From the NCBI GenBank assembly GCA_026387935.1, contig JAPLKU010000014.1:182166-246165 (forward strand): a stretch of 64,000 bases of DNA. Direction: 5' to 3'. Shown here in pieces: positions 1 to 64,000 of this stretch. How positions within the stretch are numbered: position 1 is the stretch's first letter; each line of letters starts with the position of its first letter. The notes beneath the pieces were generated by a model that saw only the letters and a list, made by a program, of their open reading frames with translations, was not told the DNA's origin and ran no database searches. The stretch is from Gemmatimonadota bacterium (GTDB lineage: Bacteria; Gemmatimonadota; Gemmatimonadetes; Gemmatimonadales; Gemmatimonadaceae). The position numbers and the translations under genes are program-made.

Positions 1-2084
1 CGCTGTCGAACGGCAACGCCGGTGTTGATCTGGCGTCAGTCACAGCGCAGTTCGATAGCGGTGAGCGCCTGCGCGTCACGGCAACGGCAAGTGTAGGCGA
101 TACGATTCGCGTCGCCGGAGTCGGAGAGGTCACGTGGCCCGAAGAGGGTTTTCGTATTCGACTTGATTCTCTCACCTCCAGCCTTGGCGAACACCGCTGG
201 CGGTTGACTGCCCCTGCCCACGCCTGGATCACGCCGCGGGCGACCGAGCTCGACTCGCTGGTCATGCGCAGCGATCATGGCGCCCTGGCTGCCGCATACG
301 GCTCCGTGCCAGAGACTGGCCCCATCAGTGCGTCGATGCGGATCGTTTCCCTCGGGTTTGAAGAGATTGGCTTTCTCGGATACTTCCCCGCCGACCTCTC
401 CGGAAAACTCTCGGCGTTGGCGCGCATCACGGGGACGCGCGACGCACCGTTGATCGCCGCGACCGCCACGCTGGATTCGATTCGCTCGGCGGATCGCGCG
501 CGGCCGACGCTGGCCTTCGAAGGCAACTATGCCGCTCGGAAGGCGGCGATCACACTCAACGCGACAATCGGCGGACGCCGCGTGCTCGACATCACCGGCA
601 ACGTTCCGCTCGACCTCTCGTTGCGTGAAGTCGAAGACCGCGTCATTGAAGCACCCATGGCGCTGACGCTTCGCGCCGACAGCCTCACGCTCGCCGATTT
701 CGAAGCGTTGGCGCCGAGTGTGACGGGACTCGGCGGCAGCGTGCATGGACTGGTCGATGTCGGCGGCACACTGCGCCATCCGACCGGCCGCGGCACACTG
801 AACCTCCACAACGGCGCGTTTGAACTTCCCGCGTACGGGTTCGTCGCGCGGAGCGCCGAGATGGCACTCGCACTCGCCGGCGACTCGGTGTTCGTGAAGC
901 GCCTGCGCCTGTCGGACGGCGACTCTCCGCAGGACAGCGCGGCGATCACCGGCGTGATCCGGCTGGCCGGAACCAATTGGAGCAAGTGGTTGGTCAACCT
1001 GCAGAGCACGGCATCGCGGTTTCGCGTGATTGATGACCCGCGGCTCGCGACGGCCGAAGCGAGTTGGGAGCTTGGGATCACTGGCGCCCTCGGCGAGCCG
1101 CGTCTGACCGGCGCCGTGCGGCTGCCATACGCGGTGTTCACCATCGGTCCGCAAAAGCGCGCGCGCGTTATCGGCCGGTCGGCCGGCACCAAACAGATTG
1201 TCGGCATGCCGAACGTGGATGGCGTCACGGTGACGCTTGGCAACGACGTGCGACTCAAGTCCAAGGACGCGAACGTCCAGCTGTCCGGCGACGTGGAGCT
1301 CTTTGGCGCACTCAACAGGCCCTGGATCAGCGGCGCCGTCTCGGCAACGCGCGGCACCTATCGAGTAGACTTGGGGCTGATCAAGCGAACGTTCCGCGTG
1401 GATTCCGGTTCAGTGATTCTTGAAGGCACGCCCGACATTCCTGCCGCACTCGACATTTTCACGTCGTACACGGTGCGCGGTGTCGACGACGACATTCACA
1501 TCGGTGCGCACCTGTATGGCACAACAGGAAAGCCACGACTCGACCTGACGAGCGACCAGGGCTCAGCGGTAGGACAGGGCGAGATCATCAGCTATCTGGT
1601 GTTTGGCCAGTCGAGCTTCGCGCTCGATCAGGCGCGGGCGAATCCTGGCCGCACCGCTGCGGCCGCCTTAGTTCCTTCGCTCGGCGGCGTACTCGAGGGG
1701 TTCCTGGGAACGCTGCTCCCGTTTTTCAGCACGCTGCAGGTCAACACAGTGGCGAATGACAACGCGCAAAGCACGTTCGCCAACCCGGTGGACAACCTGC
1801 TCAACAGTTTCGCTGTGACTGGCGGCCGACAGATGGGCACGGACTCGTTTTTCAGCGTGAGCGGCGGCGTGTGTCGCGGCAGCCGCGTGTCCACCACCGC
1901 GAGTTCGCCATTCTGGCTGGGGACGGCGGTCGAGTATCGTCCGAAGCGCAGCATCGGCGCGGCAATCACGATCGACCCCGGGCCGGCTCCATGCAGCCGA
2001 GTGGGTACGATCGGCGACACGTACCAGATTGGCCTCGACCTTTCGTACGAATGGAAGTTCGGCGGCGTGAAGAAGAAACCGTAG
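1..2084 (+). CDS. TamB-like translocation/assembly protein, C-terminal part (partial)
   Basis: The reading frame is open from the window edge (first complete codon at base 3) to the TAG at 2082-2084. The track's start at 204 is an internal TTG and not the true start, so the 5' end lies outside the window. The protein is built of long beta-rich, AsmA/TamB-type repeats. Its last ~350 residues resemble the TamB C-terminal (DUF490) domain: a translocation-module-like run with GQGEIISYLVFG, then a short barrel-type tail ending YEWKFGG. TamB proteins span the periplasm and help move lipids or assemble proteins in the outer membrane, normally with a BamA/TamA-type barrel; no partner is visible here. 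The family assignment is good, but the exact role in this phylum is inferred. Confidence 0.8.
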   Translation, partial: LSNGNAGVDLASVTAQFDSGERLRVTATASVGDTIRVAGVGEVTWPEEGFRIRLDSLTSSLGEHRWRLTAPAHAWITPRATELDSLVMRSDHGALAAAYGSVPETGPISASMRIVSLGFEEIGFLGYFPADLSGKLSALARITGTRDAPLIAATATLDSIRSADRARPTLAFEGNYAARKAAITLNATIGGRRVLDITGNVPLDLSLREVEDRVIEAPMALTLRADSLTLADFEALAPSVTGLGGSVHGLVDVGGTLRHPTGRGTLNLHNGAFELPAYGFVARSAEMALALAGDSVFVKRLRLSDGDSPQDSAAITGVIRLAGTNWSKWLVNLQSTASRFRVIDDPRLATAEASWELGITGALGEPRLTGAVRLPYAVFTIGPQKRARVIGRSAGTKQIVGMPNVDGVTVTLGNDVRLKSKDANVQLSGDVELFGALNRPWISGAVSATRGTYRVDLGLIKRTFRVDSGSVILEGTPDIPAALDIFTSYTVRGVDDDIHIGAHLYGTTGKPRLDLTSDQGSAVGQGEIISYLVFGQSSFALDQARANPGRTAAAALVPSLGGVLEGFLGTLLPFFSTLQVNTVANDNAQSTFANPVDNLLNSFAVTGGRQMGTDSFFSVSGGVCRGSRVSTTASSPFWLGTAVEYRPKRSIGAAITIDPGPAPCSRVGTIGDTYQIGLDLSYEWKFGGVKKKP

Positions 2085-2109
2085 CGCCGCAGAACCCCGT
2101 CGGGCGTGG

Positions 2110-2409
2110 CTACTTCTTGGTGACTTCTTTTTCCCTGAGTACGGTCTTGGCGATGACAAAAACGACCGCCGCGACGATGACAAAATCGATGGTCGCGCCG
2201 ATCACGGGACCGTACATGAATTTGGCTTTGTTGATTTCCCAGCTCGCCTGACGCCAATCACCGCTCGGCGTGAGCATGCCGACGAACGGCATCAGGAGGC
2301 CGTCCACCACCGACTTGATGAGATCGCCAAGCTTTCCGCCAATAATGACGGCGATGGCGAGGCCAATCACGCCGTATTGCTTGAGGAAGTCAACGAATTC
2401 CTTGACCAT
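2110..2409 (-). CDS. mscL: Large-conductance mechanosensitive channel MscL
   Basis: This 99-residue protein has the MscL plan. An N-terminal amphipathic helix (VKEFVDFLKQYG) leads into the pore helix (LAIAVIIGGKLGDLIKSVVDGLLMP), then a periplasmic loop and a second membrane helix (IDFVIVAAVVFVIAKTV). MscL opens under membrane tension and releases solutes during hypo-osmotic shock. It is shorter than the ~130-150 residues usual in the family because the cytoplasmic C-terminal helix is missing; that helix is dispensable for gating in known channels. It is transcribed divergently from an aquaporin gene only ~105 bp away, which fits an osmotic-stress pair. Confidence 0.9.
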   Translation of the reverse strand: MVKEFVDFLKQYGVIGLAIAVIIGGKLGDLIKSVVDGLLMPFVGMLTPSGDWRQASWEINKAKFMYGPVIGATIDFVIVAAVVFVIAKTVLREKEVTKK

Positions 2410-2514
2410 GGTGGGGGTCTCTCCCGGGATCGGTTATAGTGAACTACACGTGACTCATGTCATACTTATTCAACTGGCCGCTAGCTGCGCCACCCCCCAC
2501 GCAGGAGCATTGCG
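2410..2514. promoter_or_regulatory. Divergent mscL / aquaporin promoter region
   Basis: This is the only spacer between the two divergent osmotic-channel genes, so it must hold both promoters. It contains the short dyad TGAC-tcat-GTCA at about 2451-2462 and an AT-rich stretch (CATACTTATTC) that could be a -10 for the aquaporin. An aggagc Shine-Dalgarno-like run precedes the aquaporin ATG. No exact -35/-10 pair can be fixed by eye. Confidence 0.4.
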
Positions 2515-3147
2515 ATGAAAGCGCTGGTGACGGAGATGATTGGGACGTTTTTTCTTGTCCTCGCGGTCGGACTGAGCGTGAACCAGGGCGCCCCACTCGC
2601 GCCAATTGCAATTGGCTTCACGCTGATGGTGATGGTATATGCCGGCGGCCGGCTTTCTGGCGCGCATTACAATCCGGCGGTGTCACTCGCGGCGATGCTC
2701 CGCGGCGCGCTACCGGCGGCGAAACTCGTGCCGTACTGGAGCGCGCAGCTGGTGGGAGGCGTGCTCGCCGCCCTACTCGTCTGGAAGCTGACGGGCCGCG
2801 CATTGCATGTTGCGCCGGCAGAAGCGACTAGCATGATGAAAGCGGTGTTCGGCGAAGCCGTGGCGACCTTCGGGCTCGCCTATGTCGTATTGCACGTGGC
2901 GACCGGGCGCGGAACGGAAGGCAACAGCTATTTCGGCCTGGCAATCGGTGCGACGGTCGCAGCGTTCGCGGTCGCGTTTGGCGGAATCACTGGCGGCGCA
3001 TTCAATCCGGCAGTTGGTCTCGCACCGGCGATCGTCGAGATGATTGCCGGGCAAACCCCTTCGGCCCTCGCCTGGGTGTACGCGGTGGGGCCGTTCGCTG
3101 GCGCTGCGGCGGCGGCCTACGTCTTCAAGATGCAGGACGCGGCGTAG
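2515..3147 (+). CDS. MIP-family aquaporin (AqpZ-like)
   Basis: This 210-residue integral membrane protein has six hydrophobic segments and both NPA boxes: HYNPAVS (residue ~58) and AFNPAVG (~167). These line the pore of major intrinsic proteins. Its length and sequence fit the short bacterial AqpZ-type water channels better than glycerol facilitators, which are longer with wider loop spacing; substrate preference is therefore inferred. An aggag motif lies a few bases before the ATG. It sits divergently beside mscL, suggesting joint use in osmotic adjustment. Confidence 0.9.
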   Translation: MKALVTEMIGTFFLVLAVGLSVNQGAPLAPIAIGFTLMVMVYAGGRLSGAHYNPAVSLAAMLRGALPAAKLVPYWSAQLVGGVLAALLVWKLTGRALHVAPAEATSMMKAVFGEAVATFGLAYVVLHVATGRGTEGNSYFGLAIGATVAAFAVAFGGITGGAFNPAVGLAPAIVEMIAGQTPSALAWVYAVGPFAGAAAAAYVFKMQDAA

Positions 3148-3153
3148 CCCTCT

Positions 3154-3576
3154 TCAGGACCCCAGTCCGAAGACTTCTACGAAGGTGAGCGCGTTGCCGT
3201 CCGGGTCACGGACGGTGAACTCGGTCGTCCCCCAGGGCTTGGGACCGATGTCGCCCTGCGGGTCGATCACGTCCTTGTCGCGAAACTGGCTGTAGAGCCG
3301 TCGGATTTCCGTCACTTCCACGCGGCACCCGGAGCGCTCACCGGGGGTGTCGGCGTTGGCCAAAGAGAAGTGGATTTCAATGGCGTCGCGCCTGACTCCG
3401 CCGTACGAACCGGCGTTGAAGCCAAGGCGAAAGCCGAGCACATCGACGTAGAAGTCGATGGCCCGCCTGAGGTTAGCAACCGGCAGCATGGGGATGCCGC
3501 GGGTGAAGTAGGGTTCGCCCACACCGAAGGATCTGTCTTTCGCGTTTCCGGGGCAAGTCACATCTTGCTGGAGCAC
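3154..3576 (-). CDS. VOC-family (glyoxalase/bleomycin-resistance fold) protein
   Basis: The ~140-residue protein shows the VOC pattern. It has an N-terminal strand/helix (IPMLPVANLRRAIDFYVDVLGF), a central EIHFSLA strand and a C-terminal FTVRDPDGNALTFVEV. These proteins bind a divalent metal and act as isomerases, dioxygenases or drug-binding proteins; the substrate cannot be told. The track ORF extends to 3846, but that part is low-complexity and overlaps cutC. I choose the GTG at 3576 because cgaggggg lies just upstream; an ATG at 3489 would cut into the domain. It is divergent from cutC. Confidence 0.75.
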   Translation of the reverse strand: MLQQDVTCPGNAKDRSFGVGEPYFTRGIPMLPVANLRRAIDFYVDVLGFRLGFNAGSYGGVRRDAIEIHFSLANADTPGERSGCRVEVTEIRRLYSQFRDKDVIDPQGDIGPKPWGTTEFTVRDPDGNALTFVEVFGLGS

Positions 3577-3665
3577 CCTATTCCCCCTCGCCAGCCGACC
3601 ATCCGTCGCATGCCTGTAACCCATACTCTGCTCATCGCGGCCACCCCCGCAGCGCGTGGCGGCGC

Positions 3666-4325
3666 ATGTCAATGAACACGCCGTCGCCTTCCGTTCTGGT
3701 GGAGGCGGCGGTTGACACGTTTGACGCCGCCGTACGGGCGCAGAACACTCCGACGCAGCGCATCGAGCTCTGTGGTCCACTGACTGACGGCGGCACCACT
3801 CCAAGCGCCGGCCTGATTGCGCGATGCTCGGAGATGCTGCTGACATCAGTGAACGTGTTGATTCGCCCGCGAGTCGGGAACTTCGTCTATTCGGACGACG
3901 AGATCGAGATCATGAAGAAGGACATCGTCGTTGCCAAGGAACTCGGCGTGGACGGTTTCGCCTTTGGCGTTCTGACGCCAGACGGTGACGTGGACGTACA
4001 GAAGATGGCCGAGCTCATTCATGTCGCCACGCCGCTGCGCGTGGTGTTTCATCGCGCGTTTGATCAGGTGCGGGATCAGGACGAGGCGCTGGAGCTGCTG
4101 GTCTCGCTTCAGGTGAATGGCCTGCTCACCAGCGGCGCGGCGAAAACAGCCACCGAAGGCACCGAACGCATTCGCCAGTTGGTGGAGCGGGCCGAACAGC
4201 GCATTCGCGTGATCGCGGCCGGGAGTATCACCGGCACCGATGTTCGCGCGCTGGTGGCCAACACTGGCGTCACCGCCGTGCATGGCCGCGCGTTCGAGGG
4301 GATTGCGAACGCGCTGAATGCCTGA
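3666..4325 (+). CDS. cutC: CutC-family protein
   Basis: This 219-residue TIM-barrel protein matches the CutC family. It starts with VLVEAAVDTFDAAVRA, then has RIELCGPLTDGGTTPS and the VNVLIRPR...FVYSDDEIEIM block. Next come DGFAFGVLTPDGDVD, VVFHRAFDQVRD and LLTSGAAKTA, ending with AAGSITGTDVRALV and VHGRAFEG. CutC was named for copper tolerance in E. coli, but its biochemical role is still debated. There are two in-frame ATGs (3666 and 3672), either of which is possible. It is convergent with the proline dehydrogenase gene, only 3 bp apart. Confidence 0.88.
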   Translation: MSMNTPSPSVLVEAAVDTFDAAVRAQNTPTQRIELCGPLTDGGTTPSAGLIARCSEMLLTSVNVLIRPRVGNFVYSDDEIEIMKKDIVVAKELGVDGFAFGVLTPDGDVDVQKMAELIHVATPLRVVFHRAFDQVRDQDEALELLVSLQVNGLLTSGAAKTATEGTERIRQLVERAEQRIRVIAAGSITGTDVRALVANTGVTAVHGRAFEGIANALNA

Positions 4326-4328
4326 GCG

Positions 4329-5255
4329 CTACCCCAGCATCGACCGAATCACAAACCCGACATTGGCCGGGCGCTCGGCGAGGCGGCGCATGTACCACTT
4401 GAACCATGAACTCCCGTACGAGATCAGCGTCTTTACGACCTGATTGTCGGCGCGGAGTCGTTTCTGTTCGCCGTCTTTGATCCCGTAGAGCATGTGCACT
4501 TCGTACTTCCCTGGCGCGACACCCAGCGCCTTCGCACGCGCAATAATGCGCCCGACAAGCGCGACGTCGTGTGTTCCAAAAATTGGCAGGCAGGTTCCCG
4601 AAGCCGCGGCCTTGAGCATGGTGTCAGCCAACTCGTAGTACGCGCGGTCGGTATCGGCTTTGCGCGGGAACGCGATATGCGGCGGTTCGGCGTAGGCGCC
4701 CTTCACCAAGCGAATCACCGGCTTCACGGTGAGCAGGTCTTGCACGTCCTTCGGAGTGCGGAAGAGATATGCCTGCATCGCGATGCCGGTATCCGGATAC
4801 TTGGCCTTCACTGAGCGATAGAGCGAGAGCGTGCGGTCGACGTACGACGAATCTTCCATGTCAATCCAGAGGAAGCTCCCGGTGGACTGCGCCTTGGCGG
4901 CGAGTTCTTCAGTGTAGTTCTGGCACATGCCCGGCTCGATATCGAGGCCGAGCTGCGTGGGCTTCACACTGACGTGGCCGGGCAGACCCTTCGCCTTGAT
5001 CTGGTCAAAGATCCAGAAATAGTGATCGCGGACGACCGTGGCTTCGTCGCGGCTCGTGATGGCTTCGCCGAGTTTGGTGAAAATCGTTCCGCGACCAGAT
5101 TTTGCGAGCTCGGCGCAGGCATTGAGCGCATCCTCAGGTGCCTCGCCCGGCATAAACCTTCGCGTCGCGCGCCGAACAAACCCCCACTTGGTGACGTGGT
5201 CGTTGAGGTAGCTGCTCTTGGCGAGTGCGAGAAAGAAACCGCGGCCGAATGGCAT
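4329..5255 (-). CDS. Proline dehydrogenase (monofunctional, FAD-dependent)
   Basis: This ~308-residue protein carries conserved proline dehydrogenase motifs: HVSVKPTQLGLD, the RLVKGAYAEP strand, and the C-terminal signature YGSSWFKWYMRRLAERPAN, whose Arg pair binds proline carboxylate. It oxidises L-proline to pyrroline-5-carboxylate, passing electrons to the membrane quinone pool, and is the first step of proline use as carbon and nitrogen. Its size is right for the single-function form rather than PutA. The ATG at 5255 (MPFGRGFF) is preferred; the track start at 5297 adds an unlikely tail. No P5C dehydrogenase is in the window, so that step is encoded elsewhere. Confidence 0.9.
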   Translation of the reverse strand: MPFGRGFFLALAKSSYLNDHVTKWGFVRRATRRFMPGEAPEDALNACAELAKSGRGTIFTKLGEAITSRDEATVVRDHYFWIFDQIKAKGLPGHVSVKPTQLGLDIEPGMCQNYTEELAAKAQSTGSFLWIDMEDSSYVDRTLSLYRSVKAKYPDTGIAMQAYLFRTPKDVQDLLTVKPVIRLVKGAYAEPPHIAFPRKADTDRAYYELADTMLKAAASGTCLPIFGTHDVALVGRIIARAKALGVAPGKYEVHMLYGIKDGEQKRLRADNQVVKTLISYGSSWFKWYMRRLAERPANVGFVIRSMLG

Positions 5256-5447
5256 GTGGGAAACAGTTGGTAGATGGTAATAGACAGTCGGCAGCAAGAA
5301 CCGAACAAGACCGGCGGAACGACGCTTGCCTCGACGACCTTCTTTGTTCCGATCAGCGACTTTGCGGGGCTTAATGTGAATTTGGCGAAATCCTCACCAA
5401 GAAGCGATGCGCCGGTCGCAAGTCGCGGTCGGTATGTACTCCGCAGC

Positions 5448-6899
5448 CTAGAAGACGCCGACCTTGCCCTTGACCGACGCGATCAGCTTCGCTGGGTCGT
5501 ACCCGATTCCCTGCTTGAACACGAGTTCCACTTTTCGAATATCGCTGATATTCGCCGACGGATCACCGGCAACGAGCACAAGATCGGCCTGCTTGCCGAC
5601 GGCGATGCTCCCGATGCGGTCGGCCCTGTTCAGATACGTCGCGCCATTCATCGTCGAGATCTTGATCGCCTCGAGTGGGGAGAAACCCGCCTCGACCAGC
5701 AGTTCGATCTGGTGCTGGTTGGAAAAGCCCGGAATCACACCGCCGCCGCCAGTCGGATCGGTGCCGGCGATCAGCGTGCCTCCAAGCCGCACGAAGGCGA
5801 GTTCCAGCTTCATGGCGTTCTGCAGCAACTTCACGTTCGCCGCGTTCGGATTGCGCTGTGCGCTGGCGTAGCGCTGCTCGTACTGTTCCTTGAGCACCGG
5901 CTCGAGCATCTCGAGCCCCGGTGGAATGGCGCGGCCCGCGGCGCCAGCGGCACCCGCTTCAAAAACCGTGAGCGTCGAGGTGAGCGCGACCTTGTACTTC
6001 ACAAGCTCGGCGACGAGTGACTTGAACGCGGGGTCATCCTGGCTGAGCGCGGCGATGCTCGCTTGCCCAACATTCTGTCCGGGGCATTCGTCGGGCTTCT
6101 TGTCCTTCACGAAATCGGTGGACGCAAAAAATCCGTGCTCGAGGTTGTCGATACCGAGTTCGGCCGCCTCACGGTATGTCACCGAGCAGAGATGGCCGGT
6201 GATCTTCATACCGCGCTTATGCACTTCCTCAGCAGCGGCCTTGAGCTCGTCGCGCGAGATGTGCATGTACGACTTGAACGACGTGGCGCCCATGTCGGCC
6301 CAGTAGTTCACGTGACGGCGCGCGTCGGCAACATCCTTGAGTGCGTACACCTGTCCGAGCGCGAGGCCGGGGCCTTCGAGGTAGGGTGCCGTTGCATCAA
6401 CCCAAGGCCCGGGCTTCTCGCCTTTCGCAATGGCGCGCGCGAGCGCGATTTCGCCGAAGCCATTCATGTTGCCGCCGGTGCGCATCGCCGTTACGCCACC
6501 CGCCAGGTACAGCCGCGAAAAACTCTCGGCGAGGTTGCCGTAGACGCCCGGGCCCGTGGGATAAAACAGGTGCTCGTGGACCATCACGAGGCCAGGGATC
6601 AGCGTTTTGCCGGTCCCATCCATGATCTTGGCGCCAGTGGGGGCTGGCGTGCGCGCCGCGTCGCCGACTGCGGTGATCTTGTCGCCCGTGATGATGACGG
6701 TCTGGTCGGCCCGTGCGGCGGAACCAGTACCATCGATGACCCTGACGTGGGTGAACGCGACGACGGGAGCGTCAATCGCAACGAAGGGCTGGACCGCCGT
6801 GCTGATCGTTGGGCGCTGCGCGGCCACGAGAGCAGGCAGGATCGCGGCGCCGGCGAGAACCAACCGGTGGGCGCGACTGAAACGAGCGGGGGCTTGCAT
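5448..6899 (-). CDS. Exported metal-dependent amidohydrolase
   Basis: A ~483-residue protein with a signal peptide (RLVLAGAAILPALVAAQ) and the amidohydrolase-superfamily fold. Motifs in order are GKTLIPGLVMVHEH (first metal HxH), FKSYMHISRDEL (candidate bridging Lys), KITGHLC, NLEHGFF (metal His residues) and IAGTDPTG (catalytic Asp). A C-terminal IAVGKQADLVLVAGDP strand closes the composite beta sandwich. The family hydrolyses amide or ester bonds in cyclic or acyl substrates; imidazolonepropionase-like and prolidase-like members look like this. The start is taken at ATG 6899; the track start at 6923 adds eight residues. Confidence 0.85.
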   Translation of the reverse strand: MQAPARFSRAHRLVLAGAAILPALVAAQRPTISTAVQPFVAIDAPVVAFTHVRVIDGTGSAARADQTVIITGDKITAVGDAARTPAPTGAKIMDGTGKTLIPGLVMVHEHLFYPTGPGVYGNLAESFSRLYLAGGVTAMRTGGNMNGFGEIALARAIAKGEKPGPWVDATAPYLEGPGLALGQVYALKDVADARRHVNYWADMGATSFKSYMHISRDELKAAAEEVHKRGMKITGHLCSVTYREAAELGIDNLEHGFFASTDFVKDKKPDECPGQNVGQASIAALSQDDPAFKSLVAELVKYKVALTSTLTVFEAGAAGAAGRAIPPGLEMLEPVLKEQYEQRYASAQRNPNAANVKLLQNAMKLELAFVRLGGTLIAGTDPTGGGGVIPGFSNQHQIELLVEAGFSPLEAIKISTMNGATYLNRADRIGSIAVGKQADLVLVAGDPSANISDIRKVELVFKQGIGYDPAKLIASVKGKVGVF

Positions 6900-6986
6900 G
6901 CGCCGAATATATGGGCGGCTCAATTCCGCGGCGAGCAGGCATGGTGGGTCAAGCCGCCATCCGTGCGCGCTGACGCCCTTCGCGCG

Positions 6987-7616
6987 TTACCGCTCGACGC
7001 AGTCGGTTGGCGCGACGCCCGGCTTTGGTTTCGACAATGAGAAGTTGAAGTCCGTCTCATTGGAGCAGAAAAAGAGCACCACGTCGAGTGCGGTAGACGT
7101 TTCGCCAAAGGAAAGCGGTCGCGTCGTGGTAGCCGACCCGATGCGCAGGATAGCGACGTTCGCCACTTCGGTCAGTCGCGGATCGTCCGCGCATTTGCCA
7201 AACGACGACACCTGCGTGGCCGCGTTGACGCCCGTGCGACAGATCGCGATGTACACCGGGCTCGTGCAGCTGCTGCCAACGAGCAGCAACGCCGCGCCGC
7301 CATTCGCAAACGCTGGGTACTGCGTGGGGTGATTTTCAGCAACGATCGTACTTGGCGCACAGATCGTCCCGAACGATCCGTTTGGCGGCGGCGTGGGCAC
7401 CGTGGTCGATGGGAGGCCCGTCTTCCCCGCGCTCCAGCTCGCGTTAATCCGGTACGCCGGAAATGCGATTCTGTTGTCTGTACCCGTGTTCGCTGTACCG
7501 GGGTCAGTGGTGCCGGAGGCAATGCAGCCCGCTGACGCAAGCAGGAACATCGCGGCGGCGACCTCGGTATTGCGCGTCGCGCGCGCTGCGAATGTCATCA
7601 ATCGACTCACAAACAC
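6987..7616 (-). CDS. Putative Cys-rich lipoprotein, unknown function
   Basis: I do not recognise a family. The N-terminus has a basic stretch and hydrophobic core ending FLLASAGC, a lipobox-like site, so the mature protein is probably lipidated. The remainder (~180 residues) has several Cys residues (ICAPST, SSCTSPVYIAIC, GKCADDP, FFCSNE, TDC) that could form disulfides in the periplasm. Starts are possible at GTG 7616, which abuts the acetamidase stop, or at ATG 7598. It follows the acetamidase gene on the same strand without a gap, so it is likely co-transcribed with it. Confidence 0.55.
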   Translation of the reverse strand: MFVSRLMTFAARATRNTEVAAAMFLLASAGCIASGTTDPGTANTGTDNRIAFPAYRINASWSAGKTGLPSTTVPTPPPNGSFGTICAPSTIVAENHPTQYPAFANGGAALLLVGSSCTSPVYIAICRTGVNAATQVSSFGKCADDPRLTEVANVAILRIGSATTTRPLSFGETSTALDVVLFFCSNETDFNFSLSKPKPGVAPTDCVER

Positions 7617-8696
7617 TTATGGTCTCGCCTTCAGGTATTCCTTCGCGATCATCATGTGCACTCCAACGTTTCCGTCAACCAGCTGAGTAATGTGCAAATC
7701 GGCGGCCATGGACGCTGCCTGGTATGCCTGAATCTGCGTAATGCCCTTCGTCTCCATGAGGAACTTGACCATGTTGCCAATGGCAGTTTTCGTGGCCACG
7801 ACGAGCGACGTATCAGCGCCCATCGTGATCCAGTGCGTCGGCGTCTCGATCCGCGGCCAGTCGAACTTCAGGTCCTTGCGCACGACAACCTGAATGCGGC
7901 CCTTGAGGTTGGTCTCGAGGCCGGTCTGGTCCACTTCACCGTCGCCCTGGGTAGCGTGACCGTCTCCGAGCTCAAGGAGCGCGCCCTTGGCCCACACGGG
8001 CACGTAGAGCGTCGTACCGGCGACGAGCTCCTTGTTGTCCATGTTGCCAGCGTGCTGCGACGGCGGGTTGCTGTTCACCTTGCCCTTCTCGGCCGCCGGC
8101 GCGACACCGATGCTTCCCCAGAATGGCTTGAGCGGCACGGTGATGCCAGGCGAGATCTCGGCCGTCATCTTCTGTCGGTCCATGTAGATCACGCGCGAAC
8201 CGCCACCGCCGCCTCGGCCACCGCGTCCCGTGCTGGTGTCGCCGGGGGCGCGGCAGAGTTCGCGCACGAATCCACTACAGCCGTTGTAGCCGTACGCAAT
8301 CGGCAAGGTGATCGACAGCATCTTCACTTCGAGGACATCGCCCGAGTCGGCGCCGGTCACATAAATCGGACCGGTGAGCACGTGCCCGCCGGGGCCGCGC
8401 TGATCCTGGGGCACCGTCTGCAGGTCGCGCATCCACTGCGGGATTTCCTCGGGCTTTACGCCCATCCGCTCAAGGCCGGCAGTATTGTTCGTCATGATCG
8501 TCTCGACTTCGACGATGTCGCCCGAGTTCACCGTGATCGCGGGCTTGGCCAACGACCAGTAATAGCCCCACGCGACCGTGCTCGGCGTGGCGGGAAGCTG
8601 GTGGACCTTCTGCGCGTGTGCCGGGCTAATCGCGAGGAAACTGGCGGCAGCGCAGGCTGACCATGCAGCGACGGTGAACGCCATGGGCTTCTTCAT
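7617..8696 (-). CDS. Exported acetamidase/formamidase-family protein
   Basis: A ~359-residue protein with a Sec signal (MKKPMAFTVAAWSACAAASF...AHAQ) and the acetamidase/formamidase pattern. Motifs are ITVNSGDIVEVETIM, GHVLTGPIYVTGADSGDVLEV, FWGSIGVAPA, NPPSQHAGNMDNKELVAGTTLYVPV and LELGDGHATQGDGEV. The family releases ammonia from short amides. The export signal is unusual, as most known members are cytoplasmic. ATG 8696 overlaps the stop of the upstream 41-aa ORF by four bases (ATGA), so the long track ORF to 8840 is an artefact of reading through that region. Confidence 0.87.
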   Translation of the reverse strand: MKKPMAFTVAAWSACAAASFLAISPAHAQKVHQLPATPSTVAWGYYWSLAKPAITVNSGDIVEVETIMTNNTAGLERMGVKPEEIPQWMRDLQTVPQDQRGPGGHVLTGPIYVTGADSGDVLEVKMLSITLPIAYGYNGCSGFVRELCRAPGDTSTGRGGRGGGGGSRVIYMDRQKMTAEISPGITVPLKPFWGSIGVAPAAEKGKVNSNPPSQHAGNMDNKELVAGTTLYVPVWAKGALLELGDGHATQGDGEVDQTGLETNLKGRIQVVVRKDLKFDWPRIETPTHWITMGADTSLVVATKTAIGNMVKFLMETKGITQIQAYQAASMAADLHITQLVDGNVGVHMMIAKEYLKARP

Positions 8697-8818
8697 TTTT
8701 TGTTGGGCAGAGAGAGTTTGTTGAGTTTGGCGACGGCGGGAACGTCCTTGTCGGCGCCGTGCCAATTGGCGCGGAGCAGCGAGATGGCAACCGGGATCGC
8801 CATCAGGGCCCGCATCAT
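8693..8818 (-). CDS. 41-residue coupled small ORF, unknown function
   Basis: Missed by the ORF track because it is short. The frame begins with ATG at 8818, which overlaps the amidohydrolase TGA (8817-8815) as ATGA, and ends with TGA at 8695-8693, which overlaps the acetamidase ATG at 8696 as ATGA. The peptide starts MMRALMAIPVAISLLRAN, a short hydrophobic stretch, and ends in a basic tail KLSLPNKK. Exact 4-nt overlaps on both sides strongly suggest it is translated, at least as a coupling device. It could be a small membrane peptide or a shrunken gene; I recognise no family. Confidence 0.5.
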   Translation of the reverse strand: MMRALMAIPVAISLLRANWHGADKDVPAVAKLNKLSLPNKK

Positions 8819-10581
8819 CCGCCGTACACCGTCCGCCCACCCGTCACCGTCCGCACGATCTTGACGTCCTTGATGGTGTTCGGGTCACCATCGTGCGGAT
8901 CACGGTCGAGGATCACGAAGTCGGCGAGCTTGCCGGCGGTGATCGTGCCCTTGATGTTCTCCTCGAACGACGCATACGCCCCGTTCAGGGTGTTGATCCG
9001 AATCGCTTCGTCCACGGAAACGCGCTGGTTGAGGCCCCACGTGGTGCCGTCCCAGCCTCTGCGCGTGACCATGCCTTGGATGCCCATCAACGGGGCAAAT
9101 GGCCCAGGGCTGAAGTCCGACCCGGCCGCGGCGTGGATGCCGGCGTCGAGCATTGAGCGGAACGCCATGCTCCGCTTCATCAGGTCCTCGCCATAGAACG
9201 GGAACTTGTCGGTGTTGTAGTACGCGTACGTCGTGAAGCAGGCCGGGATCGCATCGAGCGCCTTGATGCGCCGGATGAGGTCGTCGTTGATCAGCGTGCA
9301 GTGCGTAATCTTGGGCCGGAAGTCTTTCCGCGGGAACGCCTTCTGCGCGCGCTCGACGGCAGTGAGATAACTGTCGATGGCCACGTCGCCATTGGCGTGG
9401 ATGTTCACCTGGATACCGGCGCGGTGCACCTTCTCGACCCAGGCGTCGAGGACGTCCTGCGTCTCGGTGACATTCCCCTTGTAGCCGTTCTGGCCCGGAT
9501 AGGGCGTACTCAACGCCATCGTGCGCTCGGAGAATGAGCCATCCACGGAGTGCTCCGAGGTGGCGCCGAACCTGACCCACTCGTCGCCGAAGCCGGTCTT
9601 GATACCGTTGGCGATCATCGTGTCCACCATGCCGCCCTGCGCTTCGTAACTCACGCGGTGCAGCAGATCGCCGCGCGCGCGGACGTCCTGGATGGCGGCG
9701 AGGTCGCCGCCCTCGTGGTGCACGCTGGTGAGACCGTAGCGCGCGAACTCCTTGGAGATATGCGCGATGCCATCGCGGTCGCGCTGGGCGCGTTGCTCGG
9801 GAGTGTACTGCGCTCGCGTCCCTACGCGGTTGAACGGTGCCGTAGCGCGGTCGGTCACCCGGCCATTCAGTTCCCCGCTCGCGTCCTTATCGTATGTGCC
9901 GCCGGGCACATTCGGCGTGTTCTTCGTGATGCCCGCCATCGCGAACGCTTTGCTGTTGTAGAACGACGTGTGACCGCCGCGGTGCCGAACGACCACGGGG
10001 TGCTCGGTGGACACTTTGTCGAGGTCGCTGGTATTCAGCGGGCGCTTGTCCTTGAGCTTGGTGTCGTCGTGGAAGTAGCCCTCGATCCAGGTGCCCGGCG
10101 GTGACTGCTGCGCCTTGGCCTTGAGCTTGTCGATGATGCTCTGGATGGTGACGAACTCGACCTCGAACGGGTTGCCGACCAGTACTTCATATAGAAGCGT
10201 CGTGCCGCCCGCATGGTTGTGCGTGTCAATGAAGCCGGGCACGACCGTCATGCGCGCAGCATCGATGACCTTCGTGCTTGCGTTGGCAAGATTGCGGATG
10301 TCGGCGTTGGAGCCGACCGCGAGGAAACGCCCTTCGCGTATCGCGATGGCCTCGGCGCGGGGCTGGGCCGCATCCTGTGTGAGCACGCGCGCGTTCACGA
10401 CGATCGTGTCGGCGACGACGCCCGCTCCTCGCTGGCGCATGGGAGGGAGTGGCGATCCGAGCGGCGCGCTCGGCGACGCATTGCCCATCGGCGCCTCGAG
10501 CGCTGACAACTGCTTCGCACCAAGCGAGCCGGCGACGAGCGCGCCGAGTCCGAGAAAATCCTTGCGGGTGTACTTCGACAT
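8815..10581 (-). CDS. YtcJ-like exported amidohydrolase
   Basis: A 588-residue amidohydrolase of the YtcJ type (amidohydrolase family 3). The start is well supported by CAGGAGA seven bases before the ATG. The N-terminus (MSKYTRKDFLGLGALVAGS) resembles a twin-arginine-like or Sec leader. Motifs are VVPGFIDTHNHAGG (HxH), GYFHDDTKLKDKRPLNTSDLD, VVVRHRGGHTSFYNSKA, VNIHANGDVAID, ITHCTLINDD and AAGSDFSPGPFAPL (catalytic Asp). Characterised members deacylate or deamidate N-substituted amides, but substrates are rarely known. It is the first gene of a coupled set: small ORF, acetamidase, Cys-rich lipoprotein. Confidence 0.87.
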   Translation of the reverse strand: MSKYTRKDFLGLGALVAGSLGAKQLSALEAPMGNASPSAPLGSPLPPMRQRGAGVVADTIVVNARVLTQDAAQPRAEAIAIREGRFLAVGSNADIRNLANASTKVIDAARMTVVPGFIDTHNHAGGTTLLYEVLVGNPFEVEFVTIQSIIDKLKAKAQQSPPGTWIEGYFHDDTKLKDKRPLNTSDLDKVSTEHPVVVRHRGGHTSFYNSKAFAMAGITKNTPNVPGGTYDKDASGELNGRVTDRATAPFNRVGTRAQYTPEQRAQRDRDGIAHISKEFARYGLTSVHHEGGDLAAIQDVRARGDLLHRVSYEAQGGMVDTMIANGIKTGFGDEWVRFGATSEHSVDGSFSERTMALSTPYPGQNGYKGNVTETQDVLDAWVEKVHRAGIQVNIHANGDVAIDSYLTAVERAQKAFPRKDFRPKITHCTLINDDLIRRIKALDAIPACFTTYAYYNTDKFPFYGEDLMKRSMAFRSMLDAGIHAAAGSDFSPGPFAPLMGIQGMVTRRGWDGTTWGLNQRVSVDEAIRINTLNGAYASFEENIKGTITAGKLADFVILDRDPHDGDPNTIKDVKIVRTVTGGRTVYGG

Positions 10582-10613
10582 CGTGCGTCTCCTGGTGTAT
10601 TGGCTCGGGTAGC

Positions 10614-10740
10614 CTACTTCCTGACTTTCAGCTTGTCACGCAGTTCGGTGAACCAATTGTCCACGAGCACGAGGTCACCGGGAAACGCTTCCTGGTGGCG
10701 ACGACCGCGGTCACGGCTTCGCTGGCGGGCCCGACGGATG
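10614..10740 (-). pseudogene. C-terminal remnant of a lost gene
   Basis: Between the YtcJ-like gene and the next gene upstream, the minus strand encodes a short tail ending FPGDLVLVDNWFTELRDKLK followed by three residues and a TAG at 10616-10614. It has no start codon of its own with a ribosome site, and its upstream part runs into the DUF4440-like gene in another frame. The tail looks like the natural C-terminus of a propeller-type kinase or hydrolase (hydrophobic strand, then NWFxELRxKLK). I read it as the scar of a deletion. The family guess is weak, and a chance ORF is possible. Confidence 0.3.
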
Positions 10741-11217
10741 TTTCTCGCACACCGGCGGCTGCTCGGCGCTATAGGCGAGCGACGCAATGCGCCACTTGCC
10801 GTCGGCCTTCACAAGCGTAAATACGTCGGCTCCACAGTGCGACCAGGCGCCGTTGACGTAGAGATCGTACGGCATCCAGACCATCGCGACGCCGCCGTTC
10901 ACCATTGCCGTGGGCTTGAACCCGCGTTCGACGACGCCGTTGAGCGACGCGGTGCGCTGCGCTTCGCGCGTGCGCACACGGTAGGTGGTGACGCCGTCCT
11001 TGGTGGACGTCGGATACATCACGGCCTCCGGCACCATCAGGTCAGTGAGCGCGATCGCATCTCCGCGGGTGATGGCGGCGAGCGCGGAGTCGGCAACGAC
11101 GATCACCGCGGCGCGAGGATCGGTGGACTGCGCGCTGACCGAGTACGGAACCAAGGCCGCGAACGCTACACTCAGCCCGAGCCCGACGATTGAACTCCGC
11201 TTCGAAGGCATGTTCAT
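10711..11217 (-). CDS. Exported SnoaL/DUF4440-like (NTF2-fold) protein
   Basis: A ~168-residue protein with a Sec signal (IVGLGLSVAFAALVPYSVSAQS) and an NTF2-like cone fold. The helix AVIVVADSALAAITRGDAIALTDLMVPEAVMYP is followed by strands GVAMVWMPYDLYVNGAWSHCGADVFTLVKADGKWRIASLAY. Such DUF4440 proteins are ligand-binding or small-molecule isomerase-like; no catalytic residue is assignable. Start codons at 11217 and 11211 are both possible, and neither has a clear ribosome site. It begins 10 bp after the stop of the beta-lactamase-fold hydrolase on the same strand, so the two are probably one transcript. Confidence 0.7.
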   Translation of the reverse strand: MNMPSKRSSIVGLGLSVAFAALVPYSVSAQSTDPRAAVIVVADSALAAITRGDAIALTDLMVPEAVMYPTSTKDGVTTYRVRTREAQRTASLNGVVERGFKPTAMVNGGVAMVWMPYDLYVNGAWSHCGADVFTLVKADGKWRIASLAYSAEQPPVCEKHPSGPPAKP

Positions 11218-11227
11218 GGACTTGAAG

Positions 11228-12730
11228 CTAAGGCGTGGCGATCCGGTCGATCCAGCCGTCGCCCGTGTACATCCGCATCGGACGCCCGGACTCCTCAACG
11301 AATCGCACCACCTCGCCCACCACGCCACCACCCGTTGCCGCCGTGAAGCGAAACCGACCGCCGCCGAGCGGAACGAGTTCGACCGGATTGTCCACGTTCG
11401 TGCCGTTGGGCGTGATGATCACGAGCTTCTGGTTGAGCAGCACCACATGTGAATCGCCGCCGCGTCCGCGATACAGGCCCGCGAACCGTGCCCACGAATC
11501 GTCCCACGCGACCGCCGCCGGCTTCTGCGCCGTCACCTTCGCGACCGCTACGCCAACGGTGGCGATCAACTGACGTGCGATGTCGCCGGGATTGGAATCG
11601 TTGGTGTTGGTCAGGACGATGATGCCGACCTTGTCGTCGAGCTGGATGAGCGTCTGCGTCGTGTTCCCCGGATAACCGCCGCCGTGGCCCGTCCACGTCC
11701 GATTGTTGATCCGACTGATATCGTAGCCCAGGCCTGAGCCGGAGGTCCAGTTCTCCTCCACCGATCGCACGCGGTGCATTTCACGCCACGATCCGCTGCT
11801 CACCACCTGTGCGCCGCCACGTGCACCGCGGCGGAAGTTGGCAGAAACGAACCTGGCCATGTCGGCCAGAGTAGACGTCACGCCGGTGGCGGCCGCCATT
11901 CCGTGTGCGTCAACGAAGGGCAGCGTTTCGCGCGTGCCGTCGGGCATCCGCCGCCCGTAGGGCACGGTGAGGCCGCTGACATTCTTGTCCACGCTTGACG
12001 ACGCCATTCCGATCGGCTGGAAGATGTTGCGAGCAACGTAATCGGCCCACTTCTGCCCGCTCACCTGCTCGATGACCATGCCGGCCACGGAGTAGGCGAG
12101 GTTGGAGTACTTCCAGCGCACCGACGGCGCGAACGCAGCCTTGCGGTCGGCGTAGAGGCGCTTGAGCTGCTCCTCTGTCGGGAAGTCGAATGACACCCAG
12201 TGGTCACCCGCTTCACGCTGGAGTCCCGAACTGTGGGACAGCAGCTGTTCGATCGTGATCTGCCCGTCGTCATCGCCCGCCGGCGCGGCCTTGAACCAGG
12301 GGAGGTATTTCTCGACGGGATCATCGAGGTGCAGCTTCCCTTCTTCCCGCAGCTGCATGATGGCGATGGCCGTGAACAGCTTGCTGTGTGATGCCATACG
12401 GAACTTCGTTTCGGGCGACATCGGGATCTTCGCCTTGACGTCCGCGAAACCGAACCCCTTCGCCCACACGAGTTGCTGGTCGCTCACCACGCCGACGACG
12501 ACGCCGGGAAGCCCACGATACGCAAGCTGCCCTTCCATCCACGCCGAAAAGAGGCGTTCGGCGCCGAGGACGTCGGCGTTCGCAGCGACGTTCGCGCTCG
12601 GAGTCGCTGGCGCGGGCGCCTGCGCCCGCGCGCCACTCGCCGGCCACGCGGTTGCGACGACAGCGGTGAGGATGACGACGCGAATGCGCGACGCGCTGCA
12701 CCCGCAGCGGAAACGATGGAAGATCGGCAC
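11228..12730 (-). CDS. Exported beta-lactamase-fold serine hydrolase
   Basis: A 500-residue class C beta-lactamase/DD-peptidase-fold hydrolase. After a signal peptide (VVILTAVVATAWPASGARAQ) it shows the nucleophile motif SHSK (Ser114-xx-Lys117), the KYSN tyrosine motif and a late GHGGGYPG segment in the place of the KTG triad. A C-terminal lipocalin-like extension (RYRGRGGDSHVVLLNQKLVIITP) follows. Family members include esterases, D-aminopeptidases and peptidoglycan-acting enzymes, so the substrate is open. It is divergent from a D-aminoacylase-like gene, which hints at shared use of D-amino-acid or peptide substrates. Confidence 0.87.
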   Translation of the reverse strand: MPIFHRFRCGCSASRIRVVILTAVVATAWPASGARAQAPAPATPSANVAANADVLGAERLFSAWMEGQLAYRGLPGVVVGVVSDQQLVWAKGFGFADVKAKIPMSPETKFRMASHSKLFTAIAIMQLREEGKLHLDDPVEKYLPWFKAAPAGDDDGQITIEQLLSHSSGLQREAGDHWVSFDFPTEEQLKRLYADRKAAFAPSVRWKYSNLAYSVAGMVIEQVSGQKWADYVARNIFQPIGMASSSVDKNVSGLTVPYGRRMPDGTRETLPFVDAHGMAAATGVTSTLADMARFVSANFRRGARGGAQVVSSGSWREMHRVRSVEENWTSGSGLGYDISRINNRTWTGHGGGYPGNTTQTLIQLDDKVGIIVLTNTNDSNPGDIARQLIATVGVAVAKVTAQKPAAVAWDDSWARFAGLYRGRGGDSHVVLLNQKLVIITPNGTNVDNPVELVPLGGGRFRFTAATGGGVVGEVVRFVEESGRPMRMYTGDGWIDRIATP

Positions 12731-12816
12731 GGTAGCTCCGAATTCGAGGGTATTGACCAGCGACTAGCTTCGCGCCGATTGCGCTCTGGGGCAAGACCGC
12801 CGAGTTTCCCAGCACC

Positions 12817-14235
12817 ATGACACCCAACCGACTCGCCTCAGCGGCCATCATTGCCGCGGTAATCCTTGCCGCCGCCTGTTCTTCCCCGACGTATGATCTG
12901 GTCATCGCCAACGGCCGCGTGATGGATCCGGAGTCGGGTCTCGATGCCGTTCGCCACGTTGGCATCACTGGCGGGAAGATCGTCGCGATCTCCGAGGGCA
13001 CGCTCAAGGGGACGCGCGTCGTCGACGCGACGGGCCTCGTCGTCGCGCCGGGGTTCATCGACCTCCACGAACACGGGCAGAACGAAGAGTCATACGGCCT
13101 GATGGTGCGGGACGGCGTGACGTCCGCGCTCGAGATCGAAGTCGGTACCGGCGACATCGCCAAGTGGTACGCCGAACGCGAGAAGGGGCAGATCGTCAAC
13201 TACGGCGCGAGCATCGGCCACATCAAGGCACGGATGCAGGTGCTGCACGACCCGGGCACCGCGCTACTCCCGGCCGGTGTGGGAGGGAGCGGCATCGCGT
13301 CAGACGCGCAGCAGACCGAAATGGAGGCGATCCTCCGCCGTGGGCTCGCCGAGGGGGCTGTGGCGGTGGGGTTCGGCAGCGCGTACACGCCAGGCGCGAA
13401 CATGGCGGAGATCGAACGGATGTTTCGCGTGGCCGGCGGCGGCGCCTCCGCACACATCCATATGCGCGGCGGCATCGCAGGGCTCGATTCGACGATCGCG
13501 GCGGCGAAAGCCGCTGGTGCGAAGCTCCACTTCGTGCACATCAACTCGAGCGCCGACACGCTGCTGCCTGCGTTTCTTGAGCATATCAAGGCAGCGCGCG
13601 ACGCGGGCCAGGATGTGACGACCGAGGCGTACCCGTATGGCGACGGGATGACGGAGATCACGTCGGCGCTATTCGACGATTGGCGCACCTGGCCCGACGC
13701 GCGTTTCCCGTTGCACCAACTGGTGTCCACCGGGGCGCGGCTCACCCGCAAGACGTTTGGCGAGGCGCGCGCGAAGGGCGGAACGGTGATTATCCACGGC
13801 CGCAGCGAAGACCAGACGCGGATGGCGATCCTGAGCCCGCTCACGATGATTGCGAGCGACGGCTACATCGAGAACGGACGTGGCCATCCGCGCACATCCG
13901 GCAGCTTCTCCAAGGTGCTCGGCAAGTACGTGCGCGAAGAGAAGGCGCTACCGCTCATGGACGCGCTCCGCAAGATGACGTTGATGCCCGCGCAGCGGCT
14001 CGAGGCGCGCGTTCCGGCGATGGTGCAGAAAGGGCGTGTGCGTGCCGGTGCTGACGCTGACCTCACCGTCTTCGACCCCGCGACGGTGATCGACCACTCG
14101 ACCTACGAGGACGCGACGATTCCATCGGCGGGAGTTCCGTACGTGATCGTTGGCGGCCAACTGGTCGTGGACGGCGGGAAGCTCACCGCCGCACGGCCTG
14201 GGCGCGCGATTCGGGCGCCGCGTCAAACGAAGTAA
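12817..14235 (+). CDS. Lipoprotein amidohydrolase, D-aminoacylase-like
   Basis: A 472-residue amidohydrolase with a lipoprotein signal (AAIIAAVILAAACSS). Motifs are YDLVIANGRVMDPESGLDAVRHVGI, VVAPGFIDLHEHG (HxH), HIKARMQVLHDPG, SAHIHMRGG, KLHFVHINSSAD and MIASDGYIENGRGHPRTSGSFSKVLGKYVREEKALPL. The last block is typical of N-acyl-D-amino-acid deacylases, with its SDG and HPR elements. The likely reaction is release of an acyl group from an N-acyl-D-amino acid in the periplasm. The first 18 residues match the lipobox style LAAAC, so a membrane anchor is expected. The divergent neighbour is a serine hydrolase. Confidence 0.85.
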   Translation: MTPNRLASAAIIAAVILAAACSSPTYDLVIANGRVMDPESGLDAVRHVGITGGKIVAISEGTLKGTRVVDATGLVVAPGFIDLHEHGQNEESYGLMVRDGVTSALEIEVGTGDIAKWYAEREKGQIVNYGASIGHIKARMQVLHDPGTALLPAGVGGSGIASDAQQTEMEAILRRGLAEGAVAVGFGSAYTPGANMAEIERMFRVAGGGASAHIHMRGGIAGLDSTIAAAKAAGAKLHFVHINSSADTLLPAFLEHIKAARDAGQDVTTEAYPYGDGMTEITSALFDDWRTWPDARFPLHQLVSTGARLTRKTFGEARAKGGTVIIHGRSEDQTRMAILSPLTMIASDGYIENGRGHPRTSGSFSKVLGKYVREEKALPLMDALRKMTLMPAQRLEARVPAMVQKGRVRAGADADLTVFDPATVIDHSTYEDATIPSAGVPYVIVGGQLVVDGGKLTAARPGRAIRAPRQTK

Positions 14236-14315
14236 GGCGGGACGCCCCAGCGGCTGATTTCGGTTGCGCGGCAGGGCATATTCCGTCGCCCTCCACTCCG
14301 AGCCGCCACCGCACG

Positions 14316-16643
14316 ATGCACGCCACTCAGTGGTCAATTAAGTCCCGTTTCGCAGCCGCCGTACTCTGTACGGCGCTGTCCGCCAGCGCTGGCGCGCAGA
14401 ATCCGGTCGTCCTTGACGGCCCGCCGGCCCCCGTCGCCCCCGCGGTCATCACGCGCGATGCGAAGGGCCAGGCTACGATCCGTGCGATCAAGCTCACGGC
14501 GCCCCTCAAGCTCGATGGCGTGCTCGACGAAGAGGTGTACAAGCGCGAGAAGCCGTTCGACGGGCTGATTCAGGTTGCGCCCGACTTCGGGAAGCCCGCG
14601 ACCGAGCGCAGCGACATTTGGGTGATGTACGACGACAAAAACGTCTATGTCACCTGTCGCTGTTATGACAAAGCACCGCCGGACCAGTGGATCGTCAACG
14701 AATTGCGTCGCGACACCGGCGGCCTCCGCAACAACGAGCACTTCGGCGTGCTCTTCGACACCTATTACGACCGGCGCAGCGGCTTTGCCTTTTACTCCAA
14801 TCCGCTCGGCGCCCGCGCGGACTACTCCGTGGTGGACGAAGGCGGATCAAACACGGACTGGAATCCGGTGTGGACGTCAAAGGCGGGGCGCTTTGATGGC
14901 GGGTGGACGATCGAGATGGCCATCCCGTTCAAGTCGCTCCGCTACGTCGCCGGAACGAATCAGATGTGGGGCATCCAGATGCGCCGATCCATTCGGCACA
15001 AGAACGAATGGGACTATCTCACGCCGGTGCCGCGCATCATGGCCGGCCCGCAGGCGCTGAACAAGGTGTCGGCTGGCGGAACGCTGGTGGGTCTCGACCT
15101 TCCGGCAGCCGGAGCGAACATCGAACTGAAGCCGTACGTCGTCTCACGCGTGACGACGGACAAGGTGCGCAAGCCCCCCATCAATGATGCAGTTGGCAGT
15201 GATGTCGGCGGCGACATCAAGTACGCGGTCACGCCAAACCTTACCGCCGACCTCACGCTTCGCACCGACTTCGCCCAGGTGGAGATCGACGAGCAACAGG
15301 TCAATCTCACCCGGTTCAGCCTCTTTTTCCCGGAAAAACGCGACTTCTTTCTCGAGGGGCGCGGCATCTTTGACTTTGCGCGAGGCGGCACCGGCGCATT
15401 CACCGGCGGCAGCACGTCGTCGGATACGCCGAACCTCTTCTACTCACGGCGCATCGGACTCAACAACGGCGCCGTGATTCCGATTACCGTTGGCGGCCGG
15501 CTCACCGGAAAGGTCGGCCCCTGGGCGATTGGTCTCATGAACATCGAGACCGCCAACGACGCGGCATCCGCGACCAAGGCGACGAATTTCAGTGTCCTCC
15601 GTCTCAAGCGTGACGTCCTGAGTCGCAGTGCGATCGGCGTCATGGTCACCGACCGCTCCGTGGCGGCGTCAGGAAAGGGATCGAACGTCGCGTACGGTGC
15701 GGACGGTTCGTTTCTCCTCTCGCAGGCACTGACCGTCGGCACGTATTGGGCACAGACGGCCACCACGGGAGTTAGCGGCGACAATCAGAGCTATCAGGGG
15801 CGCGTCGACTACAGCGTGGACCTCTACGGCGCGCAGGCCGAATTCCTTTCCGTGGGAAAGAACTTCGATCCGCAGGTGGGGTTCAAGCGGCGATCGGATT
15901 TCAATCGGTCGTTCGGCTCGCTACGGTACAGCCCGCGCCCCACGAGCCTCCCGAATGTGCGGAAATTCACGTACAGTGCGTCAGGCGCGTATGTCGAGAA
16001 TGGCGGGGGATCGGTGGATGCGCGCACTCTTGCCGGTCATTTCAGCACGGAGTTCGCGAGCAGCGACTTGTTCAACATTGACGTGACGCACGATTACGAG
16101 TTCCTGCGTCAACCTTTTACGCCGTCAGGGGCACCCTTGGCCATTGCGCCCGGCAACTACACGTTCTCCAGTGCCTCGATTGCATACACGTTCGGCGCGC
16201 AACGGGCCGCATCGGGAACCGTCACGCTGCAGGGCGGCGAATACTACGACGGCACTATTCGGAGCGTGACATTCGGCCCGGGTAGCACCTTCTCGCCGGC
16301 CCGCATCGCCATTCTGCAGCGGCTTGCGCTGGAACCGACGTTCACGATCACCAGCGTCGACCGACCGAAGGGCTCGTTCACCACTCGGCTCGTGCGCACG
16401 CGCGTGGACTACGGTTTCTCCCCGCTGATGTTCGCCAGCGCGCTCCTGCAGTACAGCTCGGCCGATCGCGCGTTCAGCACGAACCTGCGCTTCCGCTGGG
16501 AATACGCGCCGGGCAGCGAGCTCTTCCTGGTTTACACCGACGAACGCGATACGACGGACGACCGGTTCGCGACGGCGACGACGGTGCGCGGACTCAAGAA
16601 CCGTGCGTTCGTCATCAAGATCAATCGCCTGTTCAGGTACTAG
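14316..16643 (+). CDS. DUF5916 outer-membrane protein with N-terminal CBM9-like domain
   Basis: A 775-residue exported protein. After the signal peptide (AAAVLCTALSASAGAQ) comes a CBM9-like domain (PLKLDGVLDEEVYKREKPFDG, then YDDKNVYVTCRCYDK, then GWTIEMAIPFKSLRY). DUF5916 follows: LTLRTDFAQVEIDEQQVNLTRFSLFFPEKRDFFLEGRGIF. The C-terminal ~350 residues alternate aromatic and polar residues and end in a YDERD...RLFRY tail, typical of an outer-membrane barrel. Function is unknown; binding or transport of a polymer is an inference. Its TAG stop is shared with the stop of the convergent aminotransferase across a CTAG palindrome. Confidence 0.82.
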   Translation: MHATQWSIKSRFAAAVLCTALSASAGAQNPVVLDGPPAPVAPAVITRDAKGQATIRAIKLTAPLKLDGVLDEEVYKREKPFDGLIQVAPDFGKPATERSDIWVMYDDKNVYVTCRCYDKAPPDQWIVNELRRDTGGLRNNEHFGVLFDTYYDRRSGFAFYSNPLGARADYSVVDEGGSNTDWNPVWTSKAGRFDGGWTIEMAIPFKSLRYVAGTNQMWGIQMRRSIRHKNEWDYLTPVPRIMAGPQALNKVSAGGTLVGLDLPAAGANIELKPYVVSRVTTDKVRKPPINDAVGSDVGGDIKYAVTPNLTADLTLRTDFAQVEIDEQQVNLTRFSLFFPEKRDFFLEGRGIFDFARGGTGAFTGGSTSSDTPNLFYSRRIGLNNGAVIPITVGGRLTGKVGPWAIGLMNIETANDAASATKATNFSVLRLKRDVLSRSAIGVMVTDRSVAASGKGSNVAYGADGSFLLSQALTVGTYWAQTATTGVSGDNQSYQGRVDYSVDLYGAQAEFLSVGKNFDPQVGFKRRSDFNRSFGSLRYSPRPTSLPNVRKFTYSASGAYVENGGGSVDARTLAGHFSTEFASSDLFNIDVTHDYEFLRQPFTPSGAPLAIAPGNYTFSSASIAYTFGAQRAASGTVTLQGGEYYDGTIRSVTFGPGSTFSPARIAILQRLALEPTFTITSVDRPKGSFTTRLVRTRVDYGFSPLMFASALLQYSSADRAFSTNLRFRWEYAPGSELFLVYTDERDTTDDRFATATTVRGLKNRAFVIKINRLFRY

Positions 16644-17899
16644 GCCGCGAGCTCCTTCAGCGCCTTCACGAACGCGTCGAGCTCCTTCGTGGAGGTGTAC
16701 ACCTGCGGACTCACGCGCACGCCGAGCGCGCCGGGGTTACCGATCGCCACGGTGAAAATCTTGTACTTGTCGAACAGCGCACCGGCGAGGTCGGCGGGTT
16801 TCATTCCCTGCACGCCGACGTTCGCGATGCCGCACGAGCGCGCGGGATCGGTGGGCGTGTTCAGCACGATCTTCCCGTAGCCGCGCACCTTGCTCGTCCA
16901 GTATTGCTGGATGAACCGGAGTCGCGCTTCCTTGCGCGCGCTCCCGATCATGTCGTGGAACGCGATCGCATTCTCGATGCCGAGGTCGGTATGGCAGGGG
17001 TGCGTGCCGGTGTGGTTCAGTTTCATGATGTCGGTGGCCGCAGTGCCTTCGTCACCGTACACGGGCCATAGGCCCGCGATCCGGTCCTTGCGCACATAGA
17101 GAAATCCCGCGCCGAGCGGCGTCGAGAGCCATTTGTGCAGCGACGTACCGTAATAGTCACAGCCGAGGTCGGGGAGCTTGAACTCGAAATGGGCGAAGGC
17201 GTGGGCGCCGTCCACCATCACCTGCACCCCGCGCGCATGCGCCATGTCGCACACGGCGCGCACCGGAAGAATCTGCCCGGTGATGTTCACCATGTGCGGC
17301 ATCAGTAAAAGACGCGTTTTTGGCGTGATGGCGTTGGCGTACACCTGCACCACCTCGGCATCCGATTTCGGGTCGGTCGGAATGTCGATGAACTTGTTGA
17401 CCATGCCGAAGCGTCGCGCCTGCAACTTGAACATGTCGATCATGGCGCCGTAGTCGTGGTTGGCCATGAGCGCTTCGTCGCCCGCCTTCCAGTCGAAGCC
17501 GGCAATCACGGTGTCGAGTGACTCAGTCGTGTTCCGGGTGATGACGAGTTCGTCAGGCGAGCAGCCCGCCATCGCGGCGAGCTTCGTGCGCACGCGCAGC
17601 TTGTCGCTCACACGCACGGTGCGCATGTAGCGGGACCCTTCGAGATTGATGGCGCGCACATGATTGACGAACGCCGTGAGCACCTCTTCCGGCTGGAAGC
17701 AGTAGTAGCCGTTCTCGAGATTGATGTAGTCGGGCTTCAGCTTGAACTTCGTCCGGATCGTCGCCCAGAACTTCTCGTCCTCGGCGAGCGCAGCGGCGGG
17801 CACATGCGCATGGCGCGCGAACAGCGTGTTGAGGTCAGGGCCGAAGGCCATCGCGGCGGCGCCGCCGCCGACGGTGCGAACGAAATCACGCTTGTTCAT
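16640..17899 (-). CDS. Exported class V aminotransferase (isopenicillin-N epimerase-like)
   Basis: A 419-residue PLP enzyme with an N-terminal MNKRDFVRTVGGGAAAMAF, which looks like a twin-arginine-type leader (KR variant). Class V motifs are ITRNTTESLDTVIAGFDW, LLLMPHMVNITGQILPV, QVMVDGAHAFAHF (PLP-ring Asp) and GTSLHKWLSTPLGAGFLYVRKD (Schiff-base Lys). Relatives act as isopenicillin-N epimerases or kynureninase/cysteine-desulfurase-like enzymes; the substrate is unknown. AAGGAG sits eight bases before the ATG. It is convergent with the DUF5916 gene with stops overlapping. Export of a PLP enzyme is uncommon but frequent in such families. Confidence 0.82.
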   Translation of the reverse strand: MNKRDFVRTVGGGAAAMAFGPDLNTLFARHAHVPAAALAEDEKFWATIRTKFKLKPDYINLENGYYCFQPEEVLTAFVNHVRAINLEGSRYMRTVRVSDKLRVRTKLAAMAGCSPDELVITRNTTESLDTVIAGFDWKAGDEALMANHDYGAMIDMFKLQARRFGMVNKFIDIPTDPKSDAEVVQVYANAITPKTRLLLMPHMVNITGQILPVRAVCDMAHARGVQVMVDGAHAFAHFEFKLPDLGCDYYGTSLHKWLSTPLGAGFLYVRKDRIAGLWPVYGDEGTAATDIMKLNHTGTHPCHTDLGIENAIAFHDMIGSARKEARLRFIQQYWTSKVRGYGKIVLNTPTDPARSCGIANVGVQGMKPADLAGALFDKYKIFTVAIGNPGALGVRVSPQVYTSTKELDAFVKALKELAA

Positions 17900-17923
17900 T
17901 GAGAGCTCCTTGTTGGACGAACA

Positions 17924-18066
17924 CTAGGCTTTTGGCTGGATCGGCGCCATGACGGCACCGGCGGGATCCTGAATGATGGCACAGTCTCCGTACGACCCCA
18001 TCAAGGCATCGTTTTCGGACACGCTCAACTAGACCAGCCGATGGCACCGAACTTGAGATCGGACAT
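17924..18066 (-). pseudogene. VOC-family pseudogene with internal deletion
   Basis: The minus strand begins ATG at 18066 with MSDLKFGAIGW, the start of a known VOC subfamily, then meets a stop in frame. A different frame then gives GSYGDCAIIQDPAGAVMAPI and ends QPKA-TAG at 17926-17924, the typical C-terminus of the same subfamily. A full gene would be ~120 residues, but only ~140 bp remain. So the middle (~220 bp) has been lost, with a frame change. It sits between the aminotransferase and M28 genes and does not encode an active protein. Confidence 0.8.
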
Positions 18067-18077
18067 CTTCGCGCTTC

Positions 18078-19655
18078 CTACTTCTCGAAACGCTTGAAGA
18101 ACGAATCCTTCAGGTACGCCGGTCGCGTGGCGCGATTGGCCACTTCAGTCACGAGCGCGATATACGCGCGCTGGAATCCGGCCGCGGCCTGCATGTCCAC
18201 GTGCTGCTTCAAGTCGTCGCCCACGTGGTGATAGCGATTGGCGCGGAAATCGAGCACCGCCTTGTGCTCCGGCGTATCGCGCCCGAATCCAACCTTTAGC
18301 GAGAGCGCCGGAATCCCGCGAAGAATGAAGCTGTACTGATCGCTCCGCACAAACCGATTTTCTTCCGGTTCTGGGTCGGTGATCACTTCCACGCCCGCCG
18401 CGGCGCCCGCTCGACGGGCGTCGTCCGCGAGGTCAGATTCTTCGAGCCCGTTTACCATGAGCTTCGTGAACGGGATGATGGGGAGGAACATGTCCGTGTT
18501 GAGATCAGCGGCGATCTGCTTGACAGGCACTGTTGGGTGCGCGGCGAAATAGCGCGAGCCGAGGAGTCCCTTCTCCTCGCCGGTCACCGCGGTGAAGAGC
18601 ACCGAGCGTTTGAGCTTGGTACCCTGCTCTTTCATCACGCGCGCCACATCCATGAGTAGCGCGGTGCCCGACGCATTGTCCATGGCGCCATTGAAGATGC
18701 TGTCGCCGTTTTCGGGCCGACCGACGCCGACATGGTCGAGATGCGCCGTCAGCACGACGTATTCGTCCTTGAGCTTCGGATCGGTTCCCGGCAGCAGTCC
18801 CACCACGTTCTGCGAAACGATCGGCGTGTCCGTGAGTTTTGCTGTTGAGCGAATGTGAACACTCAACTCGAATGTGGGCAGCGGCAGGCCGCTGTCCGCC
18901 TTGGTCGAGAGATCGGCAAATCGCACCGGCGCGCCGGCGAAGAGCAGCGCCTCGGCGCGCGCGCCGTTCACCTGCACGGACAGGGTATTGCCCCCCTGGG
19001 GATCGAGCGCGTGCTCGGCGAGCGCCATGGTCGGAGCGCCACGGTTGCGCGCGGCGCGCACGAATGTGCTGTCCGGCGCCCGCGCTGCACTAAACGTGAT
19101 CATCCCAACCGCGCCCTTCGCCTGAAAGGTTTTCCATGCCGCATTGCGCGAGTGCGAGAGCACCGGACCCGGAATCCCTTTCGGTGCGCCGGCAATGAAC
19201 GCGACCACCTTCCCCTTCAGATCGAGCTTCGAGAGGTCATCGTGCCCGAACTCGGGAAGGTCGAGCCCGTAGCCGGCGAAGACAATCGTCGCGTCGACCT
19301 TGGGTGCCAGCTGCGCACGATAGGTGAATGTGGCATCCTCGCCGAGCATGAGCTTCTGCTCCTTGCCGCCTCGGACGATTGCCAGCGATGACTTCGACTC
19401 ATCGAGCGTACGAACCACAAACGCGACCGGCTGGATGTAACCGCCCACACCGGCCGGCTTGAGTCCGGCGGCTTTGAACGCAGCGGCGATGTAGTCGGCA
19501 GCTTTCTTGTGTTCCGGACTGCCCGTGTTGCGGCCGCGCATGGAATCATCCGCGAGCGCCTTGATGTCGCCCCACCAGCGCTCGGCCTGGGCGTTGGCCA
19601 CCACCGGCGCAGCGAAGGCGAGCATTCCAATCAGGGCAGCGTGTGCGAAGCGCAT
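18078..19655 (-). CDS. Exported M28-family metallopeptidase with PA-domain insertion
   Basis: A ~525-residue exopeptidase. The signal peptide is MRFAHAALIGMLAFAAPVVANA. The M28 core has VVLTAHLDHVGVG (first zinc His and bridging Asp), FNGAMDNASGTALLMDVA (bridging Asp) and FTAVTGEEKGLLGSRYF (general-base Glu-Glu). The tail KVGFGRDTPEHKAVLDFRANRYHHVGDD supplies the last His. Between the leader and the core is a PA-like insertion (residues ~130-250) that often gates substrates. The enzyme removes N-terminal residues from peptides in the periplasm. The ATG at 19655 is preferred to the track start at 19736, because the signal peptide then sits at the N-terminus. Confidence 0.9.
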   Translation of the reverse strand: MRFAHAALIGMLAFAAPVVANAQAERWWGDIKALADDSMRGRNTGSPEHKKAADYIAAAFKAAGLKPAGVGGYIQPVAFVVRTLDESKSSLAIVRGGKEQKLMLGEDATFTYRAQLAPKVDATIVFAGYGLDLPEFGHDDLSKLDLKGKVVAFIAGAPKGIPGPVLSHSRNAAWKTFQAKGAVGMITFSAARAPDSTFVRAARNRGAPTMALAEHALDPQGGNTLSVQVNGARAEALLFAGAPVRFADLSTKADSGLPLPTFELSVHIRSTAKLTDTPIVSQNVVGLLPGTDPKLKDEYVVLTAHLDHVGVGRPENGDSIFNGAMDNASGTALLMDVARVMKEQGTKLKRSVLFTAVTGEEKGLLGSRYFAAHPTVPVKQIAADLNTDMFLPIIPFTKLMVNGLEESDLADDARRAGAAAGVEVITDPEPEENRFVRSDQYSFILRGIPALSLKVGFGRDTPEHKAVLDFRANRYHHVGDDLKQHVDMQAAAGFQRAYIALVTEVANRATRPAYLKDSFFKRFEK

Positions 19656-19732
19656 GGCGATAGGACCGTGCAGAGGAGAGGGTGGGGCTGAATGGGGAAC
19701 GACTGGTCGACGCGGGCCGTGACTTCTCCGCT

Positions 19733-21388
19733 TCAACCCGGCTTAATCGCGCGCCCTGTGCGCTGCGCACTGCGCTGCCCGTCCCTGAGCGCCACGACGC
19801 CATTGACGATCACGACATTGATGCCCAGGGGATAACTGAACGGTTGCTCGTAGGTGGCCGTGTCGGCAATTTTCGCGGCGTCAAACACGACGACGTCAGC
19901 CGCCTGACCGACGAGCAACCGCCCACGGTCGTTCAGGCCTACGCGCGAGGCCGGCAGGGCGGTCATTTTATGGATCGCCTGCTCGAGCGTAAGCGCTTTC
20001 CGTTCACGCACGTACTTCGCGATCACGCGCGGAAACGATCCGGCGCCGCGCGGATGCGGACTGCCCCGGCGGGTGGGGCCATCAATCGCGAACGACCCGC
20101 CGTCGCTGCAGACCATGCCGAACTGATGCGCGAGAATGCGGTCGAGGTTTTCTTCGCTCATGGCGAAGCCGACCATGCCGACGCTGCCATTGTTGCGCTG
20201 CAACATGGCCACGCTCAGGTCATAGGGATCTGCGCCAATGCTCTTCGCGTACGCGCCGAGCCGCTTCCCTTCGGCCGGCTTGTCCTGCGCGGCACGCGCG
20301 CTGGCGATGAGCACATTGTCCCATCCGCCAATGAGATCCGCTTTACCGATGGCTTCCGCGCGAATGCGCAGTGCACTGCCCTGCGCCGTGAGCTTGGCGA
20401 GGAACGCGGCCGTACCGCCGTCCTTGCTCCACACCGGGAAGAGATTACTCAGCCCGGTCTGGTAGGCGATGTACGGATAGCGATCGAATGCCGCGTCAAT
20501 ACCGGCCTTGCGCGCATCCATGATGCGCGCGAATGCGGCGTCGAGCTTGTTCCAGTTGCGTGGCCCCTGCGTCTTGAGATGCGACACCTGCAAGCGGCAT
20601 TTCGCCCCGCGTGCCACGGCAATGGATTCGTCGATGGCATCGAGGAGCTGGTCGTCCTCGTTACGCATATGCGTTGCGTACGGAAGATTGCGCCCCGCGA
20701 GCGGCTTGCAGAGGTCGATCAGCTCGCCGAGTGGAGCGAAGGCGCCCGGTGTGTATTCGAGTCCGCTCGATGCGCCGCAGGCACCCTGCGCGAGGGCTTG
20801 CTGCACCATCGCAACCATGCGCGCCATCTCGGTTGGCGTCGCCGGGCGGTCATCTTCGCCAACAACGGCAGCGCGCACCGATCCCAGTCCGATCATCGAC
20901 GCGATGTTGACACTCGGCTGCACCTTGTTGATCGCGTCGAATACCGCCCCGAAAGACTGCGCGCTCTCCTCGCCGGGCTCGGCACCGCTCGTGCGAGCGC
21001 GTGCACGAGGGGCGCGCGAACTGCCGTCCTGCCCTACGACGATTGTGGTGAGCCCCTGGCGAATCAGTGTTTCCTGGCGCGGATCTTCTTCGAGGTTGCC
21101 GTCGCCATGTGAGTGGATGTCGATGAATCCCGGCGCGACGGCGAGTCCGCGCGCGTCGATTTCTTCCGTTCCGCGCTCGGCGAGGTTCCGGCCGATGGCG
21201 GTGATGCGCCCGGCCGTCATCGCGACGTCGAGCTCGACGCCAGCAGCGCCGGAGCCGTCGAACACCGTGCCGCCGCGGATGATCAGGTCGCTGGCGGCGC
21301 GTTTGCGTACGAGTGGCGCGGCGCAAGCGGCAAGCATCGCCGCGGTGGAGGTGGCGACGAACTGCCGGCGATCGGGGTGCAATGTCAT
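19733..21388 (-). CDS. Exported D-aminoacylase-like amidohydrolase (atypical metal site)
   Basis: A ~551-residue amidohydrolase with a leader ending AAMLAACAA. Motifs are SDLIIRGGTVFDGSGAAGVELDVAM, LAVAPGFIDIHSHGDG (HxH), THMRNEDDQLLDAIDE, LQVSHLKTQG and GMVCSDGGSFAIDGPTRRGSPHPRG. The block layout is that of N-acyl-D-amino-acid amidohydrolases. In classical members a VxGNCG-type motif supplies a zinc-binding Cys; here the same place reads IVVGQDGSS, so that Cys is missing and the metal site or substrate may differ. The ATG at 21388 overlaps the kinase stop (ATGA), so expression should be coupled to the kinase. Confidence 0.82.
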   Translation of the reverse strand: MTLHPDRRQFVATSTAAMLAACAAPLVRKRAASDLIIRGGTVFDGSGAAGVELDVAMTAGRITAIGRNLAERGTEEIDARGLAVAPGFIDIHSHGDGNLEEDPRQETLIRQGLTTIVVGQDGSSRAPRARARTSGAEPGEESAQSFGAVFDAINKVQPSVNIASMIGLGSVRAAVVGEDDRPATPTEMARMVAMVQQALAQGACGASSGLEYTPGAFAPLGELIDLCKPLAGRNLPYATHMRNEDDQLLDAIDESIAVARGAKCRLQVSHLKTQGPRNWNKLDAAFARIMDARKAGIDAAFDRYPYIAYQTGLSNLFPVWSKDGGTAAFLAKLTAQGSALRIRAEAIGKADLIGGWDNVLIASARAAQDKPAEGKRLGAYAKSIGADPYDLSVAMLQRNNGSVGMVGFAMSEENLDRILAHQFGMVCSDGGSFAIDGPTRRGSPHPRGAGSFPRVIAKYVRERKALTLEQAIHKMTALPASRVGLNDRGRLLVGQAADVVVFDAAKIADTATYEQPFSYPLGINVVIVNGVVALRDGQRSAQRTGRAIKPG

Positions 21389-24027
21389 TTCTTGATGATC
21401 TCCGCGACCCAGATGTCGCTCTGGCGGTCTTCGATCGAAAAGTAGAATCGCTTGCCGTCGGTGTGGAAGTCGGCACGGTTGGACGGGCGCTGTGGATCGG
21501 TAAAACGGACGAGCAAGCGCGGCCGGCCGCCGGCGACTGGAATCGACCACAACTCGGCACGGCCCTGGGCGTCGCGGCTCTTGAAGGCGATCGTGCCAGG
21601 ATCGATCCAGGCGGTTTCCGTGGCCTTCGGGTCTTCCGGGGCCGACTTGTAGATGACGCGCGCTGGCCCGCTATCCGGCGAGACGAGCGACACGCTGCCA
21701 TCCAGCATGCTGACCGCCAGCAGACGCCCGTCGGGCGACCAGTGAGGTCTCCCACCCCCTGGGAGCCGCATGATCGGCTTGCTCCACTTCCCATCCGCGG
21801 CACGACGGACCGCGTACGCTCCGCGGGCACTGTCGGCCGCCAGGTCAGTGAAGGCGATCGCGCGACCGTCCGGCGACCACTCGGGAAAACTCTCCTGCGA
21901 CGGTGTCGCCGTCACGAACTCCACCGCCCCACCGGCGAGCGGCTTGATCTCGATATCCCGTGAACCCGTGCGAAACGAGTGATACGCGACGAACCGCCCG
22001 TCCGGCGAGAGGCTCGGCGCAAACTCATCAAACGGTTCGGACGTCAACCGTTCGGGCGTTGCCGCCACGCCGCCGCTGAGCGCAATCCGGTAGATGTCCG
22101 CGTTGCCGTTGCGATCCGAGTCGTACAGCAGCCACTTCCCGTCGCGCGACACTTTCATCGACTCGACGATCTGGCTTCCCGAAGTGACCTGCACAGCCGC
22201 GTCGACGGTGACGGGCGCACCAGTGGGAATGGGCAGGGACCATCCATTCGACTTGGCCGAGTACACGGAATACGTTATGCGCTGCCCATCGCCCGATAAC
22301 GACAGCGACTGTACGCCGGCGCCGACGGTCACGCGCTGCGGGGCGCCATCCGGCCGGCCGCTCGACCCGATGCCAACCACGTAGACGTCACGCGGTGTGT
22401 CCCGGTTTGAAACGAAGTAGAGTCGGCGGCTATCGGGCGCCCACTCCGGGCTCTGGTTGAGTGTTTTGCCGTCGGTCACCTCAGCGACTTCGCCCCCTTC
22501 GGATCGGACGACGACGATCGCGCTTGGCGCGATGTTGCCGAAAGTGCCCGACCGCCCGGCCTCGGAGTTCCCGGATACGAACGCAATCAGCTTGCCATCG
22601 GGCGACCACGCAGCCGAATGGGCGTCGAAACGGCGTGCGACGCCGCGTTGCTGCTGCCCGGTCGCGTCGGCGACGAGCAGTGAATCCCCGCGCGTGAACG
22701 CGACCTGTCGGCCGTCGGGTGACCACGCAGCGCTGGTCACGTTCCGATCGGTCGACGCAATAATCGCTCGCGCAGCGCCACCCAGCGCGGGCGCCATGGA
22801 AACCCCAGCCTGGGTGATGAACAGCAGCTGCGTCCCATCCGGCGACCAGCGCGGGCGTCCCTCGATGCTTGTCGAGTCGTCCGACAGCGGAAAAGTGCGC
22901 CCGCCGGCCACGGGGCGAATGAAGATCCGCATCCGCTGCGAGTTGCCTGCCACATACGCCACGAGCTTTCCATCGGGCGATAGCGCCGGGTCAATTTCCA
23001 GCCCCGGCTCGGTCGTGAACTGTTGTTGCCGGCCGATCTCTTCGCGGGCGCCGTCGGTACGCAGCATGCGGGTTGCGGCGAAGATCACGACCGCCGCCAC
23101 GACACCACCGACGATCCACAGCCTGCGTTTCGGCGCGACCACGGGAGCGAGGCGCGCCGCCGTCGGCGCCATTCCGGCACTCGGCGTCGCGAGCGGCTCG
23201 AGCACGGCGAGCAGATCGTCCGCACTCTGCCAACGATCGGCCGGCCGCTTCTCGAGGCACTTCATTACCGTCTGTTCGAGCGCGCCGGAGAGCGCCGGAC
23301 GGTACTTCGAAACCGGATCAGGCTGCTCGGTGACATGCGCAGCCAGCACCTGCTGCGGTGTCACGCCGTCGAACGGCGTTCGGCCGGTCAGCAATTCGTA
23401 CGCGACGACTCCTACGGCGTAGATGTCCGCGCGCTGGTCGACGTTTGGATCGGCCGTCGCCTGCTCCGGCGACATGTACGCCGGCGTGCCGAGCGCAACG
23501 CCGAGCGTCGTGACCTTGTTGTCACCGGTCGCCTCACTCACGGCGCGCGCGACGCCAAAGTCGGTCACGAGCGCGTGCCGACCCGACATCATGATGTTGT
23601 CGGGCTTTATGTCGCGATGCACCACGCCTTTCGCGTGCGCGTACGCCAGTGCATCCACGAGCTCCACGAGTATTCGCACCGCTTCGCCAACCGGGAGCTC
23701 GTGCTCGCGCGCGAGCCGCTGCCTCAGCGATTGACCATCCACAAACGGCATCACGAAGTAGAGCAGCCCGGCCGCTTCGCCCGAATCGAGAAGCGGCAGG
23801 ATGTTGGGATGCTGAAGCTGCGCGGCGATCTCGATCTCGCGCAGGAATCGCGCAACGCCTACCGAGGCCGACAACTCCTCCTTGAGCACCTTGATCGCAA
23901 CCTTTCGGTGGTGCTTGACGTCTTCTGCGAGGTAGACGGTCGCCATGCCGCCGGCGCCGATCTCGCGGTCAATACGGTACCGGTCGGAGAGCGCCGCGAC
24001 GAGCCCGGCGGGCGGTGGTGCGGTCAC
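21385..24027 (-). CDS. Ser/Thr protein kinase with WD40-like propeller sensor domain
   Basis: An ~880-residue Hanks-type kinase. The kinase domain runs from residue ~15 to 280: GAGGMATVYLA loop, VAIKVLKEE lysine, VVHRDIKPDN catalytic loop, VTDFGVARA, GTPAYMSPEQA. A single membrane helix (WIVGGVVAAVVIFAATRML) follows. The rest is PD40/TolB-like propeller repeats (SPDGKLVAYV, SPDGTQLLF, SPDGRFVAYHS, SPDGRAIAF), probably periplasmic and able to sense a ligand. The GTG start at 24027 is fixed by AAGGAGG just upstream and a GTGA overlap with the PP2C stop. The downstream ATGA couples it to the D-aminoacylase gene. The signal and targets are unknown. Confidence 0.9.
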   Translation of the reverse strand: MTAPPPAGLVAALSDRYRIDREIGAGGMATVYLAEDVKHHRKVAIKVLKEELSASVGVARFLREIEIAAQLQHPNILPLLDSGEAAGLLYFVMPFVDGQSLRQRLAREHELPVGEAVRILVELVDALAYAHAKGVVHRDIKPDNIMMSGRHALVTDFGVARAVSEATGDNKVTTLGVALGTPAYMSPEQATADPNVDQRADIYAVGVVAYELLTGRTPFDGVTPQQVLAAHVTEQPDPVSKYRPALSGALEQTVMKCLEKRPADRWQSADDLLAVLEPLATPSAGMAPTAARLAPVVAPKRRLWIVGGVVAAVVIFAATRMLRTDGAREEIGRQQQFTTEPGLEIDPALSPDGKLVAYVAGNSQRMRIFIRPVAGGRTFPLSDDSTSIEGRPRWSPDGTQLLFITQAGVSMAPALGGAARAIIASTDRNVTSAAWSPDGRQVAFTRGDSLLVADATGQQQRGVARRFDAHSAAWSPDGKLIAFVSGNSEAGRSGTFGNIAPSAIVVVRSEGGEVAEVTDGKTLNQSPEWAPDSRRLYFVSNRDTPRDVYVVGIGSSGRPDGAPQRVTVGAGVQSLSLSGDGQRITYSVYSAKSNGWSLPIPTGAPVTVDAAVQVTSGSQIVESMKVSRDGKWLLYDSDRNGNADIYRIALSGGVAATPERLTSEPFDEFAPSLSPDGRFVAYHSFRTGSRDIEIKPLAGGAVEFVTATPSQESFPEWSPDGRAIAFTDLAADSARGAYAVRRAADGKWSKPIMRLPGGGRPHWSPDGRLLAVSMLDGSVSLVSPDSGPARVIYKSAPEDPKATETAWIDPGTIAFKSRDAQGRAELWSIPVAGGRPRLLVRFTDPQRPSNRADFHTDGKRFYFSIEDRQSDIWVAEIIKK

Positions 24028-24479
24028 CGCCCCTCCTTGTACCACTCGGAGGCCGGGCGGGTCACTACAGGAACGGCCGAGTCGCCGCCGATCGCGCTGG
24101 ACAAGACGTTTCGCAGAGGCGTGCGGAACGCCACCGCCTGGAGGTCCTCGATGAAATGCTGCTCGCTGGAGTCGCTCCGATAGTAGCAGTCGGTGCTGTT
24201 GGCGACGTACTGCATCGCCACATCGATTGCCATGGCACTCGCCTCCTCGCCGCCCGCCAGTCCCCCCACGCCGTCGGCGACCATTGCCACGGCGGCGAGT
24301 CGCTCGCTGCTCAGGGCCTTGAGATGCTCAGGCGACAGGCTGGTGGACCAGACATCCGCGCGTTTGTGAATCGCGGCGATCAGGAACTGGTCCTGATTGT
24401 TGGGCCGCACCTTTCCCTGGTGGGTGAGGCCAAACGTGTCAATCTCGTCGTCGAGCGGTTTGCGATCCGGGTCTGGCAT
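24024..24479 (-). pseudogene. Internally deleted PP2C-type phosphatase
   Basis: The 151-residue product starts as a PP2C Ser/Thr phosphatase (FGLTHQGKVRPNNQD, then VADGVGGLAGGEEAS, then DSSEQHFIEDLQA). It then jumps to NVLSSAIGGDSAVPVVTR, a segment normally ~90 residues further on, and stops at SEWYKEGR. The middle strands, including the metal-binding region, and the whole C-terminal third are missing compared with the usual 240-280 residues, so it is unlikely to dephosphorylate. The frame is still open and carries the kinase ribosome site and GTGA overlap. It may survive as a leader for kinase translation, or the loss may be recent. Confidence 0.7.
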
Positions 24480-24604
24480 ATTCACCGCAAAGGTGGGCGA
24501 AGGCAGAGAGCTGCACGCCCCAAAGCTGCCGCCCGCGGCGAAGGGCCGCAACTATAGACAATGCGGCGCCGCCTGCGGATACTGTTGCGCAGGAGGAAAC
24601 ACCC

Positions 24605-26524
24605 ATGAGTCGCATTCGCGCGCTGGCCGCCCTGCTTGTCCTTCCCCTGTACGCCGTGACGGCGCCGCTAGCTGCGCCGAAGCCCGCGGCGCAGAGGACC
24701 GTGATGCCGTTCGAGGTCACCGAGGCATCCGCCGGCGACCTCCAGCGCGCGATGACCGCAGGCCAGGTCACATCAACGCAACTCGTGGATTCGTACCTCG
24801 CGCGCATCGCGGCGTACGATCACGCCGGACCTTCGATCAACGCGATGCTCCGGCTCAACTCCCGTGCGAGGGCCGAGGCCGTTGCGCTTGACGCTGAACG
24901 AAAGGCCGGCAAGGTGCGCGGCCCCATGCACGGCATTCCCATCGTGCTCAAAGACAACTACGACACGAAGGACATGATTACAAGCGCCGGTTCGCTCGCG
25001 CTGGCGAATCACCGGCCGAAGAGCGACGCGTTTGTTGTTGCCAAACTGCGTGAGGCCGGTGCGATCATCATCGGCAAGACGAACCTGCATGAACTCGCAT
25101 CGGGGATCACCTCGATCAGTTCGCTCGGCGGGCAGACGTTGAATCCGTACGACCTCTCCCGCTGCCCAGGTGGCTCGAGTGGCGGCACGGGCGCGGCCGT
25201 GACAGCGAGTTTTGCGCCGATTGGCTGGGGAACGGACACCTGCGGCTCGATTCGCATTCCAGCTGCGTTTGCGTCGCTCTTCGGGCTCCGCCCCACGCAG
25301 GGGCTCTACAGTCGCGATGGCATCGTACCGCTCTCGTTCACGCAGGACACGCCCGGGCCGCTCGCGCGTACCGTTTCAGATCTCGCACTCGGGCTCGATA
25401 TCACCGCAGGCGCGGACCCGAATGATCCGCAAACCCAACTGTCCGCGCGCCGACCGAAAGTGTCGTTCCGCGATTCACTCCGCGCCGACGCGCTGCGCGG
25501 CGCACGCATCGGCATCTTCCGCCCATACTTCCGCGACGCCGAAGCCGACATCGCCGACACCGTGCGCTCGGCAATCAACGCCATGCGCGCGCTTGGCGCG
25601 ACCGTAGTCGAAGTCAACATGCCCGATTTCGATGAGGCGATTTCCGGGAGCCGTGCGATCCTGCTTGACACGCGCTTTGATCTCATCGACTACCTGAACC
25701 GTCCAGGTGATGCGCCGGTGAAGAACCTGCGCGAAATCATCGACAAGGGATTGTTCGATCGTCAGCTCGAGGCGCGGCACAGGTCGGCGGACACTGCGCA
25801 GTCGCGCACGTCGGAGGGACACACGCGCATGCTCGCGCGCCAGGCGCAGCTTCGCGCGCGGATGATCGCGTTCATGGACAGCCTCAAGCTTGACGCGATC
25901 GCATACCCCAGCATCGGTCAGCGGCCAGTGCTCGTTGGCGCGCCACAGCTCGCTTCGAACTGCGCGCTGTCTTCGCAGTCGGGGTTGCCGGCGATCGCGA
26001 TGCCGGCCGGCTTCACCTCCGATGGTCTACCCACCGCACTCGAACTGCTCGGGCGCCCGTGGGCAGACGTGCGGCTCGTGGCCTTTGCGTTTGCGTATGA
26101 GCAGGGCGGTCGTCGTCGCCGCACGCCGCCGTCCACACCGCCGCTCGTAAACGGGAAGGCCCCTGCACTGGTGACGTTCACGGTGAACGCCGGACCGGTA
26201 GCGAGCACCGCGAGTGGCCAGTTCACGTTCAATCAGACGACGAGCGAACTCAGCTATAGGATGCGGGTGACTGGCGCGAGGGCTGCGACCGTTCAGGCAG
26301 TGGTCGTGCGGCGGGCGGATGCGGCGGGGGTTGGTGCAACGGCACTCGGACAGCGCCGAGTGATCAACCGCGCACTTGGACCTGGCATGGCGTCAGGCAC
26401 CGGCACAATCCGCCTGCTTGGCGACGATCTCACCGCGTTTCTCGCCGGGCGGCTCTCACTCGCGGTGTTTGGAGATTCGGGCGCCGATCCGATCGCCGAG
26501 GTGCAGATCAGCGCGCCGAGGTGA
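24605..26524 (+). CDS. Exported amidase-signature enzyme fused to a CHRD domain
   Basis: A 639-residue protein with the start fixed by AGGAGG before the ATG at 24605. The signal peptide is followed by an amidase-signature domain to residue ~490: IPIVLKDNYDTKDM (catalytic Lys), CPGGSSGGTGAAV (Gly-Ser motif) and GWGTDTCGSIRIPAAF (nucleophile Ser). The enzyme hydrolyses a carboxamide in the periplasm. The last ~120 residues form a CHRD-like domain (ALVTFTVNAGPVASTASGQFTFN..., AVVVRRADAAGVG..., LTAFLAGRLSLAVF), usually found in extracellular proteins. The fusion is uncommon and suggests surface retention or substrate binding. Divergent from the phosphatase/kinase pair. Confidence 0.88.
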   Translation: MSRIRALAALLVLPLYAVTAPLAAPKPAAQRTVMPFEVTEASAGDLQRAMTAGQVTSTQLVDSYLARIAAYDHAGPSINAMLRLNSRARAEAVALDAERKAGKVRGPMHGIPIVLKDNYDTKDMITSAGSLALANHRPKSDAFVVAKLREAGAIIIGKTNLHELASGITSISSLGGQTLNPYDLSRCPGGSSGGTGAAVTASFAPIGWGTDTCGSIRIPAAFASLFGLRPTQGLYSRDGIVPLSFTQDTPGPLARTVSDLALGLDITAGADPNDPQTQLSARRPKVSFRDSLRADALRGARIGIFRPYFRDAEADIADTVRSAINAMRALGATVVEVNMPDFDEAISGSRAILLDTRFDLIDYLNRPGDAPVKNLREIIDKGLFDRQLEARHRSADTAQSRTSEGHTRMLARQAQLRARMIAFMDSLKLDAIAYPSIGQRPVLVGAPQLASNCALSSQSGLPAIAMPAGFTSDGLPTALELLGRPWADVRLVAFAFAYEQGGRRRRTPPSTPPLVNGKAPALVTFTVNAGPVASTASGQFTFNQTTSELSYRMRVTGARAATVQAVVVRRADAAGVGATALGQRRVINRALGPGMASGTGTIRLLGDDLTAFLAGRLSLAVFGDSGADPIAEVQISAPR

Positions 26525-26605
26525 TTGGCAGCCATCTGCGAGCGATCACACCGGCCGCGAGTTGCATAACCCAGGCGGCTCTCATTCGCCGCACCCCTCG
26601 AGTGG

Positions 26606-27721
26606 TCATGGTTGTCGCTTGAAAATCGGGGAGCCGTTCAGTTCCAGATCCATCAGGCGCAAGGATGCGATGCGAATCCCATCCAGCGCGAGCTTCATGG
26701 CGTAGCCATTGAGCGACCCGCGCTGATCATAGGAGAAAATGCGCCGGTACACGCCCGCCGGCACGCGCAGCGTCCATTCTTCCACAATCCAGTGTCCAGT
26801 CGGCAGCTGCCGGAACCGCAACGTGCCGCCCGATTCGGCGCCGTCGAAGGCTGGTGGCAGGTTCACGTAGCGGAATCCAAGGCCACGCGGCTCGAGTGTC
26901 TCACGATCGAACCAGAGCGTGCCTTCGATATCCACGACGCCAATCCGAAACTCTGAAGAGCGGAAGTGCAGGCCGGTCCAGCCGGGCTGTCCAACCGGGG
27001 CCGGGTCGAACGAGAAACAGCGCCGCGCCAGAAAATCACGAGACGCCAGCGTGGCGGCGCTGGGCGTGTGATAGAGCACACCCTGCTCGCTCTCAATTAC
27101 GAATCCCGCCTTTCGCGAACTGTCCGCTGAAATCGACGGCATCATCGGCGCCTCAAGCGCGATGGCCTCAAGCGAATCCGACCGAAACACGGTGTCGCGC
27201 AGGTTCTTGTCCAGTCGCCGCTCCGTGCGCAGCCAAGTCCCTGAAAACGAACGGGCATCGGCGGCCATTTCCACGGTGGCCAACACAATCAAGAACTGCG
27301 ACCAGGTGTAGCCGAGTGATCCTGCGTCCTCGGACATGTTGCACTGCTCGCCGGAACGCACCGTCACAGACGGCAGCCGCGGCGCATCTCGACTGATGCG
27401 GATCTTCATTCGATGGTCGCGCCCGGGCTCGACGACTACGTCGCGCACGGTCTCCGGCAGACTGCCCAACCGCAACACCGTGACCGTGTACTTCCCAGGA
27501 TGGGGCACCGGCAACACAAAATCGCCGCGCGCGGTAGTCAGCTCGCGTCCTGCAATCGCCCCTGCGGAGTCGGCCGCCGTGACAATCGCTGCCCGCGCAG
27601 GCGTTTGATCATCCGTGAGCACCACGTTCCCAAACAGACGTTGTGCGTGTGCGCGTGCAGGCACGAACCCGGCACCGACCAGCACCATGAGAATGATCCG
27701 GATTCGCGCAGCGCGGATCAT
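26606..27721 (-). CDS. Carboxypeptidase-regulatory-like domain protein (paralogue of upstream gene)
   Basis: A 371-residue exported protein with a signal peptide (IRIILMVLVGAGFVPARAHAQ). Residues ~28-110 are a carboxypeptidase-regulatory (Cna-B-like) beta sandwich: LFGNVVLTDDQTPARAAIV and GDFVLPVPHPGKYTVTVLRLGSLPETV. The C-terminal ~250 residues contain VTVRSGEQCNMSEDAG, a WSQFLIVLATVEMA helix and ...GTLWFDRETLEPRGLGFRYVNLPP, a tail shared with the upstream gene and common in this phylum. Function is unknown. Its ATG overlaps the stop of the upstream paralogue (ATGA), so the two are translated together. Confidence 0.72.
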   Translation of the reverse strand: MIRAARIRIILMVLVGAGFVPARAHAQRLFGNVVLTDDQTPARAAIVTAADSAGAIAGRELTTARGDFVLPVPHPGKYTVTVLRLGSLPETVRDVVVEPGRDHRMKIRISRDAPRLPSVTVRSGEQCNMSEDAGSLGYTWSQFLIVLATVEMAADARSFSGTWLRTERRLDKNLRDTVFRSDSLEAIALEAPMMPSISADSSRKAGFVIESEQGVLYHTPSAATLASRDFLARRCFSFDPAPVGQPGWTGLHFRSSEFRIGVVDIEGTLWFDRETLEPRGLGFRYVNLPPAFDGAESGGTLRFRQLPTGHWIVEEWTLRVPAGVYRRIFSYDQRGSLNGYAMKLALDGIRIASLRLMDLELNGSPIFKRQP

Positions 27722-29214
27722 TCCGGCTTGCGCGGCGCGTCCGCCAGTTCGAGGGCGAGCGCCGTCAACCCACGCCCCGCACCTACCGGAATCGTGAGCA
27801 CCTGACTGGCCAGCAGTCCGTTCGACGCGCGCACCGAAAGCTCAACGTTGTCGGGCACACAGCCGATCGCCCAGTTGCCCTTTTCGTCGGCGACGGTGTT
27901 CAGCCTCGCCGCATCGCTGCTCGCCGCGGGTGCCCAACTCACCGTCACGGCCGCTCCGGACTCGCGCCCGCCCCCGCCTCCGCGAATGGATCCCGACAGC
28001 GTGAGCCCGGCCCGGAACGCGGCGCCACAAGCCGATGGCATCGACGGCTTCACGCCGTTCAAGCCATCACTGGCAGTCAGGCCCGGATCGGCGCCGTAAA
28101 GCGGTGTCGTTCCCCTCCGCGCCTTCGTGATTTCGCCGCCGACCACGGTCATGGCTTCCACGACGCTGATCTCACTGCCGCCGCCACCCGGCACCGCCCC
28201 ACCGCCACGAGAGCGGCGCACCAGTTTCGGTGCGCGAATCGCCCATCGGGCCACCAGCCAGTGCCCCGTCGCCACGCGTATGAACTCGACGAAGCCGCCC
28301 ACTTCCGGCACGTTGATGTCGTTCGGCAGGTTGGTGTACTTGAAGTCCAGCAGCCGCAGTTCGGACGACGCCCGGTCAATCCACACGGTGCCTTCAATAT
28401 CGCGAATCCAACTCCGGTCTTCCGTCGGCCGGAACGCAATGCCAACCCACTGCGGGTGCGCCCGCGACGGCGGGTCAATGCGAAAGCAATGCGTCGAGGC
28501 GAACTGATTGGAGAGCAGCGCCGCTGCGTCCGGTGCGCGGAACACCCGCTCGCGTTCTTCGTCAATCACATAGCCGTCATTGGCGAGCGAATCGGCGCTC
28601 GCACTGACAAATGGCCGGTCGGTGGCTCCAGTCCGCGCGTTGACGACGCGCCCCGTCACCCGCTGGGTCCGCCGCACCATCTCGAACCGGAACACCTGCC
28701 AGTCCACATCGAGCAACCGCGTTCCCGAACTGAGCTGCGTGGCCGTGAGCGCCGTCCGTGCGTCCTCCCAGAGCTGGGCAATCACGCGTCCCACGTCCTC
28801 TGTGGTGCCGCAGACGTTGTCGCTCTTCACGGTGACCGCCGAGAGCATGACGGCCTCGGCATTGAGCACCGCGCGCACTCCGAAGAGGCCATCCGCAGGA
28901 ACAGCCATCGTGCCGAGTACGGTCGGCCGGAATCCCACGCGCAGGAGGCGTACGGTGTACGTGCCCGCCCCGACACGGAGATCGAAATCGCCGTTGTCGC
29001 CAGAGAGTGTCCGCGCCGCGACGATCCCCTTCTCGTCCGTCGCGACAACGATGATGCCCGGAGCGCGAGTCGTGCTATCGGGCTGCAGCACGACGCCACG
29101 AACGGCCTGTGCCTGCAGCACACCGGCACAGGCAACGGCGGACAGCAGCGCGGCAAGGAGCCCCGCGCACCGAACTGTAATCGTCCCGTCCGCCGCGCAC
29201 CGTCTACGGTCCAC
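27718..29214 (-). CDS. Carboxypeptidase-regulatory-like domain protein
   Basis: A 498-residue paralogue of the next gene. GTG at 29214 starts a signal peptide (CAGLLAALLSAVACAGVLQAQ), then the regulatory-like sandwich (VRGVVLQPDSTTRAPGIIVVATD, GDFDLRVGAGTYTVRLLRVGFRPTV). VTVKSDNVCGTTEDVGRVIAQLWEDARTAL and ...RDIEGTVWIDRASSELRLLDFKYTNLP follow, as in the paralogue. It ends with a further sandwich-like segment (GLTLSGSIRGGGGGRESGAAVTVSW), so there may be two such modules. In other bacteria the module is the N-terminal part of large TonB-linked transporters; here it stands alone. The role is inferred to be periplasmic binding. Confidence 0.72.
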   Translation of the reverse strand: MDRRRCAADGTITVRCAGLLAALLSAVACAGVLQAQAVRGVVLQPDSTTRAPGIIVVATDEKGIVAARTLSGDNGDFDLRVGAGTYTVRLLRVGFRPTVLGTMAVPADGLFGVRAVLNAEAVMLSAVTVKSDNVCGTTEDVGRVIAQLWEDARTALTATQLSSGTRLLDVDWQVFRFEMVRRTQRVTGRVVNARTGATDRPFVSASADSLANDGYVIDEERERVFRAPDAAALLSNQFASTHCFRIDPPSRAHPQWVGIAFRPTEDRSWIRDIEGTVWIDRASSELRLLDFKYTNLPNDINVPEVGGFVEFIRVATGHWLVARWAIRAPKLVRRSRGGGAVPGGGGSEISVVEAMTVVGGEITKARRGTTPLYGADPGLTASDGLNGVKPSMPSACGAAFRAGLTLSGSIRGGGGGRESGAAVTVSWAPAASSDAARLNTVADEKGNWAIGCVPDNVELSVRASNGLLASQVLTIPVGAGRGLTALALELADAPRKPE

Positions 29215-29248
29215 CGTCCACTCGCTTTTGTCTGTCCCTGAGTAAGCG

Positions 29249-30343
29249 CTACGGCGCTATCACTGCCTTAATTACGTCCCGCCGCTCCACCGCCGCCAGC
29301 GCATCGCCCGCTTCCTCAAGCGTGTACCGTCTCGTCACCGCGCCCGCCCATGGCAACGCGCGTCCCTGATCGGCAAGCACCGCGACCGCGCGGTACACGT
29401 GCGAGAAGTCGCACCCCCAGCAGCCGCGAATCTCGACATGCTTCTTGTTCACGTGGCGATGCGGATTCACCGGCACATCGCCACCGTCGGTGTACTGCCC
29501 CGCGATCACGACGCGGCCACCATCACGCACCAGATCGAGGGACTGCGCGAACGCACGAGGATCGCCCGCTGCCTCGATGACGATATCCACGCCACGCCCG
29601 TGCGTGACCGCGCGCACCGCATCCACGCGCTGCTCATGCGGCATGTCGAGGTCGAAGGTGTGCGTCGCGCCCATCGTGGTCGCGAACGCGAGCCGGTCCT
29701 TCGGTGCCCCGATCACAATCACGGGCCCAGCACCTGACAACTTTGCGAGCGCCGCGGCGGCGATACCAACTGGCCCGGCGCCGAGGACCGCCACCGAGCT
29801 GCCGAGCTTGACCTCGCCGCGCTCGATCGCATGGATACTCGTGACCAGTCCGCAGCCGCCGGCAATGAACAGCGCCGGATCAACGCCCTTGGGAAAGCGC
29901 AGGAGCTTGACACCGGGCTTCATCCAGATGTGATCGGCCCAGCCACCGAGCGGGCCATCGGCCACCCCATACGTGATGCCGTAGACCTTTCGCTTCGCGC
30001 AGCGCGTCGTCTGCTTCGTGACCAGGCACTCGTAACACTTACCACAGGTTTCGTGCACGTCGAGGAAGGTGACCATGTCGCCTTCCTTGAACGGCTCGCC
30101 ATGCACGTCGCGCAGGTCGCCACGCAGTGCGGCAATCTCACCGACGGACACATGCCCCGGTATGATCGGGTAGGGCACGCCGGCAAGCCGTCCATGATGC
30201 AAGTGCACATCGGTGCCACAGACTTCGGAAAACCTGGTGCGCAGCATGGCGCTGCCATTCTCGAGGTTGGGCCATGGGAGCTCGCGCAGCTCAATTGGAG
30301 CGCGGGGCGCGGTCATGACGGCAGCGCGGACGACGTCAGTCAT
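29249..30343 (-). CDS. Zinc-type alcohol dehydrogenase (MDR family, altered zinc ligand)
   Basis: A 364-residue medium-chain dehydrogenase. The catalytic-zinc Cys is in SEVCGTDVHLHHG, and the second-shell region reads IIPGHVSVGEIAAL. Family members have GHE here, so the usual Glu ligand is Val. Structural-zinc Cys residues are in ETCGKCYECLVTKQTTRC; the nucleotide fold is SVAVLGAGPVGIAAAALA. It oxidises an alcohol or polyol with NAD(P), but the substrate is unknown. The gap to the upstream plug-like gene is 99 bp and to the downstream regulatory-like protein 34 bp, suggesting one long transcript with them. Confidence 0.85.
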   Translation of the reverse strand: MTDVVRAAVMTAPRAPIELRELPWPNLENGSAMLRTRFSEVCGTDVHLHHGRLAGVPYPIIPGHVSVGEIAALRGDLRDVHGEPFKEGDMVTFLDVHETCGKCYECLVTKQTTRCAKRKVYGITYGVADGPLGGWADHIWMKPGVKLLRFPKGVDPALFIAGGCGLVTSIHAIERGEVKLGSSVAVLGAGPVGIAAAALAKLSGAGPVIVIGAPKDRLAFATTMGATHTFDLDMPHEQRVDAVRAVTHGRGVDIVIEAAGDPRAFAQSLDLVRDGGRVVIAGQYTDGGDVPVNPHRHVNKKHVEIRGCWGCDFSHVYRAVAVLADQGRALPWAGAVTRRYTLEEAGDALAAVERRDVIKAVIAP

Positions 30344-30442
30344 TCTTCTCGTGCGGTTGAACGCGGTTGATCGTGGTGGGGGATGCTGCTCGCAAGGCGC
30401 GCCGAACGACCGGTGGAGGAGGTGGAGGAATGCGGCGCCGAG

Positions 30443-31012
30443 CTATTTCGCCTTGCGCCGGAAGTCCTTCAGCCAAATCACGAACAATCCACAGTTGGCG
30501 TCACTCTGCAAGGTGCCGCCGAGTTCAAGGGGAATGCTCGACGGTCCATTGTAGAACTCAATTGCGGCGATGTCGTCCGGCTTGATTGCCTTGAGATCGA
30601 ATCCTGGCGGCAAACGCACGTCGTTGAGGGCGAGACCAATGATGCAGAGCTGACTCGCCACACTGCCCACCATGCTCATGCGCGTGCCGCGATTGCCGAC
30701 GATCGCGACGTTGCCACTGCCGATGTCGCGAATGTCGCCGCCGCTCACGCGCGCGAGCAGTTGCGGCGTATGCGGGGGATTGATGACCTCAATGTCCTTG
30801 GCCGTGAGAAACTTCCCTGTGCCCCGGATCCGGCTCCGGCGAAGGAATGGCTCCGGCAGGTTCTCGGCAGCTTCCTTGATCGTCGCACTCGGCAACTTCT
30901 GCGCGGTGTCGCGCCGGGTCGTCGTATCCGTTCGTGGTGGCTGCGCCTGCGCGCCAACCGCATCACGTGCGGCGCACAGCAGGGCTGCAAGGAACAGCAC
31001 GCGTCGCATCAT
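30443..31012 (-). CDS. TonB plug-like stand-alone protein 2
   Basis: A 189-residue exported protein with signal MMRRVLFLAALLCAARDAVGAQ. The body resembles the plug domain of TonB-dependent receptors: FLTAKDIEVINPPHTPQLLARVSGGD, VAIVGNRGTRM, then LCIIGLALNDVRLPPGFDLKAIKPDDIAAIEFYNGPSSIPLELGGTLQSDANCGLFVIW. No barrel follows, so it cannot itself transport. It is paralogous to the preceding gene and starts on its stop codon (ATGA). Possible roles are a plug-like binding module for a partner receptor or a substrate chaperone; both are guesses. Confidence 0.68.
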   Translation of the reverse strand: MMRRVLFLAALLCAARDAVGAQAQPPRTDTTTRRDTAQKLPSATIKEAAENLPEPFLRRSRIRGTGKFLTAKDIEVINPPHTPQLLARVSGGDIRDIGSGNVAIVGNRGTRMSMVGSVASQLCIIGLALNDVRLPPGFDLKAIKPDDIAAIEFYNGPSSIPLELGGTLQSDANCGLFVIWLKDFRRKAK

Positions 31013-31581
31013 TGGGCACCACCCGTGGTATTGCGCAGGGGAGACCGCTTTCCTTCATTGACCCACAGCACGATCAGCCCGCAGCCGGCGTCAGCAGCAG
31101 ACGTGCCGCCGAACTCCGGCGGAATGGTCGCGGGCCCGCGATAGAACTCGAGGGCAATGATGTCCGTCGGGTGCACAGATGCCATATCGAAGCCAGGCGG
31201 AACACGCACGTCGTTGACGGCGAGCCCAACGAGACACAACTCGTTCTCGACACTCGCCATCGGATTGCTGCGCGAACCACGGCTGCCCACAATCGCCGTC
31301 TGCCCGCCGCCGATGTCGCGGATGTTCCCACCACTCACGCGCGCGAGAAGCTGCGCCGTATTGGCTGCCTTGAAGGCGGCGACTTCCTTCGTCGGAAGAA
31401 ATCGGCCGCCACCTTTGATTTTACTGCGCCGCAGATACGACTCCGGCAGTTGCTCGGCCGAATCCTTGACCGTCGAGTTCGACATCCCTTGCGCGGTATC
31501 TCGCGGCGATGCCTGCGCACTCGTCGCCAGCGGCGCGAGTAAAGCGAAGGTCACCGCAACGGTCAGCGCGCGAAGCATCAT
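31009..31581 (-). CDS. TonB plug-like stand-alone protein 1
   Basis: A 190-residue protein with signal peptide (MMLRALTVAVTFALLAPLATSAQ) and the same plug-like blocks as the next gene: PTKEVAAFKAANTAQLLARVSGGN, TAIVGSRGSR, LCLVGLAVNDVRVPPGFDM...PTDIIALEFYRGPATIPPEFGGTSAADAGCGLIVLWV. The two share roughly half their residues by eye, so a duplication is likely. The ATG at 31581 overlaps the M20 hydrolase stop, placing the three genes in one coupled unit. No barrel is present. Confidence 0.68.
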   Translation of the reverse strand: MMLRALTVAVTFALLAPLATSAQASPRDTAQGMSNSTVKDSAEQLPESYLRRSKIKGGGRFLPTKEVAAFKAANTAQLLARVSGGNIRDIGGGQTAIVGSRGSRSNPMASVENELCLVGLAVNDVRVPPGFDMASVHPTDIIALEFYRGPATIPPEFGGTSAADAGCGLIVLWVNEGKRSPLRNTTGGAQ

Positions 31582-32942
31582 CGCTCCTGGTAGGCGGCGT
31601 CAGCGAGGAGCACGGCGTGCAGCAGGGTGTTGACGCCGTTTTCGATGTCCTTTGGCGTAGAGTACTCCTTTGGCGAGTGACTGATCCCTCCGACGCTCGG
31701 AATGAAGATCATTCCCATCGGGCCGATGCGCGCCATGTTCTGCGCGTCGTGCCCCGCCCCGCTCGGCATCAGCTTCGTGGTAAATCCAAGCGCCTTGGCC
31801 GCCTGGCCGATGAACCCGCGTACCTGCGGGTCACTGAGGGCTGCCTTGTGATCGGTTGACGACGTCCGAAAGGTGAACGTGGTGCCATTCATCTTTCCAA
31901 TGCGCGCGGCTTCGTCGCGAATCTCGGTCATGAGTTGCCCAAGCTTGTCGCTATCCAGATCGCGAAGCTCGACGGTGCATTCCACCCGACCAGGCACGAC
32001 GTTGGTAGCTCCGGGAAAGGCCTGAATACGCCCAACCGTGCCTACCTGCCGGCCCGGCTTCACCGTCACAATTCGGTTCACCGCCTGCACCAGGCGCGAC
32101 GCGGCGAGCAGCGCGTCATGCCGCTCGGCCATCGCCGTCGTCCCAGCGTGATTGGCAAAGCCGTCGACGGTCACATCGGCGCGAATGATGGCGACGATCC
32201 CTTCGACGATGCCGATGTTGAGCTTTTCCTTGTCGAGGTTGCCGCCCTGCTCGATGTGCAGCTCGATGTAGCAGGCCACGTCGCCGGTCTTTCGGCGAGC
32301 CGAATCGAGTTTGGTGGGATCTCCGCCGAGGAAGATGATGCCCTCACGAATCGTCTTGCCGCTCACGCTCACGCCAGCGAGTTCCTGCGCCGTCATGGTA
32401 TCGGTCGCCGCGTGGCTGCCGTAGAGCCCGCCTTCTTCGTTCTGCCAGCAGACCACGTCAATCGGATGGCGCGTGGTGACACCGGCTTCGCCGAGTGTGC
32501 GAGCCACTTCGATGGCGCCGAGCGTTCCAACATCGCCGTCGTAGTTGCCGCCTTCGGGCACTGAGTCAATGTGCGAGCCGATGACAATCGGCTTGAGACC
32601 TGCCTGCTTCCCCGCGCGTTTGCCCCAGATGTTGCCGGCCGTGTCCACCGACACTTCGAGCTTGGCTTCGCGCATCAGCCTCATGACGAGCGCGCGGCCT
32701 TCCTTGTCGAACTCCGAATAGGCGACTCGTGACACCCCACCCTGTGGATTCTTGCCGAACTGCGAGAGCTCGGTGAGATGTCCGTTGATGCGGGCGGCGT
32801 TGATTCGGAGCGCAGACTGCGCTTGGCCGGGCGCCGCGGCCATCGCGTCGAGGTCGGTTGCAGCAGCGCCGGCCATCGCGCCTGTAGCGGCAGCCCCGCC
32901 GGCAGCGATGGAGGCAGATCGGATGAATGAGCGTCGGTTCAT
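31578..32942 (-). CDS. Exported M20-family hydrolase (carbamoylase / allantoate amidohydrolase type)
   Basis: A ~454-residue metalloenzyme with a twin-arginine leader (MNRRSFIRSASIAAGGAAA). The M20 core has PIVIGSHIDSVPEGGNYDGDVG (zinc His, bridging Asp), CWQNEEGGLYGS (catalytic and zinc Glu), ACYIELHIEQG, PSGAGHDAQNM and GGISHSPKEYS. This set matches N-carbamoyl-amino-acid hydrolases and allantoate amidohydrolases, which release ammonia and CO2 from carbamoyl or ureide substrates. The track ORF to 33929 runs through an unrelated upstream region; ATG 32942 begins the leader. It heads the coupled unit with two plug-like proteins. Confidence 0.87.
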   Translation of the reverse strand: MNRRSFIRSASIAAGGAAATGAMAGAAATDLDAMAAAPGQAQSALRINAARINGHLTELSQFGKNPQGGVSRVAYSEFDKEGRALVMRLMREAKLEVSVDTAGNIWGKRAGKQAGLKPIVIGSHIDSVPEGGNYDGDVGTLGAIEVARTLGEAGVTTRHPIDVVCWQNEEGGLYGSHAATDTMTAQELAGVSVSGKTIREGIIFLGGDPTKLDSARRKTGDVACYIELHIEQGGNLDKEKLNIGIVEGIVAIIRADVTVDGFANHAGTTAMAERHDALLAASRLVQAVNRIVTVKPGRQVGTVGRIQAFPGATNVVPGRVECTVELRDLDSDKLGQLMTEIRDEAARIGKMNGTTFTFRTSSTDHKAALSDPQVRGFIGQAAKALGFTTKLMPSGAGHDAQNMARIGPMGMIFIPSVGGISHSPKEYSTPKDIENGVNTLLHAVLLADAAYQER

Positions 32943-33038
32943 CAGGGGAAGATGGCATGGTCGAGGCCCCCGCGCACCCGGTGTCGAGGGGTTACCGGCG
33001 ATGGAACAGCCCGATGGCAATCCCTTAGTTTTCCCTTC

Positions 33039-34457
33039 GTGATTGTCAAACGCTTTTTCGACGCAAAGCTCGCCCAGACGAGCTATCTGATCGCCTGCGG
33101 AAAAGTGGGTGTCGCGGTCGTCGTTGACCCCATTCGCGATGTGGACGAATACATCCGGGTGGCGGCCGCCGAGCAGGTGCGTATCACGCACGTCACCGAA
33201 ACGCACATCCACGCCGACTTCGTGTCCGGTGCGCGCGATCTCGCGAAACGGACTGGCGCCCAGTTGTTGCTCTCCGATGAAGGCGACGCGAACTGGCAGT
33301 ACGCCTACGCCGAGGCCGATGGCGCGACGCTTGTGAAGGACGGCTACGAGTTCATGGTCGGCAACGTGCGGCTTCGCGTGGTGCACACGCCTGGTCACAC
33401 GCCGGAGCACATCGCGTTCGTCATCACGGACATGGCAGCGGCCGACGAGCCAATTAGCATTGCGACTGGTGATTTTGTCTTTGTCGGAGATGTCGGGCGC
33501 CCCGATCTGCTCGAACGAGCCGCGAAGGTGAAGGGCACGATGGAATCGTCGGCACGCGCGCTCTTCGCATCGCTGCAGAAGTTCAAGCAGTACCCCGATT
33601 GGATGCAGATCTGGCCCGGCCATGGCGCTGGCTCGGCCTGCGGCAAAGGCCTTTCTGCAGTGCCGCACAGCACGGTGGGCTACGAGAAGCGATTCAACTG
33701 GGCGTTTGGCATCACCGACGAGGACACCTTCGTACACGCGGTGCTCGAAGGACAGCCGGAACCGCCGAACTATTTCGCGCAGATGAAGCGCATCAACAAG
33801 GAAGGCCCTGCCCCGTTCGATTCCGCACACTGCCCACCGACGGTCGGCCTCGCGGAACTGCGTACCGCGCTCGCCAACGGCACTCCGGTGGTGGACACAC
33901 GCCGCGCCGACGAATTCGCCAAGCGGCACGTCACCGGCACCATCAACATTCCGCTCAATCGCAGCTTCAACACCTGGGCTGGCGCGCTACTGCCTTTCGA
34001 TCGCGAGTTTCTCCTCATCGCGGACCACTCAACCGCCGCAGAAGCCGTGCGCGAACTGGCGATGGTGGGCCTCGATCGCGTCGCGGGCACGATGCCGACG
34101 AACGTCATTGTCGAATGGGTGATGGCCGGCGGCACCGTCGAAACAGTCCGCCAGATTTCGGCCACCGATCTCGCGGCCCACATCGCGAGTGGTGATGCTG
34201 CCGTGATCGACGTACGCGGCGCGGCGGAGTGGAACGAGGGCCACATTGCCGGCGCGCCGAATATTCCGCTGGCCTTTCTCCCGGATCGCCTCGCCGAACT
34301 TCCTCAGGTGAAGACGCTCGTGCTGCAGTGCAAGGGTGGCGGCCGATCATCCATCGCGTCGAGCCTGCTGCTCGCGCGTGGGCTCAGGGTCGCAAATCTC
34401 GTGGGCGGGTTTGACGCGTGGGAAGCCGCAGGGCTGCCGGTGCAGAAACCGGATTAG
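33039..34457 (+). CDS. Sulfur dioxygenase-like metallo-beta-lactamase fused to two rhodanese domains
   Basis: A ~472-residue protein. Residues 1-240 are an ETHE1/persulfide-dioxygenase-like beta-lactamase fold: HVTETHIHADFVSGARDL, VVHTPGHTPEHIAF, DFVFVGDVGRPDL and IWPGHGAGSACGKG. Two rhodanese modules follow. The first (VVDTRRADEFAKRHVTGTINIPL) reads IADHSTA where the active Cys loop should be, so it is inactive. The second (VIDVRGAAEWNEGHIAGAPNIPL) keeps the Cys loop LQCKGGGRSS. The enzyme likely oxidises persulfide sulfur to sulfite. The GTG at 33039 begins MIVKRFFDAKLAQTSYLIAC, where homology starts. Divergent from the M20 gene. Confidence 0.85.
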   Translation: MIVKRFFDAKLAQTSYLIACGKVGVAVVVDPIRDVDEYIRVAAAEQVRITHVTETHIHADFVSGARDLAKRTGAQLLLSDEGDANWQYAYAEADGATLVKDGYEFMVGNVRLRVVHTPGHTPEHIAFVITDMAAADEPISIATGDFVFVGDVGRPDLLERAAKVKGTMESSARALFASLQKFKQYPDWMQIWPGHGAGSACGKGLSAVPHSTVGYEKRFNWAFGITDEDTFVHAVLEGQPEPPNYFAQMKRINKEGPAPFDSAHCPPTVGLAELRTALANGTPVVDTRRADEFAKRHVTGTINIPLNRSFNTWAGALLPFDREFLLIADHSTAAEAVRELAMVGLDRVAGTMPTNVIVEWVMAGGTVETVRQISATDLAAHIASGDAAVIDVRGAAEWNEGHIAGAPNIPLAFLPDRLAELPQVKTLVLQCKGGGRSSIASSLLLARGLRVANLVGGFDAWEAAGLPVQKPD

Positions 34458-34460
34458 CCC

Positions 34461-35957
34461 CTACGGGCGCCGCGGCAGGCACGAGGGCACGCGATACGCC
34501 CCGATCTTTGTCGAGTAGCTCGCCGCACCCTTCTTGATGTAGTCGCCGACATACCAGAACGTGCAGTCGTCGCTCGGATCCATCGCCAGCGATGTGTAGT
34601 CTTCCCAGCGAAGCGTAGCGGCCTGAGCGGCCTCGCCTTCGACGAGCACTGACTCGCGAAAACCGAGCGTGCCCTTGGGGTCGCTCGGCAGGCGTGCGGC
34701 AAATCGCTGCCCCGCGTAACTCGGCGCGCCACCGAACGAATAGCCCATCGCGATGTTGCCCGATGCGTCCATGCCGATGCTCCCCATCCAACGGAATCTG
34801 CTGTCGGGTGCGTAGGTGCCCTGCTCCACCAGGACCGGCTTGCGACGACTGTCGAGCTGAAACTCATACCAGCGAACGCCACCGCCGCCGTCAGTGGAGT
34901 TCACCGAGTGAAGGGCGACGATTGATTCCACCTTCCCGATGCGCCGGTACACCACGCGATTCATGAGCTTGTCGCCCTGCGCGTCCAGCCGCCGCGAGGT
35001 GTCGGGCTGCGGAACGCAACTCGTCAGCTGTCCATCGCAGAGGTAGTGATAGGGCGCCACGGGAATCTTCGTCGGGCCGCTGAACTTCGTGTTCGCCGGC
35101 GTGTCCCAATCCACATGGAAAGTCCAGTAATAGATGCCATCGTCCTGGAACACTTTCTTGAGCTGGGTTCCGCCGGCAGCAAACACCAGGTTCGGCGCAC
35201 CGGCAGGCGGCACGTTGAACCCGTCGATGTCGGCTGGATTGAAGAAGTTCACATCCTTCACAATCACACACTGTTCAGTAGCGCTCAGGCCTTGAAGCAT
35301 GCGGGCACGATCGGCCACGCACGCGTGCTTCTCGATGAGGTCATCGCTCGTACTCGTGCCGACGTAGTAGCCGTCGGGCCACACCGCGAGGCGCGGATAG
35401 TCAGGAAAGAGTGGACGCTTGAATTGGTAACGGTAATACGGGCCGAGCGGGTCCGGACTGACACTCACCGCATAGCACACTGAGTACGGCCCAGTGGAAT
35501 CATTCGCCGGCCGGCGGAAAATCGGCATGACCACTACCCAACGGTCGGCGAGCTGGTCGTACTTCACCACCGCGTCGCCGTTATTGCGCAGCTCGCACTC
35601 GCCGCCAAACCCGGCAAAGAGTGAATTCGTTGGCGCCGAACCCAGCACCACGCGCCCGGTGGAGTCGTACCGACTCCCCTTCTTCGTGAACACCGCGTAG
35701 CGCGAGTTCACAATCTGGAAAATGTGATCGCGGCCCACGGCCAATGCGTTGTCCGATGGATTGCGCAGCGGCTGCGGCGACGGCGCACCCGGGAACCCAA
35801 CACCGAGCCCGTCGAACGACGCTACGGCGTCGAGCGGCGGCCGCGTGCCCTGCGCGCGCTGCTCAACCTGCTGCGCGTCGGCCGCTCCCACAAACACCAC
35901 GCCCACGCACGCGGCCCTGAACAGCACCGCGGCGTGGGCGAATGTCGACGTGCGCAC
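34461..35957 (-). CDS. Exported protein of unknown function, propeller-like
   Basis: I do not recognise a named family. The 498-residue product starts at GTG 35957 with a signal peptide (HAAVLFRAACVGVVFVGAADAQ). It contains repeated aromatic, beta-rich blocks such as DHIFQIVNSRYAVF, DRWVVVMPIFRR, PRLAVWPDGYYVGTS, GIYYWTFHVDWD, VRWYEFQLDS and RWMGSIGMDASGNIAMGYS, ending CTFWYVGDYIKKGAASYSTKIG. The pattern fits a secreted beta-propeller. Paired Cys residues suggest disulfides. Convergent with the dioxygenase-rhodanese gene, 3 bp apart. Downstream on the same strand lies no close partner. Confidence 0.6.
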   Translation of the reverse strand: MRTSTFAHAAVLFRAACVGVVFVGAADAQQVEQRAQGTRPPLDAVASFDGLGVGFPGAPSPQPLRNPSDNALAVGRDHIFQIVNSRYAVFTKKGSRYDSTGRVVLGSAPTNSLFAGFGGECELRNNGDAVVKYDQLADRWVVVMPIFRRPANDSTGPYSVCYAVSVSPDPLGPYYRYQFKRPLFPDYPRLAVWPDGYYVGTSTSDDLIEKHACVADRARMLQGLSATEQCVIVKDVNFFNPADIDGFNVPPAGAPNLVFAAGGTQLKKVFQDDGIYYWTFHVDWDTPANTKFSGPTKIPVAPYHYLCDGQLTSCVPQPDTSRRLDAQGDKLMNRVVYRRIGKVESIVALHSVNSTDGGGGVRWYEFQLDSRRKPVLVEQGTYAPDSRFRWMGSIGMDASGNIAMGYSFGGAPSYAGQRFAARLPSDPKGTLGFRESVLVEGEAAQAATLRWEDYTSLAMDPSDDCTFWYVGDYIKKGAASYSTKIGAYRVPSCLPRRP

Positions 35958-35985
35958 GATGGCGCCCGCGTGGTGTTCTCTCTGT

Positions 35986-36936
35986 TTACTTCTGCGCCGC
36001 CAGGAAACCCTGAATCATCTTCGCGGCCATTTCTACCTTCATGTCAAAGGCGCGCTTGCCGAGCGCGACGGACGACTTCCGCGCGTCGCCCGTGATGCCG
36101 TTGTTCACGCGCGGCCAAGCGGCAGCGGCCACCGAATCGCGCGGCTGGCCGGGGCATGTTGCATAGCTGCCAAGCGCCGTGGCGACCAGCGACGGGCGCA
36201 CCCAACCCTTGTCGAGTCCGAGGTACATCATCTCCGACGTATCCGGAATGCCGGCATGTGAGCTGCAGGGCAGCCCCTCGGCCAGCAGTTCCATGTCGAA
36301 CCGTTCCTGCGCCGGAGCGTAGGCGTCCTTCACGTAATAGATGTGTGCTCCCTTCGCTGCGAATTCCGACTCCAGCTCCTTTGCCAGGGAGTCGAGCTGC
36401 TGCTGTCCGCCGCCGTGGTCACCCATCAGCATGACGTTCTTGAAACCCTGCTGGACAAGCTGCCGCGCGATTTCGCGGTTGATCGCCATGAACGTCGGGC
36501 CGGTAAGGCCGATCGTGCCCGGGAGATCGGGGCTCGAGTTGTTCGTCGAATATGCCAGGATCGGCGCCACAATCGCATTGCCGAGCTTCTCAGCGAGCGC
36601 CTTGCCCATCGCGCGCGCCATGAGCGTGTGACCGCCGTTCACGTTCTGCGGACCGCGCGTCTCGGTGCCGCCATTGTAGACCAATGCAGTCGTCTTGCCG
36701 AGTTCGTTGATGGCGCGCTTCACCTCGGGCCACGTCATCATCTCGAGCTCAACAAGGTTGGTGGTGTTCGGCAGTGCGACGCCCGTCGCGGGAACCGCTG
36801 GGCCGCCACGACCACGGCCGCCGCCGCGACCACCACGACCTGCGGCGCTATCACCAGCGGCGCGACCACCGCCGCCTTGAGCGAGTGCCGTGGTTGCTGT
36901 CACGAGAAGCAGTGCTGCAAGTGTCCGAAAACGCAT
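35986..36936 (-). CDS. Exported creatininase-family amidohydrolase
   Basis: A 316-residue creatininase-family enzyme with a signal peptide and Gly/Arg-rich linker (GGRAAGDSAAGRGGRGGGRG). Motifs are LVELEMMTWPEVKRAI, ALVYNGGTETRGPQNVNGGHT (metal Glu and His region), NVMLMGDHGGGQQQLDSLA (Asp-His) and HAGIPDTSEMMYLG (Glu). The family opens amide rings or cleaves formamides. AAAGGAGA lies nine bases before the ATG. Three 11-bp direct repeats sit 25-57 bp upstream of the start and could bind a regulator. Confidence 0.85.
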   Translation of the reverse strand: MRFRTLAALLLVTATTALAQGGGGRAAGDSAAGRGGRGGGRGRGGPAVPATGVALPNTTNLVELEMMTWPEVKRAINELGKTTALVYNGGTETRGPQNVNGGHTLMARAMGKALAEKLGNAIVAPILAYSTNNSSPDLPGTIGLTGPTFMAINREIARQLVQQGFKNVMLMGDHGGGQQQLDSLAKELESEFAAKGAHIYYVKDAYAPAQERFDMELLAEGLPCSSHAGIPDTSEMMYLGLDKGWVRPSLVATALGSYATCPGQPRDSVAAAAWPRVNNGITGDARKSSVALGKRAFDMKVEMAAKMIQGFLAAQK

Positions 36937-36960
36937 GGGGGGAATCTCCTTTGTGTGGTT

Positions 36961-36993
36961 CAGTTGTCGTGCAGTTGTCGTGCAGTTGACAAT
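36961..36993. repeat. Three 11-bp tandem direct repeats upstream of creatininase
   Basis: CAGTTGTCGTG occurs twice in immediate tandem and is followed by CAGTTGACAAT. An 11-bp period places the copies on the same face of the helix, as in operators bound by oligomeric regulators. It sits just upstream of the creatininase ribosome site, so it could bind a repressor. The TTGTC core also appears in the carH promoter region, but whether the same protein binds both is a guess. Confidence 0.5.
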
Positions 36994-37065
36994 CGGTTAG
37001 CAATCTCCGCGCATCTCCGCCGTACCGATCAGCGAACCTCCGCGGTTCCGCTGTTTTTGTCGCCG

Positions 37066-39768
37066 TTACGGAATCGGCCGCTTCGCCACCGGTGCGTTCT
37101 TCACATAGATGTCGAACCATGCCAGCCACCGCGCCCACTGGTCGAGGTCGCTCGCATACGCGCCAACCGAGTGGTCTTCGTACGGATACTCAAACAACAC
37201 CGCGTTCTTTCCGAGCCCCTGCATCACGGCGAACATCCGCTGTGAGGAAATGATCGACGTGCCCGTGTTCTGGTCTTCCCAGTTGTGATACATCAGCAAC
37301 GGCGTCACGATCTTGTCGGCCCGAAGCATCGGCGACATGTCAAGGTACGTGTCTCGTGCCTGGAAGAAGTTGCGGCGCTCGCTCTGGAAGCCGAACAGCG
37401 TCAGCGTGCGGTTGTACATGCCGTCGCCGGCAATAGCGCCCTTGAAATTCGGCATCAGCGAAATGGCATTCAGCGTACTGAACGCGCCGTAGCTGTGCCC
37501 GCCAATTCCCAGGCGGTCGCGGTCCACGTATCCCGCCTCGACCACCGCGTCGATCACCGCGTCGAGATTCTCGCGGAGGTCGCGCGTGTAGTTGTCGTTC
37601 ATCTTCCCCGAATCGCCGTAAATCGGAATATCGGGTTCGATGTAGGCGTACCCCCCTGCGACCCAGAGCTGCATGGAAGACGCCGGGCGCGCCGACGGCA
37701 CTTCAGGGAAGGCGTTGATGTTCGTGCCGACCTTCGACTGCTCGTACTGCTGCTGCGACGAGTACTCGCGAGGATAGAACCAGACCACGCCCGGAAGGCG
37801 ATTGCCGGGCGTCCAGTCGCGCGGAAGCGAAACGTTCACCCAAAACTTGTTGCCGTCGCGCGCGCGCGAAATCTGGAATCGTTTGAATATCGCGCCCGAG
37901 ACTTCGGGGCCGACGTCCACGTTCGCCGTCAGTTTCTTTGTCGTACCGGCGGCGACGTCCTTCACCCACACGTCGCGAATCACCGTTGGCGACTCGTGCG
38001 TGTAAAGGAACGCCGAGTAGTCATCGTCGAGTGGGCCGACGAACGTGTCGTAGGCATTCGCCGGGCTATCGAAGAGGCGCGTGCGCATGCCGGTTTCGAT
38101 GTCGAGCTTGTCGGCCCACGGACGCGGCGCCTGTGTGCTCCAGTTCGCGCCAGGTGCGCGACTGCCCTGCACGGCGGCGGTCTTTCCATCCTTGCCGAGC
38201 ACGACGAATCCCTTGCCGCCAATCGCGCGTGTCACCAGAGCGCCACCCGTCGAGTCACCACCGCCACCGCCACCGCCACCGCCGCGACCACCACCGCCGC
38301 CTGCCGACAGCGTGATGCCGCGGCCAAGGCTCAGACGCTTGTTGTCGGCGAGGCGAACCGCGAAGACCGTGCCGCTATCCGCGGCGAAGAGAGTTTTCTG
38401 GTCAGTGCCGTAGACAATCGCACCGAGCTGAGGACTGCCTTCGTAGATGACCTTCTTGTCGCTGGAACCAAAGGGCGGAAGCCAGTTCACGTACTGCACG
38501 CTCGTCGGCAGCGGACGGGCCGGCGCGGCGGCGGGAGCGCCTGCACCGCCACCTCGACCGCCACGGCCACCACGGCCCGCGCCGGCCGGCGCGCCGGTCG
38601 GCGCGCCGCCTGCTGCAGGCGCACCAAACACTGACTGCACATACACGAGGCCGGGACCAACCGGGTTCCACGCCACATTGCGCATGCCCGTGTCACTGGC
38701 CGTCTGCACCGGCCCGCCGCGGCCGCCACCCGGGGTGTCGCCGCCGTCATCGTTCGCACCCTCACGCAGGCGCGTGGTCGCGAGCGTTGCAAGCGTCTTG
38801 CCATTCGAATCCCACAGCTCGCGCACCGAGCCGAACGAACTCACCTGCACGATGTACGAGAACGGCTCCGTCATCGACGTCACCGTGAAGTACTGCGCAT
38901 CGTGCGATGCCTCCACGGCGCGGATCATCCGCGGCTCACCGATTTTCTTCACTGTCTTCTTGGCAATGTCGATCACGGCGAGCTGGCCCGTCGTGTGGTA
39001 CTTGAGCAGCGCCTTGTCGTGCGAGTCCAGGAGCAGGCTCCAGTACACCGGCGTCGGCACGGCACGCGAGTTCGTCGCGCGCACGGTCGGGCCGTCCTCG
39101 ATGCCGCCCGGACCATGGGTGGGCACGGCGCCGCGGCCATCGGGAATAACCACAACCACAAGCGACTTGCCGTCAGCGCTGAACTCGAGGGTCGTGACAA
39201 ACGTCGCCAGCAGCGGAGCCTTGGCGACCTGCGTCAGCTTCCCCGTCGCCACATCGGCGAGGTAGGGGTACGAGGCGTCGTCGAAGTTCGCGATAAACGC
39301 GACCGATTTTCCGTCGGGCGACCAGGTCTGAGCGCCAATGGTCGCACCCTTCGGCGCGTCGATGGTCTTCGTGGCGCCCGTCTTCGGGTTCACCAGCGAG
39401 AGCGTCGTGGCCGTTTCGACGGTGAGCGCGCGCGAACGATTCGCCTTGGTGTCGATGGCGACGCCACCGAGATAGATGTGCGTCTTGCCGTACGCCTGAA
39501 TGTCGCCGCGCGTCGGGCCCACGGCGCGCACATACCACGAGCGGTCGGCGTTCGGCTGATTGAAAGAGATGTCGACGCGGGGAGCCATGATCATCCGCTC
39601 GATGTTCGCCGGCGGCTTCACGTACGTCTCGGACTTCAGGAGTTCCTGCGGATTCCAGCCGCTGCTGCCGGAATTACCCTGCGCTGAAATCACTGACAGC
39701 GGCGCGGCGAGGAGCGAAGCAGCGACTGCGGAACCAATCGCGGCGACTACGAAACGGCGTGCGGACAT
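37066..39768 (-). CDS. Exported S9-family prolyl oligopeptidase-type peptidase
   Basis: A 900-residue exported serine peptidase. The signal peptide is followed by an N-terminal propeller (TWSPDGKSVAFIANFDD, EFSADGKSLVVVVIPDG, MIRAVEASHDAQYFTVTS). The C-terminal alpha/beta-hydrolase domain has RDRLGIGGHSYGAFSTLNA (nucleophile Ser), LLMYHNWEDQNTG (Asp) and FEYPYEDHSVGAYA (His). Gly- and Pro/Ala-rich low-complexity inserts (residues ~345-410 and ~490-520) interrupt the propeller; such inserts recur in homologues from this phylum. The enzyme trims short peptides in the periplasm. No ribosome site is strong, only CCGGAG upstream. Confidence 0.9.
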   Translation of the reverse strand: MSARRFVVAAIGSAVAASLLAAPLSVISAQGNSGSSGWNPQELLKSETYVKPPANIERMIMAPRVDISFNQPNADRSWYVRAVGPTRGDIQAYGKTHIYLGGVAIDTKANRSRALTVETATTLSLVNPKTGATKTIDAPKGATIGAQTWSPDGKSVAFIANFDDASYPYLADVATGKLTQVAKAPLLATFVTTLEFSADGKSLVVVVIPDGRGAVPTHGPGGIEDGPTVRATNSRAVPTPVYWSLLLDSHDKALLKYHTTGQLAVIDIAKKTVKKIGEPRMIRAVEASHDAQYFTVTSMTEPFSYIVQVSSFGSVRELWDSNGKTLATLATTRLREGANDDGGDTPGGGRGGPVQTASDTGMRNVAWNPVGPGLVYVQSVFGAPAAGGAPTGAPAGAGRGGRGGRGGGAGAPAAAPARPLPTSVQYVNWLPPFGSSDKKVIYEGSPQLGAIVYGTDQKTLFAADSGTVFAVRLADNKRLSLGRGITLSAGGGGGRGGGGGGGGGDSTGGALVTRAIGGKGFVVLGKDGKTAAVQGSRAPGANWSTQAPRPWADKLDIETGMRTRLFDSPANAYDTFVGPLDDDYSAFLYTHESPTVIRDVWVKDVAAGTTKKLTANVDVGPEVSGAIFKRFQISRARDGNKFWVNVSLPRDWTPGNRLPGVVWFYPREYSSQQQYEQSKVGTNINAFPEVPSARPASSMQLWVAGGYAYIEPDIPIYGDSGKMNDNYTRDLRENLDAVIDAVVEAGYVDRDRLGIGGHSYGAFSTLNAISLMPNFKGAIAGDGMYNRTLTLFGFQSERRNFFQARDTYLDMSPMLRADKIVTPLLMYHNWEDQNTGTSIISSQRMFAVMQGLGKNAVLFEYPYEDHSVGAYASDLDQWARWLAWFDIYVKNAPVAKRPIP

Positions 39769-40055
39769 ACGGACTCCGGCGGGAGGGGTGCGGACAACCT
39801 TTAAAGAATACGCCGCACCAACAACGCAGCGCGAGGGCCTTCCGTTGGCCCTTGGCCTGCGATTTCCCGTGCGGAGCCCCGGGCGCCGCGCGCCCCGGAC
39901 GGTCCTGCCTCACAGCTATCCGGGCGCCTCCAGCTACCACCCGCCGCTCACGGACATCCTGACGTTGAGGTCAGGAGTGAACTGCCGCACTACATTGGGA
40001 GACGTTCGAGACCGAAATACTTGCACACGAGCAGCCTCCCCCCGGAGTCATCGCC
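39769..40055. promoter_or_regulatory. Divergent promoter region of S9 peptidase and BNR protein
   Basis: This 287-bp spacer separates two divergent exported-protein genes, so both promoters lie here. It contains GC-rich dyads (AGGGCCttccgttGGCCCT near 39836 and GGGCGCcgcGCGCCC near 39887), and a possible -35/-10 for the + gene near TTGAGG...TACATT at 39965-39995. I see no ORF or gene remnant in it. Confidence 0.35.
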
Positions 40056-43000
40056 ATGCGCCGCAATCAGATCCGCTGGACAGCCATTTCCGCTTTTTCC
40101 CTGCTGGCCGTCGGGGTTGCTGCGCAGGGCAATCCGCGGCCGGGTGCTGCAGTCCCGCGAGTATTAAACGCCGCGCCGACACTGACGGATTCGACGTTCA
40201 GCGGCCTCTCCTACCGCAACATCGGGCCGGCCAACATGTCGGGCCGCATGAGCGATGTCGAAGGCATCGCCGGTGATCCAAGCACGGTGTATCTCTCGGC
40301 GGCCTCGGGCGGCGTGTGGAAGACCACCGACGCGGGCGTCACCTGGAAGCCGCTCTTCGACAAACAGCCGGTGCAGTCCATCGGCGACATGGCGGTCGAC
40401 CCGACCAACCCCGACGTGATCTATGTCGGCACCGGCGAGGCGAACGTCCGCAATTCGGTGTCGTTCGGCAACGGCGTCTACAAGTCCACCGACGGCGGCA
40501 AAACCTGGAAACACCTCGGGCTCGGCGACACGCGCCACATCTCACGCATCGTCATCAACCCGCTCGACACGAAGAAGGTGTACGTCGCCGCCATCGGGCA
40601 TGCGTTTGGCCCCAATGAAGAGCGCGGCGTCTTCATGAGCGAAGACGCGGGCGATACGTGGAAGAAAGTGCTGTACATCGACAACGTGCACGGCGCATCC
40701 GACATCGACATTGATCCGAAGAATCCAAACCTGCTCTACGCCGGCATGTGGCTCTTCGACCGCAAACAGTGGACCTTCACCTCTGGTGACGAAAAGGGCG
40801 GCATCTACCGTTCGACCGATGGCGGCAAGACCTGGACGAAGGCGACGAAGGGCTTGCCCAAACTCATCGGGCGCATCGGCATCAAAGTCGCGCCGTCGTC
40901 GCCAAACATCGTATACGCCGTGGCTGAAACGCGCGAAGGGTATGTGTTCAAGTCCACCGACAACGGCGAGACCTGGACCAAAACGAGCGACAACGCGCAC
41001 ACGCTCGGCCGCGGCTTCTACTATGCCGACCTGCGCGTGGACCCGACGAATGAGAATCGCGTGTACACGCTTGGCATGTCGTTCACCCAGTCCATTGACG
41101 GCGGCTCCACCTTCAAGCCCATGACGGGAAACTTCCACGGCGACCACCAGACGATGTGGATCGACCCGAAGAATCCGCGCCGCATGTTCATGGGCGACGA
41201 TGGTGGCATGAACGTGACGTACGACCAGGGCGGCGCGTGGAAGTGGTTTCCAAATCTTCCCGTGGGACAGTTTTACCAGATCAGCTACGACATGCGTGAG
41301 CCGTTCTACTCTGTGTCGGGCGGATTGCAGGACAACGGCATGTGGGTGGGGCCGAGCCGTTCGCGCGGGAGCAACATCCTCTCGGAGAGCTGGCGGTTCA
41401 TCCAGGGCGGCGACGGCTACTACGCCGTTTCGCACCCGGACGATCCCGACCTGTTCCTGTCGGACCTGCAAGCCGGCGGCATCGTCGCGACGAATCTCCG
41501 CACGTTCGAGCAGCGCGAGGCGAGCCCGCAGGTGAAGCGCATGGACGGCTATCCGGCCGACTCGAACAAGATCCGCTTCAACTGGAACGCGCCCATCGTG
41601 AAGTCGCCACACGACGGCAAAGTCGTGTACTTCGCGGGCAACATCGTCTTCCGCACCACGGACTGGGGCCGCACCTGGACGCCGATTTCGCCCGATCTTT
41701 CGAAGAACGACAAGTCGAAACAGGGTGATGCAGGCGGCCCAGTGCTCAAGGAGAACACGGTGGCCGAGTATTACGGCAACGTGTATTCGCTCGAGGAATC
41801 GCCGGTGAAGAAGGGCGTCATCTGGGCGGGCACCGATGACGGCAACGTTCAGGTGACGCAGGACGACGGAAAGACGTGGGTAAACGTCGCGGCCAACATT
41901 CCCGGCATCGGACCCAACGCGGTGATCTCTGCCGTCGAGCCGTCGCACAAGGATGCGGGCACGGCATACGTCGGCATCGAGCGTCGCATGATGGACGATT
42001 TCAAACCCTACGTGTTCAAGACGACCGATTTCGGCAAGACGTGGACGAACATCGCCGGGAATATCACGGCGAACGCGTACGTGCAGGTGGTGCGCGAAGA
42101 TCCAAAGAACAACAACCTCGTGTACGTCGGCACTGAACTCGGCCTGTTCGTGAACTGGAACGGCGGCACGGGAGACTGGACCAAGCTCCACCTCGGCAAC
42201 CTGCCGAATGTGGCCGTCCACGAGGTGCGTGTGCACCCCCGCGACAACGATTTGATCGTTGCCACGCATGGGCGCGCGATCTGGATTCTGGACGACGCGA
42301 CTCCCATCCAGCAGATGACCACGCAGATCGCGGCCAGCGCAGCGCACCTGTTTGCGCCGCGCACGGCCACGCGGTTCAACACCGGCGGCGGCGAGTGGAG
42401 TTGGGGGAGCCAGGCGTTCAAGGGCAAGAACGCCGACTACGGCGCCGCAATCACCTACTGGATGAAGGACAAACCGGCGGCGGATTCACTCGTCAAGGTG
42501 GAGATCCTCCAGGGCGGCACGGTGATCCGCACACTCAAGAAGCCGTCGGCGGCGGCGGGATTCAATCGCGTCACGTGGGATCTGCGCTTCGACGCTCCGA
42601 AAGTACTGAGCGACATGCCGGCCGACTCGTCGGAGCCGGGCGACTGGCGTTCGCGACCGGCGGGCCCACAGGCACTTCCCGGCGCGTATGCGGTGCGACT
42701 CACAGTGAACGGTCAGGCGCAGGAACAACCCCTCTCAATCCGGATTGACCCGTCGTCGGGCATCGCGCTCGCCACACTCCAGACGCAGTTCGATCAGGCG
42801 CAGCGGCTCAACGCCGTGATTGCCAACCTGATTGACAGCGAACGCAATCTCGTGGCATTCAAGGGTCAGGTTGATGAGCGGGCGAAGTCCGGCACGGAAA
42901 TGCGCGGCGATGCGGCGAAAGCACTTGTGCAGGCCGCCAGCGAAGAAATCGGGAAGCTCGACTCCGTTCGTCTTCAGGTCACGCGGCCGCGTCTCGACAA

Positions 43001-43253
43001 AGTGCCGTTCTACTCGGAAGGACCGCGGCCGCTGGAACGTGCGATGAACCTGATGGGATCAATCGACAGCGGGCTGAACCCGACGATCCCCGGCCAGCTC
43101 GAGTACGCGGGCGACGTGCGCCGCGATGCGCAGACGGTAATCGACATGGTGGAGAAACAGGTCGAAGCAACGGTAAAGCGGATCAACCCGTTGCTTCAGG
43201 CGCTTGGGCTTCCGGCGCTGCTGCCACCGCCGAAGAAGACAAGCGCGATGTAG
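40056..43253 (+). CDS. Exported BNR/sortilin-like repeat protein
   Basis: A 1065-residue exported protein with a signal peptide and sialidase/BNR-type repeats: GGVWKTTDAGVTWKPLF, GVYKSTDGGKTWKHLG, GVFMSEDAGDTWKKVL, GIYRSTDGGKTWTKAT, VFKSTDNGETWTKTS, NVQVTQDDGKTWVNV, VFKTTDFGKTWTNIAG. These form a sortilin/Vps10-like propeller. The last ~230 residues are a FlgD-like or Ig-like segment (AAGFNRVTWDLRFDAP, GAYAVRLTVNGQAQ) and a helical tail. No catalytic sialidase residues are obvious, so ligand binding is more likely than glycan cleavage. Transcription is divergent from the S9 peptidase. Confidence 0.8.
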   Translation: MRRNQIRWTAISAFSLLAVGVAAQGNPRPGAAVPRVLNAAPTLTDSTFSGLSYRNIGPANMSGRMSDVEGIAGDPSTVYLSAASGGVWKTTDAGVTWKPLFDKQPVQSIGDMAVDPTNPDVIYVGTGEANVRNSVSFGNGVYKSTDGGKTWKHLGLGDTRHISRIVINPLDTKKVYVAAIGHAFGPNEERGVFMSEDAGDTWKKVLYIDNVHGASDIDIDPKNPNLLYAGMWLFDRKQWTFTSGDEKGGIYRSTDGGKTWTKATKGLPKLIGRIGIKVAPSSPNIVYAVAETREGYVFKSTDNGETWTKTSDNAHTLGRGFYYADLRVDPTNENRVYTLGMSFTQSIDGGSTFKPMTGNFHGDHQTMWIDPKNPRRMFMGDDGGMNVTYDQGGAWKWFPNLPVGQFYQISYDMREPFYSVSGGLQDNGMWVGPSRSRGSNILSESWRFIQGGDGYYAVSHPDDPDLFLSDLQAGGIVATNLRTFEQREASPQVKRMDGYPADSNKIRFNWNAPIVKSPHDGKVVYFAGNIVFRTTDWGRTWTPISPDLSKNDKSKQGDAGGPVLKENTVAEYYGNVYSLEESPVKKGVIWAGTDDGNVQVTQDDGKTWVNVAANIPGIGPNAVISAVEPSHKDAGTAYVGIERRMMDDFKPYVFKTTDFGKTWTNIAGNITANAYVQVVREDPKNNNLVYVGTELGLFVNWNGGTGDWTKLHLGNLPNVAVHEVRVHPRDNDLIVATHGRAIWILDDATPIQQMTTQIAASAAHLFAPRTATRFNTGGGEWSWGSQAFKGKNADYGAAITYWMKDKPAADSLVKVEILQGGTVIRTLKKPSAAAGFNRVTWDLRFDAPKVLSDMPADSSEPGDWRSRPAGPQALPGAYAVRLTVNGQAQEQPLSIRIDPSSGIALATLQTQFDQAQRLNAVIANLIDSERNLVAFKGQVDERAKSGTEMRGDAAKALVQAASEEIGKLDSVRLQVTRPRLDKVPFYSEGPRPLERAMNLMGSIDSGLNPTIPGQLEYAGDVRRDAQTVIDMVEKQVEATVKRINPLLQALGLPALLPPPKKTSAM

Positions 43254-43267
43254 GCGGTTGGTTAGCG

Positions 43268-44440
43268 TCACCCGCCCCACACCTCACCGCACAGCCGCAG
43301 GAAATTCCCGCCCATGATCTTCTCCACTCGGGCGCTCGTGTGCTTGCGCGCGAGCAGCTTGTCAGCGATCAGCTCCATCCGCCGCGGTGAGTTGAGGTCG
43401 GTCACGAACATTGGCACTTTGGGATCCTCGCCGGGCGCCGCAATGCCTTTTGCCTGACGACCGGCGACAAAGTCGCCGTGAATCTTCATGTACTCCGCAT
43501 TCACCACATGCGGCGTGGTGGAAAGATCGCTCCCGATGCCGACATGGTCTTCGCCCGCCACGTTGACCGCGTGCTCGATGTGCTTGATCAAGTCGTCACT
43601 CGTGGGCGCGGGTCCCATCGTGAGAAAGGGCATCAGATAGATGCCCACCACCCCGCCCTTCTCCGCCAATTTCCTGAGCGTCGCGTCCGGCTTGCTGCGC
43701 GGACGATCGGCGATCGCGCGACAGGCGGAATGACTGATCGCAATGGGTCCCTTTGAGGCAGCGATCGCGTCTTCGGTGCTGCGAATTCCGGTGTGGCCGG
43801 TATCCACGATGATGCGCTTCGCGTTCAACTCGGCCACGAGTTCGCGCCCAAACGCAGTCAGTCCACCGTTCTCCGGCTGCAGGCAGCCGTCGCCGACCAG
43901 GTTGCGCACGTTGTAGGTGAGCTGAATGATGCGGAGCCCGAACGCGTGATAGAGCGCCACCCGCGACAGATCATCGCCGATCGAGACCGTATCCTGAAAA
44001 CCATAGATCAACCCGAATTTTTTCGCCGCCTTCGCCGCGCGCAGGTCGGCCACGCTCCGGATATTCGTGAGCACGTCGCGGTGCGCGCGCAGGTCGCGCT
44101 CCCACTTCGCAATGTCGCGAAATACTTCCTCGGGATTCTGCCCGCCGACAGTGAGGTTGACGGCCGTGATCCCCGAAGCGGCCGCGTTGCGGAGGTTCTC
44201 CGGCGACAACTGATCGAACTTGATTGGCGTGTTGAACGGGCCGGGACTGGCGAGAAAATCGAGCACCATCGCGGCGCCGTATCCGGGCCAGTCGGACCGG
44301 CCCGCCGCCCCGCTCGCCCGCGTGTTGCCGGCTGACCCCTCACCGAGTCGAACGGAGCCACCGGTCATCGCCGGCGCCAAGGCGGCGGCGAGGGCACGCT
44401 TGCTGAATTCGCGGCGTGAGACTGACTTGACACTCGACAC
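43268..44440 (-). CDS. Exported M19-like dipeptidase homologue, active site incomplete
   Basis: A 390-residue protein with a twin-arginine leader (SRREFSKRALAAALA) and the M19 (renal dipeptidase) barrel. Matching segments are SIGDDLSRVALYHAFGLRIIQLTYN, VDTGHTGIRSTEDAI, PIAISHSACRAIADRPRS and HVGIGSDLSTTPH. The usual first metal motif HxD is replaced by VLDFLASPG, and the bridging Glu region reads GFQDTVSI, so a normal binuclear zinc site is missing. It may have changed chemistry or be a binding protein. It stops 14 bp from the BNR gene stop (convergent) and is divergent from a DUF5916 gene. Confidence 0.75.
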   Translation of the reverse strand: MSSVKSVSRREFSKRALAAALAPAMTGGSVRLGEGSAGNTRASGAAGRSDWPGYGAAMVLDFLASPGPFNTPIKFDQLSPENLRNAAASGITAVNLTVGGQNPEEVFRDIAKWERDLRAHRDVLTNIRSVADLRAAKAAKKFGLIYGFQDTVSIGDDLSRVALYHAFGLRIIQLTYNVRNLVGDGCLQPENGGLTAFGRELVAELNAKRIIVDTGHTGIRSTEDAIAASKGPIAISHSACRAIADRPRSKPDATLRKLAEKGGVVGIYLMPFLTMGPAPTSDDLIKHIEHAVNVAGEDHVGIGSDLSTTPHVVNAEYMKIHGDFVAGRQAKGIAAPGEDPKVPMFVTDLNSPRRMELIADKLLARKHTSARVEKIMGGNFLRLCGEVWGG

Positions 44441-44524
44441 GTTTGGCTCCGACTCAAAAGGGGCTCATCTCCAGCGGTCGCCTCACTGGATGCGTAGAAG
44501 AAATATGACGATATTGCGCTTCTT

Positions 44525-46984
44525 ATGATTGTTCTTCCACTTCTGTTCTTAGTGCAGGCCCAGTCGCTTGACCAGGCCCGGCTCGATTCCGTCGCGTCGA
44601 TGCGCGCCGCTGCACGCGTAGCGGTCACGTCCGCGCCAACGTATTCCGGCGTGGCCAGTCAGACGACGATTGAGACGCCGCGCCTTACCGGGCGGCCCGT
44701 GATTGACGGAATCCTGAACGATGTCCAATGGACGCAAGCGGCGCGTCTGACGGGTTTTTCCCAGTACAACCCGGTCGACGGAAAGCCGGCCGAAGACTCG
44801 ACGGTCGCCTTTGTCTGGTACGCTGACGACGCGATCTACTTCGGCGTGCGCGCCTATGCGCCGCCAGGCACGGTACATGGGACATTGGCGGATCGGGACA
44901 AGATTACCAACGACGATCACATCCAGTTCATCCTCGACACCTACAACGACAACCGCCGGGCCTTCGTTTTCGCGGTCAACCCGCTCGGCATCCAGAGTGA
45001 CGGCGTGCGCAGCGAGGGTAATACCGCCAGCCGAATGATGATGATGATGGGTGGAGGTGGAGGCGGAGGTGGAGGTGCAGGTGGCAGCGGGGTTTCGCGG
45101 CTCAACCTCACCAACGCCGACCTCAGCCAGGACATGATCTGGGAGTCGAAAGGACGGATCACCGATTTTGGCTACGAGGTTGAGGTCCGCATTCCGTTCA
45201 AGGCGGTTCGGTTTCTGCCGAATACGCACGCGTGGGGCATCAACGTCGTGCGCAATACGCAGCGGAACAACTTCCAGGACAGCTGGGCTCCGGTTCGCCG
45301 CGGCAACACGTCGATCCTGGTACAGTCGGGACGGCTAAATGCCATCCACGACCTCAAGCGCGGGCTTGTCCTTGATGTCACACCGGTCGTCACGTCGCTC
45401 ACGAGCGGTGCGCCAACGCCGATTCCCGGCACGACAACCAATTATTTCAACTACACCAGCCAGCAGCGGTTCGGCGGCGACGTGCGGTGGGGCCTCACGC
45501 CAAACCTGACGCTGAACGGAACCATGCGACCGGATTTTTCCCAGGTCGAGGCAGACGCGGGCCAGATTCCCGGGGACGTGCGGTTCTCACTGTTCTTCCC
45601 GGAACTGCGCCCGTTCTTCGTGGAGGGTGGCGAGAACTTCGACGCCCCACAGCAGCTGGTCTACACCCGTAACATCGTCCAGCCGGTGGCCGCCACAAAA
45701 CTTACCGGCAAGGTCGGATCGACCGATATCGCCGTCCTTTCCGCCATGGACGGCCGCGAGTACAGCGCGAGCCAAACGCAGAACCCATTGTTCAACGTAT
45801 TGCGCCTTCGGCGCGACATGGGTGCGCAGTCGACGATGGGCTTTGTGCTCACCGACCGGCATGAGGGAAACAATTTCAATCGAGTGGGCGCCGTAGACGG
45901 GCGGTTCGTTTTCCGGTCCGTATATGCGTTGGCCTTCCAGGCTGGCGCCAGCCAGACCGATACCGGGAGCGGCCCGAACTTCGGCCGCTTGTGGGATGCC
46001 AGCCTCGACCGTTCGGGCCGGGCCTACGGATTCCGCAACTCGCTCAAGGGACTCTCGCGGGAGTTCGGCTCGCGCGTGGGCTTCGTGAACCGAACAAATG
46101 TGGTGGACTACAACGGCAACCAGCGGTACTCCTGGTTCGGAGCACGCGGGTCGCGGGTCGAGCAGGTCATGTATTCGCTGAACGCGTCGAGCATCTGGAA
46201 CTACTCCGATTTCTTCCGCGGTGCTGTGCCTCTCGAAATGCGGGGGTCACTCTCGGCCACGGCACAGCTGCGCGGCGGCTGGAGCGTCAGCGTCACTCCA
46301 TCGCTCACGTCGGACCGTTTCGATTCGACGTCGTACGCGAGCTACTATCTCGCGCGGCCCCATGGTGCGACCACCGATACGGTGAAATTCCGGCCCGGAC
46401 CCACGGTGACCTCCCTCCAGTGGCAGGGGCGTATCTCGACACCGCAGTTCTCCAAGTTCGCGGCGAATGTCAGTTCGACGTACGGAACGGACGCCGAGTA
46501 CCTCGAGTCCGCGGTTGCCACGCGCTTCGATGTGAGCGCCAATCTCGATCTCCGGCCCACGTCGAGCATTCGGGCAACTCTGACGATGCTCCACCAGGAG
46601 TTTCGCCGCGAGCGTGACAAGAGCGCGATCCTGATGACCAACATTCCGCGCCTCCGGGTCGAGTACCAGCTCACGCGGACGCTGCTGGCGCGTTTTGTCG
46701 GCCAGTACGAGAACCGGACTCGCGACGCCTATCGCGACCCCGTGACCAACGCGCCCATCCTGTTCAAGAGCTCGACCGGCACCTATTCAGCCACGTCGCG
46801 GACGATCACGAACAACATGCGAGCCGACTGGCTGATTGCGTACCTGCCGAGCCCGGGCCGCGTGATCTATGTGGGCTACGGCGCGAGCCTCAAGCAGACG
46901 GATCCGTTCTCGTTCAGCGATCGTCCCGAGCGCACCAGCGACGGATTGTTCGTGAAGCTCAGCTACCAGTTCCGAGTGCAGTAG
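44525..46984 (+). CDS. DUF5916 outer-membrane protein with Met-Gly insert
   Basis: An 819-residue protein like that at 14316. A short hydrophobic leader (MIVLPLLFLVQAQ) precedes a CBM9-like domain (GRPVIDGILNDVQWTQAARLTG, YADDAIYFGVRAYAPPG) and DUF5916 (GTMRPDFSQVEADAGQIPGDVRFSLFFPELRPFFVEGGENF). A C-terminal barrel ends LFVKLSYQFRVQ. Between the two parts is an odd insert of five Met and nine Gly residues encoded by an ATG/GGN repeat at 45035-45085. It probably sits in the outer membrane and binds or admits a polymer; the ligand is unknown. Confidence 0.82.
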   Translation: MIVLPLLFLVQAQSLDQARLDSVASMRAAARVAVTSAPTYSGVASQTTIETPRLTGRPVIDGILNDVQWTQAARLTGFSQYNPVDGKPAEDSTVAFVWYADDAIYFGVRAYAPPGTVHGTLADRDKITNDDHIQFILDTYNDNRRAFVFAVNPLGIQSDGVRSEGNTASRMMMMMGGGGGGGGGAGGSGVSRLNLTNADLSQDMIWESKGRITDFGYEVEVRIPFKAVRFLPNTHAWGINVVRNTQRNNFQDSWAPVRRGNTSILVQSGRLNAIHDLKRGLVLDVTPVVTSLTSGAPTPIPGTTTNYFNYTSQQRFGGDVRWGLTPNLTLNGTMRPDFSQVEADAGQIPGDVRFSLFFPELRPFFVEGGENFDAPQQLVYTRNIVQPVAATKLTGKVGSTDIAVLSAMDGREYSASQTQNPLFNVLRLRRDMGAQSTMGFVLTDRHEGNNFNRVGAVDGRFVFRSVYALAFQAGASQTDTGSGPNFGRLWDASLDRSGRAYGFRNSLKGLSREFGSRVGFVNRTNVVDYNGNQRYSWFGARGSRVEQVMYSLNASSIWNYSDFFRGAVPLEMRGSLSATAQLRGGWSVSVTPSLTSDRFDSTSYASYYLARPHGATTDTVKFRPGPTVTSLQWQGRISTPQFSKFAANVSSTYGTDAEYLESAVATRFDVSANLDLRPTSSIRATLTMLHQEFRRERDKSAILMTNIPRLRVEYQLTRTLLARFVGQYENRTRDAYRDPVTNAPILFKSSTGTYSATSRTITNNMRADWLIAYLPSPGRVIYVGYGASLKQTDPFSFSDRPERTSDGLFVKLSYQFRVQ
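45035..45085 (+). repeat. ATG/GGN trinucleotide repeat in coding sequence
   Basis: Five ATG codons in a row are followed by a run of GGN codons, giving Met5-Gly9-Ala-Gly2 inside the DUF5916 protein. Such a tract can slip during replication but does not shift frame in multiples of three. It interrupts an otherwise conserved linker. Confidence 0.8.
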
Positions 46985-47023
46985 CCGCGCGGCCAGCGCC
47001 GGCACCGCAGCGCCCGGGCGCGA

Positions 47024-47797
47024 TCAGGCTTTCCGAAACCACGGCACGAACGCGCTGGTCGTGCGCTGGTACTCGCGGTACGCGTCGCCCTTGCTCTTCA
47101 CCGCGTACTCCTCGGTCAACGGAATGCCGGTGACCTTGAAGAGGAAGTAGAGCATGAGCAGCGGGCAGGCGATGGTAATCCAGCCCCAGGGCGAGCCGAG
47201 TGCGACCAGGAAGAACCCCCACCAGACGAGCGACTCGAAGAAGTAGTTCGGGTGCCGCGAGTAACGCCACAGCCCCACCTGGCAAACCTTGCCGCGGCTC
47301 GACGGATCGCGCTTGAACGCCTGCATCTGCAGGTCGGCGAGCGCTTCACCGAGCAGGGCAATGGCAGCCAATGCGAGCCCGGCGATTTCCACGAGCCGGA
47401 GTTCCGGCGCCGCGTTGTACGACGCAAAGACGAACGGCAGCGAAAACACGACCACCAGCATCGCCTGCAATTCGAAGAACACGAGGAACCGGCCCGCGCC
47501 CGGCCAGCGCTGGCGCAGCGTCTGGTAGCGCGCGTCCTCCGCCGGGTGGTGCCCCACGACGCGCACGAGAATGTAGGTGCCGAGTCGCAGGCTCCACGCA
47601 ACGCCGACCGCCGCAACAGCCCACTTCCGCAGTGGCAACCCCGGAGCCAGCCAGGCGTAGGTCGGCGCGAGAATGGCCACGCCATACGAAAACGCCACAT
47701 CGAGCAGTCCATAGTTCTTGATGCGCACACTGATCGCCCAGGTCACCGCGAAGTACGTAACGGCAATCGCGAACCCGATGCCAAGGAGCCCGATCAT
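47024..47797 (-). CDS. DUF1295 membrane protein (steroid-reductase / isoprenylcysteine-methyltransferase fold)
   Basis: A ~257-residue integral membrane protein with about six helices and the DUF1295 C-terminal signature (VGLWRYSRHPNYFFESLVWWGFFL, then GIPLTEEYAVKSKGDAYREYQRTTSAFVPW). This motif is shared with 5-alpha-reductase-like and isoprenylcysteine-methyltransferase-like enzymes. In this operon it could reduce a methylene or double bond on a modified fatty acid, which is a guess from context. ATG 47797 overlaps the DUF2062 stop (ATGA), so it is the last coupled gene of the lipid operon. Confidence 0.82.
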   Translation of the reverse strand: MIGLLGIGFAIAVTYFAVTWAISVRIKNYGLLDVAFSYGVAILAPTYAWLAPGLPLRKWAVAAVGVAWSLRLGTYILVRVVGHHPAEDARYQTLRQRWPGAGRFLVFFELQAMLVVVFSLPFVFASYNAAPELRLVEIAGLALAAIALLGEALADLQMQAFKRDPSSRGKVCQVGLWRYSRHPNYFFESLVWWGFFLVALGSPWGWITIACPLLMLYFLFKVTGIPLTEEYAVKSKGDAYREYQRTTSAFVPWFRKA

Positions 47798-48309
47798 GAT
47801 TCCCCTGGCGCAGTTGCGCGCGCCAGTGCGCGTAGCGCCGGGCGGACGGAGAAATAGACGGCACCGGCGATGATCGGGGCGACCAGGCACCAGACCGCGA
47901 TGCCCTGCACCGCCACCAGCCCGAAGTCAGCGAAGAACTTTCCAGTGTCGGCACGGAACCGCTCAATCAGCATCGGGATTGACAGCGGCAGATGCGGTTG
48001 CCGAAAGAGCGTCTCACCGGCGCGGTAGAACGGAATCAGCGCGAGCAGCTGCAAAGGGTACGCGACGTAGTTGACCAGCTGGATGATCGGCTGGTTGAGT
48101 CCCAGCCGGACGGCTGCCAAACCACAGAGGATCGTCGTTGCACCAAGAATCGGAAACACGCCGAGCACCAGCCCAAGCGCAATCGTCAATGAAATCTTTT
48201 CGGGCGTGATGCCCTGACGCAGCTGATTGACGAGCGGCGTGACCACGCGCCGCGTCCAGACCGAATGGGCCGGAGCGAGGAGCGTGGCAGCGGCTTCGGA
48301 ATCACTCAT
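47794..48309 (-). CDS. DUF2062 membrane protein
   Basis: A 171-residue integral membrane protein of the DUF2062 family: LRQGITPEKISLTIALGLVLGVFPILGATTILCGLAAVRLGLNQPIIQLVNYVAYPLQLLALIPFYRAGE. The family is linked with lipid and cell-envelope functions, but its biochemical role is not settled. It starts 12 bp after the cyclopropane-synthase gene and overlaps DUF1295 by four bases at its end. Co-transcription with lipid-modifying enzymes is the main clue to function. Confidence 0.82.
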   Translation of the reverse strand: MSDSEAAATLLAPAHSVWTRRVVTPLVNQLRQGITPEKISLTIALGLVLGVFPILGATTILCGLAAVRLGLNQPIIQLVNYVAYPLQLLALIPFYRAGETLFRQPHLPLSIPMLIERFRADTGKFFADFGLVAVQGIAVWCLVAPIIAGAVYFSVRPALRALARATAPGES

Positions 48310-48321
48310 CGCTGGTTGCGT

Positions 48322-49635
48322 CTACCACTCCTGATGAAGCGCGCGGTTGTTCGGCCGTGTGTACACCGCCTGCACCACACTGATGTTGCGGCTGGCAAAG
48401 GCGGCTTCGCAGTACTGAAGGTAGTAGTTCCACTTCCGGATGAACCGCTCGTCGAAGCCCAGCGACCGAACGGCGGGCAGCTGCGCATTGAAGTTTTCCC
48501 ACCACGCATGGAGCGTGCGGGCATAGCTGGAGCCGATATCCTCGAGGTCGTGCAGAAAGAGGTCACCCGTCCGACTGAGCGCTTCGTTCACGCGGCCGAC
48601 GCTGAGCAGCAGCGAACCCGGGAAGATGTGCTTCTGAATCCAATCGACGCCGCGCTTCAGTTCGGCGTGGCGTGAGTCCGGGACCGTGATGTACTGCACG
48701 CCCACGAGACCGCCGGGCTTGAGCACGGCATGAATCTTCGCGAAGTAGGTCTCGAGGTATCGGTCGCCAATGGCTTCCATCATCTCGATGGACACCACCT
48801 TCTCGAACTGCCCTTCGAGCAGGCGGTAGTCACGCAACTGCACGTCAACGCGGTCCGTCAGACCTGCGTTGAACACGCGCTCCTTGGCGAAGATGTACTG
48901 TTGCTCCGAAATGGTCACGGTCGTGACGCGGCAACGGTAGTGCTTGGCCGCATGGCAGGCAAAGCCGCCCCAGCCGCTGCCGATTTCGAGCACATGGTCG
49001 CTCGCCTGAATGTGCAGCTTTCGGCAAAGGGCCTCGTACTTCGCCACCTGCGCCAACTCGAGCGACTGTTCTGGCGCCGTGAAGTAGGCGCTGGAATAGG
49101 TCATCGTGCGGTCGAGCCAGAGTCGGTAGAACTCGTTGCCGAGGTCGTAGTGCTCGGCGATGTTGCGCCGGCTCGTGGCCATGCTGTTCGGGCGCAGCTG
49201 GTGCAGCACGCGGTTGTACGACTTGAGCAGGTTCAACGCGAGGCTGCGCGCCTTCGAACCCGACATCGCCGGCGAGTTCTCCACGTTAAGGACTGCCCAC
49301 GCGATGACGTTGGAAATGCTATCCGTTTCCCAGTCGCCGTCTACGTAGCTCTCGCCAAAGCCCACATCGCCGAAGAGCACGCACTTCTGGAAGAACGCGG
49401 GGTTGAGCACGCGGATGTGCGCGCTGGTGGCAGCGCCCGGCGTGCCAATCACCATCGTCGCACCGTCCGGGAGGTCGAGCCGCAGGCAGCCGGCCGTCAT
49501 TTTACGGAGCGAGTCGAGCACGATTCGCTGGTACAACCCGCCGGCTGCAACGGCGCTGCTCGCCGCGCTGCTCGGTTTGGTCGGTTGCGCCGCGACGCCG
49601 AACGAGGTGGAGTGGGCAGATGTGGATTCAGTCAT
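48322..49635 (-). CDS. Cyclopropane-fatty-acid-synthase-type SAM methyltransferase
   Basis: A 437-residue SAM-dependent enzyme. A helical N-terminal part leads to the methyltransferase core: EHYDLGNEFYRLWLD, MTYSSAYF, DHVLEIGSGWGGFACHAAK (SAM site), VTISEQQYIFAKER, VVSIEMMEAIGDRYLETYF and QKHIFPGSLL. It methylates a double bond in a membrane phospholipid acyl chain. The product may be a cyclopropane ring, or a methyl/methylene branch as in the ufaM type. The neighbours favour the latter, but it is not proven. ATG overlaps the DUF1365 stop. Confidence 0.9.
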   Translation of the reverse strand: MTESTSAHSTSFGVAAQPTKPSSAASSAVAAGGLYQRIVLDSLRKMTAGCLRLDLPDGATMVIGTPGAATSAHIRVLNPAFFQKCVLFGDVGFGESYVDGDWETDSISNVIAWAVLNVENSPAMSGSKARSLALNLLKSYNRVLHQLRPNSMATSRRNIAEHYDLGNEFYRLWLDRTMTYSSAYFTAPEQSLELAQVAKYEALCRKLHIQASDHVLEIGSGWGGFACHAAKHYRCRVTTVTISEQQYIFAKERVFNAGLTDRVDVQLRDYRLLEGQFEKVVSIEMMEAIGDRYLETYFAKIHAVLKPGGLVGVQYITVPDSRHAELKRGVDWIQKHIFPGSLLLSVGRVNEALSRTGDLFLHDLEDIGSSYARTLHAWWENFNAQLPAVRSLGFDERFIRKWNYYLQYCEAAFASRNISVVQAVYTRPNNRALHQEW

Positions 49636-50435
49636 GATGCCGTTCGGGAAATGGATGCGTGTGGCCTGAGGACGCCGCGTTGCAGACTGGCGTTGGCTTC
49701 CTTGCGATGCCAGGGAATGCGCTTCAGCCAGAGCAGCGCCGCGTGCGCGTGGATCAGGCCGATCACCTTGAGCGTGATGAGCGGGTACTTCAGCGTGAAC
49801 CAGGCGAGGCGCGCAGCCGTGAGCGGCTCGCGCCGGCCGGTGAGTGACGTGAGCAGGACACGATCGCTGCCGTCGCGGTCATCAATGTGAATGTCGAGAC
49901 GCTCATCCGGAACGCGAAGCTTGAACTCGAATGCCAGGTTCAGGTCGAAGAACGGCGAGACGTAGAAGTGTTTTGGCGTCAGGCGCCGAAACTGGCCGTC
50001 GCCGGCGCGTTCATCGATCAGGTAGGGTTTGAGTTCGCCGTACGTGTTGCCGACTTCGGCGATCGCGTAGAGCGGCCGGCCCTCCGCGTCGGAGCAGAAG
50101 TAGAACGAGACCGGATTGAACACGTGCCCGAGCACGCGCGGCAGCGTCACGAGCAGCATGCGGCCGCCCGCCGGAAACTCGATTCCCTGCGCGGCCAGCC
50201 ACCCGATCACCTGGTCTTTGACGCTCGTCGTCTCGCGTCCGGGCAACGTCAGGTGATCCCGGTCGCGAAAGGCGTACAGATTGGCGCGGTTGCGACTGAA
50301 GAACGGAATGCGCGCGGCCACGGCGTCGATCTCGTCGAGATCCAGCGCGAACATGAAGATGCGATACCGGAAGTGGTGCACCTTCGGCGCGAGCCGATGA
50401 TGCATCACTCGGCACTCGTACAGGCAGGAGTTCAT
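49632..50435 (-). CDS. DUF1365 protein
   Basis: A ~267-residue protein of the DUF1365 family: CLYECRVMHHRLAPKVHHFRYRIFMFALDLDEID, RDHLTLPGRETTSVKDQVIGWLAAQGI, LVTLPRVLGHVFNPVSFYFCSD, AIAEVGNTYGELKPYLID and KHFYVSPFFDLNLAFEFKLRVPDE. The family nearly always sits beside FAD oxidoreductases and cyclopropane-type methyltransferases, as here. The step it performs is unknown. ATG 50435 overlaps the FAD-oxidoreductase stop, and its own stop overlaps the methyltransferase start. Confidence 0.88.
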   Translation of the reverse strand: MNSCLYECRVMHHRLAPKVHHFRYRIFMFALDLDEIDAVAARIPFFSRNRANLYAFRDRDHLTLPGRETTSVKDQVIGWLAAQGIEFPAGGRMLLVTLPRVLGHVFNPVSFYFCSDAEGRPLYAIAEVGNTYGELKPYLIDERAGDGQFRRLTPKHFYVSPFFDLNLAFEFKLRVPDERLDIHIDDRDGSDRVLLTSLTGRREPLTAARLAWFTLKYPLITLKVIGLIHAHAALLWLKRIPWHRKEANASLQRGVLRPHASISRTAS

Positions 50436-51706
50436 GCCCAGATCGCCTCGCCGGTAACGGCGCGGGCGCATTCAAGCGCGCTGGTGAATCCGTCCTCGTG
50501 GAAGCCGTACTTGAACCACGCCCCGGCGTAGTACGTCGCCTGCTCCGGACTGATCCGGTTGAGCTGCGGCAGCTCGCGTTGCGCCGCGACCGCCGCGGTG
50601 TCGAAGAGCGGATGCTCGTACTCGATACGGCGCAGAACTTTCTCCGGCGCCACACGGTCGTGGCAATTGAGCGACACGAAATAGTCCTCGCGCTCCGACA
50701 CGCCTTGCAGGCTGTTCATCCAGTAGTGAATAGTCGGCCGCTCAGTGCCGTCCGTCATCGGATCGATTCGGTAGTTCCAGCTCGCCCAGCACAGGCGCGT
50801 ACGCGGCATGAACGACGGATCGGTGTGCAGCGTCGCCGTGTTCGGCTGGTACCTGAAGGCGCCAAGCAACCGCGACTCGGTATCCGTCGGGTCGGCCAGC
50901 AGCGCGAGCGCCTGATCGCCATGACAGGCGAGGATGACTTTGTCAAAGTCGCGCACTCGGCCGGCTGCGTCGGTGACCATGGCGCGACTTCCGCGCCGCT
51001 CCACGCGCACGGCCCTGTTCCACAGTTGAACGCGGTCGCCGAATGGTGCGGTAATCTTCTTGACGTAGGACTGCGCGCCGCCCACAACGGTATACCACTG
51101 ATGCTGCGTGCGCATGCCGAGGAACCCGTGATTGTGCCAGAAGCGAATCAGCGTCATGGCGGGAAAGTCGAGCATCCGGTCCGGGGGCGTACTCCACACG
51201 GAGGCGCTCATCGGCACGAGGTAGCGCTGCAACATGTCATCGCCGTACCCGCGTTCCTTGACGTACTGGCCAAGCGTATGTCCCGCCCAACGCGGGTCAT
51301 CGAGCGCGCCGACCGCCTCGTCGTTGAAGCGATTGATGGCCATCAGCATGCGCCAGTGCCGCAGGCTGAGCAGGTTGCACCGCTGCCCGAATAGCTGACC
51401 CAGACTGCTCCCGTTGTACTCGAGGCCGCTGGGCGTATGCTGCACGCTGAACGACATCTCGGTGGGCTTGGTCTGCACGTCCAGTTCGCGGAACAGCCGC
51501 GTGAGGTTCGGATACGTGACATGGTTGAACACCATGAACCCCGTATCGATCGGCACGGCGCGGCCCTGCTCGTTGACCGTGATCGTGTTGGTGTGGCCGC
51601 CGACGTAGTCGTTCTGCTCGTAGAGCGTCAGGTCAAACCGCTCGTGCAAGAAATGCGCACAGCCAAGTCCAGCGACCCCCGTGCCGATGATGGCGAGGGT
51701 CTTCAC
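50432..51706 (-). CDS. FAD-dependent amine-oxidase-like oxidoreductase
   Basis: A 424-residue flavoprotein. The FAD-binding start is MKTLAIIGTGVAGLGCAHFL, followed by NDYVGGHTNTITV and PIDTGFMVFNHVTYPNLTRLF. The conserved WMNSLQGV and terminal YYAGAWFKYGFHEDGFTSAL segments are as in oxidoreductases beside DUF1365 and cyclopropane-type methyltransferases. It could oxidise or desaturate a methylated fatty acid. GTG at 51706 overlaps the desaturase stop (GTGA), and its stop overlaps DUF1365. Confidence 0.9.
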   Translation of the reverse strand: MKTLAIIGTGVAGLGCAHFLHERFDLTLYEQNDYVGGHTNTITVNEQGRAVPIDTGFMVFNHVTYPNLTRLFRELDVQTKPTEMSFSVQHTPSGLEYNGSSLGQLFGQRCNLLSLRHWRMLMAINRFNDEAVGALDDPRWAGHTLGQYVKERGYGDDMLQRYLVPMSASVWSTPPDRMLDFPAMTLIRFWHNHGFLGMRTQHQWYTVVGGAQSYVKKITAPFGDRVQLWNRAVRVERRGSRAMVTDAAGRVRDFDKVILACHGDQALALLADPTDTESRLLGAFRYQPNTATLHTDPSFMPRTRLCWASWNYRIDPMTDGTERPTIHYWMNSLQGVSEREDYFVSLNCHDRVAPEKVLRRIEYEHPLFDTAAVAAQRELPQLNRISPEQATYYAGAWFKYGFHEDGFTSALECARAVTGEAIWA

Positions 51707-52686
51707 TGCGCGGCTCGTACGGCCTGCGCCTCATCGTACACGCTTCGTGGAACCGATTTCAGGTTCCAGATCAACCCGGTCCAGGACAACGCCTTCAGTG
51801 CGTAGTAGGTCGGATCAAACTCCCACCAGTAGAAGCCCTGACGGGCGGCACCCATGAAACGGTGGTGGTTGTTGTGCCAGCCTTCTCCCAGCGTGATGAG
51901 CGCCAGCACGAAACTGTTCCGGCTGTCGTCGCCGGTGTTGAAACGCCGCCGCCCCATGACATGTGCGAGCGAGTTGATGAAGAAGGTTCCGTGTAGCAGC
52001 ACCGCCGTGCTGACAAAGAACCCCCAGACGAACAGCTGACCGCCCGACGTACCCAGACCGGGTGCGACGGAACCAAGCAGCGCACCGACCCCGTAGAGCA
52101 GTGCGCCGAATAGTGCAGGCACGATGAGATCGAAGCGGTTGAGGAAGACGAGTTCAGGGTACTTCGCCAGATCGCGAACGGCATCATAGTCAGTAGGGAA
52201 ATTGCGGCTGCTGGTCATCCAGCCGATGTGGGACCACCAAAATCCGGTCAAGCCCGGTGAATGCACGTCGTGATCAGTATCGGCGTGCTTGTGATGATGG
52301 CGGTGGACCGCCGCCCACCAGAGCGGGCCCCGCTGCACTGACGTATTTCCGAGAACCGCAAACGCGAACTGCGTCCAGCGTGCGGTGCGAAATGTCCGAT
52401 GCGAGAAGTACCGGTGATAGAATGCCGTTATCGCGAACATCCGCACCCAATACAGCGCCGTGGCCACGACCACCGCCGTCCAACTCCAGCCCACCCACAC
52501 CAGGCCAACACAACCCAGGTGCAGAAAGACAAACGGAAGGCAGCGGCGCCACTCGAACCGGTCGGGCCGCTCACGCACGACCTGCGCCCCTTCCGGGAAG
52601 TAGTCAGAGTCGAACCACTGACGCATCGTCACCAGAGCGCGGTGCAGAGGATGGCTGCCAGCGACAGGAACGGTGGAGGTCGACAT
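51703..52686 (-). CDS. Membrane acyl-CoA/acyl-lipid desaturase (delta-9-like)
   Basis: A 327-residue integral membrane di-iron desaturase. The three histidine boxes are HRYFSHRTF, HRHHHKHAD and GWHNNHHRF, with four hydrophobic spans between. It introduces a cis double bond, probably at the delta-9 position, into long-chain acyl groups. In this operon it would make the unsaturated substrate for the downstream methyltransferase. Its stop overlaps the start of the FAD oxidoreductase by four bases. It follows the thioredoxin-like gene by 26 bp. Confidence 0.92.
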   Translation of the reverse strand: MSTSTVPVAGSHPLHRALVTMRQWFDSDYFPEGAQVVRERPDRFEWRRCLPFVFLHLGCVGLVWVGWSWTAVVVATALYWVRMFAITAFYHRYFSHRTFRTARWTQFAFAVLGNTSVQRGPLWWAAVHRHHHKHADTDHDVHSPGLTGFWWSHIGWMTSSRNFPTDYDAVRDLAKYPELVFLNRFDLIVPALFGALLYGVGALLGSVAPGLGTSGGQLFVWGFFVSTAVLLHGTFFINSLAHVMGRRRFNTGDDSRNSFVLALITLGEGWHNNHHRFMGAARQGFYWWEFDPTYYALKALSWTGLIWNLKSVPRSVYDEAQAVRAAQ

Positions 52687-52712
52687 CTGCGGTCGGGGCG
52701 GGAGGGGACGAT

Positions 52713-53333
52713 CTAGCGGGACGCGTGCACAGCAGCCGGTATGCGAGCAGGCACGCCGGTCGGCAAAACGGTTCCCGCGTGCGACTCGAGCGAGTCGAGT
52801 GTGGCCGCAAGCCCTGCAGCCGCGCCGGCGGTAAACCGGCCGTCAGTGCGCCAGAGAATCCTACCGTCGCGCGCCACCAGAAAGGTGCTGATCCGATCTT
52901 CCGTCGCGATGGCCAACGCCTTTTTGAACGGCGACTTGTCGATGTAGAGCGTGATCGTTGCTTCACGGGTCGCGCGCTCGGGGATACCCCGCGACATGCC
53001 GCCGTCAATGAAGCCCCGCATGAACCGGTACGTCTTGTTCAAAGTGGGCAGCTCATACACGCGCACGTGGCGGGCTGGAGTAGCCACCTCGCGCAAAAAC
53101 GGAAGCCAAGTATCAACGTCATTCTGCTGTTCCCGCCGAAAGGCGACCAGGACGATGTTGTAGTCGCCCTCAAAGTCGGTAGGAAGCGTGAACCTCCGGC
53201 CCTCGAGGTTGCTCCCCTCAACGCGCGGAAACTGCCGAATGGAATCAACCATGGAGGTCTGCGGAATTTCGGCAAAATACGTTCGCTCTGGGCCGAGTCC
53301 GAACACAAGCAGCAGGGCGGCTATGGTATTCAT
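52713..53333 (-). CDS. Thioredoxin-fold (ATP10/TlpA-like) exported protein
   Basis: A 206-residue protein with a short hydrophobic N-terminus (MNTIAALLLVFGLGPERTYF). The middle resembles an extracytoplasmic thioredoxin-like fold (YNIVLVAFRREQQNDVDTWLPFL, then TEDRISTFLVARDGRILWRTDG). There is no CxxC, so it is unlikely to be a disulfide reductase; ATP10-like proteins also lack it. It lies 26 bp before the desaturase and probably starts the lipid operon. The assignment is moderate. Confidence 0.55.
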   Translation of the reverse strand: MNTIAALLLVFGLGPERTYFAEIPQTSMVDSIRQFPRVEGSNLEGRRFTLPTDFEGDYNIVLVAFRREQQNDVDTWLPFLREVATPARHVRVYELPTLNKTYRFMRGFIDGGMSRGIPERATREATITLYIDKSPFKKALAIATEDRISTFLVARDGRILWRTDGRFTAGAAAGLAATLDSLESHAGTVLPTGVPARIPAAVHASR

Positions 53334-53376
53334 TGGTCAGCTCGGCCAGAAAAGTCGATGTAGCGTGTGAAACTAC

Positions 53377-53422
53377 GCCCTCAGCGGTGACCGGAAAACA
53401 GCGTCCGGTCACCGCCGAGGGC
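53377..53422 (-). terminator. Large stem-loop downstream of the fasciclin gene
   Basis: Two 18-nt arms (left GCCCTCAGCGGTGACCGG, right CCGGTCACCGCCGAGGGC) are complementary except for one A-C pair, around a 10-nt loop. The hairpin lies 15 bp after the fasciclin stop and 44 bp before the thioredoxin-like gene. On the minus strand the tail reads GTAGTTTCAC, so the U-tract is weak. It may terminate or attenuate transcription between fasciclin and the lipid operon, or protect the fasciclin mRNA end. Confidence 0.65.
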
Positions 53423-53437
53423 CAGGGAGCTAATGCA

Positions 53438-53962
53438 CTACTTCGCGGCCGGCGGCATCACCACCGCGTCGATCACGTGAATCACGCCATTCGAGGCGGC
53501 CACGTCGGCGATCACCACCTGTGCACCGTTCACATACACCTTACCGCCCTTCACCTGGATGTCGAGCGCCGCGCCGTTCAGCGTGGCCGGCTTCGCGCCG
53601 TTGCCCTTGATCACGTCAGCAGCCATCACCTTGCCCGACACGACATGGTAGGTCAGGATGGAGGCGAGCTTCTTCGGGTCCTTGAGCAGCGCGTCAATCG
53701 TGCCGGCCGGGAGCTTTGCGAAGGCCGCGTCGGTCGGGGCGAACACGGTGAACGGGCCCGCTCCCTGCAGCGCACCAACGAGGTCGGCAGCCTTGAGGGC
53801 CGTGACCAGCGTCTTGAACGAACCGTTCGCGATCGCGACGTCCACGATCGTGTTGCTCTTGCTCATGTTGTCGTGTTTTTCAGCGGTCATCTGTGCACTT
53901 CCGGTGGTGGAGTTGAGGAGCAGGCCCGCGAGCGAAAGAACTACCATCTTCGTGCTGATCAT
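53438..53962 (-). CDS. Exported fasciclin-domain protein
   Basis: A ~174-residue exported protein: signal peptide [19 protein letters not shown], then one fasciclin (FAS1) domain, [68 protein letters not shown] and [16 protein letters not shown]1 domains mediate adhesion or envelope contacts. ATG 53962 and 53947 are both possible starts. It is divergent from the carH-like operon and shares its operator-like promoter. FAS1 genes are often beside CarH/LitR-type light regulators, which supports co-regulation. Confidence 0.9.
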
Positions 53963-54011
53963 CCGATTCGTCCTCGAGTGTTGTTGTGGCTTTGTCCAGC
54001 GTGTGAGCATG

Positions 54012-54096
54012 AGTATCGCTAGACAACTTACGTTTGTCAAGAGGTTGTCCATGTCTATATCTTGACAATGCGTAGACAATCAATAGATTTGACCAA
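54012..54096. promoter_or_regulatory. Divergent promoter with GACAA/TTGTC operator array (fasciclin / carH)
   Basis: For the minus strand, TTGACA (54040-54035), a 17-bp spacer and GATACT (54017-54012) form a sigma70-like promoter for fasciclin. For the plus strand, TTGACA (54062-54067), a 16-bp spacer and TAGATT (54084-54089) precede the carH ATG at 54097. So transcription would start at or next to the start codon (leaderless). TAGACAA, TTGTCAA, TTGTCC, TGTCTA, TTGACAA and TAGACAA copies, spaced about 8-14 bp, overlap both promoters. This layout suits an oligomeric MerR-type repressor such as the CarH-like product. Confidence 0.7.
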
Positions 54097-55053
54097 ATGG
54101 ATGAAACACTCCTTGAACCTGCAGGACTGCCCGGCGCTGAACACCCAATTGCCGTGGTGGCCGAGCGCACGGGCCTCTCCCGCGACGTCCTGCGGGTGTG
54201 GGAACGGCGCTATTCGGCGGTTGCGCCAACCCGGACCCCGGGCGGCCAGCGCCTCTATTCTGACGCCGATGTCGCCCGCTTTCGTCTGCTCGCCGCCGCA
54301 ACGAAGCACGGACGGAGCATCAGCATGGTGGCCGGTCTCCCCACGGCCGAGCTTGAACGCCTTGTGGCCGAAGACGAGGCGGCCCGCCCAGCTGCCGCGC
54401 CCGTCCCACTCGCCGATGCCCACGCCGAACGTGTTTTACTTGCCCTGGAGCACACCCGGGCGCTCGACGGCACCAGCCTCGACCGCGTGATGCGTCGCGC
54501 CATCGCCCAGTTCGGCCTGTCGGCATTTCTCGAAGACATCGTGCCTCACTTGATGCACAGAATTGGCGACGAATGGCGTGGCGAACGGCTCACCATTGCA
54601 CAAGAACACCTCGCGTCGGCCGCCGTCGTCGCCATCATCCTCGAATCCATTCGCGCCGTTCCCGAAGCACCGGATGCGCCGCGCCTGCTCGTCACGACTC
54701 CGTCCGGCGAACGCCACGCCGTAGGCGCGGCACTCGCGGCTGCCGCCGCCGCCATTGATGGGTGGACGGTGATCTATCTCGGCGTCGACGTTCCCGCGGC
54801 TGACATCGCGACGGCCGCTGCGACCACCGGCGTCCGCGCCGTGGCACTGAGCGTGGTCTACGCCGACGATCCCGCGCAAATCTCAAGGGAACTGCATGCC
54901 TTGCGTGCGAAGCTCGCGCCCAACGTTCCTCTCCTTGTCGGCGGCGTCGCTGCGATGCTGATGTCAGCGGAACTGGAGCAACCTGGCATGGTCCTCTGCG
55001 GAAGTATCGCCGAGATGCGCGCGGTACTCGCGCGCGAGGCGATCGCCGCGTGA
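54097..55053 (+). CDS. CarH/LitR-like adenosylcobalamin photoreceptor (MerR family)
   Basis: A 318-residue MerR-family repressor. The HTH is at residues ~18-85 (VVAERTGLSRDVLRVWERRYSAVAPTRTPGGQRLYSDAD). The helical bundle contains Trp160, then nine residues, then Glu170-His171 (WRGERLTIAQEH), the Wx9EH motif that caps adenosylcobalamin in CarH proteins. The cobalamin-binding domain has E205-x-H-xx-G (GERHAVG), a SVVYADD block and VGG. Known CarH proteins hold DNA as tetramers in the dark and let go when light breaks the cobalt-carbon bond. The operator-like array upstream fits autoregulation. No ribosome site precedes the ATG, in line with a leaderless mRNA. Confidence 0.9.
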   Translation: MDETLLEPAGLPGAEHPIAVVAERTGLSRDVLRVWERRYSAVAPTRTPGGQRLYSDADVARFRLLAAATKHGRSISMVAGLPTAELERLVAEDEAARPAAAPVPLADAHAERVLLALEHTRALDGTSLDRVMRRAIAQFGLSAFLEDIVPHLMHRIGDEWRGERLTIAQEHLASAAVVAIILESIRAVPEAPDAPRLLVTTPSGERHAVGAALAAAAAAIDGWTVIYLGVDVPAADIATAAATTGVRAVALSVVYADDPAQISRELHALRAKLAPNVPLLVGGVAAMLMSAELEQPGMVLCGSIAEMRAVLAREAIAA

Positions 55054-55517
55054 CGCACCGACTCGCGCGAACCACTGTGTTGCCCGGGACCGTCAGTCAG
55101 GTGTTCGAGTTCTTCAAGAACCCACGCAATCTCGAAGCGATCACGCCTCCCTGGCTTGGGTTCCGGATTCTCTCCACGAGCGACGAGACGGTGCGTGAAG
55201 GCACGCGCATCCGGTATAGGCTGCGCCTTTTCGGGATTCCGCTCGCGTGGGAATCGCGCATTACCGAATATGCAGGCGATTCGCACTTCGCCGATGAGCA
55301 GGTGACCGGCCCCTATGCACTCTGGTACCACCGCCACCTCTTCCGTCAGTTGCCGGAGGGCGTCGAAATGACCGATGACGTCGAGTATCGCCTGCCGTTC
55401 GGTCCGCTCGGACGGCTCGTGCACTGGCTCGTTGTCCGTCACCAACTCCGCGCCATCTTTGACTATCGCACGGCTGCGATCGCCCAACGTTTCCCCACCA
55501 CGAGGCCCGTCACATGA
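55050..55517 (+). CDS. SRPBCC-family (cyclase/dehydrase-like) protein
   Basis: A ~155-residue protein with the START/Bet v1-like pattern: TVLPGTVSQVFEFFKNPRNLEAITPPWLGFRIL, YRLRLFGIPLAWESRITEY, FADEQVTGPYALWYHRHLFRQLPEGVEMTDDVEYRLPFGPLG. It probably binds a hydrophobic ligand such as a lipid or polyketide-like molecule. GTG at 55050 overlaps the carH stop (GTGA), so it is coupled to the photoreceptor. This gene type commonly follows carH/litR regulators. Confidence 0.83.
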   Translation: MTHRLARTTVLPGTVSQVFEFFKNPRNLEAITPPWLGFRILSTSDETVREGTRIRYRLRLFGIPLAWESRITEYAGDSHFADEQVTGPYALWYHRHLFRQLPEGVEMTDDVEYRLPFGPLGRLVHWLVVRHQLRAIFDYRTAAIAQRFPTTRPVT

Positions 55518-55912
55518 ACACCCTGTCGTTCCTGAAGAGCTTCGCCGCCACCGGCGCGACGATGTTTGCGCTCGACATGGTCTGGCTCGGTGTGGTGGCG
55601 AAAGGGCTGTACGCGCGCGAAATGGGCTCGTTGCTCCGACCCGATGTGAAATGGGTGCCGGCCCTGCTCTTCTACATTCTGTATGTGGCGGCAGTGGTCG
55701 TGTTTGTCGTGATCCCCGCCGCAGAGCGAAAGTCGCTCGCGCGCGCACTCGGGTTCGGTGCGTTTTTCGGGCTCGCGGCGTACGCGACCTACGACCTGAC
55801 GAGCCTCGCGCTCATTCGGGATTTCCCTGTGCTCATCGTGATCGTTGACCTCGCCTGGGGCATGGTGCTCACGACCATCGCGTCGGGCGCAGGGTACGCG
55901 GTAACGCGGTAG
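55514..55912 (+). CDS. DUF2177 membrane protein
   Basis: A ~132-residue integral membrane protein of the DUF2177 family, with four hydrophobic spans and the motif AALDMVWLGVV-type (FALDMVWLGVVAKGLYAREMGSLL), then RALGFGAFFGLAAYATYDLTSLALI. Function unknown. Its ATG overlaps the SRPBCC stop (ATGA). It ends R-TAG-CCG at the left edge of the inverted repeat. Confidence 0.85.
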   Translation: MNTLSFLKSFAATGATMFALDMVWLGVVAKGLYAREMGSLLRPDVKWVPALLFYILYVAAVVVFVVIPAAERKSLARALGFGAFFGLAAYATYDLTSLALIRDFPVLIVIVDLAWGMVLTTIASGAGYAVTR

Positions 55913-55926
55913 CCGTCGTCAGGGAC

Positions 55927-56125
55927 GGGTCTCGGCGCTATCGCGGGTGGCGGACAACTCCCGGATGAATCGGATGTCTCCGTCGCAGAAACTCTGTGGG
56001 AATTTGTGCCATACGCAGCAGGCGCGATCGGTGGTGGCAGTTCCCCAGTCAGTTGTCGTGGCGGTATCCGGTCCTTGTCCGCGCCATCCGGCAGTTGTCC
56101 GGGCCATCGATAGAGCCGAGACCCC
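55927..56125. repeat. Long interrupted inverted repeat (MITE-like) between convergent genes
   Basis: GGGTCTCGGCGCTATCG at 55927-55943 matches the complement of 56109-56125 at 16 of 17 bases. CGGACAACTCCCGGATG at 55951-55967 matches the complement of 56085-56101 at 16 of 17. The two arms are thus ~41 nt each with a ~117-bp core. The outer ends touch the CGG-TAG-CCG ends of both convergent genes. No ORF lies inside. It could be a short non-autonomous element or a folded convergent terminator. Confidence 0.7.
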
Positions 56126-56127
56126 GG

Positions 56128-57609
56128 CTACCGCGGGAACGGGCTCGCGAATCGAATGTCGTTGAGGAATGTCTGATCCGTCAGCGTAGCGAGGAACGCC
56201 ACCAGGGCGGCGCGTTCGGCGGCGGTCAGATTCAGGCGCTGCGGCTGCCCGCCGCGCCCGCCCACCAACCGCGGATCGAGCCCCGGGTTGGGCTGGACAC
56301 CGGAATCATAGAAGGCCACGACCTGGTCGAGCGACGTGAAACGACCGTCGTGCATGTAGCGCCCACGCACGGCGACGTTGCGCAGTGAAGGCACTTTGAA
56401 CGTGCCTCCCCCGGCACCGACATCCGTGATGGTTGCATCGAGACCGGTGTTGTGGATGTCGTCGGCGCTCAACGCGACTGTGGTGTGGCAGCGCGCACAG
56501 TTCGGGCCAAAGAGCGCGAACCCCTGCTGCTCCTGCGGCGTGAATACCGTCGCCGTCCCGCCGGTCGCGGTCAATGCTTGATCGAACTTGGCGCCGCCGG
56601 AAACCAGGGAGCGCACGAATTGCGCCACCGCGAGCGCAATCCGCTCTCTGGTGATCGTCGACGTCCCGAACGCAGCAGTGAATAACGCAGGATAGTAAGC
56701 CGTTAAGGCCAGCTTCTTCTCCAGCAGATCGAGCGTCATGCCCATTTCGACCGTGTCCTGAATGGGCCGCAGCACCTGATCCTCAAGAGTGACTGCGCGT
56801 TCGTCCCAGAAGAACCGGCCGCGCGCGTAATACCGTGCATTGGCGAGCGACATCGAGTGGCGGCCGGTGAAGCCGCCCTTGAAGCCGCCGCTCAGGCGGG
56901 CCGTGTCGGCAAAACCGCGCGATTGCACGTGACACGATGCGCAGGCCTGCGCGTCGTTGGCGGAAAGTCGTTTGTCATAGAACAGCACGCGCCCGAGCGC
57001 TGCGCCGGCGTTGGTGACGGGATTGCTGGCCGGCGTGTTGTCGAAGGCGTTCGCGCCCCCAAGGCCCCCGCCACCGCCGGGCGGCCCGCCCGCTGCACGG
57101 AAGTGCGCCGGCACATTGCCGTCGGCGTCGGAATACTTAAGTGAAGGATCGAGCGTGGGTGTTGCGAGGCCGGCCGCGAACGCAATGACGTCGAACGCAT
57201 CTGTCGCCGTCGCTCCCGCGCCGTCTGTTGCCGTGATCGTGACCGATACGAGGCCCGTGGTCGCCGGGGTGCCACTCAACTTCCCGGCAGCCGCCACCAA
57301 ACCGTTGGCTGCCGGCACAAGCGTGACCGTGTACGTGAGCCCCTTCCCCGCGACGTCCTTGAAGGTGGTGTTGCCGCGCGTAGCGTCGTAACTGAACACC
57401 GTACCTACGGTCGCAGCCTGCGACGGGTTGTGCGTGGCGAGTGTGACCGGGCCAGCCGCCGGCGTGGTGCCGGTCGTGGTGCCGGTCGTGGTGCCAGTGC
57501 CTTTCGGGGCCGTGGCGGCCGGCGTCGAATCCGACGAGCCGGCGCAACTGGCGCAGCAGACCAAGCCTGCGAGTGCGGCGACAGAGCGTATGAAGGTGTG
57601 TGTGCGCAT
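56128..57609 (-). CDS. Di-heme cytochrome c peroxidase-family lipoprotein (MauG/CcpA-like)
   Basis: A 493-residue exported protein. The N-terminus has a lipobox-like VCCASCAG, then a Thr-rich linker and an Ig-like putative (He_PIG) domain (VSVTITATDGAGATATDAFDVIAF). The peroxidase part has two heme c sites, ACASCHVQSRGF and NCARCHTTVALS, then VPSLRNVAVRGRYMHDGRFTSLDQVVAFYDSG. It reduces peroxides in the periplasm or oxidises another redox partner. The linker is encoded by a 12-bp tandem repeat. Convergent with DUF2177, on the far side of the inverted repeat. Confidence 0.88.
   Translation of the reverse strand: MRTHTFIRSVAALAGLVCCASCAGSSDSTPAATAPKGTGTTTGTTTGTTPAAGPVTLATHNPSQAATVGTVFSYDATRGNTTFKDVAGKGLTYTVTLVPAANGLVAAAGKLSGTPATTGLVSVTITATDGAGATATDAFDVIAFAAGLATPTLDPSLKYSDADGNVPAHFRAAGGPPGGGGGLGGANAFDNTPASNPVTNAGAALGRVLFYDKRLSANDAQACASCHVQSRGFADTARLSGGFKGGFTGRHSMSLANARYYARGRFFWDERAVTLEDQVLRPIQDTVEMGMTLDLLEKKLALTAYYPALFTAAFGTSTITRERIALAVAQFVRSLVSGGAKFDQALTATGGTATVFTPQEQQGFALFGPNCARCHTTVALSADDIHNTGLDATITDVGAGGGTFKVPSLRNVAVRGRYMHDGRFTSLDQVVAFYDSGVQPNPGLDPRLVGGRGGQPQRLNLTAAERAALVAFLATLTDQTFLNDIRFASPFPR
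57463..57498 (-). repeat. Three 12-bp tandem repeats encoding the Thr-Gly linker
   Basis: CGTGGTGCCGGT occurs twice and is followed by CGTGGTGCCAGT. On the minus strand this gives repeated Gly-Thr-Thr/Gly-Thr units between the lipidation site and the Ig-like domain. Unit number can change in frame without harm. Confidence 0.75.
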
Positions 57610-57735
57610 GGTTATTGGTGTGACGTTGTAATTCGGCGAGCGTTAATTGGTCGTGCCATCGGGGGTGACAAACGCGCATATTCTTGTGATATCCATCACG
57701 TAGCCAGCCAGTCCGTACCCAATAGAGAGATCGCC

Positions 57736-59877
57736 ATGATTCGCCTTTCCGTGCCCTTTTCGCGCTCCATGCCCGTGGGGCAACTGTTGGTGGCTGCAGG
57801 GCTCGCGTTGGCCCCGAGTTCGGGCGCCACGGCCCAGACGCTCGGCGGCCCCGTTCCGCCGCGCGCCGTGCGCCGCGACATCCCGATGACGAATGCGATT
57901 CGCCGCGCCTTTGGCGCCGGCACGCGCGACTCGACGGGCAAGCCAGGGCGCAACTACTGGCAGCTCAAGACCGACTACACGATCGCCGTGCGCCTTGACC
58001 CCGCCACATCGCGGCTCACTGGTTCGGAGACGATCACGCTCGCGAACAACAGTCCCGACACGCTACGCGCGATTGGCCTGCGTCTGCCGATGAATCACTT
58101 CCTGTTCAATGTTCCGCGCGCGGCGCCCTGGGTACCGGCAGAGGAAACGGACGGCATGGTGGTCACGAGGATCACGATGAACGGACAACACGTTGCGCTC
58201 ACTCCACCAGCGAACGCGCAGGGTGGCGGCCGCGGCGGCCCGCAGCAGGCGCCGATCACCGAGCCATTCCTTGCCGGCGCGAAGTCCACGCTGGCGCGCA
58301 TCACACTGACCACGCCGTTGCTGCCGCATGCGAGCGCACAGTTGCTCGTCGAATGGAACCACAAGGTTCCGGGCGGCGAAACGGGCGCCAACCATCGCAT
58401 GACGCAGCGCTGGGCCGACACACTCTATCAACCCACGCAGTGGTTCCCGCGCGTGGCCGTGTACGACGACCTTCGCGGCTGGGACTCCGAGCTCTACCTC
58501 GGCCCATCCGAGTTTTACAATGATTTCGGCAAGTACGATGTGAGCATCACTGTTCCCGCCGGCTGGATTGTGAGCGGCACGGGCGAACTCATGAATCCCG
58601 AGCAGGTGCTCACCGCCAAGGCGCGCGCCGCGCTCGCGACGGTAACCGCGAACGCCGGCATCACCACGATTGTCGGGCCAGATGAAGTGGGCCCGGGTGC
58701 CGCGACGGCACCGGGCACGACGCTCACCTGGCACAAGATCGCCGAGAACGTGAACGATTTCGCGTGGGCTACGGCGAAGCAGTATGTGTGGCAGGCGACG
58801 CGCGCGAACATTCCGGGCAAGGGCTTCGTGCCGGTGCACATGGTGTATCTGCCGGGCCGCGCGCAGTCATATGCCAACGCGGGTCCGCTCGCGAGCCACG
58901 CGCTCGAGTTCTACTCCAAGCTCTATTTCCCGTATTCGTTCCCGCAGCTCACGCTGCAGGACGGGCCGAGCGCAGGCATGGAGTACCCGATGGTGATCAA
59001 CTCCAATCAGGGGGCGGCCGACCACGAGACGTTCCACCAGTGGGCGCCGATGACGGTGAGCAACAACGAGACGTGGTACGGATGGATGGACGAGGGTTTC
59101 AATCAATACGCCAACGTCCTCTCCGGTGCCGACCGTGCGGGCACAGCGCCCAATCTCAACGGACTCGGTCAGTCATACGGCCGCACCGCCGGTAGCGAAG
59201 CGGAACCGCCGATGATGTGGAACGCGAACTACGCGGGCCCGGAGTTCTACCGCATTCAGACCTACGCCAAAGCGCCACTCATGCTCTCGATGCTTGGCGG
59301 CGTTGTCGGCGACAGTGCCGCGCAGCGCGCGCAGCGCGACTGGGGCAAGGCGTGGAGCTGGAAGCATCCGTCGCCGTGGGATTACATGTTCTTCATGAAC
59401 AACGCACTCAAGCAGGATCTGGGCTGGTTCTGGTATTCGTGGCTCTTCTCCACCGAGAGCGTCGATGGCTCAGTGGCGGGAATGAAGTCGGCGAATGGCA
59501 AGACGACCGTGACGCTGAAGCAGGACGGGCAGATGCCGTCGCCCGTGGTGCTGCAGGTGAAGTTCGCGACCAGCGGACCGGCGCTCAAACCAATGAAGAA
59601 CGCCGTGATGGTTGATGCAACAACGGCGATGGTCACGTGGCCGGTGGACGTCTGGTTCGCCGGTGCGCGCAGCTACGACGCCGTACTCGACTTCGGCGGC
59701 CGAGCGGTGGAGTCAGTGACGTTCGATCCGTGCGGACGGTTTCCGGATCGCGACCCGAGCGACAACACGTGGCCGCGAGTTGCGCCGGCGGCTGATGCGG
59801 CGGCACAGGGCGGTGGTCGCGGCGGTCGTGGCGGACAGAATCAGGCTGCGTGGCCGGGTTTCTGTACCGGGAAGTAA
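57736..59877 (+). CDS. Exported M1-family metalloaminopeptidase
   Basis: A ~713-residue enzyme. ATG 57736 precedes a signal peptide (VGQLLVAAGLALAPSSGATAQ); the track start at 57430 is an extension through the intergenic region. M1 motifs are GPSAGMEYPMVI (the exopeptidase GxMEN-like segment), DHETFHQWAPMTV (HExxH zinc motif: HETFH) and DEGFNQYAN (third zinc ligand Glu). It cleaves N-terminal residues from peptides in the periplasm. Its TAA shares the A with the ATG of the SOUL gene (TAATG). Divergent from the cytochrome peroxidase across ~126 bp. Confidence 0.9.
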   Translation: MIRLSVPFSRSMPVGQLLVAAGLALAPSSGATAQTLGGPVPPRAVRRDIPMTNAIRRAFGAGTRDSTGKPGRNYWQLKTDYTIAVRLDPATSRLTGSETITLANNSPDTLRAIGLRLPMNHFLFNVPRAAPWVPAEETDGMVVTRITMNGQHVALTPPANAQGGGRGGPQQAPITEPFLAGAKSTLARITLTTPLLPHASAQLLVEWNHKVPGGETGANHRMTQRWADTLYQPTQWFPRVAVYDDLRGWDSELYLGPSEFYNDFGKYDVSITVPAGWIVSGTGELMNPEQVLTAKARAALATVTANAGITTIVGPDEVGPGAATAPGTTLTWHKIAENVNDFAWATAKQYVWQATRANIPGKGFVPVHMVYLPGRAQSYANAGPLASHALEFYSKLYFPYSFPQLTLQDGPSAGMEYPMVINSNQGAADHETFHQWAPMTVSNNETWYGWMDEGFNQYANVLSGADRAGTAPNLNGLGQSYGRTAGSEAEPPMMWNANYAGPEFYRIQTYAKAPLMLSMLGGVVGDSAAQRAQRDWGKAWSWKHPSPWDYMFFMNNALKQDLGWFWYSWLFSTESVDGSVAGMKSANGKTTVTLKQDGQMPSPVVLQVKFATSGPALKPMKNAVMVDATTAMVTWPVDVWFAGARSYDAVLDFGGRAVESVTFDPCGRFPDRDPSDNTWPRVAPAADAAAQGGGRGGRGGQNQAAWPGFCTGK

Positions 59878-60440
59878 TGGCGAGTCCTATTGCAGAGCCA
59901 GCGTTCGAGGTCGTCAGCCGTCACGATGGCTTTGAACTCCGTCAGTATCAACCGTATGTCGTTGCTGAGACGCGAGTCGAAGGAGAATACCGACCGAGCC
60001 TCAGTCAGGGCTTTCGTCGACTTGCCGGCTATATCTTTGGCGGCAACCAGTCGCAGACCAAGCTCGCGATGACCGCGCCGGTAGCTGCCCAGCGTGGCAG
60101 CGAGAAAATTGCGATGACCGCGCCGGTCTCGTCGCGACAGGAGGCCGGGAGTTGGGTGGTCACTTTTGCGATGCCGGCGGGCTCACGGCTCGATACGCTG
60201 CCGTTGCCCAACGACCCGCAGGTGACGCTGCATTTAGTACCGGCGCGGCGAGTTGCGGCCCTGCGCTTCCGGGGCTGGGCAACAGCCAACGACTTTCAGC
60301 AGAAGACGGCCGAGCTACTCGCCGCGCTCCCGAGCGCGGGTCTGCAGCCGATGGGGGTTCCGACCATCGCCCAGTACAACCCGCCGTGGACACTGCCCTT
60401 CTTGCGCCGCAACGAGATTCTGATCGAAGTCGCCGACTAG
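59877..60440 (+). CDS. SOUL-family heme-binding protein
   Basis: A ~187-residue protein of the SOUL/HBP family: FEVVSRHDGFELRQYQPYVVAETRVEG, GFRRLAGYIFGGN, KIAMTAPVSSR (the AMTAPV signature), VTFAMPAG, RRVAALRFRGWATAND and RRNEILIEV. The family binds heme or related tetrapyrroles. ATG 59877 overlaps the M1 stop by one base (TAATG); the upstream part of the track ORF lies inside the peptidase gene. Coupled to the peptidase. Confidence 0.88.
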   Translation: MASPIAEPAFEVVSRHDGFELRQYQPYVVAETRVEGEYRPSLSQGFRRLAGYIFGGNQSQTKLAMTAPVAAQRGSEKIAMTAPVSSRQEAGSWVVTFAMPAGSRLDTLPLPNDPQVTLHLVPARRVAALRFRGWATANDFQQKTAELLAALPSAGLQPMGVPTIAQYNPPWTLPFLRRNEILIEVAD

Positions 60441-60493
60441 TTCCTCGCTACCGAACTCGGCAACCACTTCGCTCGGAGATCTGACCAATCGTC

Positions 60494-62239
60494 ATGCGTA
60501 CCCCTCTGATTTCCGCCCTCCTGCTGTCGCTGTCGCCGACATTCGTCGCGCCGCTCCACGCGCAACGTCCAACCGACGCGGAGATCCGTACGCGAGCCGC
60601 CGAGTACCTCTCGAGGCTCGAACGTTTGGGCTACTCGGGTGGCGCGCTGGTCGTCCGCGGCGGGACCACGGTGTTCATGCAAAGCGTTGGCATGGCCGAT
60701 CGCGCTGCCGCGATCAGAGCCGACGCGAACACCGTGTACAGTCTCGGGTCGATTACCAAGCAGTTTACCGCTGCCGCGATCCTGCGCCTCGAAGAGCAGG
60801 GCAAACTGCGCACGACTGATTCGCTCGCGCGATTTTTTCCTCACGCGCCGATCGATAAGCGCGCCATCACACTGCATCACCTGCTCACGCACACCGCCGG
60901 GTTTCGGTCGGACTACTCGCCGAGTGACTACGAAGCGACAACGCGCGACGAGTATGTGAAGCGCATGTTCGACGCGCCGCTACGCACGAAGCCAGGCGCG
61001 GCGCACTTCTATGCGAACGCCGGCTACTCGCTGCTTGCCGCGATTGTGGAAATCGTCACACAACAAGACTACGAGGACGCGCTGTCTACGCTCGTGCTCA
61101 CACCCGCTGGCATGCTCGCAACCGGATACAAGCGCCCCGCGTGGCCTGCGCAGCGCATCGCGCACGGAACGCAGAACGGCAAAGACTGGGGCACGATTCT
61201 CGAACGCATCAACACGCCCGGCGCGCCGTATTGGGAGCTACGCGGCAATGGCGGCCTGCACACGACGCTCGGCGATATCGCGAAGTGGGACGCCGCACTG
61301 AGTTCATCGCGCGTGTTCACCGATTCCAGTCGCCGCAAATTCATGACGGGATACGTGAACGAGGGGCCCGCCGGATTGTCGAAGTACGCCTATGGGTGGG
61401 CCGTGTCGCACACATCGCGAGGAACTACGCTGGTGCAGCACAACGGTGGCAACGGTGTGTATGTCGCCGAACTGCTGCGATTTGTCGATGACAGTGTCAC
61501 GGTCTTCATGACCTCGACGAATTCCGAAATGACGGCGACGCCCGCGGTATGGGTGCTCTCGCGAATCGCGTTGGGTCAGTCGTACACCTTGCCACCGGCA
61601 CGCGTGGCGGTCGCGGCGACTGTGCAAACGTCGGTTGCTGGCCGCTATGTGTTGAGCGACGGCAGTCAACTCAACGTGACGGCCGCGAACGGCAAACTGT
61701 TTGCCGAAGCGATCGGACAGCAGGCGTTTCAACTGGTTGCCACTGGTGACACGGCGAGCAGTGCGAAGAGCGCCGAGTACAACACGCAGTCGCGCGCCAT
61801 CGTCGAACGCCTTGTGCGGGGCGATATTGGACTGCTACGTCACGCGCTCGGGCCGGGCGCCGACGACTCGGCAACCGTTGCTCAACAAGAGGCGCAGCTG
61901 CTGGCCTACCGCAAGGAGACGTTCGGCGAATTCAAATCCATTGACGTACTTGGCACCGCGCCGAGCCCCGAAGGCGCACTGCGCACAACGGTGCGCGTGA
62001 ACTATGCGCGTGGCGGCGCGACCAATCTGTATACGTGGGATCGCGACGGCACCATCATGGATATTGGTGCACGGCCCTATCAGCCGGTTCAACTAGCGGC
62101 GGCCCTCGACGGCGACCTGCACACCGTGGATGAACGCGCGGGCAGCGGCGCGCGATTCCGAGACGTGAATGGAGCGCTGGCCGCGATCACGCCGCGTGGC
62201 GCGATCCTGCTCAAGCGGGCCGCGAAGCCTCTGCAGTAA
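60494..62239 (+). CDS. Exported beta-lactamase-fold serine hydrolase
   Basis: A 581-residue exported enzyme: signal peptide, then SLGSITKQFTAAAILRLEEQGKL (nucleophile Ser86-xx-Lys89), LTHTAGF, YANAGYSLLAAIVEIV (Tyr-x-Asn) and VQHNGGNGVYVAELLRF in place of the KTG-type element. A ~200-residue C-terminal beta-rich extension follows (VQTSVAGRYVLSDGSQLNVTAANGKLFAEA). Substrates in this family include beta-lactams, D-peptides and esters. It is the second such hydrolase in the window; the two are not adjacent. Confidence 0.87.
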   Translation: MRTPLISALLLSLSPTFVAPLHAQRPTDAEIRTRAAEYLSRLERLGYSGGALVVRGGTTVFMQSVGMADRAAAIRADANTVYSLGSITKQFTAAAILRLEEQGKLRTTDSLARFFPHAPIDKRAITLHHLLTHTAGFRSDYSPSDYEATTRDEYVKRMFDAPLRTKPGAAHFYANAGYSLLAAIVEIVTQQDYEDALSTLVLTPAGMLATGYKRPAWPAQRIAHGTQNGKDWGTILERINTPGAPYWELRGNGGLHTTLGDIAKWDAALSSSRVFTDSSRRKFMTGYVNEGPAGLSKYAYGWAVSHTSRGTTLVQHNGGNGVYVAELLRFVDDSVTVFMTSTNSEMTATPAVWVLSRIALGQSYTLPPARVAVAATVQTSVAGRYVLSDGSQLNVTAANGKLFAEAIGQQAFQLVATGDTASSAKSAEYNTQSRAIVERLVRGDIGLLRHALGPGADDSATVAQQEAQLLAYRKETFGEFKSIDVLGTAPSPEGALRTTVRVNYARGGATNLYTWDRDGTIMDIGARPYQPVQLAAALDGDLHTVDERAGSGARFRDVNGALAAITPRGAILLKRAAKPLQ

Positions 62240-62249
62240 ATCCGGCAAG

Positions 62250-62271
62250 GACAGGCCGTCGAGGCCCTGTC
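62250..62271. terminator. Small hairpin between convergent genes
   Basis: GACAGGCC-gtcga-GGCCCTGTC forms a stem with one bulged base in the 69-bp gap between the serine hydrolase and the convergent S51-like gene. No T-tract follows on either strand, so termination would be weak or rho-assisted. Confidence 0.35.
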
Positions 62272-62308
62272 GATCGGGGACCTGCGGCAAGGAGAAATGG
62301 GCGCTTGG

Positions 62309-63514
62309 CTACGGCCGTCGCACGTCGATGGTCATTCCTGTCATGCCGAGACCGGCCGCCGTGTTCTGCACACCGGGGCCGGGCGTCCGCACGGCGCGGA
62401 ACGCCGCGCTCTTGTGCACGACGATCTGCCCGCCGTTGACTTCGAAGGCGAGCTCCGTCTGCGGCGAGCGGCTCCACCCGTCGAGCGCGCGCAGGAACGC
62501 CCAGGGCGCGAAGATGTTCGCCGGTGCGAGCACGGTGGCGCTGTCGCCCGTCGCGAGCACGACCGGCGTCTTGCCCTGACGCGGGGTGAGCCCGCGCGTG
62601 GTGAGGTCGAACGCATCACCGTCGCCCATCAGGTGCATCACGATGCCAGTGGCGGACCGGCCGTTCCGCCGCGACGCGCGTGCGTCGAAGATGGTGACGC
62701 CCGAGGCGCCGACCGTGCGCACGGCCTGTCCGTCCACGACGAGCGCGGTGTTCTCGTCAATGCCGAACGCGAGATCGAACGTGCCGAGGTCGAGCAGCGC
62801 GACGAGCAACCGGCCGAACCGGCCGCGTGACAGGAAGTGCTGGTCGGCGAGCGCCGTGGGAAAGAGTCCGAGTCCCTGCGAAACGTTGAACGCGCTGGTG
62901 GTGTCGTCCGGGTCCTGCGTCGCGCTGTCGGCGAGCCGTCGCACGCCGCGCGTGAATGCGATGGGACTGGTGCCGTTGGCGATCATCGGATCGCTCATGA
63001 TGGCGGCCCCGGCGCTCGACCCTGACACCACGGCGCCGTCACGCCACCGCTGCATCAGTGCCTCGTACGCGGGCGTGGACTTGCCTTGCGGGCGGAACGC
63101 GGCGGTGACGCGCGACTGCACACCGCCGATGAAGAAGAACCCCGAGCAGCTGCGCAGTTGCGCAACCACGGCAGGATCACGGGCGGTCTCCGGCCGTGCG
63201 ACCGAGATCAGCACGCCTTTCGCCGTACCCGGGCCACCGAACCGATTGAAATTGGCGACCGGGCCGGCCATCGCCGAGTCGGGTGTGGCACCAGCGGTCG
63301 GGATCACGCAGAACGGACCGGAGCCGACCCGCGCCTCGAGGATCGTGCGGTACACGGCCTCGTTGTTCGCGTTGAGCGCACCACCGACGATCACCAAGCG
63401 ACCCGGCTTGGAGTTCGCCTGCCGTGCGGCGAGTGATGCTGGCGCACAGAGGGCGGCGACCGCAGCGGCGGCGGCGATTGCAGCACGACGATTCATTCGA
63501 AATCGTGAAGGCAT
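62309..63514 (-). CDS. Exported cyanophycinase-like S51-family hydrolase
   Basis: A ~401-residue protein with leader RRAAIAAAAAVAALCAPASLAA. Cyanophycinase/S51 motifs are GRLVIVGGALNANNEAVYRTIL, FCVIPTAGATPDSAM, FFFIGGVQSRVTAAF, VVSGSSAGAAIMSDPMI (nucleophile Ser in GSSAGA) and LGLFPTALADQHFLSRGRFGRLLVAL. True cyanophycinases cut the beta-aspartyl-arginine of cyanophycin; exported homologues act on related peptides, so the substrate is open. ATG 63514 or 63496 could start the leader. It lies beside the IS3-family element. Confidence 0.82.
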   Translation of the reverse strand: MPSRFRMNRRAAIAAAAAVAALCAPASLAARQANSKPGRLVIVGGALNANNEAVYRTILEARVGSGPFCVIPTAGATPDSAMAGPVANFNRFGGPGTAKGVLISVARPETARDPAVVAQLRSCSGFFFIGGVQSRVTAAFRPQGKSTPAYEALMQRWRDGAVVSGSSAGAAIMSDPMIANGTSPIAFTRGVRRLADSATQDPDDTTSAFNVSQGLGLFPTALADQHFLSRGRFGRLLVALLDLGTFDLAFGIDENTALVVDGQAVRTVGASGVTIFDARASRRNGRSATGIVMHLMGDGDAFDLTTRGLTPRQGKTPVVLATGDSATVLAPANIFAPWAFLRALDGWSRSPQTELAFEVNGGQIVVHKSAAFRAVRTPGPGVQNTAAGLGMTGMTIDVRRP

Positions 63515-63720
63515 GTCAGTGATTGCGCGGGCGTGAGGATCGGCAGCGAGGCGGGAGATGCATCGCGAAGGCAATCATGCATGTTGGCAGCCGGCGCGGA
63601 TAGCCTTCGGCGGTTCGACCGCTTAGCCATCGGGACGTTCCCCCTGAAAAGGCGGGCAGGTCAAAACTAGAGCAGGTTCGCTGCTTCGGGTCCTCCCCAT
63701 TCTTCAGCGGAGGCAGGACG

Positions 63721-63987
63721 ATGAAGCGGTCGAAGTTCAGCGAAGAACAGATTACCTACGCGCTACGGCAGGTCGAGGGCGGCACCCCGGTCGGTGATGT
63801 GTGCCGGCAGCCGGGGGTCAGTGAGGCGACGTTCTACGTGTGGAAGAAGAAGTACGCGCATCTGGGCGTAACCGAGCTCCGGCAGCTGCGCCAGCTCGAG
63901 GAGGAAAATCATCGCCTCAAGCGCGTGGTCGCGGATCTGTCGCTCGACAAGCACATCCTGCAGGAGACCCTCCGAAAAAACCGCTAA
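63721..63987 (+). CDS. IS3-family transposase OrfA
   Basis: An 88-residue OrfA with a leucine-zipper/HTH plan: KFSEEQITYALRQVEGGTPVGDVCRQPGVSEATFYVWKKKYAHLG (HTH), then ELRQLRQLEEENHRLKRVVADLSLDKHILQETL (coiled coil). It binds the IS ends and regulates transposition; the OrfAB fusion made by -1 frameshifting is the transposase. GCGGAGG precedes the ATG at a good distance. Confidence 0.9.
   Translation: MKRSKFSEEQITYALRQVEGGTPVGDVCRQPGVSEATFYVWKKKYAHLGVTELRQLRQLEEENHRLKRVVADLSLDKHILQETLRKNR
63975..63981 (+). promoter_or_regulatory. Programmed -1 frameshift signal A-AAA-AAC
   Basis: The heptamer A AAA AAC spans 63975-63981 with the phase X XXY YYZ in the orfA frame (CGA AAA AAC CGC TAA). Slipping back one base gives the downstream frame KKPLTPTLR, which reads like the beginning of an IS3 OrfB. 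This is the classical signal for making the OrfAB transposase. Confidence 0.85.
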
Positions 63988-64000
63988 CGCCGACGCTACG

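Follow-up and report, generated by a model that had tools for sequence, protein, structure and literature searches.

In the 64,000-nt stretch of Gemmatimonadota DNA analyzed here (the window), open reading frame and Pfam analysis places seven packed genes, all in the same orientation, on the minus strand between positions 47024 and 53333. The upstream-most of these (52713-53333) encodes a 206-aa protein with zero Pfam matches even at E <= 1. It is followed by genes for a fatty acid desaturase of the acyl-CoA type, delta-9-like (51703-52686; PF00487 FA_desaturase, E 6.6e-21), an FAD protein homologous to UfaD (50432-51706; Amino_oxidase/NAD_binding_8, E 1.3e-19), a DUF1365 protein homologous to UfaO (49632-50471; PF07103, E 1.5e-75), a CMAS-family SAM-dependent acyl methyltransferase homologous to UfaM (48322-49635; PF02353, E 9.3e-82), a DUF2062 membrane protein (47794-48309; PF09835, E 2.3e-10) and a DUF1295 membrane protein that is steroid-5-alpha-reductase/ICMT-like (47024-47890; PF06966, E 1.5e-69). 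Overlaps of 4 nt are found as called between the desaturase and FAD genes and between the DUF1365 and CMAS genes. The FAD/DUF1365 and DUF2062/DUF1295 overlaps are also 4 nt given internal starts at 50435 and 47797, respectively, which, going by the translations, are the likely starts of the DUF1365 and DUF1295 genes. The CMAS and DUF2062 genes are separated by 12 nt, and the 206-aa gene and the desaturase gene by 26 nt.

Upstream of the seven genes lies a co-oriented gene for a secreted FAS1 (fasciclin) protein (53438-53962, minus strand; PF02469, E 3.5e-40), which is probably the first gene of the unit; its start at ~53962 was deduced from the signal peptide, whereas the open reading frame itself opens at 54079. 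Divergently oriented is a gene for a CarH-type MerR/B12 photoreceptor/repressor (54097-55053, plus strand), assigned on its motifs and with CarH as best NCBIfam match. It is adjoined on the same strand by genes for an SRPBCC (polyketide cyclase-like) protein (55050-55517; PF03364) and for a DUF2177 membrane protein that is a repeated neighbor of such loci (55514-55912; PF09945, E 4e-43). An earlier note on this DNA had described a packed seven-gene cluster next to carH and FAS1 genes, and all the families that it named were indeed recovered.

Furan fatty acids are membrane antioxidants that act against singlet oxygen made by light. The enzymes that make them became known in 2020 and have been tested in two species of alphaproteobacteria (PMC7380195). 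UfaM methylates cis-vaccenate (Lemke et al. 2020, PMC7380195), the FAD protein UfaD desaturates what UfaM makes, giving a methylated conjugated diene, and UfaO, a DUF1365 protein, closes the furan with O2; UfaM, UfaD and UfaO are together sufficient in vivo for furan fatty acid formation (PMC7380195). The R. sphaeroides genes are RSP2144 (ufaM), RSP1091 (ufaD) and RSP1090 (ufaO), and in R. palustris (RPA2571-2569) the order is ufaD-ufaO-ufaM (PMC7380195). The window locus encodes its FAD protein, DUF1365 protein and CMAS in this R. palustris order. As DUF1365 is UfaO itself, the complete trio is present; judged from the sequence, the three genes are ufaD-ufaO-ufaM and all three furan enzymes are encoded. 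The earlier note had drawn the parallel to ufaD/ufaM/ufaO on the FAD protein and the methyltransferase, which were correctly singled out, and had overlooked DUF1365 as the third enzyme.

As reference proteome we used Cereibacter johrii, a close relative standing in for R. sphaeroides, which was chosen via its reaction-centre L protein (100% identical to that of R. sphaeroides). Genome searches found one DUF1365 protein and one full-length CMAS in C. johrii, and its DUF1365 gene sits in a cluster with gene sizes matching RSP1091-1087. Identity to the C. johrii counterparts is 41.5% over 422 aa for UfaD, 36.4% for UfaO and 42.2% over 389 aa for UfaM, and this 36-42% identity, with the gene order shared with R. 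palustris, upholds the ufa parallel. DUF1365 and full CMAS are also single-copy in the window genome, and a reverse search of this genome with C. johrii UfaD returned the locus gene at E 2.9e-95 and the next match at E 4.7e-4. The single-copy status of UfaO and UfaM in both directions and the reverse UfaD search point to an orthology-level match with the C. johrii enzymes; identity to the functionally tested enzymes is only moderate. By sequence, DUF1365 had no relative in the PDB, and a single-sequence AlphaFold model of UfaO was unusable (mean pLDDT 43).

When 249 genomes of the phylum were searched for DUF1365, 35 matches were obtained, 34 of them above the cut-off, and the 34 loci (33 relatives and the window) were read. 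UfaD and UfaO are encoded in 34/34 and UfaM in 33/34, collinearly, so the grouping of these genes is not due to chance. A desaturase is present in 26 of the 34 loci, a second SAM enzyme (a FufM-like methyltransferase) likewise in 26, DUF1295 in 19 and CarH in 11, all of these counts being lower bounds because some contigs end nearby. Homologs of the 206-aa protein occur in 5/34 loci, kept in position in L035 and L038 and divergent in L033 and L034, and several relatives have the SRPBCC gene within the ufa operon itself. The window genome assembly is ~95% complete, and absences from it are therefore provisional.

The methyltransferase belongs to the family of the cyclopropane synthases, which raises the question of whether the locus could simply make ordinary cyclopropane fatty acids, with the CMAS cyclopropanating the chain made by the desaturase while the FAD protein and DUF1365 have an unrelated role. 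In E. coli Cfa, the bicarbonate ligands are E239, H266 and Y317 (PMC11387697). Aligned in this numbering, the window UfaM carries E239, A240, Q266 and Y317: two ligands are kept, H266 is replaced by Q and the neighboring H240 by A. The A240/Q266 pair is common to the window, C. johrii UfaM and 32/32 phylum relatives, and the first methyltransferase of each named cluster in the comparison has it too. Cotton cyclopropane synthases also carry Q at position 266 (PMC3132707), and Q266 thus marks a clade rather than a product; H266Q was accordingly dropped as proof against cyclopropane formation. C139S was likewise dropped as a signature, since the C is kept in 20/32 relatives. In a tree that took in a single Cfa, on a long branch, all operon UfaMs form one group (97/96), and E. 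coli Cfa falls outside it. CMAS membership, the NCBIfam similarity to cyclopropane synthases and the shared cotton Q266 are what an ordinary cyclopropane product would have in its favor. Against this, the score of UfaM falls under the cut-off of all cyclopropane-synthase equivalogs, no member retains either of the two E. coli Cfa histidines, as is also the case for UfaM, and UfaD and UfaO homologs accompany UfaM in 33/34 loci, and we consider this explanation quite unlikely.

The trio is also collinear in Acinetobacter, Salinivibrio, Mesorhizobium, Azospirillum, Rhodococcus and Paracoccus. On plasmid pYH12207-1 of Acinetobacter piscicola (L078), the order is desaturase-ufaD-ufaO-ufaM-DUF1295-FufM-like gene; in Salinivibrio, ufaD-ufaO-ufaM is preceded by MerR-phrB; in Mesorhizobium terrae, one cluster combines sigma/ChrR and the trio with genes for fasciclin, DUF1295 and the second methyltransferase; and in Paracoccus, genes for an MFS transporter and for a short-chain dehydrogenase come after the trio. 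DUF2177 also neighbors ufa genes in Phyllobacterium. Mycobacterium Rv0449c-Rv0446c, which we take to be a parallel gene set, was not counted as evidence. Rhodococcus groups an alpha/beta hydrolase, the FAD protein, DUF1365, CMAS and DUF1295 together, an arrangement that would also suit a mid-chain methyl-branched (tuberculostearate-like) lipid, or a methylated diene without a furan, in which UfaO has another role. To our knowledge, the 10-methyl route needs no DUF1365, a protein that is always present here. Mycobacterial methyltransferases of the family of UfaM have been linked to 10-methyl stearate, but the 10-methyl route as described consists of an FAD-binding oxidoreductase and a methyltransferase (PMC5660069). 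DUF1365, moreover, forms furans in two tested species (PMC7380195), and a product of this methyl-branched kind appears very unlikely to us.

With the furan trio as the preferred reading of the core, the remaining genes can be considered. The earlier note had regarded the desaturase, DUF2062 and DUF1295 as additions to the pathway. For DUF2062 this is accurate, as it is found in 4/34 loci only (the window, L035, L038 and L043); the desaturase (26/34) and DUF1295 (19/34) are recurrent, and are known company of the trio, since ufa clusters of other bacteria carry them. Across the 34 loci, DUF2062 and the second methyltransferase are mutually exclusive, and DUF1295 is retained in 4/4 of the DUF2062 loci. 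Specifically in this four-genome clade, DUF2062 appears to take the place of the FufM-like methyltransferase. In one relative, the best PDB match of the second SAM enzyme is coclaurine N-methyltransferase, and a CMAS search of the window genome found no such second, coclaurine-N-methyltransferase-like SAM enzyme. R. palustris FufM is 38% identical to Arabidopsis AT4G33110 (PMC10940516), and FufM and the second SAM enzyme of the relatives seem to share the coclaurine-N-methyltransferase type. If so, the relatives with the second SAM enzyme (26 loci) probably make dimethyl furans.

DUF2062 and DUF1295 are perhaps accessories for membrane placement or lipid handling. Alternatively, these two proteins may further modify the furan fatty acid, giving an undescribed lipid; this overlaps with, and does not exclude, the explanation of the locus as a furan operon. 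Such a modification would fit the finding that DUF2062 stands in for the FufM-like enzyme in exactly four loci, never overlapping with it, and that all four retain DUF1295. However, DUF2062 and DUF1295 are both families without assigned chemistry, and RSP1087-1089, which make up the rest of the R. sphaeroides operon, are dispensable for the product (PMC7380195). Further modification seems to us rather unlikely, though the operon may make an undescribed lipid, as the earlier note had suggested.

The desaturase has the histidine boxes HRYFSH, HRHHH and HNNHH, matches acyl-CoA desaturase 1 in the PDB (E 3.4e-29) and is 51% identical to the product of the first gene of the Acinetobacter plasmid ufa operon. 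A PF07977 (FabA-type) search of the window genome found no stand-alone FabA; its matches belong to an LpxC-FabZ fusion and to a multidomain ORF of 2715 aa, and the double bond is thus likely to come from an oxygen-dependent desaturase. The presence of a delta-9-type desaturase in the operon, together with the lack of a stand-alone FabA match, leads to the prediction of a position-shifted furan. If the desaturase is delta-9 and the UfaM regiochemistry is kept, we infer a furan running from C8 to C11 and bearing its methyl at C9; the predicted shift thus assumes both the delta-9 activity and the regiochemistry of R. sphaeroides UfaM. A second, front-end-like desaturase is encoded elsewhere in the window genome and could provide the substrate or change it.

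As to regulation, the CarH protein has intact W-x9-EH (WRGERLTIAQEH), E-x-H-x-x-G (ERHAVG) and RxWERRY motifs, of which W-x9-EH and D/E-x-H-x-x-G/P are used to recognize B12-dependent CarH (PMC9304148). Its NCBIfam score for CarH, the best match, is 133.5, which is below the 400-bit cut-off. In CarH operators, 11-bp repeats of the form nnnnTnnACAn lie in a row across the promoter (PMC9304148). Between the divergent genes we find two putative operators of this type, back to back. The operon-side pair (54035-54051, minus strand) consists of two tandem 11-bp repeats, TGGACAACCTC-TTGACA, over a -35-like TTGACA, and the carH-side pair (54062-54078, plus strand) reads TTGACA-ATGCG-TAGACA. Each has two full repeats, whereas known operators have three or four, some of them degenerate. 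The pattern TNNACAN5TTGACA has one match in the 64 kb window (54035-54051) vs 0.03 expected. In the loci read (456 kb), 18 of the 31 tandem-repeat pairs lie no more than ~150 bp from the 5' end of a carH gene, and 10 of the 11 carH-bearing loci have such pairs near this end; as the pattern was picked after viewing the regions, these counts indicate conservation and are not an independent test, and the match to the published consensus was seen afterwards.

Control by sigma-E/ChrR, which is typical of the ufa pathway and not required for it, was not found in the window genome, a search of which recovered neither a ChrR anti-sigma nor a photolyase, a common neighbor elsewhere. Light-inducible ufaM clusters under LitR/CarH-family regulators have been published for Pseudomonas (PMC9758184), and in Vibrio cholerae a putative CFA-synthase gene is induced by blue light (PMC5241685). 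Light control of the operon, a guess of the earlier note, is supported by the CarH motifs and the two CarH-type repeat pairs.

Taking product and regulation together, we consider it likely that the locus is an operon which light derepresses and which makes a monomethyl furan fatty acid. CarH with bound AdoCbl would, in darkness, occupy both repeat pairs in the carH-fas1 interval and repress in both directions; light would destroy AdoCbl and CarH would be released. The operon desaturase would then provide a delta-9 monounsaturated chain, UfaM would methylate the carboxyl-proximal carbon of the double bond and shift the bond, UfaD would use FAD to add a second double bond, giving a methylated conjugated diene, and UfaO would insert an O2-derived oxygen to close the furan. 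The predicted product is an 8,11-epoxy-9-methyl compound, which from 16:1 would be 7-(3-methyl-5-pentylfuran-2-yl)heptanoate rather than the 9M5-FuFA formed from cis-vaccenate, and it would scavenge singlet oxygen in the membrane. What the present analysis itself contributes is the gene content, the similarity at orthology level, the conserved gene order and the operator-like repeats, and at the depth of its searches it met no other route. The trio chemistry and the CarH switch in this scheme come from the literature; the substrate position, light response and role are our inferences. A more specific version, in which a dedicated, CarH-controlled delta-9 desaturase feeds the trio to yield a position-shifted bacterial furan and DUF2062/DUF1295 replace the second methylation enzyme, is put forward only tentatively, as we lean somewhat against it.

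The locus shares with the R. sphaeroides/R. palustris pathway the three enzymes, the R. palustris gene order and the UfaM active-site signature. It differs in having an acyl-CoA desaturase, DUF2062 and DUF1295 inside the operon, CarH rather than sigma-E/ChrR, no FufM-like enzyme, and a likely delta-9 substrate instead of cis-vaccenate. With Acinetobacter pYH12207-1 it has the order desaturase, ufaD, ufaO, ufaM, DUF1295 in common, but the plasmid has a second methyltransferase, no DUF2062 and, in the stretch read, no CarH. The LitR clusters known from Pseudomonas putida and P. mendocina share a LitR/CarH-family repressor and ufaM next to an FAD oxidoreductase gene, but their repressor is a class II LitR with a LOV photoreceptor (PMC9758184), in contrast to the full B12 photoreceptor motifs and Thermus/Myxococcus-type putative operator repeats found here. 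CarH carotenogenesis operons of Thermus, Bacillus and Myxococcales have the same CarH motifs, and their TnnACA 11-bp repeats over a TTGACA -35 resemble the putative operators here; their targets are carotenoid genes and they carry three or four repeats, whereas here two per pair precede a lipid-modification operon (PMC9304148). New, then, are just three points: the version with DUF2062, the CarH promoter and a furan that is probably shifted in position.

The locus and its 33 relatives place the furan fatty acid pathway in another phylum. An operon with its own desaturase and a B12 light sensor would couple light perception directly to a singlet-oxygen scavenger, and the position-shifted furan fatty acid, if its prediction is true, is so far undescribed in bacteria. 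The compact operon is suited to probing the substrate range of UfaM, UfaD and UfaO, which would add a distant DUF1365 to the tested set, and the exchange of DUF2062 for FufM offers a handle on two uncharacterized membrane families.

In one relative (locus L044), the operon reads desaturase-ufaD-ufaO, without ufaM nearby. Its DUF1365 gene (ufaO) covers only positions 1-195 of the profile, and a short DUF1365 remnant is found at another place in the same genome; together, these features indicate that the operon is decaying or rearranged in this relative. In the plasmid collection, DUF1365 and an FAD oxidoreductase are both encoded on CP125156.1, a record of 5.37 Mb filed as a Klebsiella pneumoniae plasmid which, given its size, is probably a misfiled chromosome.

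The genome that holds the window (G000) encodes a second fatty acid desaturase (contig C6:114330-115154), of a different type from that of the operon, with a front-end-like QIEHH box and with an amidohydrolase-like and a BNR-repeat-like protein as neighbours. On contig C1 (226737-228299), three consecutive FabA/FabZ-type dehydratase matches lie within one open frame of 2715 aa, resembling a polyunsaturated or secondary-lipid synthase.

In the window, a MauG-type di-haem cytochrome c peroxidase gene (56128-57609) is convergent with the DUF2177 gene that adjoins carH. CarH-type repeat pairs also occur at a distance from carH, upstream of desaturase or DUF2177 genes, at three loci (oriented coordinates: L039, 4422; L045, 4786; L060, 2412), which suggests that the CarH regulon is a wider one.
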